From Desulfuromonadales bacterium (GTDB lineage: Bacteria > Desulfobacterota > Desulfuromonadia > Desulfuromonadales > BM103), in assembly GCA_030145205.1 (NCBI GenBank), contig JAQYVZ010000014.1, positions 1 to 64,000 of the forward strand: DNA of 64,000 nt. The letters run 5' to 3'. The notes under the pieces are model-generated. The model searched no databases. It saw only the letters and a list, made by a program, of their open reading frames with translations, and had not been told where the DNA came from. The translations under genes were made by a program, and so were the position numbers. Positions within the stretch are counted from its first letter, which is position 1. The number at the start of each line of letters is the position of its first letter. This document shows positions 1 through 64,000 of the stretch, piece by piece.

Positions 1-2285
1 CTGATCTCGGAAAAGCTGATCGGGACACCCAGCGAGGGGGTTGAGGTCCCCCAGCGCCCCGGACCGAGCAGTAGGGTCGGGCTCTTCTCCCGGTCGGCGA
101 TGCGCTTGTTCAAGCGACCGATCAGGCGGGCAACCTCATGGCGTTCGTTCTGTGAAAGCGTGGTATAGGTCGACGGCTCAACCCAGATGACCCATCGCAG
201 CCTTTGGTCGAAGTTGCCGCCCATGAAGTTCCCGTCAGAGCTGAAAAAGACTTTCTCTTCCGGGATGTTCTTCGGTACAACAACCTGCTCGCGGGTTCCT
301 TTGGTTTGCAGCGGTCGGCACTGAACGATGTTGATGTGGCTGTGCTCGTTCTGGTCGAAGTTGACTGTGAATTCGATGTCGACCGGGTAGTCGTAGGCTT
401 TTTCCACTGTTTTTAGCAGCCGCTGCATCATCGGCGTAAAGTTGGTTTCGGACAGCAGCTTGTCGAAGGTCAGTAGCCAGACTGGCCGTTTGCTGCGACC
501 CCGCTCTGCCAGTCGCTGCATTGCCTCATGGTCGTGGATTGCGAAGCGCTCAAGCCCCAGGCCAAGGTCCTCTTCGGTCAGGTCGTAGAGTGAACGTGTT
601 TCCAGGGTATTGTCGTTGACATTCACCAGGTCGACATCCCTCTGGGCAAACCGGCGGGTGTCCTCAAAGCCTTTGTGCGGCAGCTTGAGAGGCGCGTCCA
701 GGGCGACGATGCGCGGGTAGTCCCCTTCGACTCGGTCCACTGCTCGCGTACCGAGACCGTAAACCAGGCGCAGCATGCCGGCCCGGGGGTCCATCTGTTT
801 GTCCCAGACAAAGGTGTTGTAAGAGACGCCGACACCGGCCAGGTCCGGGTAGTAGAACTGATTGTGGTAGGTCCCCGAAACCCGTTGGACCAGCAGGCCC
901 ATCTGTTCATCCTGATTTTCGAGACCGCGTTGCAACCGGTAGGCAAGGGCGTCTTCGCTCATGGTGCTGGCAAAGATTTTGCGCACCTGCTCGGCGAACA
1001 CCTCGTAGCGCTCCTCCAGTGATCCCTGATTGGGGCAGAAGAAGCTGTCATATTTGCCGGCAAAGGCATTGCCGAAGCCATCCTCCAGCAGCGAGCTGGA
1101 ACGCACGATGATCGGATACTGACCGTAGTATTCGAGCATCTTGTGAAAACCTTCGCTGATGATATCCGGGAACTCGCCGGTCAGCATCTTTTCGCGCAGT
1201 TCCCGCGCTGCCTCGAAATAGCCTTCTTTCGATTTCTGACGCATGAACAGGCGCCACCAACCGTTGTGGACAATGTAGGAGTAATAGAGGTTCGAGCCGA
1301 CGTAGAATGAATCGTGAGATTCCAGGTGCTCCACCCAGTCAAAGTCGGTGTCGGTAAGCAGGATCTGGCGGGCCAGCAGCATGCCGACCGACTTGCCGCC
1401 GAGGAAGCCGGTACCGATCATGCGGGCTTTGATGTTCAACAGGTCTTCCAGGCCAAAGTGCTTGCGTGCCAGGTCGATGATGCGCGGTTCGCGGCCGACC
1501 AGGTGGCGGCAGAGATGGCGCACCATGTGAGTGCGCTCTTCCGAGTCCTCGGGAGCGTCGAGCAGTTCCTCTGCCTGCAGGAACAGGCGGTGCCAATGGT
1601 CCAGATGACGGCTGGCTGTGACGATATCGTGACGGAACACATCAGACAGCAGGGTGGTCGCCTCGTAGCTGTTGGCGATTGGCTTAAACTGCTCCTCTTC
1701 CATGTGGTGTGGCAGAAACATGGTCGGCGAGTTGCGCTGCCAGACTTTGATCGGCTGAATGTAAACTTGGTCGTCTGCGGTGTAGAGGTCGAGTAAAACC
1801 TGGGTGGTTTCCCTAATCCGCGCAATCGTGCTGAAAGCATGGCGATCGCGGATCAGGGCGAAATAGGCGACAGTGTCGAGTTCGAACAGGTAGGGGCAGG
1901 TCACATGAAAGAAGTTGCCGATCATGTGGTCGGTTGCCCAGGCAGACAGCAGTTCCGACAGACAGTCGAAGACGTAGAAAGCGCCGACACCCTCTTCTGT
2001 GGCAATCTGATGGATTTCGCTGGCGAAAGGCTCGAAGCCAAGCCGCGGGTCCAGGGTGTATGTCTTGATCGGGAGGCTGTCGTCCAGCAGGGGGGGGTGG
2101 CCGCCGAAGCGCATGTAGACAACGTTGCGGTTGTCCTTAAGCGCCTGCTCGACGTAAGGCGTTACGAAAAACCGGTAATCCTCGATGGAGTTGACTTTCC
2201 AGACGACATTATCGCCGATGCGCAGCTCATCGAGAATTCCATCGAGTCCGGAGAAGCCGGTAGAAACCCTGCGGGAGGTGTCCAT
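1..2285 (-). CDS. PEP/pyruvate-binding-domain protein (PEP synthase-like), 3' end outside window
   Basis: I translated this frame directly because it runs off the left edge without a stop. It starts at ATG 2285 and 761 codons are visible. A segment near residues 385-410 (VRSSSLLEDGFGNAFAGKY) is the hallmark of the pyruvate phosphate dikinase/PEP synthase ATP-binding domain. About 380 residues precede it that do not look like canonical PEP synthase, which usually begins close to this domain. Proteins of this architecture are common in Geobacter relatives and are annotated only as PEP/pyruvate-binding. It probably phosphorylates or dikinase-activates an unknown substrate. The Shine-Dalgarno is weak. 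It lies downstream of gdhA, separated by a terminator-like hairpin. Confidence 0.8.
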   Translation of the reverse strand, partial: MDTSRRVSTGFSGLDGILDELRIGDNVVWKVNSIEDYRFFVTPYVEQALKDNRNVVYMRFGGHPPLLDDSLPIKTYTLDPRLGFEPFASEIHQIATEEGVGAFYVFDCLSELLSAWATDHMIGNFFHVTCPYLFELDTVAYFALIRDRHAFSTIARIRETTQVLLDLYTADDQVYIQPIKVWQRNSPTMFLPHHMEEEQFKPIANSYEATTLLSDVFRHDIVTASRHLDHWHRLFLQAEELLDAPEDSEERTHMVRHLCRHLVGREPRIIDLARKHFGLEDLLNIKARMIGTGFLGGKSVGMLLARQILLTDTDFDWVEHLESHDSFYVGSNLYYSYIVHNGWWRLFMRQKSKEGYFEAARELREKMLTGEFPDIISEGFHKMLEYYGQYPIIVRSSSLLEDGFGNAFAGKYDSFFCPNQGSLEERYEVFAEQVRKIFASTMSEDALAYRLQRGLENQDEQMGLLVQRVSGTYHNQFYYPDLAGVGVSYNTFVWDKQMDPRAGMLRLVYGLGTRAVDRVEGDYPRIVALDAPLKLPHKGFEDTRRFAQRDVDLVNVNDNTLETRSLYDLTEEDLGLGLERFAIHDHEAMQRLAERGRSKRPVWLLTFDKLLSETNFTPMMQRLLKTVEKAYDYPVDIEFTVNFDQNEHSHINIVQCRPLQTKGTREQVVVPKNIPEEKVFFSSDGNFMGGNFDQRLRWVIWVEPSTYTTLSQNERHEVARLIGRLNKRIADREKSPTLLLGPGRWGTSTPSLGVPISFSEI

Positions 2286-2318
2286 GTTGAACTCGTTATT
2301 TTGAGGTTGCAATAAACT

Positions 2319-2346
2319 GCGGCGACAGGGGAAACCCTGTCGCCGC
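2319..2346 (-). terminator. hairpin terminator after gdhA
   Basis: A perfect 12-bp stem (GCGGCGACAGGG with its complement) closes a four-base loop, GAAA on the plus strand. It sits 20 bases past the gdhA stop. The T-rich tail on the minus strand is short (AGTTTATT), so termination may be incomplete and some readthrough into the next gene is possible. Confidence 0.65.
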
Positions 2347-2365
2347 GTGGGTCGAACAGATGCGC

Positions 2366-3739
<1,374 letters not shown>

Positions 3740-3815
3740 TTAAATTTTGTGCAGTAGTGGCAAGTATACTAGCACAACTATTTACAGACGGGCAAATATT
3801 ATTTTATTGCCTAAA

Positions 3816-3844
3816 ATTTAATCAATTATGGGGCGTTGTGTCAA
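3816..3844 (-). promoter_or_regulatory. sigma-70-type promoter for gdhA
   Basis: On the minus strand, a perfect TTGACA (3839-3844) is followed after 17 bases by TTAAAT (3816-3821). This would give a leader of roughly 95 bases before the gdhA start codon. A second possible -10, TATACT, lies at 3763-3768 without a good -35. Confidence 0.5.
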
Positions 3845-3905
3845 GGGTGGGTTGTGTCGGTGACTAAAAAAAAGACGATGCCGTCTGCTGCAGAGAGCGT
3901 AATAC

Positions 3906-3946
3906 AAAACCCGCTCCGGTTCTGTAAATGAACTGGAGCGGGTTTT
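3906..3946 (-). terminator. intrinsic terminator after the zinc-ribbon gene
   Basis: A 17-bp stem with one G-T pair (arm AAAACCCGCTCCGGTTC) and a 7-base loop is followed on the minus strand by TTTTGTATT. It lies 20 bases past the stop of the small gene at 3967-4206. The A/T-flanked stem could also stop transcripts on the plus strand. Confidence 0.8.
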
Positions 3947-3966
3947 CCCGGTCAAATGAGTAGATT

Positions 3967-4206
3967 TTAGTCGAGAATATAACGGGCGTGTTCGTAGATT
4001 GGCCATTTCGGCTCGGTTTGATAGAATTCGACCTCAGCCCCGATTGTCAGCTTGTTTGCAGAGCCACAGAGGAACATTCCCAACAGGATCGGCATGGCTT
4101 TATAGAAGAGCTGCAGGTTGCAAGGTTGGCAATAGGCCCAGCTTCTGTCCTCGAGCTGATCACCACACTGCTCGCAACGCATATGCAGAACTTTTCCCAT
4201 GTTCAT
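3967..4206 (-). CDS. small zinc-ribbon protein of unknown function
   Basis: The 79-residue product has two CxxC pairs in its first 32 residues (CEQC, then CQPC), spaced like a treble-clef or zinc-ribbon site. A hydrophobic stretch follows (PILLGMFLCG), then an acidic and aromatic tail ending HARYILD. I do not recognise the family. A GGGAG ribosome-binding site lies about 14 bases before the first ATG; a second ATG two codons later (4200) is also possible. A strong terminator directly follows, which supports this being a real short transcription unit between gdhA and rdgC. Confidence 0.65.
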   Translation of the reverse strand: MNMGKVLHMRCEQCGDQLEDRSWAYCQPCNLQLFYKAMPILLGMFLCGSANKLTIGAEVEFYQTEPKWPIYEHARYILD

Positions 4207-4373
4207 AGTGTCGCCGCTTTCTCCCTCGTGTGGGCCGGCGGGTCTGTCGAAATAGGTGTCGGCTGGTCGACAGAGTGACCCAGGCCACTGTATTCAACCG
4301 ACGCATGTCAATACCATACCATTTTTGTCAGGTATTAGTCTACGAGAAAACGACTTTCCTGGATATCCCTTTT

Positions 4374-5543
4374 TTAGGGGGTGGCGGCGAGCCAGTCCGT
4401 TATGGCTTGTTGCTTGGCGGTCCAACCGGCCCCGAGGCGTTCCTGCAGGAAGGTCATATACAGGCTGTCGAACAACTGCAGACCTTCGTTAAGCGTGTAC
4501 ATCCGCTCAAAAAATACGGCTTGCTGTTCATGTTCGGGATCGGCGAGATCGTCTTTCTCGATCTGGACGGGGGGGGCTTTGAACGAGGCAAAGTGGAAGG
4601 TGTCCCCTTTGAGAGTCAGTTTCCAGAGCATTTCCTGTTTTTCCAGGTAGAGAACCGCTTCATGGATTTCCTTGCCTCCCTGCAGGGCAGCACAGGCTTC
4701 GCGGAACTGGTCCTGCGGGCCGCTGACCGAAACTTTCTGCAGGCCATTTTCGTTCGTACCGGCAAGCATCAGGCGATCGTTCAGGTAGGCAATAAAACAC
4801 TCTCCCTCGGCGGCCGGGCCAGGGCGGGACACGACATATTCGGAGGTCGCATTCAGGGTCTCATTCAGCAGCCAGAGCAAAAAATCGCGACCCAGCCAGT
4901 GATTGGCTTCGATCAGGTCAAGTACGGCATTGCTGGTGGCTTGATTGGCCTGCTGCAGCTGTTCGGCAAGCGTGCCTTCGGCGAGCTGCTCGGCGCGTGC
5001 ATAGGGGTGGATCGGGACCAGGCGCAAACCGTCAAAGCTTTTGTTGAACAAGTCGATGAACTGCTCGACGGTTTTCGTTCCCAGGTTGGTCAGGGTGACC
5101 CGTTTGCTGGGGATGTCCCATACGACATCACAGACCAGCGGCGTCGGCAAGCTTCGGGCAAACAGGGCGCCACGAATGGCGTCACGCAAATTCTCGCGTT
5201 TTTGTTTCGGAACCCGGTGGAAGGTCGGGTTCTCTGCCAGAAATTCAGCTTCAGCTTGATCCATGTAGGCCTTCAGCAGAGTTGCCGGCAGCTTGCGTTG
5301 GTCGCGTCGAAAAGAAAAGGTCAGGTACTGGTCCCGTTGATATATGTGGCATCCGTCAAAGTTGCTGTTCTGCAGGTCTTCAAGCCGAACCCAGCCGATC
5401 GACTGCTCTTCACTGGTCTGCTCGATGGAGCGAAACGCGTTTTTGCTCAAACACTCGCCGACCCAGGCGACCAGCTCCTCCGATGGGACCAGCCCGGTGA
5501 CTTCGAACTGGCAAATGCTGACGGTGTTGCTGAGGATGCCCAT
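4374..5543 (-). CDS. rdgC: recombination-associated protein RdgC
   Basis: The 389-residue product resembles the RdgC family. RdgC is a ring-shaped DNA-binding protein that restrains RecA loading and affects replication restart. Family-like parts include the N-terminal beta region, the segment around KQKRENLRDAIRGALFARSLP, and the VVWDIPSKRVTLTNLGTKTVEQF region before a Leu-rich C-terminal half. I start it at ATG 5543 (MGILSNTV) because an AGGAG site lies 7 bases upstream; an open frame extends 22 codons further but without such a site. A perfect inverted repeat lies about 30 bases upstream of this start. The gene is divergent from the M48 protease gene. Confidence 0.85.
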   Translation of the reverse strand: MGILSNTVSICQFEVTGLVPSEELVAWVGECLSKNAFRSIEQTSEEQSIGWVRLEDLQNSNFDGCHIYQRDQYLTFSFRRDQRKLPATLLKAYMDQAEAEFLAENPTFHRVPKQKRENLRDAIRGALFARSLPTPLVCDVVWDIPSKRVTLTNLGTKTVEQFIDLFNKSFDGLRLVPIHPYARAEQLAEGTLAEQLQQANQATSNAVLDLIEANHWLGRDFLLWLLNETLNATSEYVVSRPGPAAEGECFIAYLNDRLMLAGTNENGLQKVSVSGPQDQFREACAALQGGKEIHEAVLYLEKQEMLWKLTLKGDTFHFASFKAPPVQIEKDDLADPEHEQQAVFFERMYTLNEGLQLFDSLYMTFLQERLGAGWTAKQQAITDWLAATP

Positions 5544-5572
5544 GTGGATGCTCCTGACGAGAGAATAAAAGG

Positions 5573-5594
5573 AAACATTGTTGGTACAATGTTT
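5573..5594. promoter_or_regulatory. inverted repeat, likely operator for rdgC
   Basis: A perfect 8-bp inverted repeat, AAACATTG and CAATGTTT, with a 6-base spacer lies 30 bases upstream of the rdgC start and within the likely core promoter. Its size (22 bp) fits a dimeric repressor site. It does not match a LexA box of the CTGT-N8-ACAG type. Confidence 0.45.
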
Positions 5595-5702
5595 ACTCGG
5601 CAAGGACAAGCAAAATTTGCCCAGACGCGGAAAAACCTTTGGCGGGGACGGAGTCGAAAATGTTAACGTGATGGGCCTGACTGTTTGAGGATGATTGCCG
5701 TG

Positions 5703-5731
5703 ATGACGTGCGGGTGCAAGCCCGCTATACT
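5703..5731 (+). promoter_or_regulatory. possible promoter for the M48 protease gene
   Basis: ATGACG (5703-5708) and TATACT (5726-5731) are separated by 17 bases, a fair sigma-70 match. The predicted start of transcription lies about 40 bases before the coding start at 5777. Confidence 0.4.
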
Positions 5732-5776
5732 TTGATGAAACAGGATGAGTAATTATTTCAATCGGGAGGTCTGGTC

Positions 5777-7309
5777 ATGCTTCGAAAATTCTGGCCGTTG
5801 TTGTTGCTGCTGTTGCTCTGCGGCTGTGCTGTCAACCCGGTGACCGGCAAGAACGAGCTGGCGCTTGTTCCGGAAAGCACTGAACTCAAACTGGGTGCGG
5901 AACAGTATGCGCCGAGTCGACAGATGCAGGGCGGCGACTATGTCACCAACCCGGCGATTGCAAACTATGTGAGCCAGGTGGGCAACCGATTGGCCGCCGT
6001 CAGTGATCGCCAGCTGCCGTACGAATTCAAGGTGATCAACGATTCGACGCCCAATGCCTGGGCTCTGCCCGGTGGCAAGATTGCAGTGAACCGGGGCTTG
6101 CTCACCGAATTGAACAGTGAGGCTGAACTCGCTGCAGTGCTCGGGCATGAGATCGTCCATGCTGCAGCCCGGCATGGTGCCAAGGGGATGGAGCGCGGTC
6201 TGCTTATGCAGGGTGCGGTCCTCGCTGTCGGGGTGGCCTCCAGCAACAGTGAGTATGGCAAGATGGCGGTCGGCGGCGCATCTGTTGCCGCGGGGTTGAT
6301 CGGCCAGAAATACGGCCGGGATGCTGAACGCGAATCGGACTATTACGGCATGCAGTATATGGCGCGTGCCGGTTATGACCCGCAGGCTGCAGTTTCTCTG
6401 CAGGAGACGTTTGTGCGTCTGTCTGAAGGGCGCAACCAGGATTGGCTCTCCGGACTGTTTTCTTCACATCCCCCGTCCATGGAGCGGGTGACGGCGAATC
6501 ACAAAACAGCGCGGGAACTTGGAGTCAAAGGAGAAGTGGGTCAGGAACGTTACCGTAAAATGATTGCTCCACTGCTGGCAGATAAGGACGCTTATAAGGC
6601 CTATGATGACGGTCGTAAGGCGCTGGCTGAAGGACAGACGGCGATGGCTCTTGCCATGGCGCAAAAGGCCTTGGATGCTGCCCCAGAAGAGTCTCTGTTC
6701 CATGCTTTACGCGGTGATGTGCGTTTTGAAGAAGGGCGCTACAAGGACGCGATTACCAATTATGACCGAGCTCTGCAGCGCAACCCCGAATATTTCCATT
6801 TCTATCTGCAGCGCGGTTTGTCCAGAGAGAAACTTGGTCAGCATGACGCGGCCTACGCCGACCTCGACCGGAGCGCTAAACTGTTACCGACGGCTGCGGC
6901 TCTGAACGCCTTGGGCAACCTTTCCCTGGTACGTGGCGACAAAGACCAGGCGAAGCAGTTCTTTACCGGGGCGGCCGGCTCGAAAACTGCGCCGGGGCAG
7001 GCTGCGGCGGCATCCCTGCTGCGTCTGGACCTACCGGAGAACCCCGGCAAGTATATCAAGGTGCGGGTTGGCCGCGGCAAGCAGGGCCAGCTGCTGGCCC
7101 AGGTATCAAACAGTACCACTGTGGCCGTGACAGATGTGGCCATCGTGATTGTTTTTGCCGATGCCACGGGACAGAAGCAGAAGCTGTCGTTGCGTCTGCA
7201 GGAGACCCTGGCGCCGAACAAGGCGGTTGTCGTCAAGACCGGCATCGGCCCGGAGACCCAGACCAGCAATTTGAAGGCCGGTGTGGTTCGGGCCAGGATC
7301 GTCGAATGA
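5777..7309 (+). CDS. M48 family zinc metalloprotease lipoprotein with TPR domain
   Basis: This 510-residue product begins with a lipoprotein signal whose lipobox LCGC puts the lipidated cysteine at residue 17. The zinc site is clear: HEIVH at residues 124-128, with the third ligand in ERESD near Glu186. A C-terminal half of tetratricopeptide-like repeats spans about residues 270-390, followed by a beta-rich tail. The order M48-TPR is that of BepA/YfgC, an outer-membrane protein quality-control protease, so a periplasmic role in envelope maintenance is likely. The start has a GGGAGG ribosome-binding site. It is followed after 61 bases by recQ on the same strand. Confidence 0.9.
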   Translation: MLRKFWPLLLLLLLCGCAVNPVTGKNELALVPESTELKLGAEQYAPSRQMQGGDYVTNPAIANYVSQVGNRLAAVSDRQLPYEFKVINDSTPNAWALPGGKIAVNRGLLTELNSEAELAAVLGHEIVHAAARHGAKGMERGLLMQGAVLAVGVASSNSEYGKMAVGGASVAAGLIGQKYGRDAERESDYYGMQYMARAGYDPQAAVSLQETFVRLSEGRNQDWLSGLFSSHPPSMERVTANHKTARELGVKGEVGQERYRKMIAPLLADKDAYKAYDDGRKALAEGQTAMALAMAQKALDAAPEESLFHALRGDVRFEEGRYKDAITNYDRALQRNPEYFHFYLQRGLSREKLGQHDAAYADLDRSAKLLPTAAALNALGNLSLVRGDKDQAKQFFTGAAGSKTAPGQAAAASLLRLDLPENPGKYIKVRVGRGKQGQLLAQVSNSTTVAVTDVAIVIVFADATGQKQKLSLRLQETLAPNKAVVVKTGIGPETQTSNLKAGVVRARIVE

Positions 7310-7370
7310 AGGCTCGGAACGTGGACGCCTTGAACAAGACGTTCTTCTCAAGTTTATGTGATGTAATGCA

Positions 7371-9173
7371 ATGAACGGACAGACGCCTGAAGCGATTCTG
7401 AGTTCGATTTTCGGCTATACCGATTTTCGTCCTTACCAGCAGGAGGTTATCGAGACCTTGGTTGACGGGCGGGATGCCTTTGTCCTGATGCCGACCGGCG
7501 GCGGCAAGTCGCTCTGCTACCAGATACCCTCCTTGCTGCGGCCCGGAACCGGTGTCGTGATCTCGCCGCTGATTTCTCTGATGAAGGATCAGGTGGATGC
7601 CTTGTGCGCTAACGGGGTGCGGGCCGCCTGCTACAATTCATCGCTCGGAGCCAAGCAGGCGCGGCAAACCCTGACGCAATTGCATGCCGGGGAACTCGAC
7701 TTGCTCTATGTCGCTCCAGAGCGTCTGATGAACGATGCGTTCATGGAGCGGTTGGCGCAGATCGACCTGGCACTCTTCGCGATTGACGAAGCGCATTGCA
7801 TCTCGCAGTGGGGCCACGATTTCCGACCTGAATATATTCGACTCGGACAGCTGCGTCAGCATTTCCCCAATGTGCCGTTGATTGCACTGACCGCGACCGC
7901 CGATCCCCAGACCCGGGATGATATTGTCGATCAGCTCGCTCTGCAGCACGCCAAATCGGTAGCGGCCGGATTTGACCGACCGAATATCCGTTACAGCGTG
8001 GTCGACAAGCTGAAGCCGTTTGAGCAGCTGCGAGAATTTCTCAGCAGTCGGTCCGGCGAAGCGGGCATCGTTTATGCCCTGAGCCGCAAACGGACCGAGG
8101 ATGTCGCCGATCGGCTGAGCGCCGCCGGTGTCCGGGCGGCCGCCTATCATGCCGGACTTTCGGCCGGTCAGCGTCAGAAGGTTCAGGATGCCTTCCTGCG
8201 CGATGACCTGCAGGTGGTGGTGGCGACCGTGGCCTTCGGGATGGGTATCGACAAGCCGAACGTGCGCTTTGTGGTGCATTACGACCTGCCGAAGAATATC
8301 GAAAGCTACTACCAGGAGACCGGTCGGGCCGGGCGTGACGGCCTGCCTGCTGAGGCATTGCTGCTGTTCGGTTATGGCGATATCGCCATCGCCCGTGGCC
8401 TGATCGAGAAGAGCCGCAACATGGATCAGGTCCGGATTGAGCTGCACAAGCTGAACGCCATGGTCGGCTTCGCCGAGCCGCTCACCTGCCGGCGGCGGGT
8501 GCTGCTTGGCTATTTTGGAGAATCCCTGGAAGAGGATTGCGGCAACTGTGACATCTGTCTCGACCCGCCACAGCGCTATGACGCCACCGAAGATGCCCGC
8601 AAAATTCTTTCCTGTGTCTACCGGGTCGGCCAGCGCTTCGGCGCAGGGCATGTGATCGACGTGCTGCGCGGTTCTCAGAACCAGAGGATTCTCACGCTTG
8701 GTCACGATCGCCTGTCGACCTACGGCATTGGCGCAGAGACCAGCCAAGAGGCCTGGGGCAGCCTGGTCAGGCAGCTGGTCCATCTCGGTTACCTGAAGCA
8801 GGATATCGCCAACTACTCGGTGCTCAAGCTGACCGAGGCGGCGCGACCGCTGCTGCGCGGTGAGCAGGAGCTGGATCTAGTCGCCCCACGCGTCAAGGCG
8901 AAGGCGGTCAAAAAAAAGGTGCGCCGCAAGCTCGAGGACCTCGATTACGATCAGGATCTGTTCGACGCCTTGCGGGAGCGGCGCAAGGAACTGGCCACAG
9001 CCGCCGGGGTGCCGCCTTTCATCATCTTCGGTGATCAGTCGTTGGCCGAGATGGCGGCTTTCCGGCCTGTCGACCTGGAAACGATGCGCGAGATCAACGG
9101 GGTTGGTGAATTGAAACTGAAGCGCTACGGTGAGGAGTTTCTGGCCGTTATTAATGGTTTTACGTCAGAGTGA
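7371..9173 (+). CDS. recQ: ATP-dependent DNA helicase RecQ
   Basis: The 600-residue product is a full-length RecQ 3'-5' helicase. Visible motifs are Walker A PTGGGKS (residues 41-47), the DEAH box DEAHCISQWGHDFR (139-152), the helicase C-terminal motif ETGRAGRDG, and the zinc cysteines CRR...CGNCDIC. A winged-helix (RQC) region follows, and the end (DLETMREINGVGELKLKRYGE) is an HRDC domain. It acts in recombination and replication-fork repair. The start ATG lacks an obvious Shine-Dalgarno, but the N-terminal FGYTDFRPYQQEVI is exactly where the family begins. It is downstream of the M48 gene and may be co-transcribed. Confidence 0.95.
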   Translation: MNGQTPEAILSSIFGYTDFRPYQQEVIETLVDGRDAFVLMPTGGGKSLCYQIPSLLRPGTGVVISPLISLMKDQVDALCANGVRAACYNSSLGAKQARQTLTQLHAGELDLLYVAPERLMNDAFMERLAQIDLALFAIDEAHCISQWGHDFRPEYIRLGQLRQHFPNVPLIALTATADPQTRDDIVDQLALQHAKSVAAGFDRPNIRYSVVDKLKPFEQLREFLSSRSGEAGIVYALSRKRTEDVADRLSAAGVRAAAYHAGLSAGQRQKVQDAFLRDDLQVVVATVAFGMGIDKPNVRFVVHYDLPKNIESYYQETGRAGRDGLPAEALLLFGYGDIAIARGLIEKSRNMDQVRIELHKLNAMVGFAEPLTCRRRVLLGYFGESLEEDCGNCDICLDPPQRYDATEDARKILSCVYRVGQRFGAGHVIDVLRGSQNQRILTLGHDRLSTYGIGAETSQEAWGSLVRQLVHLGYLKQDIANYSVLKLTEAARPLLRGEQELDLVAPRVKAKAVKKKVRRKLEDLDYDQDLFDALRERRKELATAAGVPPFIIFGDQSLAEMAAFRPVDLETMREINGVGELKLKRYGEEFLAVINGFTSE

Positions 9174-9190
9174 AATAGTGAAGTGTGAAA

Positions 9191-9367
9191 AGCATTTCTC
9201 ACGCCCGTTCGCTGTGCTCACTCAAGTCCGCAAAGTCCGCAAAGCTGAAAAACAAAAATCCTTGGGTTTAATCAAAGCTTTTGGGGTAAACTTTGCGAAC
9301 TCCGCGGACTTTGCGTGAGTCAGGTTTTCCTTTTTGGATTTTAAATATTCAGCGTGAGAAAATGAGC
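9191..9367. repeat. imperfect nested palindromic intergenic element
   Basis: The gap between recQ and the S1 gene holds nested inverted repeats. An outer pair is GCATTTCTCACGC (9191-9203) against GCGTGAGAAAATGAGC (9352-9367). An inner pair is built from short units of the type TCCGCAAAG and CTTTGCG near 9219-9244 and 9291-9320. Such GCAAAG-rich units are common scattered intergenic repeats in related genomes, from memory. No open frame fits here. It could fold as a long hairpin in RNA or be the remains of a small non-autonomous element. Confidence 0.5.
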
Positions 9368-9393
9368 GTAACGATTTTTTTACTGAGGATCCC

Positions 9394-10587
9394 ATGAACG
9401 ACGAACACAACAACATTGACGAAGAATTCGAGGACGAGGGCAGCTTTGCTGCGATGCTGGAAGAGAGCATGGCGACGACGGTCGAGCTTAAGCCGGGCCA
9501 GAAGGTCGAAGCGAAGGTGCTGCAGATTGGCGACGAGTGGACCTTCCTTGATGTCGGCCAGAAGGGTGAGGGTGTACTCGATACCAAGGAGCTGCTTGAT
9601 ACCGAAGGTGAACTGACTGTTGCCGTGGGCGACACTCTGGGTGCGTACTTCCTGTCGCGGGCCGGTGGTGAATTAAAATTTACCCTGCGCATCGGCGGCG
9701 GCGCCTCCGGCACGGCACAGCTCGAAGAAGCCTGGCGCAGTGGCATTCCGGTCGATGGCCGGGTCGAAAAGGAAATCAAGGGGGGCTACGAGATCAAGCT
9801 GCCCGGTGGCGTGCGTGCCTTCTGTCCCTACTCCCAGATGGGTTTGCGGCGCATCGATAACCCGGAAGAGTTGATTGAACAGTCTCTGTCGTTCCGGATC
9901 AGCCAGTTCAGTGAGCAGGGCCGCAACATCGTGGTCTCGCATCGCGACATTCTTGAAGAAGAACGTCAGCAGCAGCGCGAACAGCTCAAACAGACCCTGA
10001 AGCCGGGCATGGTGGTCAAGGGGACGGTGACCAATATCCGCGATTTCGGTGCCTTCGTCGATATCGGCGGCCTGGAAGGGCTGCTGCCGATCTCCGAAGT
10101 CAGTTACAGCCGGGTCGAAAATCTCAACGAGCTGCTGCAAGTCGGCCAGGAGCTGGAGGTGGCCGTCAAGAGTTGCGACTGGGAGAAAGATCGTTTCTCA
10201 TTCAGCCTGCGCGACACTCTGGCCGATCCCTGGGGCAAGGTTGGCAGCGTCTTTGCCGAGGGGACCACACACACCGGTACGGTGGCCCGTCTGGTACCGT
10301 TTGGCGCTTTCGTGACCTTGGACGAAGGGCTGGATGGCCTGATTCATATCTCGAAGCTGGGGGAAGGACGGCGCATCAAACACCCGAAAGAGGTCCTGAT
10401 GGTCGGTCAACAGCTGCAGGTGACGATCGAACGGATTGATCGCGACGAGCGCCGGATCGGTCTGGTCCCGGCGACCGAAGGGGAAGACGAGACGCAAAAC
10501 AGCTACTCGGAACAGCCCGCTGCCGCCTCGATGGGCACCCTCGGCGACCTGCTCAAGGCAAGCCTCAACAAGAAGCGGAATGGCTGA
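9394..10587 (+). CDS. S1-domain RNA-binding protein (ribosomal protein S1-like)
   Basis: The 397-residue product contains four S1-type OB folds, at roughly residues 30-100, 110-180, 195-265 and 280-350. The last two are the most canonical, for example VKGTVTNIRDFGAFVDIGGLEGLLP. It starts with an acidic segment and ends in a lysine-rich tail. It is shorter than the six-domain ribosomal S1, so it is better described as an S1-like translation or RNA-binding accessory protein. The start ATG has a GAGGAT site. Its last 8 bases overlap the start of queG, so the two are translated in a coupled way. Confidence 0.85.
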   Translation: MNDEHNNIDEEFEDEGSFAAMLEESMATTVELKPGQKVEAKVLQIGDEWTFLDVGQKGEGVLDTKELLDTEGELTVAVGDTLGAYFLSRAGGELKFTLRIGGGASGTAQLEEAWRSGIPVDGRVEKEIKGGYEIKLPGGVRAFCPYSQMGLRRIDNPEELIEQSLSFRISQFSEQGRNIVVSHRDILEEERQQQREQLKQTLKPGMVVKGTVTNIRDFGAFVDIGGLEGLLPISEVSYSRVENLNELLQVGQELEVAVKSCDWEKDRFSFSLRDTLADPWGKVGSVFAEGTTHTGTVARLVPFGAFVTLDEGLDGLIHISKLGEGRRIKHPKEVLMVGQQLQVTIERIDRDERRIGLVPATEGEDETQNSYSEQPAAASMGTLGDLLKASLNKKRNG

Positions 10588-11515
10588 CCTGTTCAGTTGC
10601 ATCTACAGCTTCTTCCGCCAGCAGGCCGACGTGCTGGAGTGGGGCGTCGCGCCGCCTGATCCCATCGAGCAGCCGGAACGCCTGACGCAATGGCTGGCGG
10701 CCGGCAAGCAGGGCGAAATGGCCTACATGCAGGAGCACGCTGCCCTGCGGCTCGACCCGCAGCAGTTCTTTCCGGAGGCAGTGTCGATTGTGCTGTTTCT
10801 GCACCGCACTCCGGCAAGGATCGTCAAGTCTCCCGATGCGGTCGAAGCGCAGGTCGCTGCCTACGGTCGAGGACCCGATTATCATTTCACCCTGAAAAGT
10901 TTGATGCGTGAGCTGGAGGCGCAGCTGATGGCCCTCGATCCGGAACTGCGACTCAAGATGTTCGTCGATTCCGCACCGGTGATGGAGCGCGACTTGGCGG
11001 TGCGGGCCGGTTTGGGTTGGATCGGCAAAAACGGTTTGCTGCTGCACCCCACACATGGCAGCCAGTTTTTTATTGGCGGCTTCTTCGTCAACCGCGGCAT
11101 CGAGAAACCGGCAGCGGTTCTCCCCGATCGCTGCGGAACCTGTCGACGCTGCATCGAAGCCTGCCCGACGGCCGCGATCGAGGAAGGGCGACAGGTGTAC
11201 GCTGCCCGCTGCATTTCTTATTTGACCATCGAGAAGAAGGGCGAGATTGCACCGGACCTGCGCGCCAAACTCGGCACGCGGATTTTCGGCTGTGATACCT
11301 GCCAGCAAGTCTGCCCCTGGAACGCGCAGCAGCTTGAGGAGGCCTTGCCGGAAGACTCAAAGTTCCATCTGACTCTGGCCGATTGGCAGAAGATCCTGCA
11401 GCCAGGTGGTGGCTTCAAGCGGCTCTTCAAGGAGACGCCCCTGTACCGCGCCGGGCGGCAGAAGATGTTGCGGAATGTTACTATCGCCCTTGAAAACAGT
11501 GCGCCTTCCGAGTGA
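10580..11515 (+). CDS. queG: epoxyqueuosine reductase QueG
   Basis: The 311-residue product is QueG, the cobalamin and 2x[4Fe-4S] enzyme that reduces epoxyqueuosine to queuosine in tRNA wobble positions. The catalytic aspartate is in FVDSAPVMERDLA (Asp130), followed by AGLGWIGKNG. Cluster ligands are Cys185, 188, 191 and 195 (CGTCRRCIEACP), Cys211, and Cys238, 241 and 245 (CDTCQQVCPWN). I place the start at ATG 10580 because that matches the family N-terminus; the open frame extends 48 codons further up inside the S1 gene in a low-complexity shadow frame. It overlaps the S1 gene by 8 bases. Confidence 0.93.
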   Translation: MADLFSCIYSFFRQQADVLEWGVAPPDPIEQPERLTQWLAAGKQGEMAYMQEHAALRLDPQQFFPEAVSIVLFLHRTPARIVKSPDAVEAQVAAYGRGPDYHFTLKSLMRELEAQLMALDPELRLKMFVDSAPVMERDLAVRAGLGWIGKNGLLLHPTHGSQFFIGGFFVNRGIEKPAAVLPDRCGTCRRCIEACPTAAIEEGRQVYAARCISYLTIEKKGEIAPDLRAKLGTRIFGCDTCQQVCPWNAQQLEEALPEDSKFHLTLADWQKILQPGGGFKRLFKETPLYRAGRQKMLRNVTIALENSAPSE

Positions 11516-11545
11516 TGTTCCCTCAACAGGAGATGTTCAGAAGCC

Positions 11546-11791
11546 ATGCCCCGTCCCGGAATGAACCGACGCTATTACCAGATGCCCAGGGCGGAGATCG
11601 CTTACCTGCGTTATACGCTGGAAAGCTACGATGGGCTGGCCTACCAGCGCACCCTTGACAGTGCCAATGGTCTGGTTGAAGTCCTTTGGCCGGTTGAACG
11701 GAGCCAGGATGTCGAGGCGCTGCTGGCGGCACTGACGGAAGAGCTTGGCTGGCAGGAGGTCGCTCCACCGGAGGTGGTGCCGCCGATCTGA
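11546..11791 (+). CDS. small DUF4911-like protein
   Basis: The 81-residue product reads as a small soluble alpha/beta protein with the core IAYLRYTLESYDGLAYQRTLD and a C-terminal helix DVEALLAALTEELGW. This resembles DUF4911, a short family found mostly in deltaproteobacteria, of unknown role; the assignment is from memory of the pattern. An AGGAG site lies 13 bases before the first ATG, rather far, so a start at Met6 (11561) cannot be excluded. It lies 30 bases after queG on the same strand and ends before a bidirectional terminator. Confidence 0.65.
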   Translation: MPRPGMNRRYYQMPRAEIAYLRYTLESYDGLAYQRTLDSANGLVEVLWPVERSQDVEALLAALTEELGWQEVAPPEVVPPI

Positions 11792-11965
11792 AGATGTGCC
11801 AAGGAAAAGTAGAGGTCGACGGGTTTTGGCCCACCTGCCATTTCAAATAGATATTCTCTTCCTTACAATCAAAACCGGCGGGTTTCGTCCCGCCAGCCGA
11901 CTTTCCGATTAACAAGAGAAATCCGAGCTTTTAATGGCTTGTTTCTTTAGCCGTAAATGATGTAA

Positions 11966-12013
11966 ATCCCAAAAAGGGCCGCCCGGCAAATGCCGGACGG
12001 CCCTTTTTGGGAT
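11966..12013. terminator. strong bidirectional terminator between convergent genes
   Basis: A 22-bp stem with one mismatch (outer ATCCCAAAAAGGGCCG) and an AAAT loop separates the plus-strand queG group from the minus-strand redox cluster. A and T runs are built into the stem on both sides, so it can act in both directions. Confidence 0.85.
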
Positions 12014-12026
12014 AAAGCTGATGCTG

Positions 12027-12169
12027 TTAGGAGCCGCTGGAGACCAGGTAGGCGCCGACGACGCGCCTGAGACCAGGGCCCGGGCCAGGCTGGCGAAGAC
12101 ACCCGGGCCGGGGGTGATCCCGAAGATAAAGATGGCGAGCAGGAAGCTGAAGGCGCTTTCAACGGCCAT
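12027..12169 (-). pseudogene. LysE/RhtB-type translocator remnant with large internal deletion
   Basis: From ATG 12169 the minus strand encodes MAVESAFSFLLAIFIFGI, then TPGPGVFASLARALVSG, a textbook N-terminus of a LysE-family amino-acid exporter. After about 36 codons the frame loses sense. In another frame the sequence continues GAYLVSSGS and stops at 12027, which could be the original C-terminus. Normal LysE proteins are about 200 residues, so some 150 codons are missing. It lies 22 bases after the flavodoxin/ferredoxin gene and directly before the terminator, so it was probably the last gene of that operon. The N-terminal part is clear; the C-terminal part is inference. Confidence 0.65.
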
Positions 12170-12191
12170 GGCCGAGGTCCGGTCGATGCGT

Positions 12192-12974
12192 TTAAAGAAA
12201 CAGTTTGGGAGCTTTCGGGGTTGAGCAGTTTTTGAAGAGCATGGCCCGCCGTTCCTCAATCAAGGGGTGATTGAAAACGCGCGCCCCGGTCGGACAGGCC
12301 CTGACACAAGCGGTGCACATGATGCAATTATCGGCCTGCGTGTCAACCTGATCGGCAAGTTTGATCACCCGCACCGGGCAGACCGCAGCGCATCGGCCAC
12401 AGAGGATGCAGGTGGCGGGGTTCGTCTCCGGGGCGACGCCGCCGAACTGCACCCGCTCCTTGTAGGGGACATTGCCATCCATTGCGGGTGTGTCGTGGTT
12501 GCCTCCTGCAAGCTTTGCCGCGACCTGCCGACCGAACTCGATCGCCGCCTGCACATCTTCGGCATCGGGTCTGTCGGCGGCAATGGGACGCTCCGGGGTC
12601 GAGTAGGAATGCTCGCCGATAAAGGCGCCGGCGGCGACCACCTTGAAGCCTTGGGTGGTCACGACATCCCGCAGTTCCACCAGGGCGTCTTCGAACTCGC
12701 GGTTGCCGTAGAGGGCGACCAGGATGGTCGGCATGTCTGTTGCCGTATAGGCGGACAGCCGCTCCAGACAGTCGACCGGCACACGCCCGGCGTAGACCGG
12801 AATACCGATCACCGCGATGCCGTCGGCCAGGTGCTGTTTTTGTGCATCGAAGGCAAAGGTCAGGTTGTGGTCACACGTTTGCTCCGGGGCCAACCCCTTG
12901 GCGATGGCATTGACCGTTGTGCGGGTCGTACCGGTCGGCGAGAAATAGATCAGGTGCACTCTGTTGTCTGACAT
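12192..12974 (-). CDS. EFR1-type flavodoxin/4Fe-4S ferredoxin fusion
   Basis: The 260-residue product has an N-terminal flavodoxin-like domain with the FMN phosphate loop SPTGTTRTT (residues 12-20). A C-terminal pair of 4Fe-4S motifs follows, CILCGRCAAVCP and CIMCTACVRACP. This order is that of EFR1-family ferrodoxins, cytoplasmic electron carriers of poorly known partners. The start has a GGAG site 9 bases upstream. It follows the OsmC-like gene after 10 bases and precedes the LysE remnant, so it is the last intact gene of the cluster with DUF362 and OsmC. Confidence 0.88.
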   Translation of the reverse strand: MSDNRVHLIYFSPTGTTRTTVNAIAKGLAPEQTCDHNLTFAFDAQKQHLADGIAVIGIPVYAGRVPVDCLERLSAYTATDMPTILVALYGNREFEDALVELRDVVTTQGFKVVAAGAFIGEHSYSTPERPIAADRPDAEDVQAAIEFGRQVAAKLAGGNHDTPAMDGNVPYKERVQFGGVAPETNPATCILCGRCAAVCPVRVIKLADQVDTQADNCIMCTACVRACPTGARVFNHPLIEERRAMLFKNCSTPKAPKLFL

Positions 12975-12989
12975 ATCAATCTGCTCCAG

Positions 12990-13379
12990 TTAAACCGTTT
13001 CGACGACAATCTCCGGCGGGTCGAGAATGGCTCGCTTAACCGAACACTGGTTGGTGGCCCGGACGATGGCGCGGCGATACTTCTCCGGGAACCCCTCCGG
13101 TACCTTGATCGTCATGGTGATCTTTTCAGTGCGGTGGGTCTCCGGATGGTCGACCGTGTCGAGGGAAAACTCCAGGCCGTCAGTCGGTAGATCGCGTTGT
13201 TGGCAAAAGCGCAGGGCATAAAAGGCCGCACATGTGCCGAGCGAAGTCAGAAAATAATCGAAGGGCGTTGGCGCGCTGTTCTGCCCGCCGTCGTCAACCG
13301 GTTGGTCGGTGGGGATATCAAAGCCCTTGTAGTTGGCGTTTACGACGTAGCCACCGGGGAAGGTGATCTTCATGCTCAT
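12990..13379 (-). CDS. OsmC family protein
   Basis: The 129-residue product matches the OsmC/YhfA type. It has a substrate-site glutamine or asparagine loop (DDGGQNSAPTPFDYFLTSLGTCAA) with the first redox cysteine, and the second conserved cysteine late in the chain in RATNQCSVKRAI. OsmC proteins reduce organic hydroperoxides or act on acylated thiols in the cytoplasm. I start it at ATG 13379 because AGGAG lies 6 bases upstream; the frame is open 9 codons further. It sits between the DUF362 Fe-S protein and the EFR1 ferrodoxin, and these could supply its electrons. Confidence 0.88.
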   Translation of the reverse strand: MSMKITFPGGYVVNANYKGFDIPTDQPVDDGGQNSAPTPFDYFLTSLGTCAAFYALRFCQQRDLPTDGLEFSLDTVDHPETHRTEKITMTIKVPEGFPEKYRRAIVRATNQCSVKRAILDPPEIVVETV

Positions 13380-13433
13380 GTAATACTCCTGCTGTAACGG
13401 CAGCACTTTGCCGTGGATGGTCGGTTGCGGTGA

Positions 13434-14564
13434 TTACCAGCGTTCTTTTTTTGGGGTCAGTTGGTGTAGCTCGTAGCTGCGGCTGCCCAGGCCGACTTTT
13501 TCGGCATGGTGCAGGGTAATTGCCCAGTCGATGTTGGGGTGAACGCCTCGGAACTTATCGCCACCCGGTTCGTGACCGGCAGACATGGCGGTGTCGGGCA
13601 GACCCTGTGCCTGGTTGACCAGGTCAGCACAGGCCTGATCGAGTGCGACTGGGTCGGTTGAGGCGAGAATGCCGATGTCCGGCACGATCGGCGCATCGGA
13701 GTGACCGTAGCAGTCGCAGGCAGGTGACACCTGGGTGATGAAGTTGATGTACAGCTGTTTGCCCTCTTTGCCGCTGACCGCACCGAGAGCATATTCGGCC
13801 ATTTTTTTCATGACCAGCGGGGCCTCTTCGTTCCACTGGATGCGGATCGCTTGAAGCTCGCAGACGCTGATGCAGCGGCCGCAGCCGGTGCAGGCTGTCT
13901 GGTCGATTTGGGCAAGGCCTTCGATGAGCTGAATGGCCTCGTGAGCGCAGGCGTCGAGGCAAACGCCGCAGCCTGTGCAGTCTGCTGTCGAGACCTCCGG
14001 GGCAACGGTCGAATGCTGCTCCATCTTGCCTTCGCGGCTGGAGCAGCCCATCGCCAGGTTCTTGATGGCGCCGCCGAAGCCGGTCAATTCGTGGCACTTG
14101 AAGTGGCTGAGAGTGATTAAACCGTCCGCTTCGAGAATCTCGAGACCGATATCAACCGTGTTCAGCAACTCCCCGTCGACTGAAACGCGTCGTGAGGAGT
14201 GGCCGCGCAGGCCGTCGGACATCACCAACGGGGCGTTGACCACGGCGTAGGCAAAACCGTTTTCAATAGCGCAGCTCAAGGCGGAGACCGCCTCCTTGCG
14301 CTGCCCCGGGTAGAGAGTGCTGGAATCGGTGAGGAACGGTTTGCCGCCGCACGCCTTGATCTGATCGACGATGCGCCGGACAAAGGTCGGCCGGATGTAG
14401 GCGTGACCACCCTTCTCACCGAAGTGCAGCTTAATGGCGGTCAGGTCACCCTGGGCAATGATCGATTCCAGGCCGGCCAGTTCGACCAGCCGCTCCAGTT
14501 TGACGAACAGGTTCTCCCGCATGCCGGCACGCATGTCGGCGAAATATACGGAACTTGGCATCAT
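13434..14564 (-). CDS. DUF362 protein with two 4Fe-4S motifs
   Basis: The 376-residue product has the DUF362 fold signature through the N-terminal part (KLHFGEKGGHAYIRP, then LSHFKCHELTGFGGAIKNLAMG). A ferredoxin insert with CTGCGVCLDAC and CTGCGRCISVC lies at about residues 193-240. The second cluster is followed by E, not P, after the fourth cysteine. DUF362 proteins have no firmly assigned reaction; links to redox and cofactor chemistry are proposed. Two tandem ATG codons start the frame (14564, 14561), with an AAAGAG site upstream. It opens the cluster DUF362-OsmC-EFR1. Confidence 0.85.
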   Translation of the reverse strand: MMPSSVYFADMRAGMRENLFVKLERLVELAGLESIIAQGDLTAIKLHFGEKGGHAYIRPTFVRRIVDQIKACGGKPFLTDSSTLYPGQRKEAVSALSCAIENGFAYAVVNAPLVMSDGLRGHSSRRVSVDGELLNTVDIGLEILEADGLITLSHFKCHELTGFGGAIKNLAMGCSSREGKMEQHSTVAPEVSTADCTGCGVCLDACAHEAIQLIEGLAQIDQTACTGCGRCISVCELQAIRIQWNEEAPLVMKKMAEYALGAVSGKEGKQLYINFITQVSPACDCYGHSDAPIVPDIGILASTDPVALDQACADLVNQAQGLPDTAMSAGHEPGGDKFRGVHPNIDWAITLHHAEKVGLGSRSYELHQLTPKKERW

Positions 14565-14588
14565 TGACTCTTTCTGAATAGGTGGCGC

Positions 14589-14855
14589 TTACTTGGCGCC
14601 CTGGTCCGACCCGAGCGGGCCGTAGGATTCAACCCGGCCTTCGACCAGGTGGATGTAGTAGCGTTCCCAGGGTCGGTTGACCGGGGTAAACCAGAGGTAT
14701 TCCTGGTTGCCGCTGCCGGACGCGCTCTGCGGTTTGCCCATGTGCTGGAACACCTCAGCCTTGGTCATCCCCGGAGAGATTTTCTCGATGCTGATCCAGG
14801 GAGCACAGCCGGACAACAAGATAACCGCCAGGCTCATGATAATGAAACGACGCAT
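14589..14855 (-). CDS. BamE/SmpA-like small lipoprotein
   Basis: The 88-residue product begins with a lipoprotein signal with lipobox LSGC (Cys17). The mature part reads ISPGMTKAEVFQHMGKPQ, then EYLWFTP, the usual alpha-alpha-beta pattern of SmpA/OmlA (BamE-like) domains. Such proteins sit at the outer membrane; this one is too short to call BamE itself. The start has AAGGAG 7 bases upstream. It lies 30 bases after the mscS gene and ends 24 bases before the DUF362 start, so the genes may form one transcript. Confidence 0.8.
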   Translation of the reverse strand: MRRFIIMSLAVILLSGCAPWISIEKISPGMTKAEVFQHMGKPQSASGSGNQEYLWFTPVNRPWERYYIHLVEGRVESYGPLGSDQGAK

Positions 14856-14885
14856 TCTGTTTCTCCTTGAAACGCGCTCTGCGAA

Positions 14886-15995
14886 TTATGCTGCGGGTTG
14901 CGATGTCGATTCGGCCTCGTCCTGATGCAGATAGACCGTCTGGCTCGGGAAGGCAATCTCCAGACCCAGCTCTTCGACAATATCCATGATTTTCAGACTG
15001 ACATCCTCGCGGGCATCGAGGTAGTCACCCCAGACAGTGGTCGTCGTGAAGCAATAGACCATGATGTCGAGGGACGACGCACCGAAATCGGTGAAGTTGA
15101 CCAGGAAGAAATCCTGATCAATCGCCGGATGCTGCTTCAGCATTGCGCGGATGCGGCGTACGACCTCGCGCATCTGGGCCGGGGTGGCGTCGTAGGAGAT
15201 GCCGATGTTCAGCTTGATCCGACGCTTCGGCATGCGGCTGAAGTTATCGATTGCCATGTTGGCAATCACATTGTTTGGTACCATGATCAGGGTCTTGGCG
15301 AAGGTGCGGATCTTGGTGGAACGGAAACCGATCTCCTCCACAGTGCCTTCCATGTCTCCCGCCTTGATCCAGTCACCGATCCGGAAAGGACGGTCGAAGA
15401 TGATCATCAGCGAACCGAAGATGTTCGCAATAGTGTCCTTGGCAGCCAGGGCGAAGGCGAGGCCGCCGATGCCGAGGGACGCGAGTAGCCCGGTGATCGG
15501 GTAGCCAAAGCTCTGGATCGCCATCAGCAACGCCATCACCACGATGAAGATGCGCAAGCTTTTGCGAACCATCGGCGCCAGATGATCATCGAGTGTCGAT
15601 TCCGTGCGCTCAGCCCAGCGAATGAGATAATGATCGATAATACTGACCAGGTTGAACAGGAACCAGGCAATCACGAAGATAACGAATGCCTTGAGTATGG
15701 AGATGACGATAGCGTTAATGTTGTAGGGCTCGGTCGGTAGCTTCAGAATCCCTACAGCGATAAACAGGCCGATGACCAGCACCATCGCTTCGGCCGGTTT
15801 GCGCACTGACCCCAGGAAACGGTCATCCAGTTCCCCCTTGGTTTTGCCGGCGATCGGCACCACGACCCGGGTAAATATCAGGCCGAAAATCTTTTTGCAG
15901 ATCAGGGCAACGATGATGACGGCCAGAGCGATGGCATAACGCCCTGTGCTGATGCCGAGAAACTGCTGGTTAATCAGGTCGGTGAACGCCTGCAT
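14886..15995 (-). CDS. MscS family mechanosensitive channel
   Basis: The 369-residue product has about four transmembrane segments in its first 190 residues. The pore helix and beta domain of MscS follow: LGIGGLAFALAAKDTIANIFGSLMIIFDRPFRIGDWI. It is longer than E. coli MscS (286) because of the extra N-terminal helices, as in YnaI/YbdG types. The channel opens under membrane tension and releases solutes during osmotic downshock. A GGAG site precedes the ATG. It is the first gene of the leftward group and is divergent from acnA. Confidence 0.9.
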   Translation of the reverse strand: MQAFTDLINQQFLGISTGRYAIALAVIIVALICKKIFGLIFTRVVVPIAGKTKGELDDRFLGSVRKPAEAMVLVIGLFIAVGILKLPTEPYNINAIVISILKAFVIFVIAWFLFNLVSIIDHYLIRWAERTESTLDDHLAPMVRKSLRIFIVVMALLMAIQSFGYPITGLLASLGIGGLAFALAAKDTIANIFGSLMIIFDRPFRIGDWIKAGDMEGTVEEIGFRSTKIRTFAKTLIMVPNNVIANMAIDNFSRMPKRRIKLNIGISYDATPAQMREVVRRIRAMLKQHPAIDQDFFLVNFTDFGASSLDIMVYCFTTTTVWGDYLDAREDVSLKIMDIVEELGLEIAFPSQTVYLHQDEAESTSQPAA

Positions 15996-16129
15996 GGTAC
16001 TCTCCAGGTCAGAAGGTCAATAACAACTCAAGCTATCAAAATCATACCGGAAATGCAAGCAGCCCCCAGTGGCGGTTGCCTGCGGAGAAAGTTGCTCTCA
16101 GGCGCAAAACTTTGGAACGGGTATGTTAG

Positions 16130-16135
16130 TATAAT
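16130..16135 (+). promoter_or_regulatory. -10 box for acnA
   Basis: A perfect TATAAT lies 44 bases before the acnA start. No good -35 is present at the right distance. Instead, AAAGTT (16088-16093) and AACTTT (16108-16113) form an inverted pair over that region, which suggests activator dependence. Confidence 0.45.
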
Positions 16136-16178
16136 AGGCATTGAGGGCTGACCTTTATCCTTTTGAGGGAGATCTGTG

Positions 16179-18845
<2,667 letters not shown>

Positions 18846-18908
18846 GCCGGCAAGGAGTTGGGGGAGTTGTTGACCTGTAACAGGTAGCTTATGTGGAACA
18901 TTTCTCTG

Positions 18909-18948
18909 GAGCGGGCACCCCTTTGAGGTTCGCCCGCTCTTTTGTTTG
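18909..18948 (+). terminator. intrinsic terminator after acnA
   Basis: Stem GAGCGGGC with GCCCGCTC (8 bp) is followed by TTTTGTTTG. It lies about 65 bases past the acnA stop. Confidence 0.85.
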
Positions 18949-19016
18949 TATCTCGTTAGCTGAAAAAGAGCTTTTGCCCCTCCGGAAGTGAATTATAGGA
19001 CCCTGAGTTTAGCGCA

Positions 19017-20225
19017 CTATCCACATCGTGGATTTTCAATCGAACATGAACAACCGATAATCGCATCCATGGCCTCGATATCTTCAGCATTATCAACAAA
19101 ACTCTCTATATCTTCACCCATTTGTGCAAGCACTTTTAGGAAGTTTAACGTTAAATCCGGATTTAACTGTGTTCCGGAGTTATTTAACAACAAACCACTG
19201 GTTTTTGAAAAATCCCAGGAATTTTTGTAGGTCCGTCGCGTTCTCAAAGCGTCAAAAACATCAGAAATCATTGTCATCTGACTACAGATATTGAGTTGCC
19301 AGCCGGCTGGTACTTTCGGGTACCCGCCCATGTCATACCGGATATGATGCTCAAAGGCGCTAAAAACGGCCAATTTCGGGACCCCTTCCTGGTTCATCAG
19401 GTATTGGGCTCCTCGATGAGGGTGCTGTTGAATCATTTCGAACTCATCTTGATCTAATTTCCCGGCTTTGTTCAGGACCTCCCGATCAACAAATATCTTG
19501 CCGACATCGTGCAGCATGCCGGCAAGACCGAGATCGTGCAGCATCTGACCCTCGATTCCCAGAGACACCCCCTGCGCGATATTCAAAATTCCCACATTCA
19601 CAGAATGGGTAAAGGTATACTCATCCATCTCTCGGAGAGGTACCAGCGCCAGGAACGGGTTGATGTTTTGCCTGAAGGCTTTAATAAAACCTGCAACCAG
19701 TGAGGACATCTGAGTGATATCCAATACGCCCTGTTCAGCGACATGATCGAATTGCTCATGGAGCCCTTTTTTCTCCTCGTCCGACAAGTCTTCAAAGGAC
19801 GAAATGGCGCGGACATTCTCATCTGAGGGGGCCTCGACCCCGCCCACTTGGATATAACTGGTCATCAGTCGCAAAGACTCAATCGAATCCTTGCCAAGTA
19901 GAACCTTGACCAACTGCTGAAGTTCATTAACGGTGAACCCTTCGGAAAATCTGATAAAGCCGACATTCTGGTCTGCGCAGTATCTCAACAGTTTCTCTAG
20001 GTTCGGGGTTTTGGCCAGAGGTTTGCCCTGGAAAAGAAGTTCATCCTCGACCCTGGCCAGGAGAAGTTCAGTCTCTTTGCTTTGGTAAACCCGGAACGTA
20101 TCGGTCAGTCTGGCAAAATGCTCGATGACACGTTGATGGCCCGGCGAATAGAGAGACGCCGCCGATAATGCGCTGGTCAGGTTTCGGATGATTTCCTGGA
20201 TCATTCCAAGCTTAGTAATTTGCAC
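19017..20225 (-). CDS. HD-GYP domain protein, putative c-di-GMP phosphodiesterase
   Basis: The 402-residue product has an HD-GYP domain at about residues 195-340. Metal ligands and motifs are all visible: His207, HD at 239-240, His268/270, HH at 293-294, GYP at 301-303 and Asp322. It should therefore be able to hydrolyse c-di-GMP. Residues 8-112 form a separate helical/beta domain that resembles the N-terminus of the HEAT protein encoded just upstream. The start is a GTG two bases after the stop of that gene, with GGAG 8 bases before it, so translation is coupled. The C-terminus is Cys-containing (GCSCSIENPRCG). The gene is AT-rich relative to acnA. Confidence 0.88.
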   Translation of the reverse strand: MQITKLGMIQEIIRNLTSALSAASLYSPGHQRVIEHFARLTDTFRVYQSKETELLLARVEDELLFQGKPLAKTPNLEKLLRYCADQNVGFIRFSEGFTVNELQQLVKVLLGKDSIESLRLMTSYIQVGGVEAPSDENVRAISSFEDLSDEEKKGLHEQFDHVAEQGVLDITQMSSLVAGFIKAFRQNINPFLALVPLREMDEYTFTHSVNVGILNIAQGVSLGIEGQMLHDLGLAGMLHDVGKIFVDREVLNKAGKLDQDEFEMIQQHPHRGAQYLMNQEGVPKLAVFSAFEHHIRYDMGGYPKVPAGWQLNICSQMTMISDVFDALRTRRTYKNSWDFSKTSGLLLNNSGTQLNPDLTLNFLKVLAQMGEDIESFVDNAEDIEAMDAIIGCSCSIENPRCG

Positions 20226-20227
20226 GG

Positions 20228-22384
20228 CTATGACTCCATTCGTTGTTGCAGTTTTTCAAGTCTGGCCTTGAGATCTGCATTCTTGCTTGGAGTAAACGTG
20301 TGGAGTGCCGGGAGAAGCAGGTCTGGATCGTAACGGTTTAACACCCTGAAAATTTCCTCTTTTAATTGCTCATGCTGCTTCTGCTGCAGGATGTTTCTCG
20401 ATCCCAGGATTTCGAAGAAAATCGGCAATGATGATTTTGGGAAAGTTTCTGAAAGTGTCTTGATAAGCGCCTTTTTCTGGTCGAGACGGTAATTCAACGC
20501 TGACTTCTGTCGTAGCAAGTTGACCAACCGGTTGAACACTTCCGGGTGTTTGGCCATGGACGCCAAAGGGATCGCCGTGTCGACCGTTTTCAAATCCTTA
20601 TGATCCAACATTTGGAGGAGATTTTCGATTGAGTCCTTGCAGCCGTAATGGAGACAGGCCTTGATTGCTTCTGTCCGGACTTTAGGGTGTGAGTGCATCG
20701 TCAAAGGTTTGATGTGTGGCATCGCCTCGCGATCCTGAAGATTCCGAAGAATATGAATAATATTTCTGATGAAATACCATCGCGGATCACCCAGATGTTT
20801 CGACGCAGTGGCAATGACGACCTTTGAATCAAGTAGCTGTAGAAGCTTGAGGTAGAAATACCTGTTTGACCGGTTTACATCTGTAGCCAACACTTCGAGT
20901 AGTGGCGCAATAAACGGAGAGCCGACGGTTATCACAAGAGCTTCAATCTCTTTGAACTTACTTTTTCCATAAATTTCAACGCCTGACAGCACACGTTGTG
21001 TACATTCTTCTGAAGCAATCAAATGTTTAAATCGCTGGAAGTTTTCTGCCTGGGTGTTTTGGCGATCAAGAAGTTCATAGAGATCGTTGAGCGCGCCAAA
21101 AGCACCTTCATTGAGGTAGACGTAGACGATATTGACCAGGTTCTCACCGAGTCCCTTCAGATAGTTTTCATCAGGAGACTCATTGAGAATCTTTATAATG
21201 ATGTCAGCCGCGTGTTTTTCTTGCTGGGTGTCCTCAAGGGAGGTTTTCAACGTCAGCAGGTTGTCGCTTACCTGCTTCGAAATATTGTCATGTTGGATGA
21301 TGTTGAGGAGTGTGTGACGGTATTTTTCAGGGACGTATTTTTCAAAGTCATCTTTTTTGAACAGCTTCTCCAGATCGGATTTTCTTTCTGCAAGTTTTTG
21401 GTCAATCTTTCCAAGATGCTCAATGTGGAGGTTTTTGTCCTGTGCGATTTTTCCAAGAATTCGCATGATGACCGGGGGTGCAAAGTTACTCTCTTTCGCG
21501 GAATGTTCGAGCAAATCGACAATGATTTCGTCAGTCAAGCCAGAAAAGAATTCTTCTGAAAAGGCGGGTTTCATGTTGAGACTGAAAATATGACTAAACA
21601 GGCGCTCTCTGATTTCGGGTGAAATGCGATTGATGAATTCTGTCAGTTTCGCCAATGCCCGATTGCGATAGTGGTTGATTTTTTCAAATTGCAACGATGC
21701 CAGGAAGCTGCTCAACCCCTTGCTGAACTTCTGCTGGTTGGCCAGGGACATCTTGGTCAGGATCTTGTTTGTGAGTTCAGCCAGGCTGTCCGGGCTGGTA
21801 TTCTCATCATTTGCCCCTGCTGCATTCACACTCGCTGTGAGTTCGCGATATATCGCAAACGCAAACCGGTCCCACAGCGTTGATTTCTCTCGCAAAAGCT
21901 GGTTGCGATCTACTGCGTCGATATCATTGACATAGGCAATATCACTTTCCGACATTTCACGTACGGCGATCATTGAGATCTCGCGCATGTTCAGAGAGGA
22001 GACAATCCCCCCTTCTTCCCAGGTTTCAGCCGGAGGACGTCCGGTTAATGTCAGGAATGTTTGGATATCTTTAGTCGACAGATCCCGGTTGAAGGTTATT
22101 GTGCTGATCCCATGTTGGAAAAGTTGATAGGCGAACGTTGTGAATGCTTTGTTGGACTGCTCAATAAACTCTTCGTCGTAGATGAATGCGTGGCGACCGA
22201 CAGTGAGAGGCAACGTTTCATGATACAGAAAATAGGATTCGAAGAAACCTTGTAACCTCGATGTCGCAAGGTCTATCTGCTTGTTTGCGGCACCATAAAG
22301 TTTCAAATGTTTCGAGATCAACAAACATGTGTTGAGAATGTTTTTGACCAGTGCAATTTCTTTATTTTTATCACCCAGAAGCAT
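20228..22384 (-). CDS. large HEAT-repeat protein of unknown function, partner of the HD-GYP protein
   Basis: The 718-residue product has no signal peptide and no enzyme motif I can see. Residues 12-115 look like the N-terminal domain of the HD-GYP protein encoded next: LKLYGAANKQ here against SLYSPGHQRV there, and HGISTITFNRDLSTKDIQTF against NVGFIRFSEGFTVNELQQL. The middle is long and helical. Residues 480-680 are HEAT-like, for example HPKVRTEAIKACLHYG. It is probably a scaffold that binds partners in c-di-GMP signalling. The start ATG has GAGGT 5 bases upstream. The gene is AT-rich. I know similar arrangements in Geobacter relatives, but not a defined function. Confidence 0.75.
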   Translation of the reverse strand: MLLGDKNKEIALVKNILNTCLLISKHLKLYGAANKQIDLATSRLQGFFESYFLYHETLPLTVGRHAFIYDEEFIEQSNKAFTTFAYQLFQHGISTITFNRDLSTKDIQTFLTLTGRPPAETWEEGGIVSSLNMREISMIAVREMSESDIAYVNDIDAVDRNQLLREKSTLWDRFAFAIYRELTASVNAAGANDENTSPDSLAELTNKILTKMSLANQQKFSKGLSSFLASLQFEKINHYRNRALAKLTEFINRISPEIRERLFSHIFSLNMKPAFSEEFFSGLTDEIIVDLLEHSAKESNFAPPVIMRILGKIAQDKNLHIEHLGKIDQKLAERKSDLEKLFKKDDFEKYVPEKYRHTLLNIIQHDNISKQVSDNLLTLKTSLEDTQQEKHAADIIIKILNESPDENYLKGLGENLVNIVYVYLNEGAFGALNDLYELLDRQNTQAENFQRFKHLIASEECTQRVLSGVEIYGKSKFKEIEALVITVGSPFIAPLLEVLATDVNRSNRYFYLKLLQLLDSKVVIATASKHLGDPRWYFIRNIIHILRNLQDREAMPHIKPLTMHSHPKVRTEAIKACLHYGCKDSIENLLQMLDHKDLKTVDTAIPLASMAKHPEVFNRLVNLLRQKSALNYRLDQKKALIKTLSETFPKSSLPIFFEILGSRNILQQKQHEQLKEEIFRVLNRYDPDLLLPALHTFTPSKNADLKARLEKLQQRMES

Positions 22385-22448
22385 GCCGACCTCAAGTAAA
22401 CGATTTGAACAAAGAACCAGATTCTCAACCAGAAACCTACAGAGCTGG

Positions 22449-23363
22449 TTACTCCTTAACTTTCAATAGCCGGATGCTCACTCTGCTTCGGTTGCCCCCG
22501 TCCTTCTGACACTCGGACAGGTATTTGTGACAATGTTCAATCACATTGGTGTAATTGTCGTCATTTCTCAGACAGTGCCCCCCGGCTGAAAAGGTCCCTG
22601 AAATTGTTGCGCCTCCAAGAGGGAAGCTGCTTTTTGCAAAGAGAAGCCGCATTTTTTCACAGGTCGAATCCAGCAGATTGTCGGTTACGTTTCTAAAGAT
22701 ACCGAGGAAGCACCCTTCGTCAATGCGGGCAATCAGGTCAAGTGGGCGGGAATTGTGAGCCAAGGTTTGGCTGGCAATAGTTTGAAATTGGTCAAACGCC
22801 TTTCGCCCATGCGCTTTAATAAACAGGTCGATGTTGTCAATTTTGAAAATAGCGACCCCGACCTTTAGTGGGTATCTCTGCATTTCTTTCAATGACTGCT
22901 CAATCTGCTCACGCGCATATTTCGCATTCGCCAATCGGGTCAAAGGATCGACTAAGGCCAACTCTTCAAGCTCGGCAAGCCTTTCTGCAATGGCGCCCGT
23001 TGGCGTGTTGTCCTTGAAAAGTTCAGAAGCTCCATGGACGCGTCCTGTAGAATCGCATAAGGGAGAGACGCGGACGTTGATTGGTACGCGAAAACCATCT
23101 TTATGCTTCAAGAAGATCTCGTCTTCATGTTTGCACCGATGTGAGATGGCCCAGGTGAGAGGACAACCGTCACTGCACAGGTCATTGCCCTCCTTGTCCA
23201 CGTGTTTAAGCGGGCCGTCATAGCAATAGGTGCCAACCAGTTCTTCAGCTGTGTATCCTGTGATTTCCTCGGCAGCATTATTCCAATAAGTAATTTTGCG
23301 CTCACAGGTCACTGTATAGAGGCCGTCAAACAAACTGTCCAGTACTTGTTTTTGATCACTCAT
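22449..23363 (-). CDS. PAS protein with a degenerate GGDEF domain
   Basis: The 304-residue product has a PAS domain (residues 5-115: ITYWNNAAEEITGYTAEELVG, then a Cys-rich loop) followed by a GGDEF-fold domain from about 130. The entry motif DPLTRLANAKYAREQ is clear. The active site is not: where active enzymes have R-x-GGDEF, this reads RIDEGCF. The upstream metal-binding aspartate region is also altered (IFKIDNIDLFIKAHG). It is probably catalytically dead and acts as a receptor or regulatory partner. It is followed by the HEAT and HD-GYP genes on the same strand, 64 bases away. Confidence 0.85.
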   Translation of the reverse strand: MSDQKQVLDSLFDGLYTVTCERKITYWNNAAEEITGYTAEELVGTYCYDGPLKHVDKEGNDLCSDGCPLTWAISHRCKHEDEIFLKHKDGFRVPINVRVSPLCDSTGRVHGASELFKDNTPTGAIAERLAELEELALVDPLTRLANAKYAREQIEQSLKEMQRYPLKVGVAIFKIDNIDLFIKAHGRKAFDQFQTIASQTLAHNSRPLDLIARIDEGCFLGIFRNVTDNLLDSTCEKMRLLFAKSSFPLGGATISGTFSAGGHCLRNDDNYTNVIEHCHKYLSECQKDGGNRSRVSIRLLKVKE

Positions 23364-23425
23364 CCCATCCTCTTTTCATCAAAAATTCTTTTCAATGCAT
23401 CATGGATGACCACTTTATAAAAGCC

Positions 23426-23449
23426 TTTGTAGTAAACTCACACTACAAA
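23426..23449. promoter_or_regulatory. inverted repeat, likely operator for the PAS-GGDEF gene
   Basis: TTTGTAGT and ACTACAAA form a perfect 8-bp inverted repeat around an 8-base spacer. It lies 6 bases upstream of a possible -10 (TATAAA on the minus strand, 23414-23419), so a bound regulator would cover the -35 region. Confidence 0.45.
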
Positions 23450-23661
23450 ATACCAAACCGTCGTTGAGATGATTTTGCTGAGATAAAACTCGCGGCCCTA
23501 GGCTTTGCTGGGATTTAACTACGATGTGAAAATTAACGCTCAAAAGATTGATTTTGGCAATAATTTCATAAGAGATATCCCGAACGGTACATTATACCAA
23601 GGGGGTCTCACGAAATTCTCACAATCGTTCTCGTAGGGTTTCAGCGTTTTAAGGGAAGGCT

Positions 23662-24042
23662 CTATGGGACTTCTTTTTCCTGAAGCGAATTAAAGATCAT
23701 GTCTAGCACGACCTTCTGGCGGGCCTCATGCTTGTTGAGTACAGCCAGGCAGCTGCCCATCGGGAACTGCTGGTGTAGAACATCGGCGTGGTGGCCCGAG
23801 AGGATAATGATCCGGTTTTTGTTCAGGCCATGGCCGATGGCGTAAGTGAGTAGTTTTTTGCCGTCCATGTCGGGCATTTCAAGATCGAGCAGCAACAGCT
23901 CAGGTTTGGTCGCGATCGCTTTTAACCCGAGCAGAGCGTTGTCGCATGTTTCGACCTGGAGTGCCGGAAAATGCTCTTCGACGTACTTCCTGATAAATTT
24001 CAGGTAGCCTTTGTCGTCATCGATAATGAGCACTCGGTTCAT
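23662..24042 (-). CDS. single-domain response regulator receiver
   Basis: The 126-residue product is a receiver domain alone. The acidic pocket is DDD at residues 8-10, the phosphoacceptor is Asp53 (LLLLDLEMPDMDG), with Ser82 (ILSG) and Lys104 (LNKHE). It has no output domain, so it would act through protein contacts, like CheY. A strong AGGAG site lies 6 bases before the ATG. Its start overlaps the stop of the methyltransferase gene by 4 bases (ATGA). No kinase is adjacent. Confidence 0.9.
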   Translation of the reverse strand: MNRVLIIDDDKGYLKFIRKYVEEHFPALQVETCDNALLGLKAIATKPELLLLDLEMPDMDGKKLLTYAIGHGLNKNRIIILSGHHADVLHQQFPMGSCLAVLNKHEARQKVVLDMIFNSLQEKEVP

Positions 24043-24722
24043 GCGCTGCTCCTGTCTGCTTCCGATTGTTGTGGTTCCGCGAGCAACAGTCGGTTCATCG
24101 GCGTGATCTCGGCCGGGATCTGCTGCGTATAAACTTGGTACCCCTGTCTCTGCAGCGTAAAGACTCGGGTCACATCAACTGCCAGCACCCCATTCATCCA
24201 TCCGCCCAGGCTTCCCTGGTCGGCAGTTTTCAGGTCATGGCAGCAAGGTAGTACCGCCACACGCGCCCCAACCGCCACGGCTTGTTGCAGCACCAGGTCG
24301 GTCAACTCGCCACAGGCGTGGGAGGCGACGATCAGGTCAGTCGGCTGGAGGGCGATTTCGTGCAGTTCGGTTTGCTTAAATTCTACCCGATTACTGAGAC
24401 GGGGCCAGTCATTTTCCAGGCTTTCTGCAAGTTTGGCGGCGCTGGGCGGGAGGCTGCGATCAACGGCGAGCGCATGCGGCGAGCTGTTGTCGAGCAGCAG
24501 CAGGCTGTAGGCGAGCAGGCCATGGCCGCACGCCATGTCAACAATCCGTCCGCTTCGGAAGCGGCGCCGTACCCGGCGCGCGACCTCCCAGTTCTCGTAA
24601 AGCTCCTTACGCGGCAGACAGCCGGCCCGGCAGACGGCCCGTGCCAGTTTGTCGAACAGGGAATCGCTGGGAAACAGAGGAATGTGCCTGGTCGTCAGGC
24701 GGCTTCTGGAAGAATGGCGCAT
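24039..24722 (-). CDS. SAM-dependent methyltransferase-like protein
   Basis: The 227-residue product carries a class I methyltransferase motif I, IVDMACGHGLLAYSLLLLD, and later VASHACGELTD and VLPCCHD. The CGxG, ACG and PCCH pattern resembles a family of methyltransferases with unknown, possibly RNA, substrates. Start choice is uncertain: I use ATG 24722, though a GTG at 24752 extends it by 10 residues; neither has a clear ribosome-binding site. It is translationally coupled to the receiver gene that follows. It is much more GC-rich than the signalling genes on either side. Confidence 0.7.
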   Translation of the reverse strand: MRHSSRSRLTTRHIPLFPSDSLFDKLARAVCRAGCLPRKELYENWEVARRVRRRFRSGRIVDMACGHGLLAYSLLLLDNSSPHALAVDRSLPPSAAKLAESLENDWPRLSNRVEFKQTELHEIALQPTDLIVASHACGELTDLVLQQAVAVGARVAVLPCCHDLKTADQGSLGGWMNGVLAVDVTRVFTLQRQGYQVYTQQIPAEITPMNRLLLAEPQQSEADRSSA

Positions 24723-24828
24723 CGTTAACACAGTTCGTCTAGCAAAACACACAAATCAACAACCAGCCAGAACCGATAGCAGGTCGCTGCTCTTCATGTC
24801 AAGCGCCAAGATGCTAACCTCAAAGCTG

Positions 24829-25290
24829 TCATGCGTTAGGCGGATCGCCGTATTGAACATGGTAGCCTGCCACGCGCCACTCATCATCCTGCCCAAGCTT
24901 GAGAGTGATGGTCTCAACCGCAAGCGGCCTGTCGCGGAATTGAGACAGGAACGTCAGGACGACATACTCGCCCAGCGGCACATCCGGATCGTTCCGGGTA
25001 TAGCCGATGTCTCGCTGTTCTCTCCCGATGATCGGACCGAGCATGTCACGGATGTCGGCAATCTGCTCATGCCATGCATCCAGCGACAGGATGTTCTTCA
25101 GCGTGGCTGAAGAGGCTTCCCAGCTTTGGACGTACTCTTCGGTGTCGACCAGGAACAGGAATTGCGTGGCGGCTGCCAGGGCATTTTCGGCGACCTGCTG
25201 GCTCGGAGCCTTGTTGATCGCCGGCACGATAATCAACAACAGGCTGGTGGCGATCAGCAGCAGGTGGATGCGGATATTTTTAAAAATCAT
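24829..25290 (-). CDS. DUF4019 secreted/membrane-anchored protein
   Basis: The 153-residue product has an N-terminal signal or anchor helix (residues 8-25), then a domain of the DUF4019 type. Features are FLFLVDTEEYVQSWEASSATLKNIL, a central RDIGYTRNDPDVPLGEYVVLTF, and WRVAGYHVQ near the end. The function is unknown; it should act outside the cytoplasmic membrane. The ATG has a strong GGGAGG site, and a promoter is visible upstream. A second DUF4019 gene is present at 44796-45224. Confidence 0.78.
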   Translation of the reverse strand: MIFKNIRIHLLLIATSLLLIIVPAINKAPSQQVAENALAAATQFLFLVDTEEYVQSWEASSATLKNILSLDAWHEQIADIRDMLGPIIGREQRDIGYTRNDPDVPLGEYVVLTFLSQFRDRPLAVETITLKLGQDDEWRVAGYHVQYGDPPNA

Positions 25291-25334
25291 GGTGTCCTCC
25301 CTTCTGTCAGGGAAGGAACGTGCGTCTTGTTTCT

Positions 25335-25363
25335 ATTTTAATCCTAAATGGTGCTGGCGGCAA
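25335..25363 (-). promoter_or_regulatory. promoter for the first DUF4019 gene
   Basis: TTGCCG (25358-25363) and TAAAAT (25335-25340) on the minus strand are 17 bases apart. The leader would be about 40 bases. Confidence 0.45.
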
Positions 25364-25575
25364 CTCGGAGGGGTTTGAAATACATGCTTTGGCGAAAAAA
25401 AACTGAAAATTGATTTTGCGAAAATCGGAAAGAAACCTCGGAAATGAGTGTCTCAACAAGGCGGCATGATCAAATGAAGCGACAACTATCTTGACACCTG
25501 CCGAGAATCACTTTTGGAACGACATATCAGACACTATTTATGGATGTAAGTGAAGTGTCTTATATTGCGTAGTCT

Positions 25576-25818
25576 CTAGGATATCTTGTATATAACAACA
25601 GTCAAAGACGCTAGAAATATCCAATGCAGGCAACCAATCCTAGACCTCTTTCTTTTTGGCATTCGCATATAATACAAGAGGGCGAAAGGTGGACAACACA
25701 AGAACAGAAGTGCCTCAAAGCCTTTTGTCCTGGAATCGTCCCTTGCCTTGATCGCCATCTTGACATGGGTGAAAACCATAATCACCACAGCTATTAAAGT
25801 AATTGGATCTTCTACCAT
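25576..25818 (-). CDS. small putative membrane protein
   Basis: The 80-residue product has two to three hydrophobic segments (LIAVVIMVFTHVKMAI, LLFLCCPPFALLYYM, WIFLASLTVVIY) separated by positively charged loops (KARDDSRTK, KRKRSR). That layout fits a small inner-membrane protein. I do not recognise a family. I use ATG 25818; a TTG ten codons upstream is possible. No strong ribosome-binding site is seen and the region is AT-rich, so the gene is only moderately supported. Confidence 0.4.
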   Translation of the reverse strand: MVEDPITLIAVVIMVFTHVKMAIKARDDSRTKGFEALLFLCCPPFALLYYMRMPKRKRSRIGCLHWIFLASLTVVIYKIS

Positions 25819-26138
25819 ATGAAGGCACTCTGAAAAAAGGAATGGCAAAGAATGAGCTTCTAGACTATATCAAAAAAGGGTGATTACGCTCTCATAACCC
25901 GATTTTTAGGAAACAGGCCTTGATTGCCACAACTTAGCCAACACTCAACATATTCAACACATTTTGTAATTAAGCTCCTCGACCTGTTTTTGACCCAGAA
26001 AGAGTTGAATAGCCTCTACAATGTAAGAAAGCCCCCGATCCGAAGATTGAGGGCTTCCGTGTTTTATAAGTCGTGACCTCTGAGTATTAGCATACTCTGG
26101 TATCGGTGTGTGCTTCGATACGCTGATACTTTTCAGCA
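25819..26138. other. AT-rich intergenic stretch
   Basis: About 320 bases without a convincing gene. It contains the terminator of the M23 gene at 26029-26056. An open frame of 61 codons runs through that terminator and is not credible. Confidence 0.6.
26029..26056 (-). terminator. UUCG-loop terminator after the M23 gene
   Basis: On the minus strand a 12-bp imperfect stem, AAGCCCTCAATC with GATCGGGGGCTT, closes on a TTCG loop. It is followed by TCTTACATT, a weak T tract. Confidence 0.6.
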
Positions 26139-27410
26139 TTAGTCTTTTGGTAGAAAACGGTCAATATTCGTTTTGACCCAAACATCATCAAACCATTCGA
26201 TTGGATTCACAGGAATGCCATTAATTCTGATTTCGAAATGCAGGTGATCACCAAAAGCCAGACCCGTTTCACCGGAGACCGCTATGGGGGCCCCTTTTTT
26301 CACCATATCACCCTCTTGAACATCGATCTGGTTTAGGTGTCCATACAGGGAGTGGATGCCGTAACCATGGTCCAGTATGACAACGTTACCGTAAATGCCA
26401 ATCTCACCAGTAAACACGACCTTGCCGTGATTTGCGGCCAGAATCTCTGTGTTGTTAATACCGGCAATGTCGATCCCGGTATGGACTTGCCGACTAACAA
26501 CTGCTGAACGATACATATACGTTCGATACTCTGCGAAATTTGCTTTCGTTGTTCCCAGATTGCGGAGGAACGCGCCCTCCCAGAGTTTCTGCGTCACAGT
26601 ATTCTGGCATTGCGCCTCAATCACCCGGTAGTTCTCTTTGCGAACGATATCGTTGATTTGGACAAAAGCCTCCAAGGGAGTCTTGCTTGAATCCTCCATC
26701 ATCTTTTCTTGAACGACATTTAGAAAATCGTCTGTCAGTTCAATTACTACCGAAGGGTAGGTGTAAGAAGCCGTCCTCGACCCGGGCCTGATTTTTCTGG
26801 TATTCCCGGCTTTGTCGCGAGCAAAAACTCGTGGTTTGAAGTCATCAGAGTCAACATAGAAAGGGTGAACATAAAAGCTGAGGTATTTGTTTTGATCAAA
26901 TGCAAAGGCTCTGAAGATTAAATCATCAAGGACAATTCCTGTTTCGGCTGGGTGTTCGCCGACTTCGTAGAGAACAACCCCTGCCCCGCCGCGTTTTAAT
27001 GATCGCGTCCCGTCCAAAGTCGCCAGGTTGGGGGCTTGGTCGTCAAATGTCAGCTCTATTTTGTCGTGCACTTTGTTTGCAATAAGGGAGGAGTCAACGA
27101 CATCGACTGCGACCTCGATTTTGAAAGGCTCCGCATTTTGAGCACATTTTTCCGGTTCAATCACAAGGTCAAATGATCGATCAGGAATGTCTACGAAGCA
27201 CTGTTTCTTGTCGACGCAGGAACCGCCTGACAAAGTGTAACAAACTTCTTTGAGTCCGAGGTCATCCGCAATCTTGATTTTCAAAGGAGCATTAATGCTT
27301 TCATTGTCGCCAACGCCCCAGGAAATTTCCGGATCATTTGTGTCAACATAGAAATAAAATGCGACAGAGAGGCATAAAATCAGCAAAAAAAGCACGAGGA
27401 TTTTTTTCAA
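26139..27410 (-). CDS. M23 family metallopeptidase, membrane-anchored
   Basis: The 423-residue product has an N-terminal membrane anchor (residues 3-22) and a long beta-rich part with paired cysteines in the first 100 residues. A C-terminal LytM/M23 domain follows, with zinc ligands in HTGIDIAG (His310, Asp314) and HLHFEI (His389, His391). These enzymes cut peptidoglycan cross-links, or serve as inactive activators; here the ligands are intact. The start is a TTG (27410) with AGGAG 6 bases upstream, which I judge correct since the signal begins right there. It is AT-rich and stands alone. Confidence 0.85.
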   Translation of the reverse strand: MKKILVLFLLILCLSVAFYFYVDTNDPEISWGVGDNESINAPLKIKIADDLGLKEVCYTLSGGSCVDKKQCFVDIPDRSFDLVIEPEKCAQNAEPFKIEVAVDVVDSSLIANKVHDKIELTFDDQAPNLATLDGTRSLKRGGAGVVLYEVGEHPAETGIVLDDLIFRAFAFDQNKYLSFYVHPFYVDSDDFKPRVFARDKAGNTRKIRPGSRTASYTYPSVVIELTDDFLNVVQEKMMEDSSKTPLEAFVQINDIVRKENYRVIEAQCQNTVTQKLWEGAFLRNLGTTKANFAEYRTYMYRSAVVSRQVHTGIDIAGINNTEILAANHGKVVFTGEIGIYGNVVILDHGYGIHSLYGHLNQIDVQEGDMVKKGAPIAVSGETGLAFGDHLHFEIRINGIPVNPIEWFDDVWVKTNIDRFLPKD

Positions 27411-27540
27411 AACAGGCTCCTATCTTTACCCTAGCTGTCAAAATAAAAATGAAATTATATAATTGGAGAGCGTTTCAGGACAACGGTAGGAACGTTAAAA
27501 ACCCAGAGCATGAATCGTAATTTGTGGGCACCCTTAAATA

Positions 27541-27918
27541 TTAGGAAGGTTGTCCAGTTGCTTCGCTCTTTAATAAACATACTATCGGGTACAATTCTTC
27601 TGGTGTAAGACCGATAAATTGCAAGCCGGCACCGGTCGGGTATTCAGGCTTAACCGGGTTGTCATCATGATTAATCCACGCAACACGTGCATCGCAAGAG
27701 AGTGTTTTTTCCTCTTGTCCCGGAATAAAAAATTGTAGTTTTACATTGTCACCAACATCGAATGGACATGTTGTCGTGAGAAAAACCCCCCCAGCACTTA
27801 AATCTACGCTATCACCTGTAAGTAACTTAGTTTGGTGGACACCGTAGGAAACTCTTATCACCACTTTAACCCGAACACTGGACCGTTTTTCATTTGTCCC
27901 CTTATCAAGCGGTTGCAT
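27541..27918 (-). CDS. PilZ domain protein
   Basis: The 125-residue product is a single PilZ domain. The c-di-GMP motifs are visible as KRSSVRVKVVIRV (RxxxR-like) near residue 12 and DLSAGG near residue 40, followed by VKLQFFIPG and GAGLQFIGL. It should be a cytoplasmic c-di-GMP effector. I choose ATG 27918, with GAGG 9 bases upstream; a GTG at 27933 is the alternative. It lies some 7 kb from the HD-GYP gene, with which it could share a signalling pathway. Confidence 0.85.
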   Translation of the reverse strand: MQPLDKGTNEKRSSVRVKVVIRVSYGVHQTKLLTGDSVDLSAGGVFLTTTCPFDVGDNVKLQFFIPGQEEKTLSCDARVAWINHDDNPVKPEYPTGAGLQFIGLTPEELYPIVCLLKSEATGQPS

Positions 27919-28275
27919 TGTAGGGTTCCTCACATTTGGAAAGAATGTATTCCATCAAACAAATGCCTGCTATTACATCCAATAAAACTTGCCAAAACTG
28001 AACAAGCCACGCACAGTCGGGTAGATTGCTTGCGGCCATCATTCATCCTCCCTCTATACTCCAGAGGCCTGTATACATAAGGTAGCATCGATCATTATAC
28101 CTAGTTCGGGGTCGAGGTCAAAGTGTAGTGCCTTTTGTTTATCCTTCTGCATTGATTGGAGAGTGTTGGTTTATGATAAATGCGAGATTATTATAGACCC
28201 TGCAATCTAGGAACGACAAAAGTATCCTGCCAGTGGTGACAAATAAGAATGGTCCCTTCAGAGCTGTGAGCCAGG
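27919..28275. other. AT-rich intergenic stretch
   Basis: About 357 bases between the PilZ gene and the CxxCH gene. I see no open frame with a ribosome-binding site, no clear terminator and no RNA gene. Confidence 0.5.
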
Positions 28276-28452
28276 CTATTCTTTCATCAATGAGAGGTCC
28301 CGTCCACCCAGAGGACTGTTCTTGTGAAAGTTTTCGGCGTTTTTGAAGGCCCAGTTATTATCCCGTTCTGCATGACATGAAAGGCATGCAAATTCCACTG
28401 AAATGAAATTCCTGGTAAACGTGGAACGTCTACCTTTCTCTTCAATGGGCAT
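28276..28452 (-). CDS. 58-residue monohaem c-type cytochrome-like protein or fragment
   Basis: I found this by reading the minus strand. ATG 28452 is preceded by GGAG at 5 bases and the frame closes with TAG at 28276. The product contains one haem c motif, CLSCH, at residues 23-27, within FISVEFACLSCHAERDNN, and then a polar tail with further histidines. It has no signal peptide, which a working c-type cytochrome needs for haem attachment in the periplasm. It may be the C-terminal remnant of a larger cytochrome, or a genuine small protein. It lies 40 bases after the QueG-like gene. Confidence 0.5.
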   Translation of the reverse strand: MPIEEKGRRSTFTRNFISVEFACLSCHAERDNNWAFKNAENFHKNSPLGGRDLSLMKE

Positions 28453-28492
28453 GGTGGCTCTCCTTTGGTGCGACAGGTCTCTTTAGGGAAAA

Positions 28493-29350
28493 TTATTTTA
28501 GAGGGTTTTGTGCTTCACACGGAATCTTGACCTGGCAGAGACCGCAAGGGGTGTCGCCAGTGCCGTAATGCTCATGGACATAAGGGGCGGTCACCTTGCG
28601 GATATAGTTGAAACAGGCCGGTTTGTCATGCCCCTCCGGTGTAATCGCATCCACGGGACAGCGCTGCATGCAGGCGCCACAGGTCCCCTTGGCATACCAG
28701 AGGCACCAGTCCTGATGCCCCGCGTAAGGGCGCGGTGTCTCCCCAAGCGTGATTTTTGCCACGACTGACCCGAAGCGGACCGCCTTGCCGACCGGCGTGA
28801 TCAGGCCGTCGGATAAGCCGAAGGTGCCATGTCCGGCGATCCAGGCGATGTGGCGTTCCGACCAGTTTGAGGCGATGCCGAAGCGGGCGCTTTTTTGATA
28901 GGCAAACTCGCTCAGGCGTTCTGGCGCTACGGCCGGATGGCCAGACTCAGTCAGCTGTTCAGCCAGATGCAGGCGCAGGGCACAGTTGAAATGTTCGCCG
29001 TGAAAGCGCGAGCGCGCCCAGCGCTCAGCAGGAACCTCGGTGGCTTGACGTTGCTCCAGGCGCGTTGCTTCAGTCTGGGGGAGCACGTAGCTGATCACGG
29101 TGAGTTGAGCCGCATCAACTGAGATATCGGGATGGGCCTGCTCAAAGGCTTCAAGTGGCGTCCAGTAGAAGGGGCCGATATCCTGCTTCAGTGTGGCGAA
29201 CAAAGGGTCGTCGCCACGAGCGTAGCCGACCAGGGGTTCACCCCAGGCGGGCTCATTGGCCGCGTTGCGCAGGCTGTTGGCCGATGATGCGCAGAAGTTG
29301 CGAATGGTTGTTTCAACCCAGCTCTTGTCGAGAAATTGGGGCCTGGTCAC
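28493..29350 (-). CDS. QueG-like 4Fe-4S protein, not canonical QueG
   Basis: The 285-residue product resembles epoxyqueuosine reductase in its Fe-S half. The first cluster motif is TCGACMQRCPVDAI with an extra cysteine seven residues before it. The second is CGLCQVKIPCE, with five rather than three residues before the last cysteine. The N-terminal half (PQTEATRLEQRQ, WIAGHGTFGLSDG) differs clearly from QueG at 10580-11515. The family is often labelled epoxyqueuosine reductase, but its substrate is unknown. I start it at GTG 29350, because AGGAGG lies 6 bases upstream; an ATG 7 codons earlier has no such site. Confidence 0.75.
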   Translation of the reverse strand: MTRPQFLDKSWVETTIRNFCASSANSLRNAANEPAWGEPLVGYARGDDPLFATLKQDIGPFYWTPLEAFEQAHPDISVDAAQLTVISYVLPQTEATRLEQRQATEVPAERWARSRFHGEHFNCALRLHLAEQLTESGHPAVAPERLSEFAYQKSARFGIASNWSERHIAWIAGHGTFGLSDGLITPVGKAVRFGSVVAKITLGETPRPYAGHQDWCLWYAKGTCGACMQRCPVDAITPEGHDKPACFNYIRKVTAPYVHEHYGTGDTPCGLCQVKIPCEAQNPLK

Positions 29351-29410
29351 GCTCTGCCTCCTCAAGGTCATTCCGAGATCAATTCATGACGCCTGCCAAT
29401 GCGCGGGACA

Positions 29411-30619
29411 TCAAGGCAGACGGGTGTTCAGCGGCTCTTTTTTCAGACTGGAGCGCAAAACCAGGTAGCCGGCAAGGCCGGCAGCCAGGGAGCCGATGAG
29501 AATGCCCAGACGCTCATCGAAGATCAGGTTGACGCCCGTTTCTTCAAAGGCGAGCGAGCCGATAAATAAGCTCATGGTGAAGCCGATGCCGCACAGCATG
29601 GCGGTACCGTACAGGGTGCTCCAGGACATCCCGTTCGGCAGTTTGGTCAATTTCAGGACGATGCCCAGCCAGCAAAAGGCGAACACGCCGAGCTGTTTGC
29701 CGAAAAACAGACCGACGGCAACGCCGAGTGAGACGCCGTGCAGCAATTGCTCGAGACCGACTCCCTCGAAATTGATGCCGGCATTGCAGAACGCGAAGAT
29801 GGGGAGAATGACAAAGGCCACCATCGGATGTAGATCGTGTTCCATGCTTTTCAAGGGGGACCCCTCTGCTTCTTTCGGTGATTGCATGGGGATGAACATC
29901 GCCAGAACAACACCAGTCAAAGTCGCATGAACTCCCGATTTCAGCAGCGCGATCCACATGACCACGCCGATGGCCACGTAGAAACCTTTTTCGGCGACGC
30001 CGGTTTTGTTGAGAATAAACAGGACAACAATGCAGCCGGCGGCGATGATCAGTGCCGTCAGTGAGATGTTGTTGGTGTAGAACAGGGCGATGATCAGGAT
30101 CGCGCCAATGTCGTCAAAAATGGCCAGCGAGGTCAAAAAGACCTTCAGGCTGCCCGGAACTTTTGAGCCGAGCAGCGCCAGCACACCGAGGGCAAATGCA
30201 ATATCGGTGGCTGCCGGGATGGCCCAGCCTTTCAAGGCCACGGGGTCTTCCAAGTTGAACAGGATATAGCAGAGGGCCGGGATCACCATGCCGCCCACGG
30301 CGCCCAACCCCGGCAGGATGATGTTCCGCTTGTCCGCCAGCTCTCCTTCCAGAAACTCTCGTTTCAGTTCCAGTCCGACCAGGAAGAAAAAAATCGCCAT
30401 GAATCCGTCATTAACCCAAAGCAGTAAGGGTTTTGACAGTTTAAGTGCGCCGATCTGGATGGCAACGGTTGTATCGATCAGCAGTTCATACAGGTAGGCA
30501 AACGGCGAGTTCGCCAGGAGAATGGCGAGCAATGCGGCACCGAAGAGTAGCATCCCTCCCGCAGATTCCTGTTGCAAAAAAGTCTGCAGAAAATTGTTGT
30601 TCGACGTGGGACGGTTCAT
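29411..30619 (-). CDS. nhaA: Na+/H+ antiporter NhaA
   Basis: The 402-residue product is a multi-spanning membrane protein with the NhaA signature. The ion-binding aspartate pair is Asp169-Asp170 in LTSLAIFDDIGAI, preceded by GWAIPAATDIAFALGVL. NhaA exports sodium against protons and holds internal pH; its presence fits a saline or marine habitat. An AAGGA site precedes the ATG. It appears to be a single-gene unit, with a possible promoter upstream. Confidence 0.95.
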   Translation of the reverse strand: MNRPTSNNNFLQTFLQQESAGGMLLFGAALLAILLANSPFAYLYELLIDTTVAIQIGALKLSKPLLLWVNDGFMAIFFFLVGLELKREFLEGELADKRNIILPGLGAVGGMVIPALCYILFNLEDPVALKGWAIPAATDIAFALGVLALLGSKVPGSLKVFLTSLAIFDDIGAILIIALFYTNNISLTALIIAAGCIVVLFILNKTGVAEKGFYVAIGVVMWIALLKSGVHATLTGVVLAMFIPMQSPKEAEGSPLKSMEHDLHPMVAFVILPIFAFCNAGINFEGVGLEQLLHGVSLGVAVGLFFGKQLGVFAFCWLGIVLKLTKLPNGMSWSTLYGTAMLCGIGFTMSLFIGSLAFEETGVNLIFDERLGILIGSLAAGLAGYLVLRSSLKKEPLNTRLP

Positions 30620-30656
30620 TGATGGTCCTTGTGAGTCCTCTGCGCAGATAGTTTCA

Positions 30657-30685
30657 GTTTACCGGTTGGTGCGTCAATTTGCAAA
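30657..30685 (-). promoter_or_regulatory. possible promoter for nhaA
   Basis: TTGCAA (30680-30685) and TAAACT (30657-30662) on the minus strand are 17 bases apart, each with four matches of six to consensus. Confidence 0.35.
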
Positions 30686-30770
30686 ATGCTGGAAGAAATC
30701 AAGAAAAGGATGGGGTGTAAAATGGGTCCATGCAAAACGGTGAGCAATAGATTCCTTTCGTTGGCTTTAA

Positions 30771-31286
30771 TCATGGCTTTTTCCAGAGGCCCAATCCTTT
30801 CTGCCGGGCCAGCTTTTCTGCCTCGAAAAAGTCCTCTTTCATGCTGAAATCAAAACGTCGGAAGACGGTTGCCAGCCCCTGCTCCAGCAACAGGCGGTTA
30901 AGCATGCGGCCATCGGGAAGGTAGACGTAGGCCAGCAGCCGGCCGTGTCGGTCGTAGCGAGTTGTGCCGGGAGTCAGAGTTACAGTTCGACGCTTTGCCT
31001 GGCGGATGCCGAAGCGGGTGGCCTGACGGGCGATGTCGCGTAGCCGGTGTGGCGGGATCTGCCACTGGCGATAGAAGTCGTCGCGGTCCGAGGCCCGTTT
31101 TTCCGGCGTATCAATGCCAAGCAGGCGCACTTTACCGACACCGTCGATCTCGAGGGTGTCGCCGTCGTAAACCCAGCTGACGCTCCCTTGAAGTGCCGGT
31201 TCGGTCGCGAAAACCGTCGCCGGCAGGAACAGCAGCAGAAACAGACCGAGCAGTAGGCAAATGTGGCGGTAGAGCGGGGCTCGCAT
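30771..31286 (-). CDS. thermonuclease (SNase-fold) family exported nuclease
   Basis: The 171-residue product has a signal peptide (residues 1-27, cut near VFA). The staphylococcal nuclease domain follows, with catalytic residues visible: Arg54 and the GIDTPE box (Asp59, Thr60, Glu62), and Arg116 in YDRHGRLLAYVYL. It should be a calcium-dependent nuclease outside the cytoplasm, possibly for DNA scavenging. Its start lies 2 bases after the stop of the membrane-protein gene at 31289, so the two are likely co-translated. No strong ribosome-binding site of its own is seen. Confidence 0.9.
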   Translation of the reverse strand: MRAPLYRHICLLLGLFLLLFLPATVFATEPALQGSVSWVYDGDTLEIDGVGKVRLLGIDTPEKRASDRDDFYRQWQIPPHRLRDIARQATRFGIRQAKRRTVTLTPGTTRYDRHGRLLAYVYLPDGRMLNRLLLEQGLATVFRRFDFSMKEDFFEAEKLARQKGLGLWKKP

Positions 31287-31288
31287 GT

Positions 31289-31714
31289 CTAGTTGCGGCC
31301 CCAGAGGAGACGGCTGAAGATGCCGGTGACCAGGCCCCAGACCAGGTTGTAGACGACAATGAAGAGGGCGGCAAAGTCACCCAGGTTCATGCAGAGCATG
31401 CCCTGCTGGGTCCAGTAAGGTGCGATTACGAAAAGCTGAACCACACTCAACAGAAGGCTGACCCAGAGTGCTTTACGGGTCCAGTGCCGACGGGACGAGC
31501 GTGCGCCGACCGTGATGAAATAGACCAGGCCCCAGAGTCCACCCCAGATCAGTTGAGGGTAGAGCCAGGTTGTAGTGAAGGTCGGCGCGAGACGGACGTT
31601 GAGGAGGTTGGGAAGACCCCAACTGCCGGAAAGCCAGGAAGCGGTGGCGCTGCCGAGTCCGCCGAGCAGGCCGGCGCAGAAGCAGATGCACATGAGTGTC
31701 ATGGTGCGGTTCAT
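31289..31714 (-). CDS. conserved-looking integral membrane protein of unknown function
   Basis: The 141-residue product has four hydrophobic segments: CICFCAGLLGGLGSA, LIWGGLWGLVYFITV, ALWVSLLLSVVQLFVIAP and FAALFIVVYNLVWGLVTGIF. A basic loop RSSRRHWTRK sits in the middle. It is rich in tryptophan and glycine. I do not recognise the family. An AGAGG site lies 5 bases before the ATG. It is directly upstream of the nuclease gene. Confidence 0.7.
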   Translation of the reverse strand: MNRTMTLMCICFCAGLLGGLGSATASWLSGSWGLPNLLNVRLAPTFTTTWLYPQLIWGGLWGLVYFITVGARSSRRHWTRKALWVSLLLSVVQLFVIAPYWTQQGMLCMNLGDFAALFIVVYNLVWGLVTGIFSRLLWGRN

Positions 31715-31759
31715 CAGACCCTCTCGAGAGATAGAGGAAAGAACCCTTAGGACGTCGCG

Positions 31760-32566
31760 CTACAGATTCTCGTTCAAGCTGCCGGTTCGGTAGCCCTGCA
31801 GATCGAGGGCAACATAGGTGAATCCGGCGGCCTTGAATGCGGCGAGCAAGTCGGCTCGGAGTCCATCTTTCATGATTCCGGGCATTTCGTCAAGATGAAC
31901 TTCGATTCGGGCCATGTCGCCATGATAACGGACCCGGAAGGTCCGGAAGCCTCTTTGCCGTAGAAATTCTTCGCATTTTTCGACCTGCTGCAGTCGCTCG
32001 TTGGTGATGCGGGTGCCATAAGGGAAGCGGGAGGCGAGACAGGCCAGTGCGGGTTTGTCGGCTGTCGCCAGTCCACGCTGGCGACTCAACTCCCGGATGT
32101 CGCCCTTGGTCAGTCTGGCGTCGAGCAGGGGGGAGCCGATCTTTAACTCTTCCAGTGCTTTGCGGCCTGGGCGGTAGTCATCCAGATCATCGAGATTGGA
32201 ACCGTCCAGCAGGTCGGTGAACCCTGCAGCGCATGCCTGCTCACGGAGTCGCGTAAAGAGGTGCTGTTTGCAGTGGTAGCAGCGCAACGGCGGGTTGTCG
32301 GCGACGTCGTCCAATTCGAGCGGGTTGCAGTCAACGATCACCTGCCGGACACCGAGGGTCGCGGCCAGGGCCGCGCTGGATTTAATTTCTTGAGTGGGGA
32401 AGATAGGGGCGGCTGCCGTCAGTGCCAGCAGGCACTCCCGACCAAAGACTTCTGCTGCGACGGCCAGCAGGAAGGTGGAATCCACCCCGCCGGAAAAGGC
32501 CACAGCGACTTTGTCGTAGCGAGACAGGAGTTTTTTGAGCTGTGCCAGTTTCTGTGCCGGGTTCAT
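31760..32566 (-). CDS. larE: LarE-type ATP-dependent sacrificial sulfur transferase
   Basis: The 268-residue product is a PP-loop protein with SGGVDS at residues 25-30 and the LarE box RCYHCK (Cys96, Cys99). A cysteine is at position 176 in KPALACLASR, the place where Lactobacillus LarE donates its own sulfur to the nickel-pincer nucleotide precursor. No larA, larB or larC is in the window, so its partner enzymes are elsewhere, or it serves another sulfur-insertion route. It is the third gene of a group with an Rrf2 regulator and cysK. Its GGAGG ribosome-binding site lies in the 3' arm of a stable hairpin. Confidence 0.88.
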   Translation of the reverse strand: MNPAQKLAQLKKLLSRYDKVAVAFSGGVDSTFLLAVAAEVFGRECLLALTAAAPIFPTQEIKSSAALAATLGVRQVIVDCNPLELDDVADNPPLRCYHCKQHLFTRLREQACAAGFTDLLDGSNLDDLDDYRPGRKALEELKIGSPLLDARLTKGDIRELSRQRGLATADKPALACLASRFPYGTRITNERLQQVEKCEEFLRQRGFRTFRVRYHGDMARIEVHLDEMPGIMKDGLRADLLAAFKAAGFTYVALDLQGYRTGSLNENL

Positions 32567-32573
32567 AAGTAAA

Positions 32574-32597
32574 GCGCCTCCGGGTAACCGGAGGCGC
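32574..32597 (-). promoter_or_regulatory. intercistronic hairpin that hides the larE ribosome-binding site
   Basis: A perfect 10-bp stem, GCGCCTCCGG with CCGGAGGCGC, closes on a 4-base loop between cysK and larE. The 3' arm contains the GGAGG of larE, and a short TTTACTT run follows before the ATG. It may act as a terminator or attenuator, or as a block on larE translation. Confidence 0.65.
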
Positions 32598-32616
32598 AGT
32601 GTTGGTCGGAACGGGA

Positions 32617-33528
32617 CTAGTCGAAGATGCCGGTGCTGAGGTAGCGCTCACCAGTATCGCAGAGGATGGTCACGACCTGTTTGCCGGGACCGAGCTTTTC
32701 GGCGATCTGGCGGGCAACAAAAACGTTCGCTCCGGCTGAAATGCCGACGAACACCCCTTCGTTGCGTGCCAGGTCGCGGGTAGTCTGCATGGCATCGTCG
32801 TTGCTCACAGTGACCACGTCCTGGTAGATGTTGGTGTCGAGAACGTCGGGGACAAAGCCGGCTCCGATCCCTTGGATCTTGTGTGGCCCCGGGTCGCCGC
32901 CGGAGAGGATCGCAGAGTCTTCCGGTTCAACAGCAACCACCAGAGTGTCCGGGTTATTTTGCTTCAGGACCTGACCAACGCCGGTAATGGAGCCGCCGGT
33001 ACCGACGCCGGCAATAAACGCGTCCACCTGTCCGTCGAGGTCACGCAGAATTTCCGGGCCGGTGGTCTCGATGTGAACTTGCGGATTCGCCAGATTCTTG
33101 AACTGCTGTGGCATGAAAGCGCCACGTTCGTCGGCAATCTGCTCCGCTTTCTCAATAGCGCCGCGCATCCCTTGCGCGCCAGGAGTCAGGATCAGTTCCG
33201 CACCAAATGCGCCAAGCAGGCGGCGTCGCTCCTGCGACATGGTGTCCGGCATGGTCAGGATGACCTGGTAACCTTTGACCGCACCCACCAGGGAGAGGCC
33301 AATGCCGGTGTTGCCACTGGTCGGTTCGACGATTGTGTCGCCCGGCTTGAGCAATCCGTCCTGCTCGGCCTGATTGACCATAGCCAGGGCGATCCGGTCC
33401 TTGATGCTACCGCCGGGGTTGCAGCTCTCCATCTTGCCCCACAGGGTGGCAGAACCCGCCGGAGTTTTTAACTGGACCAGAGGTGTATTGAAAATAAGGT
33501 CAAGTGGTGAGGAATATGTGTTGGACAT
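32617..33528 (-). CDS. cysK: cysteine synthase A (O-acetylserine sulfhydrylase)
   Basis: The 303-residue product makes cysteine from O-acetylserine and sulfide with PLP. The PLP lysine is Lys43 in NPGGSIKDRIA, the substrate loop is TSGNTG (residues 70-75), and the phosphate loop is GVGTGGSITGVG. I start at ATG 33528 with AAGGAG 5 bases upstream; nine codons of open frame before it overlap the Rrf2 gene end. It follows the regulator by about 23 bases, so cysteine synthesis is likely under that regulator. Confidence 0.95.
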   Translation of the reverse strand: MSNTYSSPLDLIFNTPLVQLKTPAGSATLWGKMESCNPGGSIKDRIALAMVNQAEQDGLLKPGDTIVEPTSGNTGIGLSLVGAVKGYQVILTMPDTMSQERRRLLGAFGAELILTPGAQGMRGAIEKAEQIADERGAFMPQQFKNLANPQVHIETTGPEILRDLDGQVDAFIAGVGTGGSITGVGQVLKQNNPDTLVVAVEPEDSAILSGGDPGPHKIQGIGAGFVPDVLDTNIYQDVVTVSNDDAMQTTRDLARNEGVFVGISAGANVFVARQIAEKLGPGKQVVTILCDTGERYLSTGIFD

Positions 33529-33551
33529 ACCGACTCCTTTGTGCTGGCGGC

Positions 33552-34019
33552 TCAAATGAAATACATGAAGCGGTGATCCAACTCTTTCTCCATCCCCATG
33601 TCCTTGCCCTCGTCGCAGAGGTCTTTCAGGGTGATAGATGCGAGGTAATCGTTGAGCCGTCGGCTCGCCTCATCCCACACTTTTTGGGTGACGCAGTGGT
33701 TGTCAAATTCACAGGTCTGCTTGCAGCCTTTGCCCGACCTCGCGCAATCGACCAGATTCATGTTGCCTTCGGCAGCATCGAGGATTTCCTTAACGGTAAT
33801 ATCCTGAGGCTTGCGGGACAGGAAATAACCCCCCTGCGGGCCGCGCCGGCTTTTCAACAGGCCACCCTTTTTGAGGTCTTGAAAGATTTGTTCCAGGTAG
33901 CGTGGCGAAATATTCTGCCGACGGCTGATATTCTTGATCTGGGCCGGCAGTGTGCCGGAGTGGTAGGCCATGTCAAACATTGCCCGAAGACCGTAGCGGC
34001 TTTTTGTCGATAGTCTCAT
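33552..34019 (-). CDS. Rrf2 family transcriptional regulator (IscR/CymR-like)
   Basis: The 155-residue product has the Rrf2 winged helix at its start (RLSTKSRYGLRAMFDMA, then ISPRYLEQIFQDLKKGGLLKSRRGPQGGY). Four cysteines follow at 92, 99, 103 and 109, in a spacing able to hold an Fe-S cluster but not identical to IscR. It heads an operon with cysK and larE, so it probably controls cysteine and sulfur supply, in the manner of CymR or IscR. GGAGG lies 9 bases before the ATG. A promoter and a TGTCAA/TTGACA dyad lie upstream, consistent with self-regulation. Confidence 0.88.
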   Translation of the reverse strand: MRLSTKSRYGLRAMFDMAYHSGTLPAQIKNISRRQNISPRYLEQIFQDLKKGGLLKSRRGPQGGYFLSRKPQDITVKEILDAAEGNMNLVDCARSGKGCKQTCEFDNHCVTQKVWDEASRRLNDYLASITLKDLCDEGKDMGMEKELDHRFMYFI

Positions 34020-34049
34020 CTGTGATAACCTCCATTTTCAGTTGCTTTT

Positions 34050-34078
34050 GTTGTAATAAACCTTATTCCTTGTGTCAA
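34050..34078 (-). promoter_or_regulatory. promoter of the Rrf2-cysK-larE operon with overlapping dyad
   Basis: On the minus strand, TTGACA (34073-34078) and TACAAC (34050-34055) are 17 bases apart. The -35 box is one half of an inverted pair, TGTCAA (34073) and TTGACA (34088-34093), separated by 9 bases, a likely operator. Confidence 0.5.
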
Positions 34079-34211
34079 GAATATTTTTTGACAAAATGAC
34101 TGACTCCACGAGGGTGTATGGCTTATAATTTCCACGTGTGTTTTCAGGGCTCAGTGTATTAAACCCTGTTCGGGTAATAACAATCGTTGTGTCGAAGCCG
34201 GGGGTGGGACG

Positions 34212-34763
34212 ATGTCAAAAAGATTGCGTGACCGGTATCCGCTGGGGGGAATGCCGGCCGGGCTGATTTCCTGGTACGCGCCGGGAAAACGCCCTGTTGC
34301 CCTCGTGACTTACTGGATGGCAATGGTTGGCGGAGAGATCCCTCGTCTGCGGGCCGCGTGGCCCGGACGTCGCGATCCCCGTTCCCTGTTTTGGTCCGGA
34401 GGGGATTTGGTTTTAAATATTCCGACCGGTCGTGACCTGCAGCTGGTCCACGCTTTGGTTGATACAGGAAGGCTCTGCTTTGATATCGAACAGGATTTGG
34501 GTCTGCCGGTCTTGGCCGCAGTTGCGGTCGAAGCCCCGCGCCTGGAGAGTTGCCCCGTGCAGCTGGAATGCCGCCGTGGCCAGGTTGATACCAGCCCGGT
34601 CGAGCCTGAAGTGTCCGCAGAGATTCTCCTGTTGCATCGCGGTGGTGAGATTGTCGACATGGCCGCTGATTTGAACCTCGCGGCATTGCAGCCGCTTCGC
34701 GTCCCTTCAGGATGTTCCTGGCCAGCGGGGGGCATCGATCAAAGCGAAGACATCGAAACTTGA
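34212..34763 (+). CDS. flavin reductase-like FMN-binding protein
   Basis: The 183-residue product begins with MPAGLISWYAPGKRPVALVTY and continues SGGDLVLNIPTGRDLQLVHALVDTGR. This reads like the split-barrel of the flavin reductase and flavoredoxin families in anaerobes, which bind FMN and carry electrons. It contains few cysteines and no Fe-S motif. GGGGGTGGG precedes the ATG. It is divergent from the Rrf2 gene, with TATAAT in the gap at 34120-34125. The assignment is by overall pattern only. Confidence 0.65.
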   Translation: MSKRLRDRYPLGGMPAGLISWYAPGKRPVALVTYWMAMVGGEIPRLRAAWPGRRDPRSLFWSGGDLVLNIPTGRDLQLVHALVDTGRLCFDIEQDLGLPVLAAVAVEAPRLESCPVQLECRRGQVDTSPVEPEVSAEILLLHRGGEIVDMAADLNLAALQPLRVPSGCSWPAGGIDQSEDIET

Positions 34764-34766
34764 AAT

Positions 34767-34795
34767 AAAAAAAGACCGGTTGGGACCAACCGGTC
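34767..34795 (-). terminator. intrinsic terminator between convergent genes
   Basis: Perfect stem GACCGGTTG with CAACCGGTC and a GGAC loop. Seven T residues follow on the minus strand, so it serves the membrane-protein gene at 34823-35296. Confidence 0.85.
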
Positions 34796-34822
34796 AGAAA
34801 CGAATATCAAGAGGAGAGATGG

Positions 34823-35296
34823 TTATTCGTTGGACCCCGGCCAGCGCAGATTGTCGACGAACCTGGACAGGCCGAAAGTGATCATGAAACAGATAACGGA
34901 AACGGTCAGGCTGGCTGCAAAGGGGAGGAGAATGTACTTGTCGCCAAGGATTTCCCAGCAGAACATGACACCGGCCACCCAGCCGAGAGTGAAGCTGACA
35001 CCCACGACGTGTTTGACGATTTCCAGATAAATGACAAAGGAATAAACCGGATCGCCCGTGACAGCCAGGCTCGCGTCTTCAAGTTGCAGGCGGTGCTGAA
35101 CCCCGTTGATAAACATCCGGCTGGCAACCCACATACAGAGGAAGAACATACCGGTGATCAACAGGTGCTTTGCCAGCAGGTTGGTGTTGTTGCCGTAGGA
35201 GAGAAATCCACCGGACAAGAAGACCAGCGTGGAAACAAAGGCGACCTGGAAGGGGCGCGCTGTTTTGCGAGTTGCGGTGGCGGGGCGATTTGACAT
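34823..35296 (-). CDS. four-helix membrane protein of unknown function
   Basis: The 157-residue product has a positively charged N-terminus and four hydrophobic helices, at about residues 17-35, 42-58, 85-110 and 120-143. Helix 3 contains IYLEIVKHVVGVSFTLGWVAGV. I do not recognise a family. GGAGAG precedes the ATG. A well-formed promoter and an inverted repeat lie upstream and a strong terminator downstream, so it is a regulated single-gene unit. Confidence 0.75.
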   Translation of the reverse strand: MSNRPATATRKTARPFQVAFVSTLVFLSGGFLSYGNNTNLLAKHLLITGMFFLCMWVASRMFINGVQHRLQLEDASLAVTGDPVYSFVIYLEIVKHVVGVSFTLGWVAGVMFCWEILGDKYILLPFAASLTVSVICFMITFGLSRFVDNLRWPGSNE

Positions 35297-35350
35297 ATGG
35301 CTTCTCTCCTTACGAAAGAGTTCGGCCTCAAGACTTTTTAGCTCAAGTAA

Positions 35351-35379
35351 ATTATCTGTAAAACAAGCAAAACAGTCAA
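35351..35379 (-). promoter_or_regulatory. strong sigma-70 promoter for the membrane-protein gene
   Basis: TTGACT (35374-35379) and GATAAT (35351-35356) on the minus strand are separated by 17 bases, each with five matches of six. Confidence 0.6.
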
Positions 35380-35389
35380 GTTAAATTTC

Positions 35390-35414
35390 TATAATCTCAT
35401 CTATTCAGATTATA
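35390..35414. promoter_or_regulatory. inverted repeat upstream of a promoter
   Basis: TATAATCT and AGATTATA form a perfect 8-bp inverted repeat with a 9-base spacer. It ends 11 bases upstream of the -35 box, a position typical of an activator site. Confidence 0.45.
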
Positions 35415-35603
35415 AAATATCGTCTTGCTGAACAATTAATCAATTCAATAAGTTAGCACTTGGCTGTCGCAAGCTTTTTGCTTTTTTCGGTAGGATTAAA
35501 AAGAGGTTTTTCGCTTAATTTTTTCTGAGATAAGAAGGATTAAAGAGGTGCTGATGCGGCTTCTTTGGATTGTGGTGATATTTTTTGAGTCAAGTGGTGG
35601 AGT

Positions 35604-36317
35604 TTAGGTGGGCAGAAGTCGGCCTAGCAAGGCCGAGACCGCTGTCTCAACGCGGAGGATCCGGCTGCCGAGCTGAATTTTGCGAAAGCCGGCAAGAACC
35701 AATTGTTCGGTTTCGTAAGGGATGAACCCGCCCTCCGGGCCGATGGCAATCCAGGTCGGTGTTGTGGCGTTTGCCGGACAGGGCTCCGTCGCATAGGGGT
35801 GGGCCAGCAGACAGTTTGCCTGCGCGGCGAGAGTGGAGAGCTCGTCTTCAACGAAAGGCTTGAAACGTGGCCGTAGCAGAACCTCGGGCAGGCGGGTGTC
35901 GCCCGCTTGTTCGAGACCCAGTTGCAACTGCTCCATGAGCGCCTCAGGCTGGAGCAGGGGACTCTGCCAATAGCTCTTCTCCACCCGGTAGCTGTTGATC
36001 AGGATGATTTGTTTGACGCCCAAGGCGGTGACGGATTGGAGAATCCGGCGCAATGCCTTGGGGCGCGGCAGGGCCAGCAGCAGCGAAATGTCGACGGGAG
36101 GTGGCGGTGCTGTGTCGAACCGAACCTCAAGTTCGACACCGTGGGGTTCCATTCGGACGATGATCGCCTGACCGAGGTCGCCGCCGAGAAGACCGACCTT
36201 CAGGCAGCGGCCCGGCTCTGCAGCGAGTACGGTCTGGATATGCAGGGAACGTCGATCCTGCAGCCAAACCTTGTCGACAGCGATGAAATCCTCTTCAGTC
36301 AGGAGAATGACATTCAT
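35604..36317 (-). CDS. rsmE: 16S rRNA (uracil-1498-N3)-methyltransferase RsmE
   Basis: The 237-residue product is a SPOUT-class methyltransferase. The family marks are PRPKALRRILQSVTALGV in the middle, IGPEGGF (SAM-binding knot) and LGSRILRVETA at the end. It methylates U1498 of 16S rRNA in assembled small subunits. The ribosome-binding site is weak. It follows the retropepsin-like gene by about 30 bases on the same strand, so the two may share a transcript. Confidence 0.93.
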   Translation of the reverse strand: MNVILLTEEDFIAVDKVWLQDRRSLHIQTVLAAEPGRCLKVGLLGGDLGQAIIVRMEPHGVELEVRFDTAPPPPVDISLLLALPRPKALRRILQSVTALGVKQIILINSYRVEKSYWQSPLLQPEALMEQLQLGLEQAGDTRLPEVLLRPRFKPFVEDELSTLAAQANCLLAHPYATEPCPANATTPTWIAIGPEGGFIPYETEQLVLAGFRKIQLGSRILRVETAVSALLGRLLPT

Positions 36318-36349
36318 GGGAAGCGGCTCTTTTCAGGAGGTTCCGCCGT

Positions 36350-37039
36350 CTATTCGTTTGTCATGCTCCAATAGATGACTTCTTTCTCGTAGTCGATCCT
36401 GTGAGGATGTTTACGCAAAAAGTCGTTCCCCAACAGGCCGTCGTAAGGGAGATCTGTGCTGACCGGATCCAGTAGGACCACTTCCGCAGACTTTTCTCTG
36501 AACGGTCCAACTTCAAGATAACGGACCTGGACTTTCTCGGCCGGGATGGTGTAGCCGCCGGCGATTTTGGCCTGTCCTTTGTCACCTTCTTTGATCGGTA
36601 GCTTTTCAACGGATGGACGATGCAGGACGGTCTGGCTGGCACCCGTGTCAAGTAGCAGGATGACATGGGCCACTTTGTTGCGCACGACCACTTCTGCCGA
36701 TAGCATCACCCGATTACCGCGGATCATGACGGGGGTCTGGTATTCCCGGCGCTGTTCCTGGAGAGCCGCCTCACGTTGTGCTCTGCGACGAAGCAGACGC
36801 TCGGAACGCTCTTCTGACTGCTGTTCCTGATAAACTTTCAATTCATCGGCAGTCATATTGTCGTTGCGTTCCTTGATCGGCTCGGTTTGCTTGCGATGTT
36901 TTGCAGGAATTTTGGTCTCGTCGTCAACAAACACCAGCCGGCCATTATCATCAACGTACTTGTAGATCACGGCCAGTGCCGGTCCGGCCATCAGGACGGA
37001 GCAGATCAGCAGGGCAAGCAACAGGCTGAATGGTTTCAT
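36350..37039 (-). CDS. exported retropepsin-like aspartyl protease with DUF4124-like N-terminus
   Basis: The 229-residue product has a signal peptide (residues 1-23). A short DUF4124-like segment follows (IYKYVDDNGRLVFVDD), then a charged coiled-coil-like linker, and a single retropepsin domain with LLDTGAS (Asp130) and LPYDGLLGNDFL. Such single-domain aspartyl proteases work as dimers in the periplasm; the substrate is unknown. GGGAGG precedes the ATG. It is followed by rsmE. Confidence 0.85.
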   Translation of the reverse strand: MKPFSLLLALLICSVLMAGPALAVIYKYVDDNGRLVFVDDETKIPAKHRKQTEPIKERNDNMTADELKVYQEQQSEERSERLLRRRAQREAALQEQRREYQTPVMIRGNRVMLSAEVVVRNKVAHVILLLDTGASQTVLHRPSVEKLPIKEGDKGQAKIAGGYTIPAEKVQVRYLEVGPFREKSAEVVLLDPVSTDLPYDGLLGNDFLRKHPHRIDYEKEVIYWSMTNE

Positions 37040-37110
37040 AATCGGGTCCTCCCGGTTAAATCAAAAGTTGAAATGTATATTATGCGACAATCGTGCCGGG
37101 TTCAATCCCG

Positions 37111-37155
37111 AAAAAAAAGCCCGAAAGCAACGGATAAACGCGCTCTCGGGCTTTT
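37111..37155 (-). terminator. terminator upstream of the retropepsin gene
   Basis: AAAAGCCCGAAAGC pairs with GCTCTCGGGCTTTT over 14 bp with one mismatch. A run of A on the plus strand (37111-37118) gives a T run on the minus strand, so it terminates lysA transcripts. Confidence 0.75.
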
Positions 37156-37246
37156 AAGTGTCCAGATACGGTTGTACGCGCCTGTTTTGATGTGACAAAG
37201 ATTGTCAGGCGCGTTGACCTCGACCGGCAGGCCTGCCAGGTAACGA

Positions 37247-38509
37247 TCAGCGCACTGTCAGGACATCGGCTGTAAAATTAAGCGTCGTGAAGTAGTCATC
37301 TACCGTTTCAGCGCGACGGATCAACTCAACCGAGCCATCAGTGCGCAGCAGCAGTTCTTGGGGGCGCAGGCGGCCATTATACTGAAAACCCATGGCGAGG
37401 CCGTGGGCGCCCGTGTCGTGGATGGCGAGCAGATCGCCGGTTTGGATCGGTGGCAGGGGTCGCTGCACGGCAAACTTGTCGTTGTTCTCGCACAGCGAGC
37501 CGGCAATGTCGTAGACTTCGCTGGCCTCATCCTGCTCCTTGCCGATGACATCAATATGGTGATAGGCGTCATACAGGGCCGGCCGCATCAGCGCGGACAT
37601 GCAGGCATCAACGCCAATGTATTTGCGATAGATGTTCTTGCTGTTGATGGCACGAGTGATCAGGGCGCCATGGGGGCCGGTCATCCAGCGCCCGCTCTCG
37701 AGGTAAATCTTCGGCGCGCATTGATGCTTCTCAATGTAGGCGTTGCGCAGCGCCGTAATCTCGCTGGCCATGGCCGCCAGGTTGAGAGGCTGGTCTTCCG
37801 GATTGTAGGGGATGCCGAGTCCGCCACCCAGGTTGAGGAATTCGAGGCAGATGCCGAGATTGTCTTTGAGCAGGGCGGCAAGGTCCAGCAGCATGCGCGC
37901 CGTTTCGACAATATAGCTGTAGTCCCGTTCGTTGGATGCAACCATGGTGTGCAGTCCGAAGCGTTTGGCTCCACACTCCATGGCCATGCGGTAGGCAGAC
38001 AGCAGCTGGTCGTGGCTGACGCCGTATTTCGCTTCGACCGGGTTGCCGATAATGATGTTACCGGTACGACGCGGCCCCGGGTTGTATCTGAAGCAGATCA
38101 ATTCGGGGAATTCAGGGACCTTGCTGATCAGGGAGATGTCATCCAGATTCAAAACACAGCCGCCCTCCGCAGCCGCGGCCGCGAATTCCTCTGGGCTGGT
38201 ATTGTTGGAGGTGAACATGATGTCCTCACCACGGCCGCCGACCTGGCGACTCAGGATCAGCTCCGGAATGGAACTGCAGTCGAAACCGAAGCCCATCTCC
38301 TTCATAATCTCGAGGATGCGCGGGTTGGGCAGCGCCTTGACAGCATAGTACTCCCGAAAGCCATCGATGCTGGAAAAAGCCTGCTTGAGGGTTTTGCCCG
38401 TTTCGCGGATGCCCGCCTCATCGTAAATATGAAACGGAGTACCGAAATGTTCGGCAATTTCATTAATATTTGGATAAAGGCGATCTTTAAACGCTTGAGA
38501 CATCGGCAT
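37247..38509 (-). CDS. lysA: diaminopimelate decarboxylase-type PLP enzyme
   Basis: The 420-residue product is a fold III PLP decarboxylase. The PLP lysine is Lys58 in YYAVKALPN, the glycine loop GGGLG lies near residue 230, and the C-terminal substrate motif is GSLCENNDK. LysA removes carbon dioxide from meso-diaminopimelate to give lysine. I start at ATG 38509 with AGGAG 8 bases upstream. Related enzymes act on carboxynorspermidine or other diamino acids, so the substrate is likely but not certain. The leader is too short for a lysine riboswitch. Confidence 0.83.
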   Translation of the reverse strand: MPMSQAFKDRLYPNINEIAEHFGTPFHIYDEAGIRETGKTLKQAFSSIDGFREYYAVKALPNPRILEIMKEMGFGFDCSSIPELILSRQVGGRGEDIMFTSNNTSPEEFAAAAAEGGCVLNLDDISLISKVPEFPELICFRYNPGPRRTGNIIIGNPVEAKYGVSHDQLLSAYRMAMECGAKRFGLHTMVASNERDYSYIVETARMLLDLAALLKDNLGICLEFLNLGGGLGIPYNPEDQPLNLAAMASEITALRNAYIEKHQCAPKIYLESGRWMTGPHGALITRAINSKNIYRKYIGVDACMSALMRPALYDAYHHIDVIGKEQDEASEVYDIAGSLCENNDKFAVQRPLPPIQTGDLLAIHDTGAHGLAMGFQYNGRLRPQELLLRTDGSVELIRRAETVDDYFTTLNFTADVLTVR

Positions 38510-38590
38510 GATTTCTACTCCTGTATTCCCTGCCGCCGTAATATTCCGGTCGGTTAGTTTAGGTGAAGCGCTGTGCAGATAAAAAGGCAA

Positions 38591-38619
38591 TTTATAAAGG
38601 AAATGGCCGGAAAAAACAA
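38591..38619 (-). promoter_or_regulatory. promoter for lysA
   Basis: TTGTTT (38614-38619) and TATAAA (38591-38596) on the minus strand are 17 bases apart, giving a leader of about 75 bases. Confidence 0.4.
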
Positions 38620-38742
38620 GCGATTCAGTACGTAAAGAGCCGGTTTCATCTGGTCAAGCGTTCCTGGTTGGGTCATGATACCCTCTGTCAATGGCGCACG
38701 GTTGACGGCCTTGTGGCAGTGCAGCAGAGGACAGGGGAACAG

Positions 38743-39960
38743 ATGAGGATGAGGACAACGACATTATTGAGGGTGTTCTGCCCTTTTGCTTTCGGGTATT
38801 TCCTCTCCTACCTGTATCGCACGGTGAATGCGGTCATCGCCCCCAACCTGACGCAGGATCTCGGCCTCGACCCGGGAAGCCTCGGCCTGCTGACCTCAAC
38901 CTATTTCCTGACTTTTGCCCTGTTTCAGTTGCCTCTGGGGGTCCTACTCGACCGCTTCGGTCCGCGGCGTGTCGAAGCGGCCCTGCTGGTTGTGGCCGCC
39001 GTGGGTGCCCTGGTGTTTGCCCAAGCGGACTCATTGAGTGGACTGCTAGTCGGCCGGGCGCTGATCGGCCTGGGTGTGTCCGCCTGCCTGATGGCAGCGT
39101 TCAAAGCCTTCGTGCTCTGGTTCCCGCCGGAACGTCTGCCGTTGGCCAACGGTGTGCAGATGATTTCGGGAGGCCTCGGCGCCTTGGCGGCAACCACCCC
39201 GGTCGAAGCGGCGCTACGGATTACCGACTGGCGCGGTGTCTTCCTGGCAGTGAGTGCCCTGACCCTGCTGGCGGCCGTGGTCCTCTACCGGGTTGTTCCC
39301 GAAAAACTGGAGCCGGTTGACGGCGAAACCTTGCAGCAGCAAATCTCCGGAGTGGGACAGGTGCTGGCCAGTCCTTTCTTCTGGCGCATTGCACCTTGGG
39401 CCATTATGGCGCAGGCAGCCTATCTGTCGCTGATCGGACTCTGGGCCGGCCCCTGGCTGCGTGACATGGCGGGCCTGGCACGGATGGAGGTTGCCCGTAC
39501 CCTGATGCTGGTTGCTATCGCGATGACCTGTGGCTACCTGACCTTCGGTCTCCTGGCCGAACGGCTCAGCCGGCGCGGCGTGCCGCCCATGCGGGTGGCC
39601 GCCTGCGGCATGGGCCTGTTTCTCGTTGTCCAGATTCTGTTGACTCTGCCCTGGCTGGCGGCTGCGGTGCCCCTCTGGGTCTTGTTCGGTTTCTGCGGGA
39701 CCGCCTGCATCTTGCCTTACGCGGTCTTGTCCCAAGGGTTCCCGCGACATCTCGCGGGGCGAGTCAATACCGGCTTGAACGTGTTTGTGTTTGTCGGGGC
39801 TTTTGCCGCGCAATGGGTGATTGGGGTGATTATCGGTTTCTGGCCGGAAACGGCGACCGGCGGCTACCATCCGGATGGCTATCGGGCCGGTTTCGGAATC
39901 CTGGTGGTTCTGCAGATTTTGGCGGCGGGCTGGTATCTGTACTCAAAGAAAAAGGGGTGA
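38743..39960 (+). CDS. MFS transporter
   Basis: The 405-residue product has twelve predicted membrane helices and the MFS motif between helices 2 and 3, GVLLDRFGPRRVE. Helix 1 contains FAFGYFLSYLYRTVNAVIAP, seen in the nitrate/nitrite and sugar-phosphate-like branches. I cannot assign the substrate. I start at ATG 38743, after AGGGGAACAG; the frame stays open for 60 codons upstream but that part is unlike a transporter and is charged. The gene is divergent from lysA. Confidence 0.85.
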   Translation: MRMRTTTLLRVFCPFAFGYFLSYLYRTVNAVIAPNLTQDLGLDPGSLGLLTSTYFLTFALFQLPLGVLLDRFGPRRVEAALLVVAAVGALVFAQADSLSGLLVGRALIGLGVSACLMAAFKAFVLWFPPERLPLANGVQMISGGLGALAATTPVEAALRITDWRGVFLAVSALTLLAAVVLYRVVPEKLEPVDGETLQQQISGVGQVLASPFFWRIAPWAIMAQAAYLSLIGLWAGPWLRDMAGLARMEVARTLMLVAIAMTCGYLTFGLLAERLSRRGVPPMRVAACGMGLFLVVQILLTLPWLAAAVPLWVLFGFCGTACILPYAVLSQGFPRHLAGRVNTGLNVFVFVGAFAAQWVIGVIIGFWPETATGGYHPDGYRAGFGILVVLQILAAGWYLYSKKKG

Positions 39961-39984
39961 GGACTGAGTAAAGTCAGGAGCATA

Positions 39985-40010
39985 AAAAACGATGTCACCG
40001 GGTCGTTTTT
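39985..40010. terminator. weak hairpin after the MFS gene
   Basis: AAAAACGA pairs with TCGTTTTT around a 10-base loop, 25 bases past the MFS stop. The stem has only three GC-pairs, so its strength is doubtful. Confidence 0.4.
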
Positions 40011-40126
40011 GTCGGCGCAATTGTTCTTCCCGTGAGTTTGCCTTTAACCCTAAGCATGTTCCACTCACCTCAATCCTCTCCTTTAGGCCCTGCGGGTCCG
40101 CCAGGGGAGATGCTGTTTTTATTCGC

Positions 40127-40864
40127 TCAGTTTGTGAGTTTTGCTGCCGCCAGTGCGGCACCGATGATGCCGGCGTCGTTGCCGAGCAGGGCGGGACGGG
40201 TTGTGGTCGCAACTGTCAGGAAGGGCGCCATCTGGTCAAATTCCGCGCTGATGCCGCCGCCGATGATAAACATGTCCGGCCATATGAGTTCTTCCAGGCG
40301 TCGCAGGTAGGCATCGAGGCGGGGAGTCCACTCGGTGAGGCTGAGCTGCTGCCGGGTTTTGGCGGCGGCCGATGCGTAGGTTTCGGCATCCTGGCCGTTG
40401 AGGATTACGTGACCCAGCTCGGTGTTCGGGACCAGCACTCCGTTGCGGAACAGGGCGGTGCCGAGTCCTGTGCCTACAGTGACGACAAGGACAGTTCCGG
40501 TCTGCAGTTTCCCCTGACCAAAAGCCATTTCAGCAGTGCCGGCCGCGTCGGCGTCATTCAGAACAACGACCGGTCTGCCGCCCGCTTCACCGAATAACTG
40601 GTCGGCACGGACCTGCAACCAGCTCTGGTCGATGTTGGCGGCGGTCTGTACGACGCCGTTCGTTACGGCAGCCGGCAAGCCGCAGCCGACCGGGCCGAGC
40701 CAGTCAAAATGTTGCAGGATGGTGCGGAAAGCACGGGCAACCTCGGCAGGGGTCGCCGGTTGGGGTGTTTCCAGTCGATACCGATCACTGGCCAGACTGC
40801 CAATGGCAGTGTCAACCAAAGCGGCCTTGATTGCTGAACCGCCGATGTCAATTCCAAGGATCAT
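40127..40864 (-). CDS. ppgK: ROK family kinase, polyphosphate glucokinase-like
   Basis: The 245-residue product begins MILGIDIGGSAIKAALVD, the ATP or polyphosphate loop of ROK kinases. The catalytic aspartate is Asp104 in VVLNDADAAGTAE, and a second phosphate loop reads VTVGTGLGTALF. The short length and lack of a zinc-cysteine motif fit polyphosphate-glucose phosphotransferase. I start at ATG 40864, which is the family start; a longer frame to 40933 has no ribosome-binding site. It lies after the DUF1847 gene on the same strand. Confidence 0.8.
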   Translation of the reverse strand: MILGIDIGGSAIKAALVDTAIGSLASDRYRLETPQPATPAEVARAFRTILQHFDWLGPVGCGLPAAVTNGVVQTAANIDQSWLQVRADQLFGEAGGRPVVVLNDADAAGTAEMAFGQGKLQTGTVLVVTVGTGLGTALFRNGVLVPNTELGHVILNGQDAETYASAAAKTRQQLSLTEWTPRLDAYLRRLEELIWPDMFIIGGGISAEFDQMAPFLTVATTTRPALLGNDAGIIGAALAAAKLTN

Positions 40865-40943
40865 CTGCCGGGCCTTTCGGAAAATCGGAGGGCTTGCCTG
40901 TTTTGGTCCTGAGCAGGCGTTATGCGTTGCCATTTATCTGTTT

Positions 40944-41717
40944 TTACTTCGCGCCTTTCGCCTCGATCTCCAGCCTGTGACGGGTAAGCTCATCGTCTGT
41001 CATCACCGGAGCTTTCTGTAGGCGCTTGTAGTAGGCGTTCTGTCCGTAAAGAACGGCAACCGGGTTGTGTCCGGTAACGCGGTCCTTGACCACCAGCGTT
41101 GTGACCGGTGCATCGGAATATTTGCTGAACAGCATGTCGTGGCCGACACAGAGTCCGACAATGACGTTCATGTCCGTCCCGGTCGCATTGCAGATTTTTG
41201 CCTGGGCGATCGGGTTACAGATCGCTTCGAAGTTGCCAGGGCGGATCTTGTCCTGGTCGGCCAGACCCTGTTCTGTTTTGTCAATACTGCCTGCTTTACA
41301 ACAAACCGAGAAAGGCTGCAAGCCCTGAGCCCGCAGGATGTCACTCAGCCGTCGGGTTTCATCAAGCAGGCCGATGCAGGTGGCGATGCCGATTTTTTCA
41401 TAGCCCATCAGGCGTGCCAGGGCAACCAGATCTTCGACCCGGGTCCAGTGGGCGGCGACAACACCGGCGCCGTCAACCTGCTCATAGCAGAGACCTTCCA
41501 CCTTGGCGGCGACAAACGCCAGGCGGGCGTCGTGGTCGTCGGCCCGGTAGGTTTCAAAGGCGGCCTGGATCGTGTCGGCGTGGGGTTCGGCAATGCAGTA
41601 GCCGGGTTGCGGCGGACGCTCGTCAGGCGCTCCGTAGCAGTTGGTCTTGCCGGTTTTCTGGAGTACGCCGGTGCAGTCGGCGCAGGAATGTGTCGGGAAG
41701 TGGGGGGTGTCGCTCAT
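40944..41717 (-). CDS. DUF1847 cysteine-rich protein
   Basis: The 257-residue product has cysteines at CADC near the start and several conserved pockets: IGIATCIGLLDETR, SVCCKAGS, NPIAQAKICN and GLCVGHDMLFSKYSDAPVTTLVVKDR. That pattern is DUF1847, a family of anaerobes often labelled metal-binding and of unknown reaction. Two ATG codons follow GGAGGAC; I choose the second (41717) because of better spacing. It likely shares a transcript with the ROK kinase gene, which starts 80 bases later. Confidence 0.8.
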   Translation of the reverse strand: MSDTPHFPTHSCADCTGVLQKTGKTNCYGAPDERPPQPGYCIAEPHADTIQAAFETYRADDHDARLAFVAAKVEGLCYEQVDGAGVVAAHWTRVEDLVALARLMGYEKIGIATCIGLLDETRRLSDILRAQGLQPFSVCCKAGSIDKTEQGLADQDKIRPGNFEAICNPIAQAKICNATGTDMNVIVGLCVGHDMLFSKYSDAPVTTLVVKDRVTGHNPVAVLYGQNAYYKRLQKAPVMTDDELTRHRLEIEAKGAK

Positions 41718-41805
41718 CATGTCCTCCGGGCCGCGGTGGGTTCGGCGGTCAGCATACCGGAGGGGACAGGGTCTGTCCAGAAATCTTGCCCGTCATGGAT
41801 GGCGT

Positions 41806-42762
41806 TCAGGCGGCCGGGGTCAGCGTAAAATAGAAGGTCGCTCCCTGATCTGGGGCGCTCTCTGCCCAGATCCGCCCGCCATGCCGCTCCATAATGCGGC
41901 GTGTCGTTGACAGGCCGATCCCCGAGCCTGGCAGGGCCGGGTTGTCCGGCAGGCGGGTCAACGTTTCGAGCAGCTGCTCGGCCTGTTGGTTTTCGAAGCC
42001 GATGCCGTTATCCCTGATATAGAAGACGGTCTGGTTGTCCTGCTGTATTTTGCCGACACTGATTTCGCCGTCACGCTCGGTTGACAGGAATTTGACGGCG
42101 TTGCTGAGCAAGTTGCCGAGCGCCATGCGGGCCAGGTTGCGATTGCAGTAAGCCTGCAGATTCTTTTCAATTGTGATCTGCGGCTGCCGACCCGTTTTCT
42201 GCAGGAGTTCCTCGAGCAGCTCGTCGGCAAGTTCGTCCAGGAAGACATTCTCACGGCTGACGTCGCCCCCCGATGAACTGGCCAACAGCAGCATGCACTC
42301 GATCTGCGTCTCCATCTTTTCGCTGTACTTGCAGATGGACGACAACAGGAAGCGGCACTGGGGATCCTTGCCAGCCTGAAAGTGATCTCTGAGCATCTCC
42401 ATGGAGGTGTAGATGATCGTCAGGGAATTGCGCAGGTCGTGGGACAGGGTGTAGTTGAAAGCTTCCAACTCCTGATTGGTGAGGAGCAGGTCTTCGTTGC
42501 GCTTACGCAACGCCCTTTCTAGCTGGGTACTTTTCCAGAGAAAATGAATCGCCAGAACGGCGATCAGGACAATGAACAGGCTGAATAGACCCCGGATTGC
42601 CAGCTCGTGTACTGTCGGATTGAAAATTTGCCTGGCAAGACTCTCTTCGTGAAACATCCAGGCATCGAGAGCGCAGTCGGCTATGTAGGCCAAAGGCAAC
42701 AGCAGGAGAGCACAGAAAAACAACTGCTTGCTATAATTACGGGTGATTGCAGAATCGGGCAT
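41806..42762 (-). CDS. membrane sensor histidine kinase
   Basis: The 318-residue product has two membrane helices (residues 13-30 and 57-77) around a short external loop, then a coiled linker. The H box is FNYTLSHDLRNSL (His108), the N box NLLSNAVKFL, and the ATP loops are DNGIGF and GSGIGLSTTRRIMERHGG. The H box type (SHDLRNSL) is that of phytochrome-like kinases. I start at ATG 42762, which places the first helix near the N-terminus; the open frame extends 22 codons. No response regulator is adjacent. Confidence 0.85.
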   Translation of the reverse strand: MPDSAITRNYSKQLFFCALLLLPLAYIADCALDAWMFHEESLARQIFNPTVHELAIRGLFSLFIVLIAVLAIHFLWKSTQLERALRKRNEDLLLTNQELEAFNYTLSHDLRNSLTIIYTSMEMLRDHFQAGKDPQCRFLLSSICKYSEKMETQIECMLLLASSSGGDVSRENVFLDELADELLEELLQKTGRQPQITIEKNLQAYCNRNLARMALGNLLSNAVKFLSTERDGEISVGKIQQDNQTVFYIRDNGIGFENQQAEQLLETLTRLPDNPALPGSGIGLSTTRRIMERHGGRIWAESAPDQGATFYFTLTPAA

Positions 42763-42919
42763 CGTGTTTTCACCGGGTGTAGACGGACTTGCTGCGGCAG
42801 ATCGCCATGTTTCATGCCGATGGGGCATTCTACACGCTGGACGTGCAAAATAGAAGCCAAATGCAACTGACTGAATAAAGAGGGGGCGCGGTCAGAATCA
42901 GGCGGGGCAGAATGCAGAA

Positions 42920-43114
42920 TCAGGGGCCGAAACGGCGCTCCGGGCCGGCATACTCCGGATCATCGTCGGTCGTGCGAATCGGGTCGCGCCCGACCAGAAC
43001 CCAGCAGCTGTTGCGGCGGAAGCGCTTGACACGCTCGTACCCGAGCAGCAGTTCCAGCCCTTTAGGGGCCACGCGACATATGGTTCCGTCTATCAGTTCA
43101 ACCTGAATGGTCAT
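42920..43114 (-). CDS. GSU3473-like small protein
   Basis: The 64-residue product reads VELIDGTICRVAPKGLELLLGY, then a basic stretch, then a tail YAGPERRFGP. It resembles the small proteins named after Geobacter GSU3473, of unknown function; the tail GPERR is typical. The ribosome-binding site is GGAACAGGTG. A TATAAT lies upstream at 43174-43179 on the minus strand. It has its own unit between the hisG terminator and the kinase gene. Confidence 0.65.
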   Translation of the reverse strand: MTIQVELIDGTICRVAPKGLELLLGYERVKRFRRNSCWVLVGRDPIRTTDDDPEYAGPERRFGP

Positions 43115-43234
43115 AGCACCTGTTCCGATATTTGCAGAGGGTGGAATTTTGCTATCCGTTAATAATAGCCAAGATTATACACAATTAATCTCAAAAAAAT
43201 CTCACAAAAAGGTACTTTTTTGCCATTTAAAATA

Positions 43235-43260
43235 AAAAAACCGACCAAGGCCGGTTTTTT
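43235..43260 (-). terminator. terminator after hisG
   Basis: AAAAAACCGACC pairs with GGCCGGTTTTTT over 12 positions with one mismatch and a two-base loop. T runs exist on both strands. Confidence 0.8.
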
Positions 43261-43281
43261 AATCACTCATGTAAGGTGCTG

Positions 43282-44157
43282 TCAGATGATTTTGTTGAGT
43301 GGATACTCGACAATGCCTTCGGCGCCATGCCGGATCAGTTCCGGGATAATGCTGCGCACGGCCTGCTCCGGCAGAATCGTCTCAATCGAAACCCAGTCGG
43401 AGTTGTAGAGGTGGGCGATAGTGGGGCGGTTCAGGCTCGGCAGCAGACCGCTGATCGCCTCGACTTTGTCACCGGGAGCATTCATTTTCAGACCGACCAT
43501 ACCTTCGGCGCGCAGGGCGGATTGCAGCAGGGTGTGGATCTGCTCAATCTTGGCTCGTTTCCAGGGATCCTCCCAGGCGTCCCGGTTGGCAATCAGCACC
43601 GGCACGGATTCCATCAGGGTCTGGACTATGCGCAGGTTGTTTGCCTTGATGGTTGAGCCGGTTTCGGTCACTTCGACAATGGCGTCACAAAGCCCCTTGA
43701 GGATTTTTGCCTCGGTGGCGCCCCAGGAAAATTCAACGTCAACCGGAACGTTCCGCTCGGCGAAAAAACGCTGGGTGAAGCCGACCAGCTCAGTGGAGAT
43801 CGTTGCTCCGGACAGGTCTTCCGGTTTCTGCACCGGGGAATCCTGGGCAACTACCAACACCCAGCGGGCTGGTTTACGCGAGACTTTTGAATAGACCATC
43901 TCCCCGACTTCGACGACGTCGGAGTCATTCTCGCGGACCCAGTCGCGGCCGGCAATGCCGACATCGAGGGCGCCGCGTTCCAGCACCTTGCTCATCTCCT
44001 GGGGCCGTACCAGATTGCAGTTCAGTTCGGCGTCGTCACAGGTTGGAAAGTAGCTGCGCGAACTGGTCTTGATCTTCCAGCCGGCCTTGGCGAACAGGTC
44101 GACGGTGGCATTTTCCAGGCTCCCTTTCGGGATGCCTAATCTCAGTTCTTTGGACAT
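43282..44157 (-). CDS. hisG: ATP phosphoribosyltransferase HisG
   Basis: The 291-residue product catalyses the first step of histidine synthesis, joining ATP and PRPP. Family marks are [14 protein letters not shown] at the start, [13 protein letters not shown], and [16 protein letters not shown]. The length and the C-terminal ACT-like part ([17 protein letters not shown]) mark the long, histidine-inhibited form. I start at ATG 44157 with GGAG 7 bases upstream. It follows hisI and ends in a terminator, so these two form a small operon apart from the other his genes. Confidence 0.95.
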
Positions 44158-44257
44158 TGCAAACTCCGTTGAGCTGTAAACTGCAAGCGACAAACTGTCC
44201 GTCTCCAAGGGGACGTCATGCAGACCGAGAGCTTATCGTTTACGGCGTAGAGCCGGT

Positions 44258-44635
44258 TTATTTTTTATAGACCTCATTCGGATCGAACAGGGGATTGGAG
44301 TGCTCCACCCACTGGTCATCTTCCCATTTGACATAGAAGCAGCTGCGGTTGCCTGTATGGCAGGCTGCGGGGCCGTTCTGTTTGACCTTGATCACCACGG
44401 TGTCGGCGTCACAGTCCGTCAGGATTTCGACCACGTCCTGGGTGTTGCCCGATTCTTCGCCCTTCATCCAGTATTTATTGCGGGTGCGGCTGTAGAACCA
44501 GGTCTTGCCGTCGCGAAGGGTGTTGTTGAGGGTGGTTTCATCCATGAAGGCGACCATCAAGATTTCACCGTTCTCATGGTCTTGAATTACGGCCGGAATC
44601 AAACCGCCCATTTTTTCGAAATCGATTTTGATCAT
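44258..44635 (-). CDS. hisI: phosphoribosyl-AMP cyclohydrolase HisI
   Basis: The 125-residue product opens the adenine ring of phosphoribosyl-AMP in histidine synthesis. The metal sites are visible: Asp74, Asp76 and Asp78 around Cys75 (TDCDADT), and Cys92 and Cys99 in CHTGNRSC. It is the stand-alone cyclohydrolase, without the HisE part. I start at ATG 44635 with a perfect AGGAGG 7 bases upstream; that site lies in the arm of a hairpin. A consensus promoter lies about 90 bases upstream. Confidence 0.95.
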
Positions 44636-44642
44636 TCTTGAA

Positions 44643-44665
44643 CCTCCTGTGGGGAATGCAGGAGG
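44643..44665 (-). promoter_or_regulatory. leader hairpin that covers the hisI ribosome-binding site
   Basis: On the minus strand CCTCCTG (44659-44665) pairs perfectly with CAGGAGG (44643-44649) around 9 bases. CAGGAGG is the Shine-Dalgarno of hisI. Confidence 0.55.
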
Positions 44666-44723
44666 GCGTTCGCGAGGGGAAAGTCTGCGGTCAATCAGCG
44701 GACACGCTCCTGAAAGAAGCCAT

Positions 44724-44752
44724 TTATTACCTGCTCGACCGGAGAGTGTCAA
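44724..44752 (-). promoter_or_regulatory. consensus promoter for hisI-hisG
   Basis: A perfect TTGACA (44747-44752), a 17-base spacer and TAATAA (44724-44729) on the minus strand. The transcript would have a leader of about 80 bases. Confidence 0.7.
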
Positions 44753-44795
44753 CTGTTAGCTTGAAGCGAGGCAGGATTTGTGGGGCAGGGTGGGG

Positions 44796-45224
44796 TCAAT
44801 TCAGGCGGAGATCGATAATCTTCCAGAGGACGGGGTCACCGGCATCCAGAATGACGGTTTCGACCATTTTCTGTTTGTTTGTAAATGAACTGTCGAACTG
44901 GACGATGATGTAGTAACCGTCCGGAGCGGAGTAGTAACTCTGCTTGTAGTGAATCGCTTTGAGTTGCCGGGAGACCAGCGCGCCGTAGCTCATGCGTAGC
45001 AGCTGCTGCAGCGTAATCCATTTGTCCTGGTCGTAGCGTGCCTGGAAAATCGGCGTTCCGGCACTCCAGACGTACGCGCCATCCATGGCGTCGAGGTGCT
45101 CCAGGAAAAGCTGTGCCTCGCTGATAGCTTTGGCGGATTCTGCTGCCAACGTCTCTCCAGCTTGAGCATTCGACGGGAGCAACGACAGCAGCAGGCAGAA
45201 TGTGAACAGCAGGATGACGCGCAT
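44796..45224 (-). CDS. second DUF4019 exported protein
   Basis: The 142-residue product has a signal peptide (cut near AQA, residue 22) and a DUF4019-like domain: AQLFLEHLDAMDGAYVWSAG, then SYYSAPDGYYIIVQFDSSF, and a closing beta strand WKIIDLRLN. It is related in pattern to the protein at 24829-25290 but distant in sequence. Function unknown, likely periplasmic. I start at ATG 45224, just before the signal; the frame is open 9 codons upstream. An inverted repeat lies about 65 bases upstream. Confidence 0.75.
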   Translation of the reverse strand: MRVILLFTFCLLLSLLPSNAQAGETLAAESAKAISEAQLFLEHLDAMDGAYVWSAGTPIFQARYDQDKWITLQQLLRMSYGALVSRQLKAIHYKQSYYSAPDGYYIIVQFDSSFTNKQKMVETVILDAGDPVLWKIIDLRLN

Positions 45225-45287
45225 TTCTTTTCGCCTGCCCGACAGGGCCATGCGACATCTTTGATTAAAAGATAAAAAACGAACAAA

Positions 45288-45303
45288 GTATACAAACGTA
45301 TAC
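45288..45303. promoter_or_regulatory. short perfect palindrome upstream of a DUF4019 gene
   Basis: GTATAC, four bases, GTATAC: a 16-bp symmetric site in an AT-rich gap, placed as an operator would be for the gene starting at 45224. Confidence 0.35.
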
Positions 45304-45384
45304 CATGTGCCTACTCACAAATTTCTTACATTGGGGAAGGGGGCTTTAAAAATCCTGGTTGACGAGGGTCGTAGTCGGAGGATG

Positions 45385-46506
45385 CTATTCTATGCGGACA
45401 AAGGCACCATTTTCGACTCTGGCCAGGAAGATTTGCGGGTTGCGCAGGTCGCCAAAGCGGTCGAAGGAGAGCGGTGTATGCAGGCCGGGGTAGGCGTCGA
45501 GGGCCAGCAACTGTTGCTTCAAGTCGTGCTCTTGGGGAGTTTGAGCCAAAGTGGCGAGAAGCATGCGGGTGGCGTCGTAGGCATGTACGGCTGGAAAGTT
45601 AGGTTGTTTTTGAAAACGTTGCTGGTAGTCATGTTGAAAGGTTGTAAACCGGGCCTTCTCTGAGGAGAGGTCCGCACTTTGCAGCAGGACGAGCCCCTCT
45701 ACGGACTGACCGCCGAAACGGAACAGTTCGTCCGAATAGGACCAGCCGGTGGCGAAGCGCTCGATTGAGACCTGTTGCTTGGCAAAGTGCTGGCAGAGCA
45801 GCGCCGTGTCCAGAGCGTTGGCCAACAGCAGGACCCCATCAGGGGCGGTCGCCGCTGTCCGCGTGACGAGCTTCGAAAAGAGAGTGTCCTGAGTCAGTTC
45901 AAACGGCAGGGTGGCGACGATCTCGCCCCCCATGTTTTCAAAGTGTCCCCGGAAGATGTTAAGCCAGTCTTCTGTATAGGCGCGGTTGGCTGTGTCGTAG
46001 ATGACGGCCATGCGCCGGACCGTGTTCTCCTTCGCCAGACGGACGGCCAGCAGTTCTGCCGCTTGGGCGTTGGAATAGTAGGTGCGGAAAAAGTAGTCAT
46101 CCAGTCCGGACAGCAGATTGGTGCTGACGGTAGGGGCAATCATCGGAACCCTGGCCTGCCGGCTGATTGGTTCCACGGCGAGGGCCATCTGACTGGTCAT
46201 TGGTCCGATAAGAGCAACCACACCTTTGTCGATCAGGTCACGGGTCACCGCCTGGGCCGTGTCCTGGTCCATGCGGTTGTCACGTACCAGCGCCTCAACC
46301 CGTCTGCCTTGCAGGCCGCCTTCGGCGTTGATCTGTTCAATCGCCAACAGGAAGCCGTTACGACCCTCCGTACCAAGGCCCGCCGCCCTGCCGGTCAATA
46401 CAGCGTTGAAACCGATTTTGAGCGGAGGCTGCTCCTGGCAGCTTATCAGCAGGCAGATGAGGCAGGTCAGGACGGAGAGCAAACCTATCTGGGATAAAAT
46501 GCGCAT
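45385..46506 (-). CDS. ABC-type branched-chain amino-acid-like substrate-binding lipoprotein
   Basis: The 373-residue product has a lipoprotein signal with lipobox LISC (Cys23). A type I periplasmic binding fold follows: KIGFNAVLTGRAAGLGTEGRNGFLLAIEQINAEGGL, and VVALIGPMTSQMALAVEP. This is the LivJ-like family (Peripla_BP_6). No permease or ATPase gene is nearby, so it may serve a distant transporter or a sensor. It has no Shine-Dalgarno; TATACT on the minus strand lies only 6 bases before the ATG. It follows the pabB-pabC fusion gene by 47 bases. Confidence 0.88.
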   Translation of the reverse strand: MRILSQIGLLSVLTCLICLLISCQEQPPLKIGFNAVLTGRAAGLGTEGRNGFLLAIEQINAEGGLQGRRVEALVRDNRMDQDTAQAVTRDLIDKGVVALIGPMTSQMALAVEPISRQARVPMIAPTVSTNLLSGLDDYFFRTYYSNAQAAELLAVRLAKENTVRRMAVIYDTANRAYTEDWLNIFRGHFENMGGEIVATLPFELTQDTLFSKLVTRTAATAPDGVLLLANALDTALLCQHFAKQQVSIERFATGWSYSDELFRFGGQSVEGLVLLQSADLSSEKARFTTFQHDYQQRFQKQPNFPAVHAYDATRMLLATLAQTPQEHDLKQQLLALDAYPGLHTPLSFDRFGDLRNPQIFLARVENGAFVRIE

Positions 46507-46553
46507 GGAACAAGTATAACGGATTAAATTACGAAATGCACTTGCCGGATGCG

Positions 46554-48296
46554 TTATGTTTCATCTCTTTGGAATGTGGCCTCCCGCCAGCCACGCAGGG
46601 CGTTGATCAGGAAGAGCCGTCGGCAGCGCTGTAGGTCGGTCACGGTGACAACCTGCTCGCGTAGTTTGCCGGCGGTCAGGAGATGTTCCCGAAAGGTCCC
46701 CGGCAGGAGACCGCAGCGCGTCGGGGGCGTCACCAGAGACCCATCCAGATCGAGCACGAGGTTGGCGATGGTAGTCTCCGTGATTTCTCCGGATGGCGTC
46801 CAAAGGATGACGTCGTCGCAGTCAGGTCGGTCGGCGCGGGCGCGCTCGTAAATGGAGCGCATGGTGGTTTTGTGATACAGAAACGGGTCAGTGGGGTCGA
46901 TCGGCGTGGACGCCAGGCGCAGATGCACAGGACTGTCATCTGGCGAAGCGTCAAAGGGCGTTGCTTCGGGTTCGATCCGGCCATCCTCTGTAAGCCGCAG
47001 GCGGACTCGGTACGGCTGCACCGCGAAGCTGTCGGCCAACTGCTGCAGCGCAGTGGCAAGCTGATGCCGGTGACAGGGAAAATCGAAGTAGCCGGCAGAT
47101 GCAACCAGACGGTCCAGATGCTCATCGAGTAGCCAATACCCGTCCTCCGGGCGCCACAACAGGGTCTCGAACAGGGCAAACTCAGGCATGTGATGGGTCA
47201 GGACCCGGGCTTTTTGCAGACACTCACGATACTCATCTCCGGGTGAGGAATCCCAGGTGATGCCGGCGCCCACGCCGTAGCTGGCGGTCTGCCTGAAGCG
47301 ATCGATCAAGGCTGTACGGATGGCGACGTTGAACTGAGCCTTGCCCTGCGGAGCCAGGTAGCCGAGACATCCCGTATAGACCCCGCGCGGGTGCTGCTCA
47401 AGCTGTTTGATAATCTCCATGGTTTTTAATTTGGGGGCGCCGGTGATAGAAGCGCACGGGAACAGGGCCGCCATGATCTCTGCCAGAGACGCAGAGGTTT
47501 CTGCTGTAACCGTTGAGGTCATCTGCCAGACCGTGGGGTATTTTTCCAGAGCACACAGCCCGGAGGTGGTGACTGTTCCGGGCTCTGCCAGACGACCGAG
47601 GTCATTGCGCACCATGTCAAGAATCATGATGTTTTCGGCGCGATCTTTGGCCGAGTTGCGGAGCTGTTCGGCGCGTTGCTGATCGTCACGGCTGGTCAGC
47701 CCGCGGGCAAGTGTCCCCTTCATGGGACGCATCACCAGCTGCCGGCCCTTCTTTTTGAAAAACAGCTCCGGGGAGACCGAGCAAACAATCTGCTCCCCCA
47801 GGTCAAAATATGCAGCATACCCGGCTCTATGGCCCTGCACGAGGTTGGCGAAAAAATCCTGCGCGGAGCCCGAGAAATGGGTTGTCAGGGGGAAGGTCAG
47901 GTTGACCTGGTAGGTTTCGCCGGCTGCAATTGCGGCGTGAATTCGGGTAACGGCCCGGGTAAAGGCGTCTTCTGTCCAGGAGGGTTGCCATGCGAGCGGT
48001 TTCGGCTCGGCTGATGTTGTCGGGACAGGCACCTGGACGGGCGGATCAAACAGGCCGAACCAGGCCAATGGCAGATCGCCGGGCGGGAAGACATGGCAGG
48101 CCGGGTCAAAGGCCGCTGCAGCTTCGTAGGTGAGGAAGCCGGCTGCGTACAGACCTTCTTCCTCCACGCGGGTTTCAACCTGCCGCAGGACAGCCGGGAC
48201 GTCATCCGGCGAGGCGGCAGAGATTAGCTCACGGGGCGAATGGAAATGCAACCATTGCTGTTGGTCAGCATCGTGCAACAGGACTTCAGGAGACAT
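46554..48296 (-). CDS. pabB: aminodeoxychorismate synthase I / aminodeoxychorismate lyase fusion (PabB-PabC)
   Basis: The 580-residue product joins two enzymes of p-aminobenzoate synthesis for folate. Residues 1-370 are a chorismate-binding domain with SVSPELFF, RPMKGTLARG (the PabB active-site lysine) and the C-terminal SYGVGAGITWDS. Residues 375-580 are a class IV PLP aminotransferase domain with the PLP lysine in FLYHKTTMR. Such PabB-PabC fusions are known in several groups. No strong ribosome-binding site precedes the ATG 48296. It follows the tautomerase gene on the same strand by 28 bases. Confidence 0.92.
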   Translation of the reverse strand: MSPEVLLHDADQQQWLHFHSPRELISAASPDDVPAVLRQVETRVEEEGLYAAGFLTYEAAAAFDPACHVFPPGDLPLAWFGLFDPPVQVPVPTTSAEPKPLAWQPSWTEDAFTRAVTRIHAAIAAGETYQVNLTFPLTTHFSGSAQDFFANLVQGHRAGYAAYFDLGEQIVCSVSPELFFKKKGRQLVMRPMKGTLARGLTSRDDQQRAEQLRNSAKDRAENIMILDMVRNDLGRLAEPGTVTTSGLCALEKYPTVWQMTSTVTAETSASLAEIMAALFPCASITGAPKLKTMEIIKQLEQHPRGVYTGCLGYLAPQGKAQFNVAIRTALIDRFRQTASYGVGAGITWDSSPGDEYRECLQKARVLTHHMPEFALFETLLWRPEDGYWLLDEHLDRLVASAGYFDFPCHRHQLATALQQLADSFAVQPYRVRLRLTEDGRIEPEATPFDASPDDSPVHLRLASTPIDPTDPFLYHKTTMRSIYERARADRPDCDDVILWTPSGEITETTIANLVLDLDGSLVTPPTRCGLLPGTFREHLLTAGKLREQVVTVTDLQRCRRLFLINALRGWREATFQRDET

Positions 48297-48324
48297 GACT
48301 GGCCGGCCGCTTGGTGTGAATGGC

Positions 48325-48528
48325 TTATTGCCCTTTTTGTCGCCGGACTGTCACGCTTTCACCGCCGATCCCCCAGTTATCCGTATCCACCTCTTCAATA
48401 ACCACGACGGTCGTCGCCGGGTTTTTGCCGAGCTCTGTTTGCAGCAGAGAGGTGACTCCCGCGATCAGGCGGGCCTTCTGTTCGCTGGTGGCGCCTTCGC
48501 GCGTGATTTTGATGTTGACGTAGGGCAT
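48325..48528 (-). CDS. 4-oxalocrotonate tautomerase family protein
   Basis: The 67-residue product starts PYVNIKITREGATSEQKARLI after the initiator methionine, so the catalytic Pro1 is present. Its length is typical of small 4-OT proteins. The substrate is unknown. The strong GAGGAG site 6 bases before ATG 48528 decides the start; the frame is open far upstream through the HIT gene in a shadow frame. It lies between the HIT gene and pabB-pabC, 16 bases after the former. Confidence 0.92.
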   Translation of the reverse strand: MPYVNIKITREGATSEQKARLIAGVTSLLQTELGKNPATTVVVIEEVDTDNWGIGGESVTVRRQKGQ

Positions 48529-48544
48529 GGTGTTCTCCTCGGAG

Positions 48545-48985
48545 TCAGCCGCTCCGGAAACGTTCAGCTGGAATGAAGTCGATGAGCAGGGCCAGCAACG
48601 GCCGGCAAAGCTCTTGCAGACGATCTGTGGCATAAGGGACCGGGGAGCTCTTGCCCCAGACCGGTGCTGGCCAGCAGGGATCATCCTGGTAGCGGACGAT
48701 GTGATGCAGGTGCAGTTGTGGTACGAGGTTGCCCAAGGCTGCGACGTTGAGCTTGTCGGCCTTGAAAACCTTCTCCAGCTGTTGACCAAGCTGTGAGGAC
48801 TCCCTGAGCAGCTGATGCTGATCCGCCTCGGTTAATTCATGGATCTCCCGGATCGCCGCCCGCCGGGGCACCAGGATGAACCAGGGATAGGTCACATCGT
48901 TCATCACCAGGAGCCGGCAGAGGGGGAAGTCGCCGAGCAGATGCGTATCTGCAGAGAGTCTGGAGTGTAGGGAAAAATCAGTCAT
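48545..48985 (-). CDS. HIT domain protein with variant histidine triad
   Basis: The 146-residue product has the HIT fold: CRLLVMNDVTYPWFILVPRR, then NLVPQLHLHHIVR. The triad reads Gln90-x-His92-x-His94-His95, so the first histidine is glutamine while the nucleophile position His92 is kept. The family hydrolyses or transfers nucleotides. The start ATG 48985 has only a weak site, CGGAT. It starts 4 bases after the stop of the membrane-protein gene upstream. Confidence 0.85.
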   Translation of the reverse strand: MTDFSLHSRLSADTHLLGDFPLCRLLVMNDVTYPWFILVPRRAAIREIHELTEADQHQLLRESSQLGQQLEKVFKADKLNVAALGNLVPQLHLHHIVRYQDDPCWPAPVWGKSSPVPYATDRLQELCRPLLALLIDFIPAERFRSG

Positions 48986-48989
48986 ATCG

Positions 48990-49553
48990 CTATCCGAGCA
49001 GAGTGACGGCCAACATCGGCACCAGCAGGGAAAAGTTGACGGAGACCAGGCCGTTGATCAGGAGCGACAGGAAAAACTGCGGTTTGGCTGGAAGAACCTC
49101 TTCAGCAGTGCAGGTGTCCACAAATCCGACCGGAATCGGAAAACCGCAAAAAACCCGCTGTGCATTTCCCAGGTACAGATGCATGTTGAATTTCAGCCCG
49201 AGATAGAACCCGAACGCAATGGTCATCAGGACGAAGATGATCAGAAATGTCTTATAGGCACTGTTAGTCTGGTACAGCAACATGCCCCCTTTGGCGTTGA
49301 GCCAAAGCCCACCCAGAGTCAGCAGCAGGGTCAAAATCCGGAACATGTTCGTGACGGAACAGCTGCGCGGTGTTTTGTGCGTGCTGCGCCGGGCGATCTC
49401 CCGCTCAACCCTGTCCTCGGGAATGCCGCGTTCTTTCAGGAGTTCACCGACATTTTCGGCATGTTTGTCTGGAGCTGACGCCAGCAGATCATACAGGCTG
49501 CTGGTCGACAAGGCTCGCAAGTGATACAGGGGTTGGGATTGCGTACTCGACAT
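48990..49553 (-). CDS. membrane protein of unknown function
   Basis: The 187-residue product has a soluble N-terminal part (residues 1-65) with a short helical motif NVGELLKERGIPEDRVEREI. Three membrane helices follow, at about 70-90, 98-120 and 160-185, with two cysteines in the loop between the last two. I do not recognise the family. An AAAGAG site lies about 10 bases before the ATG. It precedes the HIT gene and may share its transcript. Confidence 0.7.
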   Translation of the reverse strand: MSSTQSQPLYHLRALSTSSLYDLLASAPDKHAENVGELLKERGIPEDRVEREIARRSTHKTPRSCSVTNMFRILTLLLTLGGLWLNAKGGMLLYQTNSAYKTFLIIFVLMTIAFGFYLGLKFNMHLYLGNAQRVFCGFPIPVGFVDTCTAEEVLPAKPQFFLSLLINGLVSVNFSLLVPMLAVTLLG

Positions 49554-49673
49554 GTGGTTCAGGCTCTTTCGCTATGGGCGGGTCTGCGCTACCGCAAGTA
49601 TGGTTTCATCCTAGCGTCATTCACGTGAAATTTCACCCGAAAAATGAGGGTTTGAGCGGTGTCTCTGCCGCGG

Positions 49674-51494
49674 TCAACGGCGTCTGCGGGTGGTGCGACG
49701 TTGGCCGGTCGGCCCCTTTGGTGGTGCGTCCAGCAGCTCTGTGCGAGCGTCTTGTCGGCCTGCCAGACGGAGGGCTTCATCGACCAGCTTGCGATTGGCG
49801 GGCAGATGCCAGAGCAGCAACGCCTTCTGCAGTTTTCGCTCATGCTCCGATTTCGGAACTGTGATCGGTGCACCGCTGAACGGATCACTGCCGGTGTAGT
49901 AGAGACAGGTCGACAGGCTCCCCGGCGTCGGTGTGAAGTCCTGCACTTGTTCGACTTTCAGACGGTGACGTTTGAGGAAAAGGGCGGTTTCGACCATGTC
50001 GGCCAGGGTCGTGCCGGGGTGGCCGCTGATCAGATAGGGCACTACTGCCTGGCGTCGCCCTAGGGCCTGACTGCGTTGCCGGAAATGTTCAAGGAAAAAG
50101 GCGAATTGATCCGGCCCCGGTTTATGCATGACGCGCGTGACTGTTTCGCAGGCGGCTTCGGGAGCGACCTTGAGCAGCCCGCCGACATGGTGGGCCAGCA
50201 GCTCATCAAAGTAGGTCGGTTGCTTCGGCAGCAGGTCGTAGCGGATGCCGGAGGCGATAAACAGGTGCTTGACGGCCGGGTTGTCGTGTATGGCGTGCAG
50301 CAGCTTGACCGCGAGACGATCAGACTGCACCAGGTGGCGGCAGGGCTTCGGATAGAGACAGCTACTGCGCCGGCAGGCCTGCTCTGACTGCGGGTCGCCA
50401 CAATGCAGACCGTACATGTTGGCGGTTGGGCCGCCGACGTCGCTGATCGTACCACGAAACTCCGGGTGCCGGGTCAGCCGGTCAACCTCGGCGGTAATCG
50501 AAGCGATCGAACGGGATTGAATGGTTTTCCCCTGGTGATGGGCGATAGCGCAGAAGGCACAGCCGCCAAAACAGCCACGGTGACTAGTGATCGAGAACTT
50601 GATCTGGTCGTAGGCTGGAATTCTGTCTGTATAGTCCGGGTGCGGCTGCTTCTGGAACGGCAAGGCATAGATGCGATCGAGCTCTTCCGGTCGCAGTGGC
50701 AGCGCCGGAGGCTGTACAAGCACCCAGCGGTTGCCATGCTGCTGGGCCAGCGGGCGGCCATGAAAAGGGTTGGTGTGTTCGCTGGTCAAACGGAAGGCCG
50801 TATTGTAGGCGGAAAGGTCTTTGGCGACTTCGTCGAAGGAGGGTAGCTGGACCGCGGTTTCAGGGCAGCTGTCGACGAGTACCGCGCTGCCGCGCAGATC
50901 CCGGATCGTTTCAATTGCTTCGCCGTCGGCCAATCGTTTGGCTACTGCAGTCAAGGCGGTTTCGGCCATACCATACAACAGCAGGTCGGCTTTGCTGTCG
51001 ACCAGCACGGAACGGCGGACCTTGTTGTCCCAGTAATCGTAGTGGGCCAACCGGCGCAGGCTGGCCTCGATGCCGCCAATAACTGTCGGCAAGCCTTTAA
51101 ACGCGCCCTTGATGGCAGCCGTATAGGCGATGACTGCCCGATTCGGTCGGGCCCCGGCCTGCCCGCCCGGAGTATAGGCATCATCGCGACGGATTTTTTT
51201 TGCCGCCGTGTAGTGATTGACCATCGAGTCCATTGCGCCGGCGGAAATCGCCGCACACAGCCGCGGTCGGCCCATGATCCGCAAGGCATCGAGGTCTCGC
51301 CAGTCCGGCTGGGCCAGGATCCCTACCCGGAAGCCTGCCGCCTCGAGCAGGCGTGCCAGCAGCGGCGTACCGAATGACGGGTGATCGACATAGGCGTCGC
51401 CGGTGACAAACAGGATATCGAGTTCGTCCCAACCACGGGCGGTCATCCCGGCACGGTCAGTGGGGAGGAAAGTGTTGCGAGCACTCTTTTTCAA
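49674..51494 (-). CDS. YgiQ family radical SAM protein
   Basis: The 606-residue product is a large radical SAM protein of the YgiQ (UPF0313) type. The N-terminal part [29 protein letters not shown] is a B12-like binding fold, and the SAM cluster motif is [12 protein letters not shown] near residue 315. The reaction is unknown. The start is uncertain: TTG 51494 gives the family-like N-terminus, and the next ATG (51446) would drop 16 residues. No clear Shine-Dalgarno is seen at either. The C-terminus is very basic ([11 protein letters not shown]). Confidence 0.88.
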
Positions 51495-51811
51495 AACGGC
51501 ACGTCCATCTTTCTGTTTGTCAGGGTCTTCGACCGGGTGTGGAAATCTGCCCGTCTTGTCATGACTCTACTGTCTGCATTGTCCAGCATTGTTGCTGCTG
51601 ATTGCAAGTTGCGTCAGCTTTTCTCTTTGGAGACCCATTTGGTTCTTCTACAAAGCGTGCTAGCCTGTTAATCCTCTGTGCACATTCTGAACCGTTGGAG
51701 GGGATATAGCAAACACGCGACCGACGCGCATCCTTTGCGTTTTTTTGGCAGATCTTCTGCTGCTGTTTGTTGTCATGGGAGGGTGCATTTCAAGAAAGGA
51801 ACATCTGTGTC
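51495..51811. other. intergenic gap
   Basis: About 317 bases between the radical SAM gene and the acyl-CoA synthetase gene. I see no gene. A small hairpin near 51725-51745 (ACGC/GCGT followed by seven T on the plus strand) is too weak to call a terminator. Confidence 0.5.
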
Positions 51812-53527
51812 TTAGTCGGCAGCGTCTTTATTTTTTTGCATGGACTGCAAGACCAATTCGCGCATTCGGAATTTCTGCACCTTGCCGCTGACGGTCAGGG
51901 GGAACTCTTCGACGATGCAAATCAGTTTTGGAATTTTAAAATGGGCGATCCGGTTTCGGCAATAGTCTGTGATTTCCGTGCCAGTGGCAGACTGCCCAGC
52001 CTGTAGTTTAATCCACGCCACGATCTCTTCGCCGAACACCTCATCCGGAATACCGAAAACGGCGACTTCCGCGACCTTGGGGTGCGTGAGGAGAAACTGC
52101 TCAATCTGCCAGGGGGAAATGTTTTCGCCGCCGCGAATGATGATCTCTTTGCGGCGTCCTTCGATGCGCACATAGCCGTTTTCATCCATGCTGCCGAGGT
52201 CCCCGGAGTGCAGCCAGCCGTCAGTGTCAATGGCCTGCCGGGTCGCTTCGGCATCGCCGTAATATCCCTTGGCGACGTGGTAGCCGCGGAAACAGATTTC
52301 GCCGATCGTGCCGAGCGGGACGGTCACACCATCGTCAGGGTTGATGATCTTGACCTCCTGGTGCGGAAGATTCCGGCCGACTGTTGTCAGACGGATCGAC
52401 AGGGGATCGTTGCGTGCAGTCAGGTGGGTCAGAGGCGAGGCTTCCGTCATGCCGTAGCCGATCAGGATTTCCGGACAAGGCATCTCCTCCATGACCCGTT
52501 GCACGAGGGCTGGCGGGCAGGGGGCTCCGGCCATAATGCCGGTACGCAGGCTCGATAGGTCGAACGTGTCGAATCGGGGGTGATCCAGTTCGGCCAGAAA
52601 CATGGTGGGGACGCCGTAAATGGCGGTGCAACGCTCCGTTTCAATCGCCTGCAGGACCTCCAGGGCATTGAAATACTCGCCAGGCAGGACCATGCAGCTG
52701 CCTGTGGCCAGACTGAGCAGGCTGGCGAGAACCATGCCGAAGCAGTGGTAAAAGGGTACGGGCACACAGAGACGGTCCTGCTCACTGAAATGCATGCCCC
52801 GGGCTGCGAACAGGGCATTGTTGAGCAGATTGTGGTGGGATAACTCAGCGGTTTTGGGCAGGCCGAGGGAGCCGGAGGTGTACAACAATCCGACGCTGTC
52901 ATCCCGGTCCAGATTCCCGCACGCTGCGGCAAAATACATGTCAGAGATGTCTGTGGCAATGTCCAGGACATCGTTCCAGCATGTAAAGCCCGGCGCAGGG
53001 CGTTTGGTCGCGGCAGGGTCCGTCGGGTCAAACAGGATCACCCGTCGCAACAGCGGGAATTCACGACAGGCCAATACCTTGTTCTGTTCCTGGAGTTCCG
53101 GAACCAGTTCCTGCAGCATGCCAGCATAATCGCTGCTGCGGAACCTGGGAATCGCGAACAGTGCGTGGACTTCGGAGTGGCGGACGGCATGGGCCAGTTC
53201 GGTGCTCCGATACGCCGGGTTGATGCAAACCACCGCCGCTCCGATGCGGATGGTCGCCATCTGCACGACCAGCCACTCGATGTGATTTGTAGCCCAGAGA
53301 CCAATGCGGTCACCCTTGCCGAATCCCAGGCCGAGAAGGCCGCAGGCCAGCAGATCGACCTCCTCGGCCAGTTCCGCATAGCTCAAACATCGTCTCTGGT
53401 GAAGGGAGACCACCGCCGGCCGGTCCGGGAATCGTTGTGCGATTCCCGCAAAGTGCTCGGGAATGGTCAGCCCGGTAAGGGCGGTTGTCCCGCCGCGGTG
53501 GAAATAACTTTCTTTGAGTGCCGGCAT
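51812..53527 (-). CDS. AMP-forming acyl-CoA synthetase
   Basis: The 571-residue product is an ANL-superfamily ligase that joins an organic acid to CoA with ATP. The phosphate loop is YTSGSLGLPKTAELSHHN, the A5 motif GYGMTEAS, the hinge region GYVRIEGRRKEIIIRGGENI, and the catalytic lysine is in LTVSGKVQKFRMR. It resembles medium-chain or ACSF2-type enzymes more than acetyl-CoA synthetase. I start at ATG 53527 (MPALKESYF); the open frame runs on into the upstream oxidoreductase gene. It is the last gene of the 2-oxoacid operon and starts 16 bases after the beta-subunit stop. Confidence 0.9.
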   Translation of the reverse strand: MPALKESYFHRGGTTALTGLTIPEHFAGIAQRFPDRPAVVSLHQRRCLSYAELAEEVDLLACGLLGLGFGKGDRIGLWATNHIEWLVVQMATIRIGAAVVCINPAYRSTELAHAVRHSEVHALFAIPRFRSSDYAGMLQELVPELQEQNKVLACREFPLLRRVILFDPTDPAATKRPAPGFTCWNDVLDIATDISDMYFAAACGNLDRDDSVGLLYTSGSLGLPKTAELSHHNLLNNALFAARGMHFSEQDRLCVPVPFYHCFGMVLASLLSLATGSCMVLPGEYFNALEVLQAIETERCTAIYGVPTMFLAELDHPRFDTFDLSSLRTGIMAGAPCPPALVQRVMEEMPCPEILIGYGMTEASPLTHLTARNDPLSIRLTTVGRNLPHQEVKIINPDDGVTVPLGTIGEICFRGYHVAKGYYGDAEATRQAIDTDGWLHSGDLGSMDENGYVRIEGRRKEIIIRGGENISPWQIEQFLLTHPKVAEVAVFGIPDEVFGEEIVAWIKLQAGQSATGTEITDYCRNRIAHFKIPKLICIVEEFPLTVSGKVQKFRMRELVLQSMQKNKDAAD

Positions 53528-53543
53528 GATCAGGTCTTTGGTC

Positions 53544-54461
53544 TCACTCTTCCCACTCCCGCCAGTAGATGTCGACCCGCTCCTGGATCTCGTGGAGAGT
53601 CTGTTCATCCCGTTGCGGCTCAAACAGGTGAGCAAAGCGGTCTTGGGTCTTCAGATAAGTTTCGACCGGCAGGCGCTTACCAGGCGGTTTGGTATGCACG
53701 ATCTTTCCCTGCACGGCTTCCTTCAGCGGCCAGAGGCCGCATGCCACCGCCAGTTTGCCGACCTGTACGGTCTCCTGTGGGTCATATCCCCAGCCGGTGG
53801 GGCAGGGCGCCAGGGCAATCAGAAGACGTGGCCCTTTCAGGCGGCAAGCCTTTTCCACTTTGCGGGCAAGGTCGACCGGTTCAGCGCCAGCGACAGTCGC
53901 GACATAAGCCGGGCGATGGGCGGCCCAGATGGCGAACAGGTCCTTCTTGTCGCCGCTGAAGCCATGAACCGTCCGGCAGGTGGCGGTGCGGGCGCCGTGT
54001 GGTGTCGCTCCGGAGGACTGATGGCCGGTGTTGCCGTAGCCTTCGTTGTCATAACAGATATAAAGAAAGTCGAGGCCCCGCTCGATGGCGGCTGACGTGG
54101 CGGAGAGGCCCATACCATAGGCTGAGCCGTCCCCGGTAAGCACGACAGTCTGCAGATCTTCGTCAGTGCCGATGAGCTGTTTTTCGAGCAGTATGTCCAA
54201 GGCATCCCGCACGCCCTGGGCGCCGGCTGGCGCCGAGGCCATGGCTGTGTAGAGCCAGGATCCTCGAAAGGGTGTGTAGGGGTAGACCGACAACAAGGTC
54301 ATACAGCCGGCCGCGTTGATGAAGACGGTCTTCTCACCCAGAATGTCGTAAATTACCTGTAATGCTTCCAAGCCGCCGCAGCCGGCGCACATCGCCGTTC
54401 CGGCACCTAGGAGATGGTGAGTAGAGAGATCCTTGATACTGTGGAAATGGGTTTCGTTCAT
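53544..54461 (-). CDS. 2-oxoacid:ferredoxin oxidoreductase, beta (TPP) subunit
   Basis: The 305-residue product binds thiamine pyrophosphate: GDGSAYGMGLSATSAAIERG, followed by YDNEGYGNTG. Fe-S cysteines are Cys25 and Cys28 (CAGCGG), Cys53 (NAAGCM) and one in LAPCPTGW. It is the PorB/VorA-type catalytic subunit that decarboxylates a 2-oxoacid to an acyl-CoA and reduces ferredoxin. A GGAGGGAG site precedes ATG 54461, which overlaps the alpha-subunit stop by 4 bases. The acid specificity cannot be read from the sequence. Confidence 0.93.
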   Translation of the reverse strand: MNETHFHSIKDLSTHHLLGAGTAMCAGCGGLEALQVIYDILGEKTVFINAAGCMTLLSVYPYTPFRGSWLYTAMASAPAGAQGVRDALDILLEKQLIGTDEDLQTVVLTGDGSAYGMGLSATSAAIERGLDFLYICYDNEGYGNTGHQSSGATPHGARTATCRTVHGFSGDKKDLFAIWAAHRPAYVATVAGAEPVDLARKVEKACRLKGPRLLIALAPCPTGWGYDPQETVQVGKLAVACGLWPLKEAVQGKIVHTKPPGKRLPVETYLKTQDRFAHLFEPQRDEQTLHEIQERVDIYWREWEE

Positions 54462-55702
54462 GGCTCCCTCCGGGGCGGCTCCCGCCTGCTCCCAGCGATC
54501 GCCTGCAGTTTGCGAACTTCGCGCAGTTCTGCTGCGGTGAACAGCAGGCGAGGCAGTGGTGCTGTCCCCGCGGTTACGGCCCGGCGGGTCTCGGCGGCGA
54601 TCTCGAAAAATTCCTCCCGGCTGATGTCCCGACCGCCCAGCCCCCCGATAAAGTTGACGAGCAGAGGTTTTGCCGTCGATTGATCGTAAAGCGCGGTTGC
54701 GAGTTCCGTGTACAGAAAGCCGCCTCCCGGCGACAGATTCTGATCGATGACGGCGACCCCCTGCTTGCCAGCCAGTACCCGTTGTAAGGCCATTTTCGGA
54801 AAAGGCCGCAGCAGCCTCGGCCGGACCAGCCCGACCGCCTGGCCTGACGCCCTTAAATGATCGACGGCTTCCCTGGCTTTGGTTGCAAAAGAGCCGAGCA
54901 TGACAAACAGGATATCCGCATCATCACAATGGTAGGTGTCGAGCAGATCATACGATCGGCCGAACTGTTTTCTGAATTCCTGTCCGATCTCCTCGAATAC
55001 CCCGAGAGCATTCATGGCGGCCAGGTAAGCTTGGTACCGAAAATAAGAATAGGGCCCGCCGCCGAGCACGGCCACTGCTTGGCTGGTTGGCGCGCTTGCC
55101 CTGAAGCAGAGGTTGCCGGAATCAAAAGGCGGCAGGAAGCGGTTCACCGCTGCGGCCTCGGGAATTTGCACTGGCTCCCGGGTGAAGGAGAGGTAAAAGC
55201 CGTCCAGGTTGACGATCACGGGCAGCCTCACCCGCCAGTCTTCCGCCAAACGGTAAGCGAGCAGGATGCTGTCGAGAACCTCCTGGCAGGTGGCACAGTG
55301 AATCTGTAGGGCACCACAGTCGCGAGCGGCAAGAATATCGTTGTGGTCTGGTTCGAGGGTAATCGGTGCAGCAAGGCCGCGGGAGACGTTGACCAGGACA
55401 AGGGGAGCCCGCCAACCAGCCACGGTATACAGCATTTCCATGCCGTAGAGCAACCCCTGGCTGGAGGTCGCGGAAAACACCCGTACCCCGGTCGCAGCGG
55501 CAGCCCCGGCAGCCGTCAGCATGGAATGCTCGGATTCAAGGGTCGTCATGCGGCATTCAATTTCGTTCCTGTTGATCCAGCTGGCTACGGTTTCAATGAT
55601 TTCTGTCTGGGGTGTGATCGGAAAAGCCGGTAGATAATCCGCCCGGGCTAATCGCATCCCCCAAGCTGCGGCGCCGTTGCCGGTTAGCAGAGTCCGGGTC
55701 AT
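54458..55702 (-). CDS. 2-oxoacid:ferredoxin oxidoreductase, alpha subunit
   Basis: The 414-residue product is the PorA-type subunit: GNGAAAWGMRLARADYLPAFPITPQTEI at the start, LESEHSMLTAAGAAAATGVRVFSATSSQG, and the C-terminal domain II region GLVRPRLLRPFPK. It holds part of the TPP pocket and the CoA site. I start at ATG 55702 (MTRTLLTG) because AAGGAG lies 7 bases upstream; 26 codons of open frame before it belong to the upstream gene. It overlaps both neighbours by 4 bases, so all three subunits are coupled. Confidence 0.93.
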   Translation of the reverse strand: MTRTLLTGNGAAAWGMRLARADYLPAFPITPQTEIIETVASWINRNEIECRMTTLESEHSMLTAAGAAAATGVRVFSATSSQGLLYGMEMLYTVAGWRAPLVLVNVSRGLAAPITLEPDHNDILAARDCGALQIHCATCQEVLDSILLAYRLAEDWRVRLPVIVNLDGFYLSFTREPVQIPEAAAVNRFLPPFDSGNLCFRASAPTSQAVAVLGGGPYSYFRYQAYLAAMNALGVFEEIGQEFRKQFGRSYDLLDTYHCDDADILFVMLGSFATKAREAVDHLRASGQAVGLVRPRLLRPFPKMALQRVLAGKQGVAVIDQNLSPGGGFLYTELATALYDQSTAKPLLVNFIGGLGGRDISREEFFEIAAETRRAVTAGTAPLPRLLFTAAELREVRKLQAIAGSRREPPRREP

Positions 55703-56640
55703 GTCTGCTCTCCTTCCGGCACTGGTTCCGGATGTGCGTGAATAGCATGGGCCGGGCATTCGACCACACAGACCAGGCACCCTTTGCAGTGGACATAGTC
55801 GATGACAGGAATCCCTTGGTCATCCAGACTGATAACCCCTTCAGGACAGTAGCTGCTGCACAAACCACAGCGCCGGCAGATGTTTTCATCAACCACCGGG
55901 CGCAAGGTGCGCCACAGGCCGGTCGTGACCTGCGTACTGGTTAATGCAGCGTGAATCGTCGGGGCCGAAATGTCAGCGGCTTCGAATGGCAGATCGATCC
56001 AGTCGGGGCTGGCCGGGGTGGTCCCTTGATCTCCTGACCCTGCGATGACCAAACCACTGTCAAGGGCCATCTGATTATAAGCGTCCAGTGCCTGGGTCAG
56101 GTTGGCTTGGACCAGCGAACCTTTCTGCCCGACAAATTCCTCCTCAATGGCGCGCTGCAGATGGTCTCGCGTGATGACACCGGCCAGGCAGGCCGCCGCA
56201 CCCGCACAGGCCGCACTGTCCAGATGCAGTTCCTGGCGGCGTGTTTTGACAGGATGCAGGATGACGACCTTTTCGAGTGGTGTGTAACGTTTTATCCAGT
56301 CCTCTGCCGTCAATTTACTGTGGATCAGGACCACGGTTGTCTTGGTGACCCCTTGTAGCACGCCGGCAGCTGGAATTTCGACCAGAGTTTCATCCGCCAC
56401 CACGACCAGGTCGGGTCGCCTGATAATGCCACGCTCATAGATGCTGTCGTGTGAGGCCCGAACATAGGCAAAGATGGTCGCGCCACGGCGCTCGGCTCCG
56501 TAACGCGGTGCATCCTGGACCTCGTAGCCGGCCAGGAAAAAGGCCTGCCCCAGGATCCGGCTGGCGGTTTTGACACCCTGGCCGCCTCGGCCGTGAAAGC
56601 GGATACGGAACAGGGCGTTGGATCGATGGTGTTTCGGCAT
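55699..56640 (-). CDS. 2-oxoacid:ferredoxin oxidoreductase, fused gamma-delta subunit
   Basis: The 313-residue product joins a PorG domain (residues 9-190: FRIRFHGRGGQGVKTASRILGQAFFLAGYEVQ, with the APRYGAERRGA motif) to a C-terminal two-cluster ferredoxin (CRRCGLCSSYCP and CKGCLVCVVECP). In many species these are separate subunits; here the delta ferredoxin is fused to the C-terminus of gamma with a linker of about 60 residues. I start at ATG 56640; the frame is open 100 codons further in a shadow of the dehydrogenase gene. The site before the ATG is weak. Confidence 0.92.
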   Translation of the reverse strand: MPKHHRSNALFRIRFHGRGGQGVKTASRILGQAFFLAGYEVQDAPRYGAERRGATIFAYVRASHDSIYERGIIRRPDLVVVADETLVEIPAAGVLQGVTKTTVVLIHSKLTAEDWIKRYTPLEKVVILHPVKTRRQELHLDSAACAGAAACLAGVITRDHLQRAIEEEFVGQKGSLVQANLTQALDAYNQMALDSGLVIAGSGDQGTTPASPDWIDLPFEAADISAPTIHAALTSTQVTTGLWRTLRPVVDENICRRCGLCSSYCPEGVISLDDQGIPVIDYVHCKGCLVCVVECPAHAIHAHPEPVPEGEQT

Positions 56641-56689
56641 ACCAGGCTCGCTTGATGACCCCTTGATCGTCAAAAGGCTGTCGTTAGAG

Positions 56690-57802
56690 TCAGAAGATCG
56701 TGAACCGTTTGTACGACATCGCTTTCCCGATGCGGGACAATGCCAAATCCACCGCGGCCTGACGCGGCAGGATCTGTTGGTTCCTGACTTCGGCCAGAAC
56801 CTGTTGCGTATTGCGACGGATTTTCTCCTGGATCGCCTGCATGGCCGCGGCTTCGGACGACCCGTGGTATTCCATGGCGGCGCAGATGACACCACCGGCA
56901 TTGGCGATGAAGTCGGGAATACAGAGGATGCTTCGGGCATGTAGCTTTTTTTCTGCGGCCGGGGTGACCGGGATATTGGCCCCCTCTACGACCAACCGGG
57001 TGCGCAGCCGGGCGACATTCTCCTCGTTAATAACGTCGGGACGGGCTGCCGGTATCCAGATTTCGCATTCCAGGTCGAGCAGCGCATCGCCGTCGTATCG
57101 CTCTGCGCCAGGATACTCAGTCACGCTCTTGCCCGCTCGCTTGAGGTCAAGCAAGGTTTGCAGGTTCAACCCGAGGGGGTCATAGATGCATCCCTGCGAG
57201 TCAGCCACCCCAACCAGGGAAGCCCCTTTGGCTGTCAGGAAGGATGCGGCATGTTTGCCCACCGCACCAAATCCCTGGACCACCAGACGTGCACCGGCCA
57301 GTTCGAAATCACAGCTCTCCAAGGCGACTTCAGTAGCGTTACAGAGGCCCCAGCCGGTTGCACCAATCTCATCCAGAGGGATGCCACCGATTTCAGCGGG
57401 CAACCCGACCACCCGATTGACTTCGTCCTTGATCCACGCCATGCACTGTTCGTCAGTTCCCATGTCGGGGGCGAGGATGTATTCCTTGATATCCCGAAGG
57501 GCCTGGGCCAGCCCCCGGATCAGGACTTCCTTTTCCCCGAGGGGCATCTTGGGGTCGCCATATACAACCGCCTTGCCGCCACCATGTGCCAACCCGGCGG
57601 CTGCATTCTTCAGGGTCATGGCCCGTGCCAGACGGACGCATTCCTCGGTGCTGACATCCGGCGCCATCCGAATGCCGCCGATCGAGGGGCCTGCCGCCAC
57701 GTTGTCAATAACTAACACCGCTTTCAGCGAAATCGTGGGCTCATACACGTGGACGATCTTGGCCGGTCCAAGTTCGTCGGCAAACTTGAACATGCTGTCC
57801 AT
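56690..57802 (-). CDS. Glu/Leu/Phe/Val dehydrogenase family protein
   Basis: The 370-residue product has the amino-acid dehydrogenase signature GLAHGGGKAVVYGDPK with the catalytic Lys77, APDMGTDEQCMAW, and a Rossmann motif VVQGFGAVGKHAA near residue 180. It lacks the FDPKGK stretch of the large glutamate dehydrogenase at 2366-3715. Its length is close to that of leucine, valine or phenylalanine dehydrogenases. It would deaminate an amino acid to its 2-oxoacid with NAD(P)+, feeding the oxidoreductase encoded after it. A very strong AAGGAGG site fixes the start at 57802. It is the first gene of the operon. Confidence 0.88.
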   Translation of the reverse strand: MDSMFKFADELGPAKIVHVYEPTISLKAVLVIDNVAAGPSIGGIRMAPDVSTEECVRLARAMTLKNAAAGLAHGGGKAVVYGDPKMPLGEKEVLIRGLAQALRDIKEYILAPDMGTDEQCMAWIKDEVNRVVGLPAEIGGIPLDEIGATGWGLCNATEVALESCDFELAGARLVVQGFGAVGKHAASFLTAKGASLVGVADSQGCIYDPLGLNLQTLLDLKRAGKSVTEYPGAERYDGDALLDLECEIWIPAARPDVINEENVARLRTRLVVEGANIPVTPAAEKKLHARSILCIPDFIANAGGVICAAMEYHGSSEAAAMQAIQEKIRRNTQQVLAEVRNQQILPRQAAVDLALSRIGKAMSYKRFTIF

Positions 57803-58270
57803 AGGAAGTTCCTCCTTCCCGGTGCCCGTTCGAAAAAATGAGCTTTCTTTCATCCTATCAGCTGCTCGACAATCTTCAAGATAGGATGCTCTCTTCCTGC
57901 CTGTCAGCAACATCCGGGAAGGCGACCTCAAGGCTTTCTGGTCAATAATTCAAAATAAACGTTGTATTCCTCCATAAAGTCTGTATGATGCCCGCCGACT
58001 GTACAAAGGCGACGGCAGATCTGTTTATCCACTGATCACCCCCAGCCGTTGTCCCATCACTCTCTGACCCCTTCTCTGTATCAGGTTCTTTGCCGAATCC
58101 GTGGCAGCCATCAGGTTGGCGAGGATGCACATTCTCAGTCCTGTTGTGCGCGGTCGATTTGTGTCTGCGAGGCATCCGTTTGTCTTGGCGGCCGGCACGC
58201 TACCTGATCTGTTTGCGGATTTTATCCGGCAAGCCACCTGTCGCTGTGCGTGACAGGGGAAGGAAACGTT
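57803..58270. other. long divergent regulatory gap
   Basis: About 470 bases between the dehydrogenase and DEAD-box genes, which are divergent. It must hold both promoters. I see no strong consensus pair. A 42-codon frame on the plus strand (ATG 58125 to TGA 58251-58253) ends 17 bases before the helicase start and might be an upstream reading frame. Confidence 0.5.
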
Positions 58271-59593
58271 TTGTCTTTTCAAGAATTACAACTGGCCGCA
58301 CCGTTGCTGCGCGCCATTGATGCCTGTGGTTACACGACCCCCACTCCGGTTCAGGCCGGTTCAATCCCCGAGGTTCTTGCTGGCCGCGACCTGATCGCCT
58401 CGGCTCAAACGGGAACCGGTAAAACGGCGGCGTTCATGCTGCCCGTACTGCATAAACTGTTAGACTTCAAAAAGAACCCGAAGGGAGCGCCGCGCGTGTT
58501 GGTGCTGACGCCCACCCGCGAGCTGGCCGCCCAGGTGACCGAGGCGACCCGCACCTATGGCAAGTTCATGCGGGTGAGCAGCACGGTGATCCTCGGTGGG
58601 ATGTCTTATCAACCGCAATTTCGTGACCTGAGTCGGCCAATTGACCTTGTGGTTGGTACGCCAGGCCGCCTGATCGATCACCTTGAGCGGGGCAGCCTCG
58701 ATCTGTCGCGGCTGGAAGTGCTGATTCTCGACGAAGCGGACCGCATGCTGGACATGGGTTTCAAGGAGGATGTCGAACGGATCACAGCGAAGGCCCCTGC
58801 CGAACGGCAAACCCTGCTGTTTACCGCGACCATGGATAAGACCATGACCCAGCTCGCAGGTCGTCTGTTGAATGATCCGGTGCGGGTCGAAATTGCCGGT
58901 CGCAAGGTGACGCTCGATCAGATTGCCCAGCGGCTGTATGTTGCGGACAACCTCGGTCACAAGAATCGTCTACTGAAGCGCCTGCTGGAGACGGAGGAGA
59001 TCAACCAGGCCATTGTTTTTGCCGCCACCAAGCGCGCCTCTGATGACCTGGCCAGGGATCTTGCCTCACAAGGCCACCAGGCGGCGGCCCTGCATGGCGA
59101 CATGAGCCAGGCGATGCGCAACCGGACCTTGCAGAACCTGCGGCGTGGCAGAATTCGCGTCCTGGTCGCCACGGATGTTGCTGCTCGCGGCATTGACGTG
59201 GCCGGTATCAGCCACGTCATCAACTTTGATTTGCCCCAATCGGCTGAAGATTACGTCCACCGCATCGGTCGGACCGGTCGGGCCGGAGCGAGTGGTACGG
59301 CGATCTCATTTGTCAGCGGGACGGATGCCCTGCGTCTGCGGCAGATTGAAAATTATATCCATCAGACCTTGCCGCAAGAGCTGGTCCCCGGCCTGGAGCC
59401 GACCCGTCCCCTACAGTCTCAACATAAGAAACCCGCTAATGCTCGCAACAACAAGCGCCATGGCAGCGCGGCAAAGGGACGTTACCAGGGGAACAAGAAG
59501 AGCAGCGCAAACGGTGGCAAAGAGCCTGTCGTTGAATATCGCAGCCGTAAGGCCGGGCGCCGGAAGCCGTCGTCTAAATCGCTGAGCCGCTGA
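58271..59593 (+). CDS. DEAD-box ATP-dependent RNA helicase
   Basis: The 440-residue product contains the full set of DEAD-box motifs: Q motif with TPTPVQAGSIPEVL, AQTGTGKTAAF, PTRELAAQV, VGTPGRLIDHL, DEADRMLDMG, ATDVAARGIDV and HRIGRTGRAG. A lysine- and arginine-rich tail of about 70 residues follows, which should bind RNA. It is RhlE-like. The start is a TTG at 58271, judged from AAGGA at 6 bases and the family N-terminus LSFQELQLAAPLLRAI; a GTG at 58250 is the alternative. Such helicases act in ribosome assembly or cold adaptation. Confidence 0.92.
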   Translation: MSFQELQLAAPLLRAIDACGYTTPTPVQAGSIPEVLAGRDLIASAQTGTGKTAAFMLPVLHKLLDFKKNPKGAPRVLVLTPTRELAAQVTEATRTYGKFMRVSSTVILGGMSYQPQFRDLSRPIDLVVGTPGRLIDHLERGSLDLSRLEVLILDEADRMLDMGFKEDVERITAKAPAERQTLLFTATMDKTMTQLAGRLLNDPVRVEIAGRKVTLDQIAQRLYVADNLGHKNRLLKRLLETEEINQAIVFAATKRASDDLARDLASQGHQAAALHGDMSQAMRNRTLQNLRRGRIRVLVATDVAARGIDVAGISHVINFDLPQSAEDYVHRIGRTGRAGASGTAISFVSGTDALRLRQIENYIHQTLPQELVPGLEPTRPLQSQHKKPANARNNKRHGSAAKGRYQGNKKSSANGGKEPVVEYRSRKAGRRKPSSKSLSR

Positions 59594-59712
59594 GGGGGAT
59601 GTTGCCGCCAACCTGCGGGCATGGCGGTGATTGACATGCTTGGCGATGCTCGCTACCCTGCGAGCAACGGACTGCTGCCATCGCATGGTCAACGTCCCGT
59701 TGAGGAGGACGT

Positions 59713-60543
59713 ATGTTGGAGATTGGTCGAAAAAATAAGCTCAGGGTCGAACGGATTGATGCCGACGGCGCCTGGTTGATCGTTGAGACGGAACGCGCTC
59801 TGCTGGAGACGCGGGAAGTCCCTGAAAGCCTGGCTGTCGGTGACGAGATCACGGTTTTTGTGTACAACGATCTGGCCGGTCAGGCAGTGGCGACCCTGCG
59901 GGAGCCGCTGGCGGAGGTCGGCGAATGTGCCCTGATGAAAGTGTGCCAGGTCAATCGGCATGGCGCCTTTCTCGACTGGGGTCTGTTTAAAGATCTGTTG
60001 GTACCCCCCAAAGAGCAGCCCGAACCGATGAGGCCGGGGCGGCGCTATGTGGTCAAGGTCCGCCTCGATCGTCAGGGCCGGCCGCTCGGGACGGCCCGCA
60101 TTGATCAGTCGCTGGTCAATGTGGACGTTGATCTGAAGGAAGGGCAGCAAGTCGACCTGCTGGTTTGGCGGTTTACGCCGATGGGCGCCAGGGTTGTGGT
60201 CAATCAGCGCTATGATGGATTGCTCTATCGTGACGAAGTTGGCGACCGCTTGAATTATGGCGACCAACTGACCGGTTACGTCAAAAAGGTGCGTGGCGAC
60301 GGTAAAATCGACCTGACTTTGCGCCGCGGCGGGGTTGCTGAAATCGATGATGCGAGCGCGAAAGTTTTAGACGCCATCGAGGCCCAAGGTGGATTTTTAC
60401 CTCTGCACGACGGCAGCTCGCCTGAAGAAATCCGCAAGACGCTCGACATGAGCAAGAAAATGTTCAAAAAGGCGATCGGTGGGCTTTACAAGGCCGGAAC
60501 TATCGAGCTGACGGACAAGGGCGTGCGACTGAAGAAAGACTAA
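59713..60543 (+). CDS. cvfB: CvfB-like S1 RNA-binding protein
   Basis: The 276-residue product contains three S1-like folds and a C-terminal winged helix (SPEEIRKTLDMSKKMFKKAIGGLYKAG). This is the order of CvfB/YitL, an RNA-binding regulator. The middle fold (VCQVNRHGAFLDWGLFKDLLVPPKEQ) is diagnostic. GAGGAGG precedes the ATG. It follows the helicase gene on the same strand by 119 bases; a joint role in RNA metabolism is plausible. Its stop overlaps the end of the convergent kinase gene by 4 bases. Confidence 0.9.
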   Translation: MLEIGRKNKLRVERIDADGAWLIVETERALLETREVPESLAVGDEITVFVYNDLAGQAVATLREPLAEVGECALMKVCQVNRHGAFLDWGLFKDLLVPPKEQPEPMRPGRRYVVKVRLDRQGRPLGTARIDQSLVNVDVDLKEGQQVDLLVWRFTPMGARVVVNQRYDGLLYRDEVGDRLNYGDQLTGYVKKVRGDGKIDLTLRRGGVAEIDDASAKVLDAIEAQGGFLPLHDGSSPEEIRKTLDMSKKMFKKAIGGLYKAGTIELTDKGVRLKKD

Positions 60544-62327
60544 AGGTCCCCGGGTTTGGGCTGATTGAATGGAATGGCGAAGCTGACGGTTGTGCCGACT
60601 CCCGGTTCACTTTCGGCCCAGATGTGACCATGATGGGCCTTGATGATCGATTTGCTGATGAAGAGGCCGATACCCGTGCCAGGTGGTGCGGTGTTTGAAC
60701 TGTCGGCACGATAAAATTTTTCGAACATGCCACTCACCTGCCTGGGGGTCATGCCGATCCCGGTATCCGTGACTCCGACTTGGCATCGCCCATCCCCTTG
60801 CTGAACAGAGACCTGAATTTTGCTGCCACCCGGAGAATATTTGACGGCATTGCTCAGAATGTTTTCCAGAACCTGACTGACGCGGGGTTTGTCTGCGGCG
60901 ATGACGACAGAGGCTTCAGAAAGGTTGTAGGTAAACTGGTGCGAGGGCGTCCTGTCGTGGAAACTGTTAACAACCTCTGCCACCGCTTCATTGACATCGC
61001 AGGGCTCGAGGTTGAGCCTGATGTCTCGGCCGGCCTCGACACGTGACAGATCGAGCAGTTCGGAGACCATGTGGGAAAGGTATTCGGCTTTGTCGATGAT
61101 CAGGTGTTGAGCCTCCTCCCGCTGCTTCCCTTTGATTAGATGATCATTTATCAGTTCCGAGTATCCGAGAATGGTCGCAAGCGGTGTCTGGAATTCGTGT
61201 GCCATGGTTGAGACGAACTCACTCTTCAGCCGGTCCGCTTCACGTTGTTGGGTGATATCCTGGATAACGCCGATAATTCCAGCAGGTTTGTCATCCGCGC
61301 TCTCAAAGAGGGTTTTGTGACAGAGATATGTTTGCAGTCTCTCTTCATCGACCTGAAAAGTAAATTCGTAGGACACAACCCCCCCGCCTCGAATTAATTC
61401 GTCATCCTTTGAAATATGCAGTCGCGCTGCGTCCAGTGGGTGCATGTCATCAGGCTGCTTCCCGATGACCTCTTCGATGGGAAGTCCAATGAACCGGGCA
61501 TAAGCACGGTTGCATCCGAGCATCCGTTTCTGGAGGTCCTTGTAGAACACCGGGCTGGGGATGTTGTCGAGCAGTACCTCAAGAAAATTTCTTTGAGAGG
61601 CCAACCTGTTCTCGACATCTTTCAGGTTCTTGACCAATTCATTGAAGGCTTCACCCAGTAAGCCGATTTCATCACGTTGGGCAATCTCGACCCGCAAATC
61701 CCTGTCCCCCTGCTTGAGGGCCTCGACAGCATGTTGCAGTGATGCAATCGGCCGGGTGATGGTGCGCGAAACCGGAATGGCAATCAACATGGCGATGATG
61801 GTCAGCCCCAGCAGGAACAGAAGGGCCTGGTTTGTTACCTGGGTGATGGCCTGTTGCACCGGTTCTCCGGAAATTCCGAGATGAAGGTATCCCCCGCGTC
61901 TGTCAAGAATGGGGAGAAGGATATCGTAGGTTGTCTGGCCCTGTAATGTGAGGGCTTTGATGGAGGACTCCTGTCTCGGTGTGAGAGTGTGGACCTCCAG
62001 AAGATTGACCGGAAAACTTTCGCCGAAGGAGTGTGCCAGAACCAGTTTGCCGGAGGGACTGGTGATGAAGATGTAGCTGATATCGGTTTCCGTCTGTTGC
62101 GCATTCTCCACCATGAGCTTGAGATGGATGAGATCACGCTGGATCACGGCGTCAGCACTGACTTCGGCCAGGTGTTTGGCGATTGAGGTGCCCCGTTTGA
62201 GGACCTCCTCAGTGAGATGCGATGTCACTCGCGTTTTGACATAAGTCCCCGTGATGATACTGAAGCTGGCGATGAGCAGCAGCGTCAGACTGAGGATTTT
62301 TGTCCGGAGCGACAGGTTGAGCGTCAT
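60540..62327 (-). CDS. membrane histidine kinase with HAMP and PAS domains
   Basis: The 595-residue product has membrane helices at residues 10-30 and 168-188 around a periplasmic sensor domain of about 135 residues. HAMP (190-243), PAS (245-365), a HisKA domain with His377 (FVSTMAHEFQTPL) and an ATPase domain (NILSNAVKYSPGG, DTGIGM, GTGIGLFISKSII) follow. The H box has HEFQTP rather than HELRTP. It is 6 bases downstream of the PhnD-like gene, so that lipoprotein may be its ligand sensor. No response regulator gene is adjacent within the window. Confidence 0.92.
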   Translation of the reverse strand: MTLNLSLRTKILSLTLLLIASFSIITGTYVKTRVTSHLTEEVLKRGTSIAKHLAEVSADAVIQRDLIHLKLMVENAQQTETDISYIFITSPSGKLVLAHSFGESFPVNLLEVHTLTPRQESSIKALTLQGQTTYDILLPILDRRGGYLHLGISGEPVQQAITQVTNQALLFLLGLTIIAMLIAIPVSRTITRPIASLQHAVEALKQGDRDLRVEIAQRDEIGLLGEAFNELVKNLKDVENRLASQRNFLEVLLDNIPSPVFYKDLQKRMLGCNRAYARFIGLPIEEVIGKQPDDMHPLDAARLHISKDDELIRGGGVVSYEFTFQVDEERLQTYLCHKTLFESADDKPAGIIGVIQDITQQREADRLKSEFVSTMAHEFQTPLATILGYSELINDHLIKGKQREEAQHLIIDKAEYLSHMVSELLDLSRVEAGRDIRLNLEPCDVNEAVAEVVNSFHDRTPSHQFTYNLSEASVVIAADKPRVSQVLENILSNAVKYSPGGSKIQVSVQQGDGRCQVGVTDTGIGMTPRQVSGMFEKFYRADSSNTAPPGTGIGLFISKSIIKAHHGHIWAESEPGVGTTVSFAIPFNQPKPGDL

Positions 62328-62333
62328 AATTGC

Positions 62334-63326
62334 TTACTCTTTGCCTGGAATGATGGAGGCGTTTTTGCGCATCTGGCGTACGGATTCGTAGTCCGCATCA
62401 TTGCCTTCAACAAAACGCTTGAGCATCATCCCCTTTAGAATCTCAGCTCCTTGCGGGTTTTCGTGCATCTGCAGAAATTCTTGTTGCAGGCGTTCGCGCA
62501 GCTTTGGTGGTAGATCGGGCCTGATCACGACGGGCGGAATGCCGAACGGGTCTGACCGGGCGATGATTTTGGTTTTGGATGTTACCTCAGGACGGGTTTG
62601 AGCCAGGTAGTCATAGATCAGGCTATCGATTGCGGCGCCATCGACGAGGTCTTCAATGATCGCATCCAGGGAACGGTCGTGGGCATAGGTGTAAATTGTT
62701 TCACTGAAAAAAGTCTCCGGATCCTCATTCATGAGCCGGATTTGATGGTCGGGGCACAATTTGCCTGTATTTGACATAGGGTCGGTGTACGCAAATCGCT
62801 TGCCTTTCAGGTCGGCCATGCTGGTGGCCTCACTGTTGGCTGGCACGACCAGGTAAGAGTAGTAGACTTTTTCACCGGAGGGGGCGACCGGGACGACCAG
62901 AAGCTTCAAGCCGAACTGATCATGACCGTTGACATATGAGCCGCTGCAGACGAAGGCAATGTCCAGCTCACCTTTTTTTAACAACGAGTTGAATTCCTGA
63001 TAAGAACCTTTGTCGATAACGTGGATGGGGAGGCCCAGTTGGTCTTCGAGGTACCCCACCAGGCGGCGGTAGTAGGTGACACCCTCTTTCGGGGTTATCA
63101 TTGCACCTAACCCGAAATGGATGAACTCTTCGACGGATTCCTTGGCTTGCAGCTCTGCTGTGGGGACGCGCTGAGTCATGTCAACGGGGGTTGCCTCGGG
63201 TGGGTTGTCACACGCACCAAGCAGGCTGGTCAGGCACAGCAGAAGCCCCGGTATGATGTGACGCAGGCGTTTGAAGGCAGGGACAGGCAGAAACCACGAC
63301 TTGGTCGTGAAAAGGGTCTGAGTCAT
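62334..63326 (-). CDS. PhnD-like phosphate/phosphonate-type binding lipoprotein
   Basis: The 330-residue product has a lipoprotein signal (lipobox LLGAC) and a type II periplasmic binding fold of the PhnD family. Marks are FGLGAMITPKEGVTYYRRLVGYLEDQLG, LKKGELDIAFVCSGSYV and LKGKRFAYTDPMSNTG. No transporter genes follow; instead a histidine kinase gene starts 6 bases after it. Pairs of this kind often sense rather than import. GGAGGAG before ATG 63326 decides the start; a TTG 5 codons earlier overlaps that site. Confidence 0.9.
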   Translation of the reverse strand: MTQTLFTTKSWFLPVPAFKRLRHIIPGLLLCLTSLLGACDNPPEATPVDMTQRVPTAELQAKESVEEFIHFGLGAMITPKEGVTYYRRLVGYLEDQLGLPIHVIDKGSYQEFNSLLKKGELDIAFVCSGSYVNGHDQFGLKLLVVPVAPSGEKVYYSYLVVPANSEATSMADLKGKRFAYTDPMSNTGKLCPDHQIRLMNEDPETFFSETIYTYAHDRSLDAIIEDLVDGAAIDSLIYDYLAQTRPEVTSKTKIIARSDPFGIPPVVIRPDLPPKLRERLQQEFLQMHENPQGAEILKGMMLKRFVEGNDADYESVRQMRKNASIIPGKE

Positions 63327-63421
63327 ACCTTCTCCTCCCAAAAGAAGTTGACGACTCAGGCATTATACATACATTTCAGTGAGATCCAAAATTTGCGACT
63401 TTGGCTCTTTGGCCACAAGCC

Positions 63422-63452
63422 AAAAAGCCTGCGAAAAATTCGCAGGCTTTTT
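63422..63452. terminator. perfect bidirectional terminator
   Basis: AAAAAGCCTGCGAA pairs with its exact complement TTCGCAGGCTTTTT over 14 bp around a 3-base loop. It ends the kinase transcript that enters from the right edge and isolates the PhnD-kinase pair. Confidence 0.92.
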
Positions 63453-63530
63453 ATGGATAGATGGTCAGCAATGTGTCCTTTTAGCAGATCTGGTGAATCA
63501 CGAGAGAGGGCTAAGGTGAGGGGGGAAGCC

Positions 63531-64000
63531 TTACTGCGGCAATTGAATCGTAAAAGTGCTGCCTTCGCCCGGGGTGCTGTCGACCAGGATCTGGCCTTTA
63601 TGGGCCTGCACGATATGTTTGACAATCGCCAGCCCCAGCCCGGTCCCGCCCAGTTTGCGGCTACGCGCCTTGTCAACCCGGTAAAAACGTTCAAACAGGC
63701 GCGACAGATGCTCTCGAGGTATTCCACTGCCCCAATCCTGGACCGTGACAGTCAACTGGCCGGCCGGCTGGGCCTCAGCTGTGATCCGGACTTTTCCTTC
63801 AGGCTCACTGTACTTGATGGCATTGTCAAGCAGGTTGACCAGTGCCTGTTCCAGGAGCGGTGCATTCAGGTTGGCGGTCAGGGCTTCCGGGCAAGAGACT
63901 TCGAGGCTGACTTGTTTCTCCCGGGCCTTGACCTGACAGGCCTGGACAGCACACTGCAACAGGCCGTTCAGGTCGGTGAGCTCCCGCTCGATCCCGGAGC
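63531..64000 (-). CDS. histidine kinase C-terminal part (PhoR-like), 5' end outside window
   Basis: The visible 156 codons encode the ATPase domain: ALVNLLDNAIKYSEPEGKV (N box), DWGSGIP (G1), FERFYRVDKARSR, and GTGLGLAIVKHIVQAHKG (G2). The frame continues through the right edge with no start, so the sensor and H box are missing. The FYRVDKARSRKLGGTGLGL pattern is that of PhoR-type kinases, and a PhnD-like protein is next door, but the exact identity is open. Confidence 0.88.
   Translation of the reverse strand, partial: SGIERELTDLNGLLQCAVQACQVKAREKQVSLEVSCPEALTANLNAPLLEQALVNLLDNAIKYSEPEGKVRITAEAQPAGQLTVTVQDWGSGIPREHLSRLFERFYRVDKARSRKLGGTGLGLAIVKHIVQAHKGQILVDSTPGEGSTFTIQLPQ

What the first reader, a model, noticed from the sequence alone, without database searches (positions are those of the whole stretch)
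19017..22384. HD-GYP protein and HEAT-repeat protein share an N-terminal domain and are translationally coupled
Seen: residues 8-112 of the HD-GYP protein and 12-115 of the 718-residue HEAT protein show the same pattern (a helix ending in LY, paired strands, a GI-x-I/F-x-F strand, then an ELQ/DIQ helix). The HD-GYP start is two bases after the HEAT stop. Inference: both proteins use this shared domain to bind one another or a common partner, so the HEAT protein may be a scaffold or inhibitor of the phosphodiesterase. I know of no described function for such a pair.
Basis: partly seen in the sequence, partly recalled or inferred. Interest (0 to 1): 0.6.

Follow-up and report, generated by a model that had tools for sequence, protein, structure and literature searches.

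The report
Conserved HEAT-scaffold and phosphodiesterase gene pair
Two abutting genes, one for a HEAT-repeat scaffold and one for an enzyme that probably breaks down cyclic-dinucleotide signals, share an undescribed N-terminal domain and have stayed together, in the same order, across two bacterial phyla, so they probably act as one unit of still unknown function.

Summary
The N-termini of the 718-aa HEAT protein and the 402-aa HD-GYP protein are homologous (profile-profile E 1.7e-14; 14 control segment pairs >=0.026). AlphaFold models give the same element order. The domain matches no Pfam family and no PDB relative was found by sequence or Foldseek. The pair is an evolutionary unit: 199 distinct pairs were collected from Desulfuromonadales, other families of the phylum and Nitrospirota. 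HEAT is upstream in 199 of 200 adjacencies, and the downstream domain starts within 60 nt of the upstream stop in 195 of 199. Flanking genes are not conserved. HD-GYP catalytic residues are invariant (219/219), so the enzyme is probably active. The host genome has a second pair and one lone HD-GYP with the domain. Elsewhere the domain is fused to HEAT with GGDEF, AAA ATPase, cNMP-binding or PilZ domains. Most likely the two proteins form a co-translated complex, joined through the shared domains, in which HEAT scaffolds or controls a cyclic-dinucleotide phosphodiesterase. Binding and the sign of control are inferred; coevolution analysis was inconclusive. No open-access paper found describes the pair.

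The parts
20228..22384 (-). HEAT-repeat protein gene, 718 aa
   Evidence: ORF; PF13646 HEAT_2 42.6 bits against cut-off 27.7; relatives in 129/136 genomes of the order
21956..22378 (-). Shared N-terminal domain of the HEAT protein (residues ~3-143): helix-helix-strand-strand-helix-strand-helix-helix-strand
   Evidence: hhalign to HD-GYP N-term E 1.7e-14; AF2 pLDDT mostly 93-97 in this part
21065..21907 (-). All-helical middle part of the HEAT protein (residues ~160-440), after a flexible linker at ~150-160
   Evidence: AF2, lower and uneven confidence; no Pfam match
20234..21010 (-). HEAT solenoid (residues ~459-717)
   Evidence: AF2 pLDDT about 96 through most of it; Foldseek best matches are PP2A scaffold subunits and other HEAT/ARM proteins
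20223..20237 (-). Coupling junction: GGAG, HEAT stop TAG (20230-20228), CC, HD-GYP start GTG (20225-20223)
   Evidence: sequence; conserved overlap or abutment in 184/199 pairs
19017..20225 (-). HD-GYP protein gene, 402 aa, GTG start
   Evidence: PF13487 HD_5 57.8 bits against cut-off 27.2; PDB match 4mcw E 1.9e-25
19839..20213 (-). Shared N-terminal domain of the HD-GYP protein (residues ~5-129)
   Evidence: hhalign; AF2 pLDDT 94.3, pTM 0.87; no credible Pfam, PDB-sequence or Foldseek relative
19113..19628 (-). HD-GYP catalytic domain (residues ~200-371) with H207, H239-D240, K243, H268, H293-H294, G301-Y302-P303, D325
   Evidence: alignment to PmGH 4mcw; residues invariant in 219 distinct family members, D322 in 218
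22449..23363 (-). PAS-GGDEF gene with degenerate GGDEF motif, 64 nt upstream of HEAT; probable third member of the operon in the closest relatives only
   Evidence: Pfam; orthologues directly upstream of the pair in L127 (71% id) and L125 (54%), not found in L124 and L126

Best explanation
The two genes encode one heteromeric signalling unit. The HEAT protein is made first; ribosomes ending its gene re-initiate on the HD-GYP gene, so the two subunits appear together and in fixed ratio (inferred from conserved overlaps). They join through their homologous N-terminal domains, which pair with each other (inferred). The HD-GYP domain, whose catalytic residues are intact, hydrolyses c-di-GMP or a related cyclic dinucleotide such as cGAMP (inferred from family). 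The HEAT solenoid, on a flexible linker, is the scaffold that places the enzyme at a target or controls its activity through the N-domain, which stands where other HD-GYP proteins carry PAS or GAF domains (inferred). Shown here: homology of the N-domains, conserved pairing, order and close spacing, intact catalytic residues. Not shown: binding, substrate, sign of control.
For: Homologous N-domains with the same predicted element order. In the host genome the domain occurs in only five ORFs: two HEAT/HD-GYP pairs and one lone HD-GYP. 95 of 99 long HEAT hits in the order have the HD-GYP directly downstream. 199 distinct pairs; order HEAT then HD-GYP in 199 of 200 adjacencies. Neighbours are not conserved (HEAT 80/80 loci, HD-GYP 73/80, next cluster 14/80). 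The two proteins diverge together (Spearman 0.87, shuffles about 0). Pairs also in Nitrospirota: 92 of 119 domain hits in same-strand doublets. Proteins with two tandem copies (GGDEF-AAA-N-N-HEAT) fit a domain that works in pairs. Short overlaps couple translation and are enriched among subunits of heteromeric complexes (PMC10666635). Catalytic residues invariant.
Against: Lone HD-GYP proteins with the domain exist (C313 in the host genome), so the domain can work without an adjacent HEAT partner. Residue coevolution between the two N-domains (194-259 pairs, Neff 156-207) did not separate contact signal from shared ancestry. -4 overlaps are the commonest spacing between co-directional genes in general, so one overlap alone means little. 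No complex could be modelled. No experiment on any member was found.
Confidence: 0.55

Rival explanations
1. Common-partner model: the two N-domains do not bind each other but the same third molecule or receptor site (a small ligand, a membrane or polar protein), so HEAT and HD-GYP are co-recruited and the HEAT protein is an output or competitor rather than a subunit.
For: The domain also occurs in proteins without a paired partner (lone HD-GYP; N-HEAT-cNMP-PilZ), and in HD-GYP it sits where sensory PAS/GAF domains sit (domain order).
Against: The near-absolute one-to-one pairing, gene order and co-divergence are more than co-recruitment requires. No invariant polar motif is visible: only one Tyr reaches 90% conservation in 145 domains.
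Confidence: 0.2
2. Effector model: the HEAT protein is the local target of the signal. The HD-GYP enzyme drains cyclic dinucleotide next to the HEAT protein, which is released or engaged accordingly; the HEAT protein does not regulate the enzyme.
For: The same N-HEAT unit is fused to PilZ and cNMP-binding domains or to GGDEF-AAA elsewhere, so HEAT proteins of this type can be effectors or synthesis partners in cyclic-nucleotide signalling.
Against: The window HEAT protein has no recognisable nucleotide-binding domain.
Confidence: 0.15
3. Plain operon partners: the N-domain was spread by ancient duplication and the genes stay together only for co-expression; the proteins do not touch.
For: Operons and -4 overlaps are common in bacteria in general (PMC10666635).
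Against: Gene neighbourhoods around the pair are otherwise not conserved while the pair persists over two phyla and several paralogous types.
Confidence: 0.1

Closest known systems
PmGH (GAF-HD-GYP of Persephonella marina, PDB 4mcw/4mdz) and other HD-GYP phosphodiesterases
   Same: HD-GYP catalytic domain with conserved His/Asp ligands, lysine and GYP; N-terminal input domain, then the catalytic domain
   Different: The input domain is not recognisable as GAF or PAS; PmGH's Glu four residues before the first His is Tyr203 here, and HHE is HHI; tied to a separate HEAT protein
DvhD (PAS-HD-GYP c-di-GMP receptor of Desulfovibrio vulgaris, PMC13090378)
   Same: HD-GYP protein of a sulfate reducer whose N-terminal stalk transmits the state of the HD-GYP domain
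   Different: DvhD lacks crucial metal ligands and is a receptor; here all ligands are invariant, so an enzyme is predicted; no HEAT partner was noted in the passages read
PP2A core (PR65/A HEAT scaffold with a metal-dependent phosphatase)
   Same: Possible analogy only: a HEAT solenoid holding a metal-dependent phosphoesterase; PR65 chains are among the best Foldseek matches to the HEAT model
   Different: Low TM-scores and generic solenoid similarity; no homology claimed; bacterial HD-GYP enzyme; the shared N-domain has no PDB relative found

Membership tests
HD-GYP phosphodiesterase | HD_5/HD-GYP profile above curated cut-off | tested here: met
   PF13487 57.8 bits against 27.2; 4mcw E 1.9e-25
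HD-GYP phosphodiesterase | Metal-ligand residues, lysine and GYP motif | tested here: met
   H207, H239, D240, K243, H268, H293, H294, GYP 301-303 and D325 in 219/219 distinct members, D322 218/219. The residue after HH is Ile in the window protein, not the consensus Glu; I do not count that Glu as defining
HD-GYP phosphodiesterase | Hydrolysis of c-di-GMP or cGAMP | not testable with these tools
   needs enzyme assay
HEAT-repeat protein | HEAT profile above cut-off and helical solenoid | tested here: met
   PF13646 42.6 bits against 27.7, found in 22/22 aligned relatives; AF2 solenoid 459-717
GAF/PAS input domain | Shared N-domain matches a known sensor family | tested here: inconclusive
   No Pfam family matches more than 1 of 33 members, none credibly; Foldseek best E 0.19, GAF-type chains among the top rows at TM about 0.2; VIA best Z 5.0
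PADLOC anti-phage defence proteins | Match to a defence-system model | tested here: inconclusive
   Only weak matches: HEAT-ARM_XIII E 4.6e-4 to the repeat part and Cas10 E 0.008 to the HD part

The most novel reading that the evidence does not exclude
The shared N-domain is an undescribed pairing domain, possibly of a new fold, that assembles HEAT scaffolds with cyclic-dinucleotide enzymes. The HEAT/HD-GYP pair would be the main member of a signalling system widespread in Desulfobacterota and Nitrospirota, with GGDEF-AAA-N-N-HEAT and N-HEAT-cNMP-PilZ proteins as the synthesis and output arms of the same design.
Probability: 0.35. Interest if true: 0.75.

Novelty: new variant of a known kind. 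Interest (0 to 1): 0.58.

Why it matters
HD-GYP enzymes are usually read as single proteins with their own sensor domain; here the conserved unit is two proteins. In Geobacter and relatives, cyclic dinucleotides affect surface life and extracellular electron transfer, yet a pair found in most genomes of the order appears undescribed in the open literature searched. It gives a defined target (one operon, one unnamed domain) for asking how phosphodiesterases are held local, and it links HEAT scaffolds, rarely discussed in bacterial signalling, to c-di-GMP.

Tried and rejected
Mean-field and pseudolikelihood DCA between the two N-domains: top inter-protein scores exceed shuffled pairings, but shared ancestry gives that too, and intra-domain top pairs agree poorly between the homologous domains (overlap 14 or 8 of 50, random 9.4 +/- 2.5); not used as evidence. 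Apparent pseudo-symmetric pairs in the list were tested and are not above chance. A natural single-ORF fusion of HEAT and HD-GYP was sought in HD-GYP ORFs over 540 aa; none seen. In-frame pairs that could be folded as one chain were found (L119) but not folded, because the tool returns no coordinates or inter-domain error. Known-fold search for the N-domain: Foldseek PDB best E 0.19, viral none at E <= 0.001, VIA best Z 5.0 on helical bundles; this does not prove a new fold. Defence-system reading: only weak PADLOC matches. Promoter and terminator scan no better than shuffles. Literature searches for HEAT repeat with HD-GYP, Geobacter, GGDEF/PilZ or diguanylate cyclase gave nothing on the pair; one relevant paper on divergent HD-GYP enzymes (PMC7209772) was not held.

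Full report
What is there. The window holds, on the minus strand, a 718-aa HEAT-repeat gene (22384-20228) and a 402-aa HD-GYP gene (20225-19017) two bases further on. A GGAG lies 8 nt before the GTG start, inside the HEAT 3' end. Pfam recognises HEAT_2 in the first and HD_5 in the second; neither N-terminus matches any family.

The shared domain. Profiles of about 30 relatives of each protein were compared: HEAT 1-150 against HD-GYP 1-140 gives Prob 98.3, E 1.7e-14 over 110 columns, while the other 14 combinations of segments give E >= 0.026. AlphaFold2 on the HD-GYP N-domain with 145 relatives gives pLDDT 94.3 and pTM 0.87, with elements H5-25 H31-48 E53-59 E62-65 H74-85 E88-94 H99-109 H115-121 E125-129. 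In the separate model of the HEAT protein the same elements appear in the same order (H3-30 H35-52 E57-62 E72-74 H79-90 E93-99 H104-115 H127-133 E139-143, plus small extra elements). By sequence no credible PDB relative appears; Foldseek's best PDB match has E 0.19 and VIA's best Z is 5.0, on helical bundles.

The pair as a unit. In 136 genomes of the order, HEAT relatives occur in 129 and HD-GYP relatives (E <= 1e-25) in 133. Of 99 long HEAT hits, 95 have an HD-GYP hit directly downstream on the same strand; the loci of at least two of the other four end at a contig edge. From 323 loci I extracted 199 distinct pairs. HEAT precedes HD-GYP in 199 of 200 adjacencies, the exception being an HD-GYP followed by a further HEAT gene, as at a boundary between tandem units. 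The HD-GYP N-domain begins within 60 nt of the HEAT stop in 195 of 199; 184 have an ATG or GTG between -30 and +2, 100 an ATG at exactly -4. In 80 named loci the flanking genes differ, the next most frequent neighbour cluster being in 14. Similarity matrices of the two proteins correlate at 0.87 (shuffles about 0), and the clusters of HEAT and HD-GYP correspond almost one to one. Because linked genes share ancestry, that correlation supports co-inheritance, not contact.

Spread. The host genome contains five ORFs with the domain: the window pair, a second pair (C214, with a 4-bp overlap) and a lone HD-GYP (C313). In an even draw of the phylum 65 of 148 genomes have the domain, and in the phylum of a Nitrospirae relative 46 of 61, with 92 of 119 hits in same-strand doublets. 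Named hosts include Geobacter, Geomonas oryzae, Trichlorobacter thiogenes and Geothermobacter hydrogeniphilus. Other architectures found: GGDEF-AAA-N-N-HEAT, AAA-N-HEAT, N-HEAT-cNMP-PilZ, N-HEAT and N-HD-GYP. In the examples examined the domain was always with HEAT repeats or HD-GYP.

The enzyme. Alignment to PmGH (4mcw) places the metal-site residues at H207, H239-D240, H268, H293-H294 and D322/D325, with K243 and GYP 301-303. These are invariant in 219 distinct family members, except D322 in 218. PmGH's additional Glu before the first His is Tyr203 here, and HHE is HHI. This contrasts with DvhD, which lacks crucial metal ligands and only binds c-di-GMP (PMC13090378). I therefore predict a working phosphodiesterase; whether it prefers c-di-GMP or cGAMP is not decidable here.

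The HEAT protein. After the N-domain come a flexible linker (~150-160), a helical part of lower confidence (~160-440) and a confident HEAT solenoid (459-717). Best Foldseek matches are PP2A scaffold subunits and other HEAT/ARM proteins, with low TM-scores: a generic solenoid.

Mechanism. Short overlaps couple translation and are enriched among genes for subunits of heteromeric complexes (PMC10666635). Combined with the homologous N-domains, the fixed order and the tandem N-N copies in single chains, I judge it most likely that the two proteins assemble co-translationally through their N-domains, the HEAT protein scaffolding or gating the phosphodiesterase. Binding, substrate and sign are inferred. 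A coevolution test was underpowered and is not counted. Rivals are a common third partner, HEAT as local effector, or mere co-expression.

Novelty. Full-text searches of the open library found no description of the pair; subscription papers were not searchable. A review of c-di-GMP sensory inputs does not mention HEAT (PMC8846402). The parts are known families; the shared domain and the two-protein unit appear undescribed: a new variant of a known kind.

Noticed in passing
window 22449-23363 (-): PAS-GGDEF gene 64 nt upstream of the HEAT gene with a degenerate GGDEF motif (RIDEGCF). Orthologues directly upstream of the pair in L127 (RVDDGEF) and L125 (RLDNGLF), so a likely inactive cyclase is part of the operon in the closest relatives.
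   Followed up: partly
L104:1553-5920 (-), also L105-L107: Proteins of about 1430 aa with two tandem copies of the shared domain before HEAT repeats; Pfam on L104 shows an intact-looking GGDEF and an AAA ATPase in front.
   Followed up: partly
L110:984-6053, L112:1315-4173, L111: Shared domain plus HEAT repeats fused to a cyclic-nucleotide-binding domain and a PilZ domain (Pfam on L110 and L112; L111 similar by eye).
   Followed up: partly
L127:5988-8153: In Deltaproteobacteria bacterium IMCC39146 the HEAT gene of the pair is split over two frames, while the HD-GYP gene is open: decay or a sequencing error.
   Followed up: no
L002:2915-3499 (-): A 194-aa protein that looks made of HEAT-like repeats is encoded convergently next to the second HEAT/HD-GYP pair of the host genome.
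   Followed up: no
L003 (G000:C313): Lone HD-GYP protein with the shared domain, preceded by an NtrC-type response regulator instead of a HEAT gene.
   Followed up: partly
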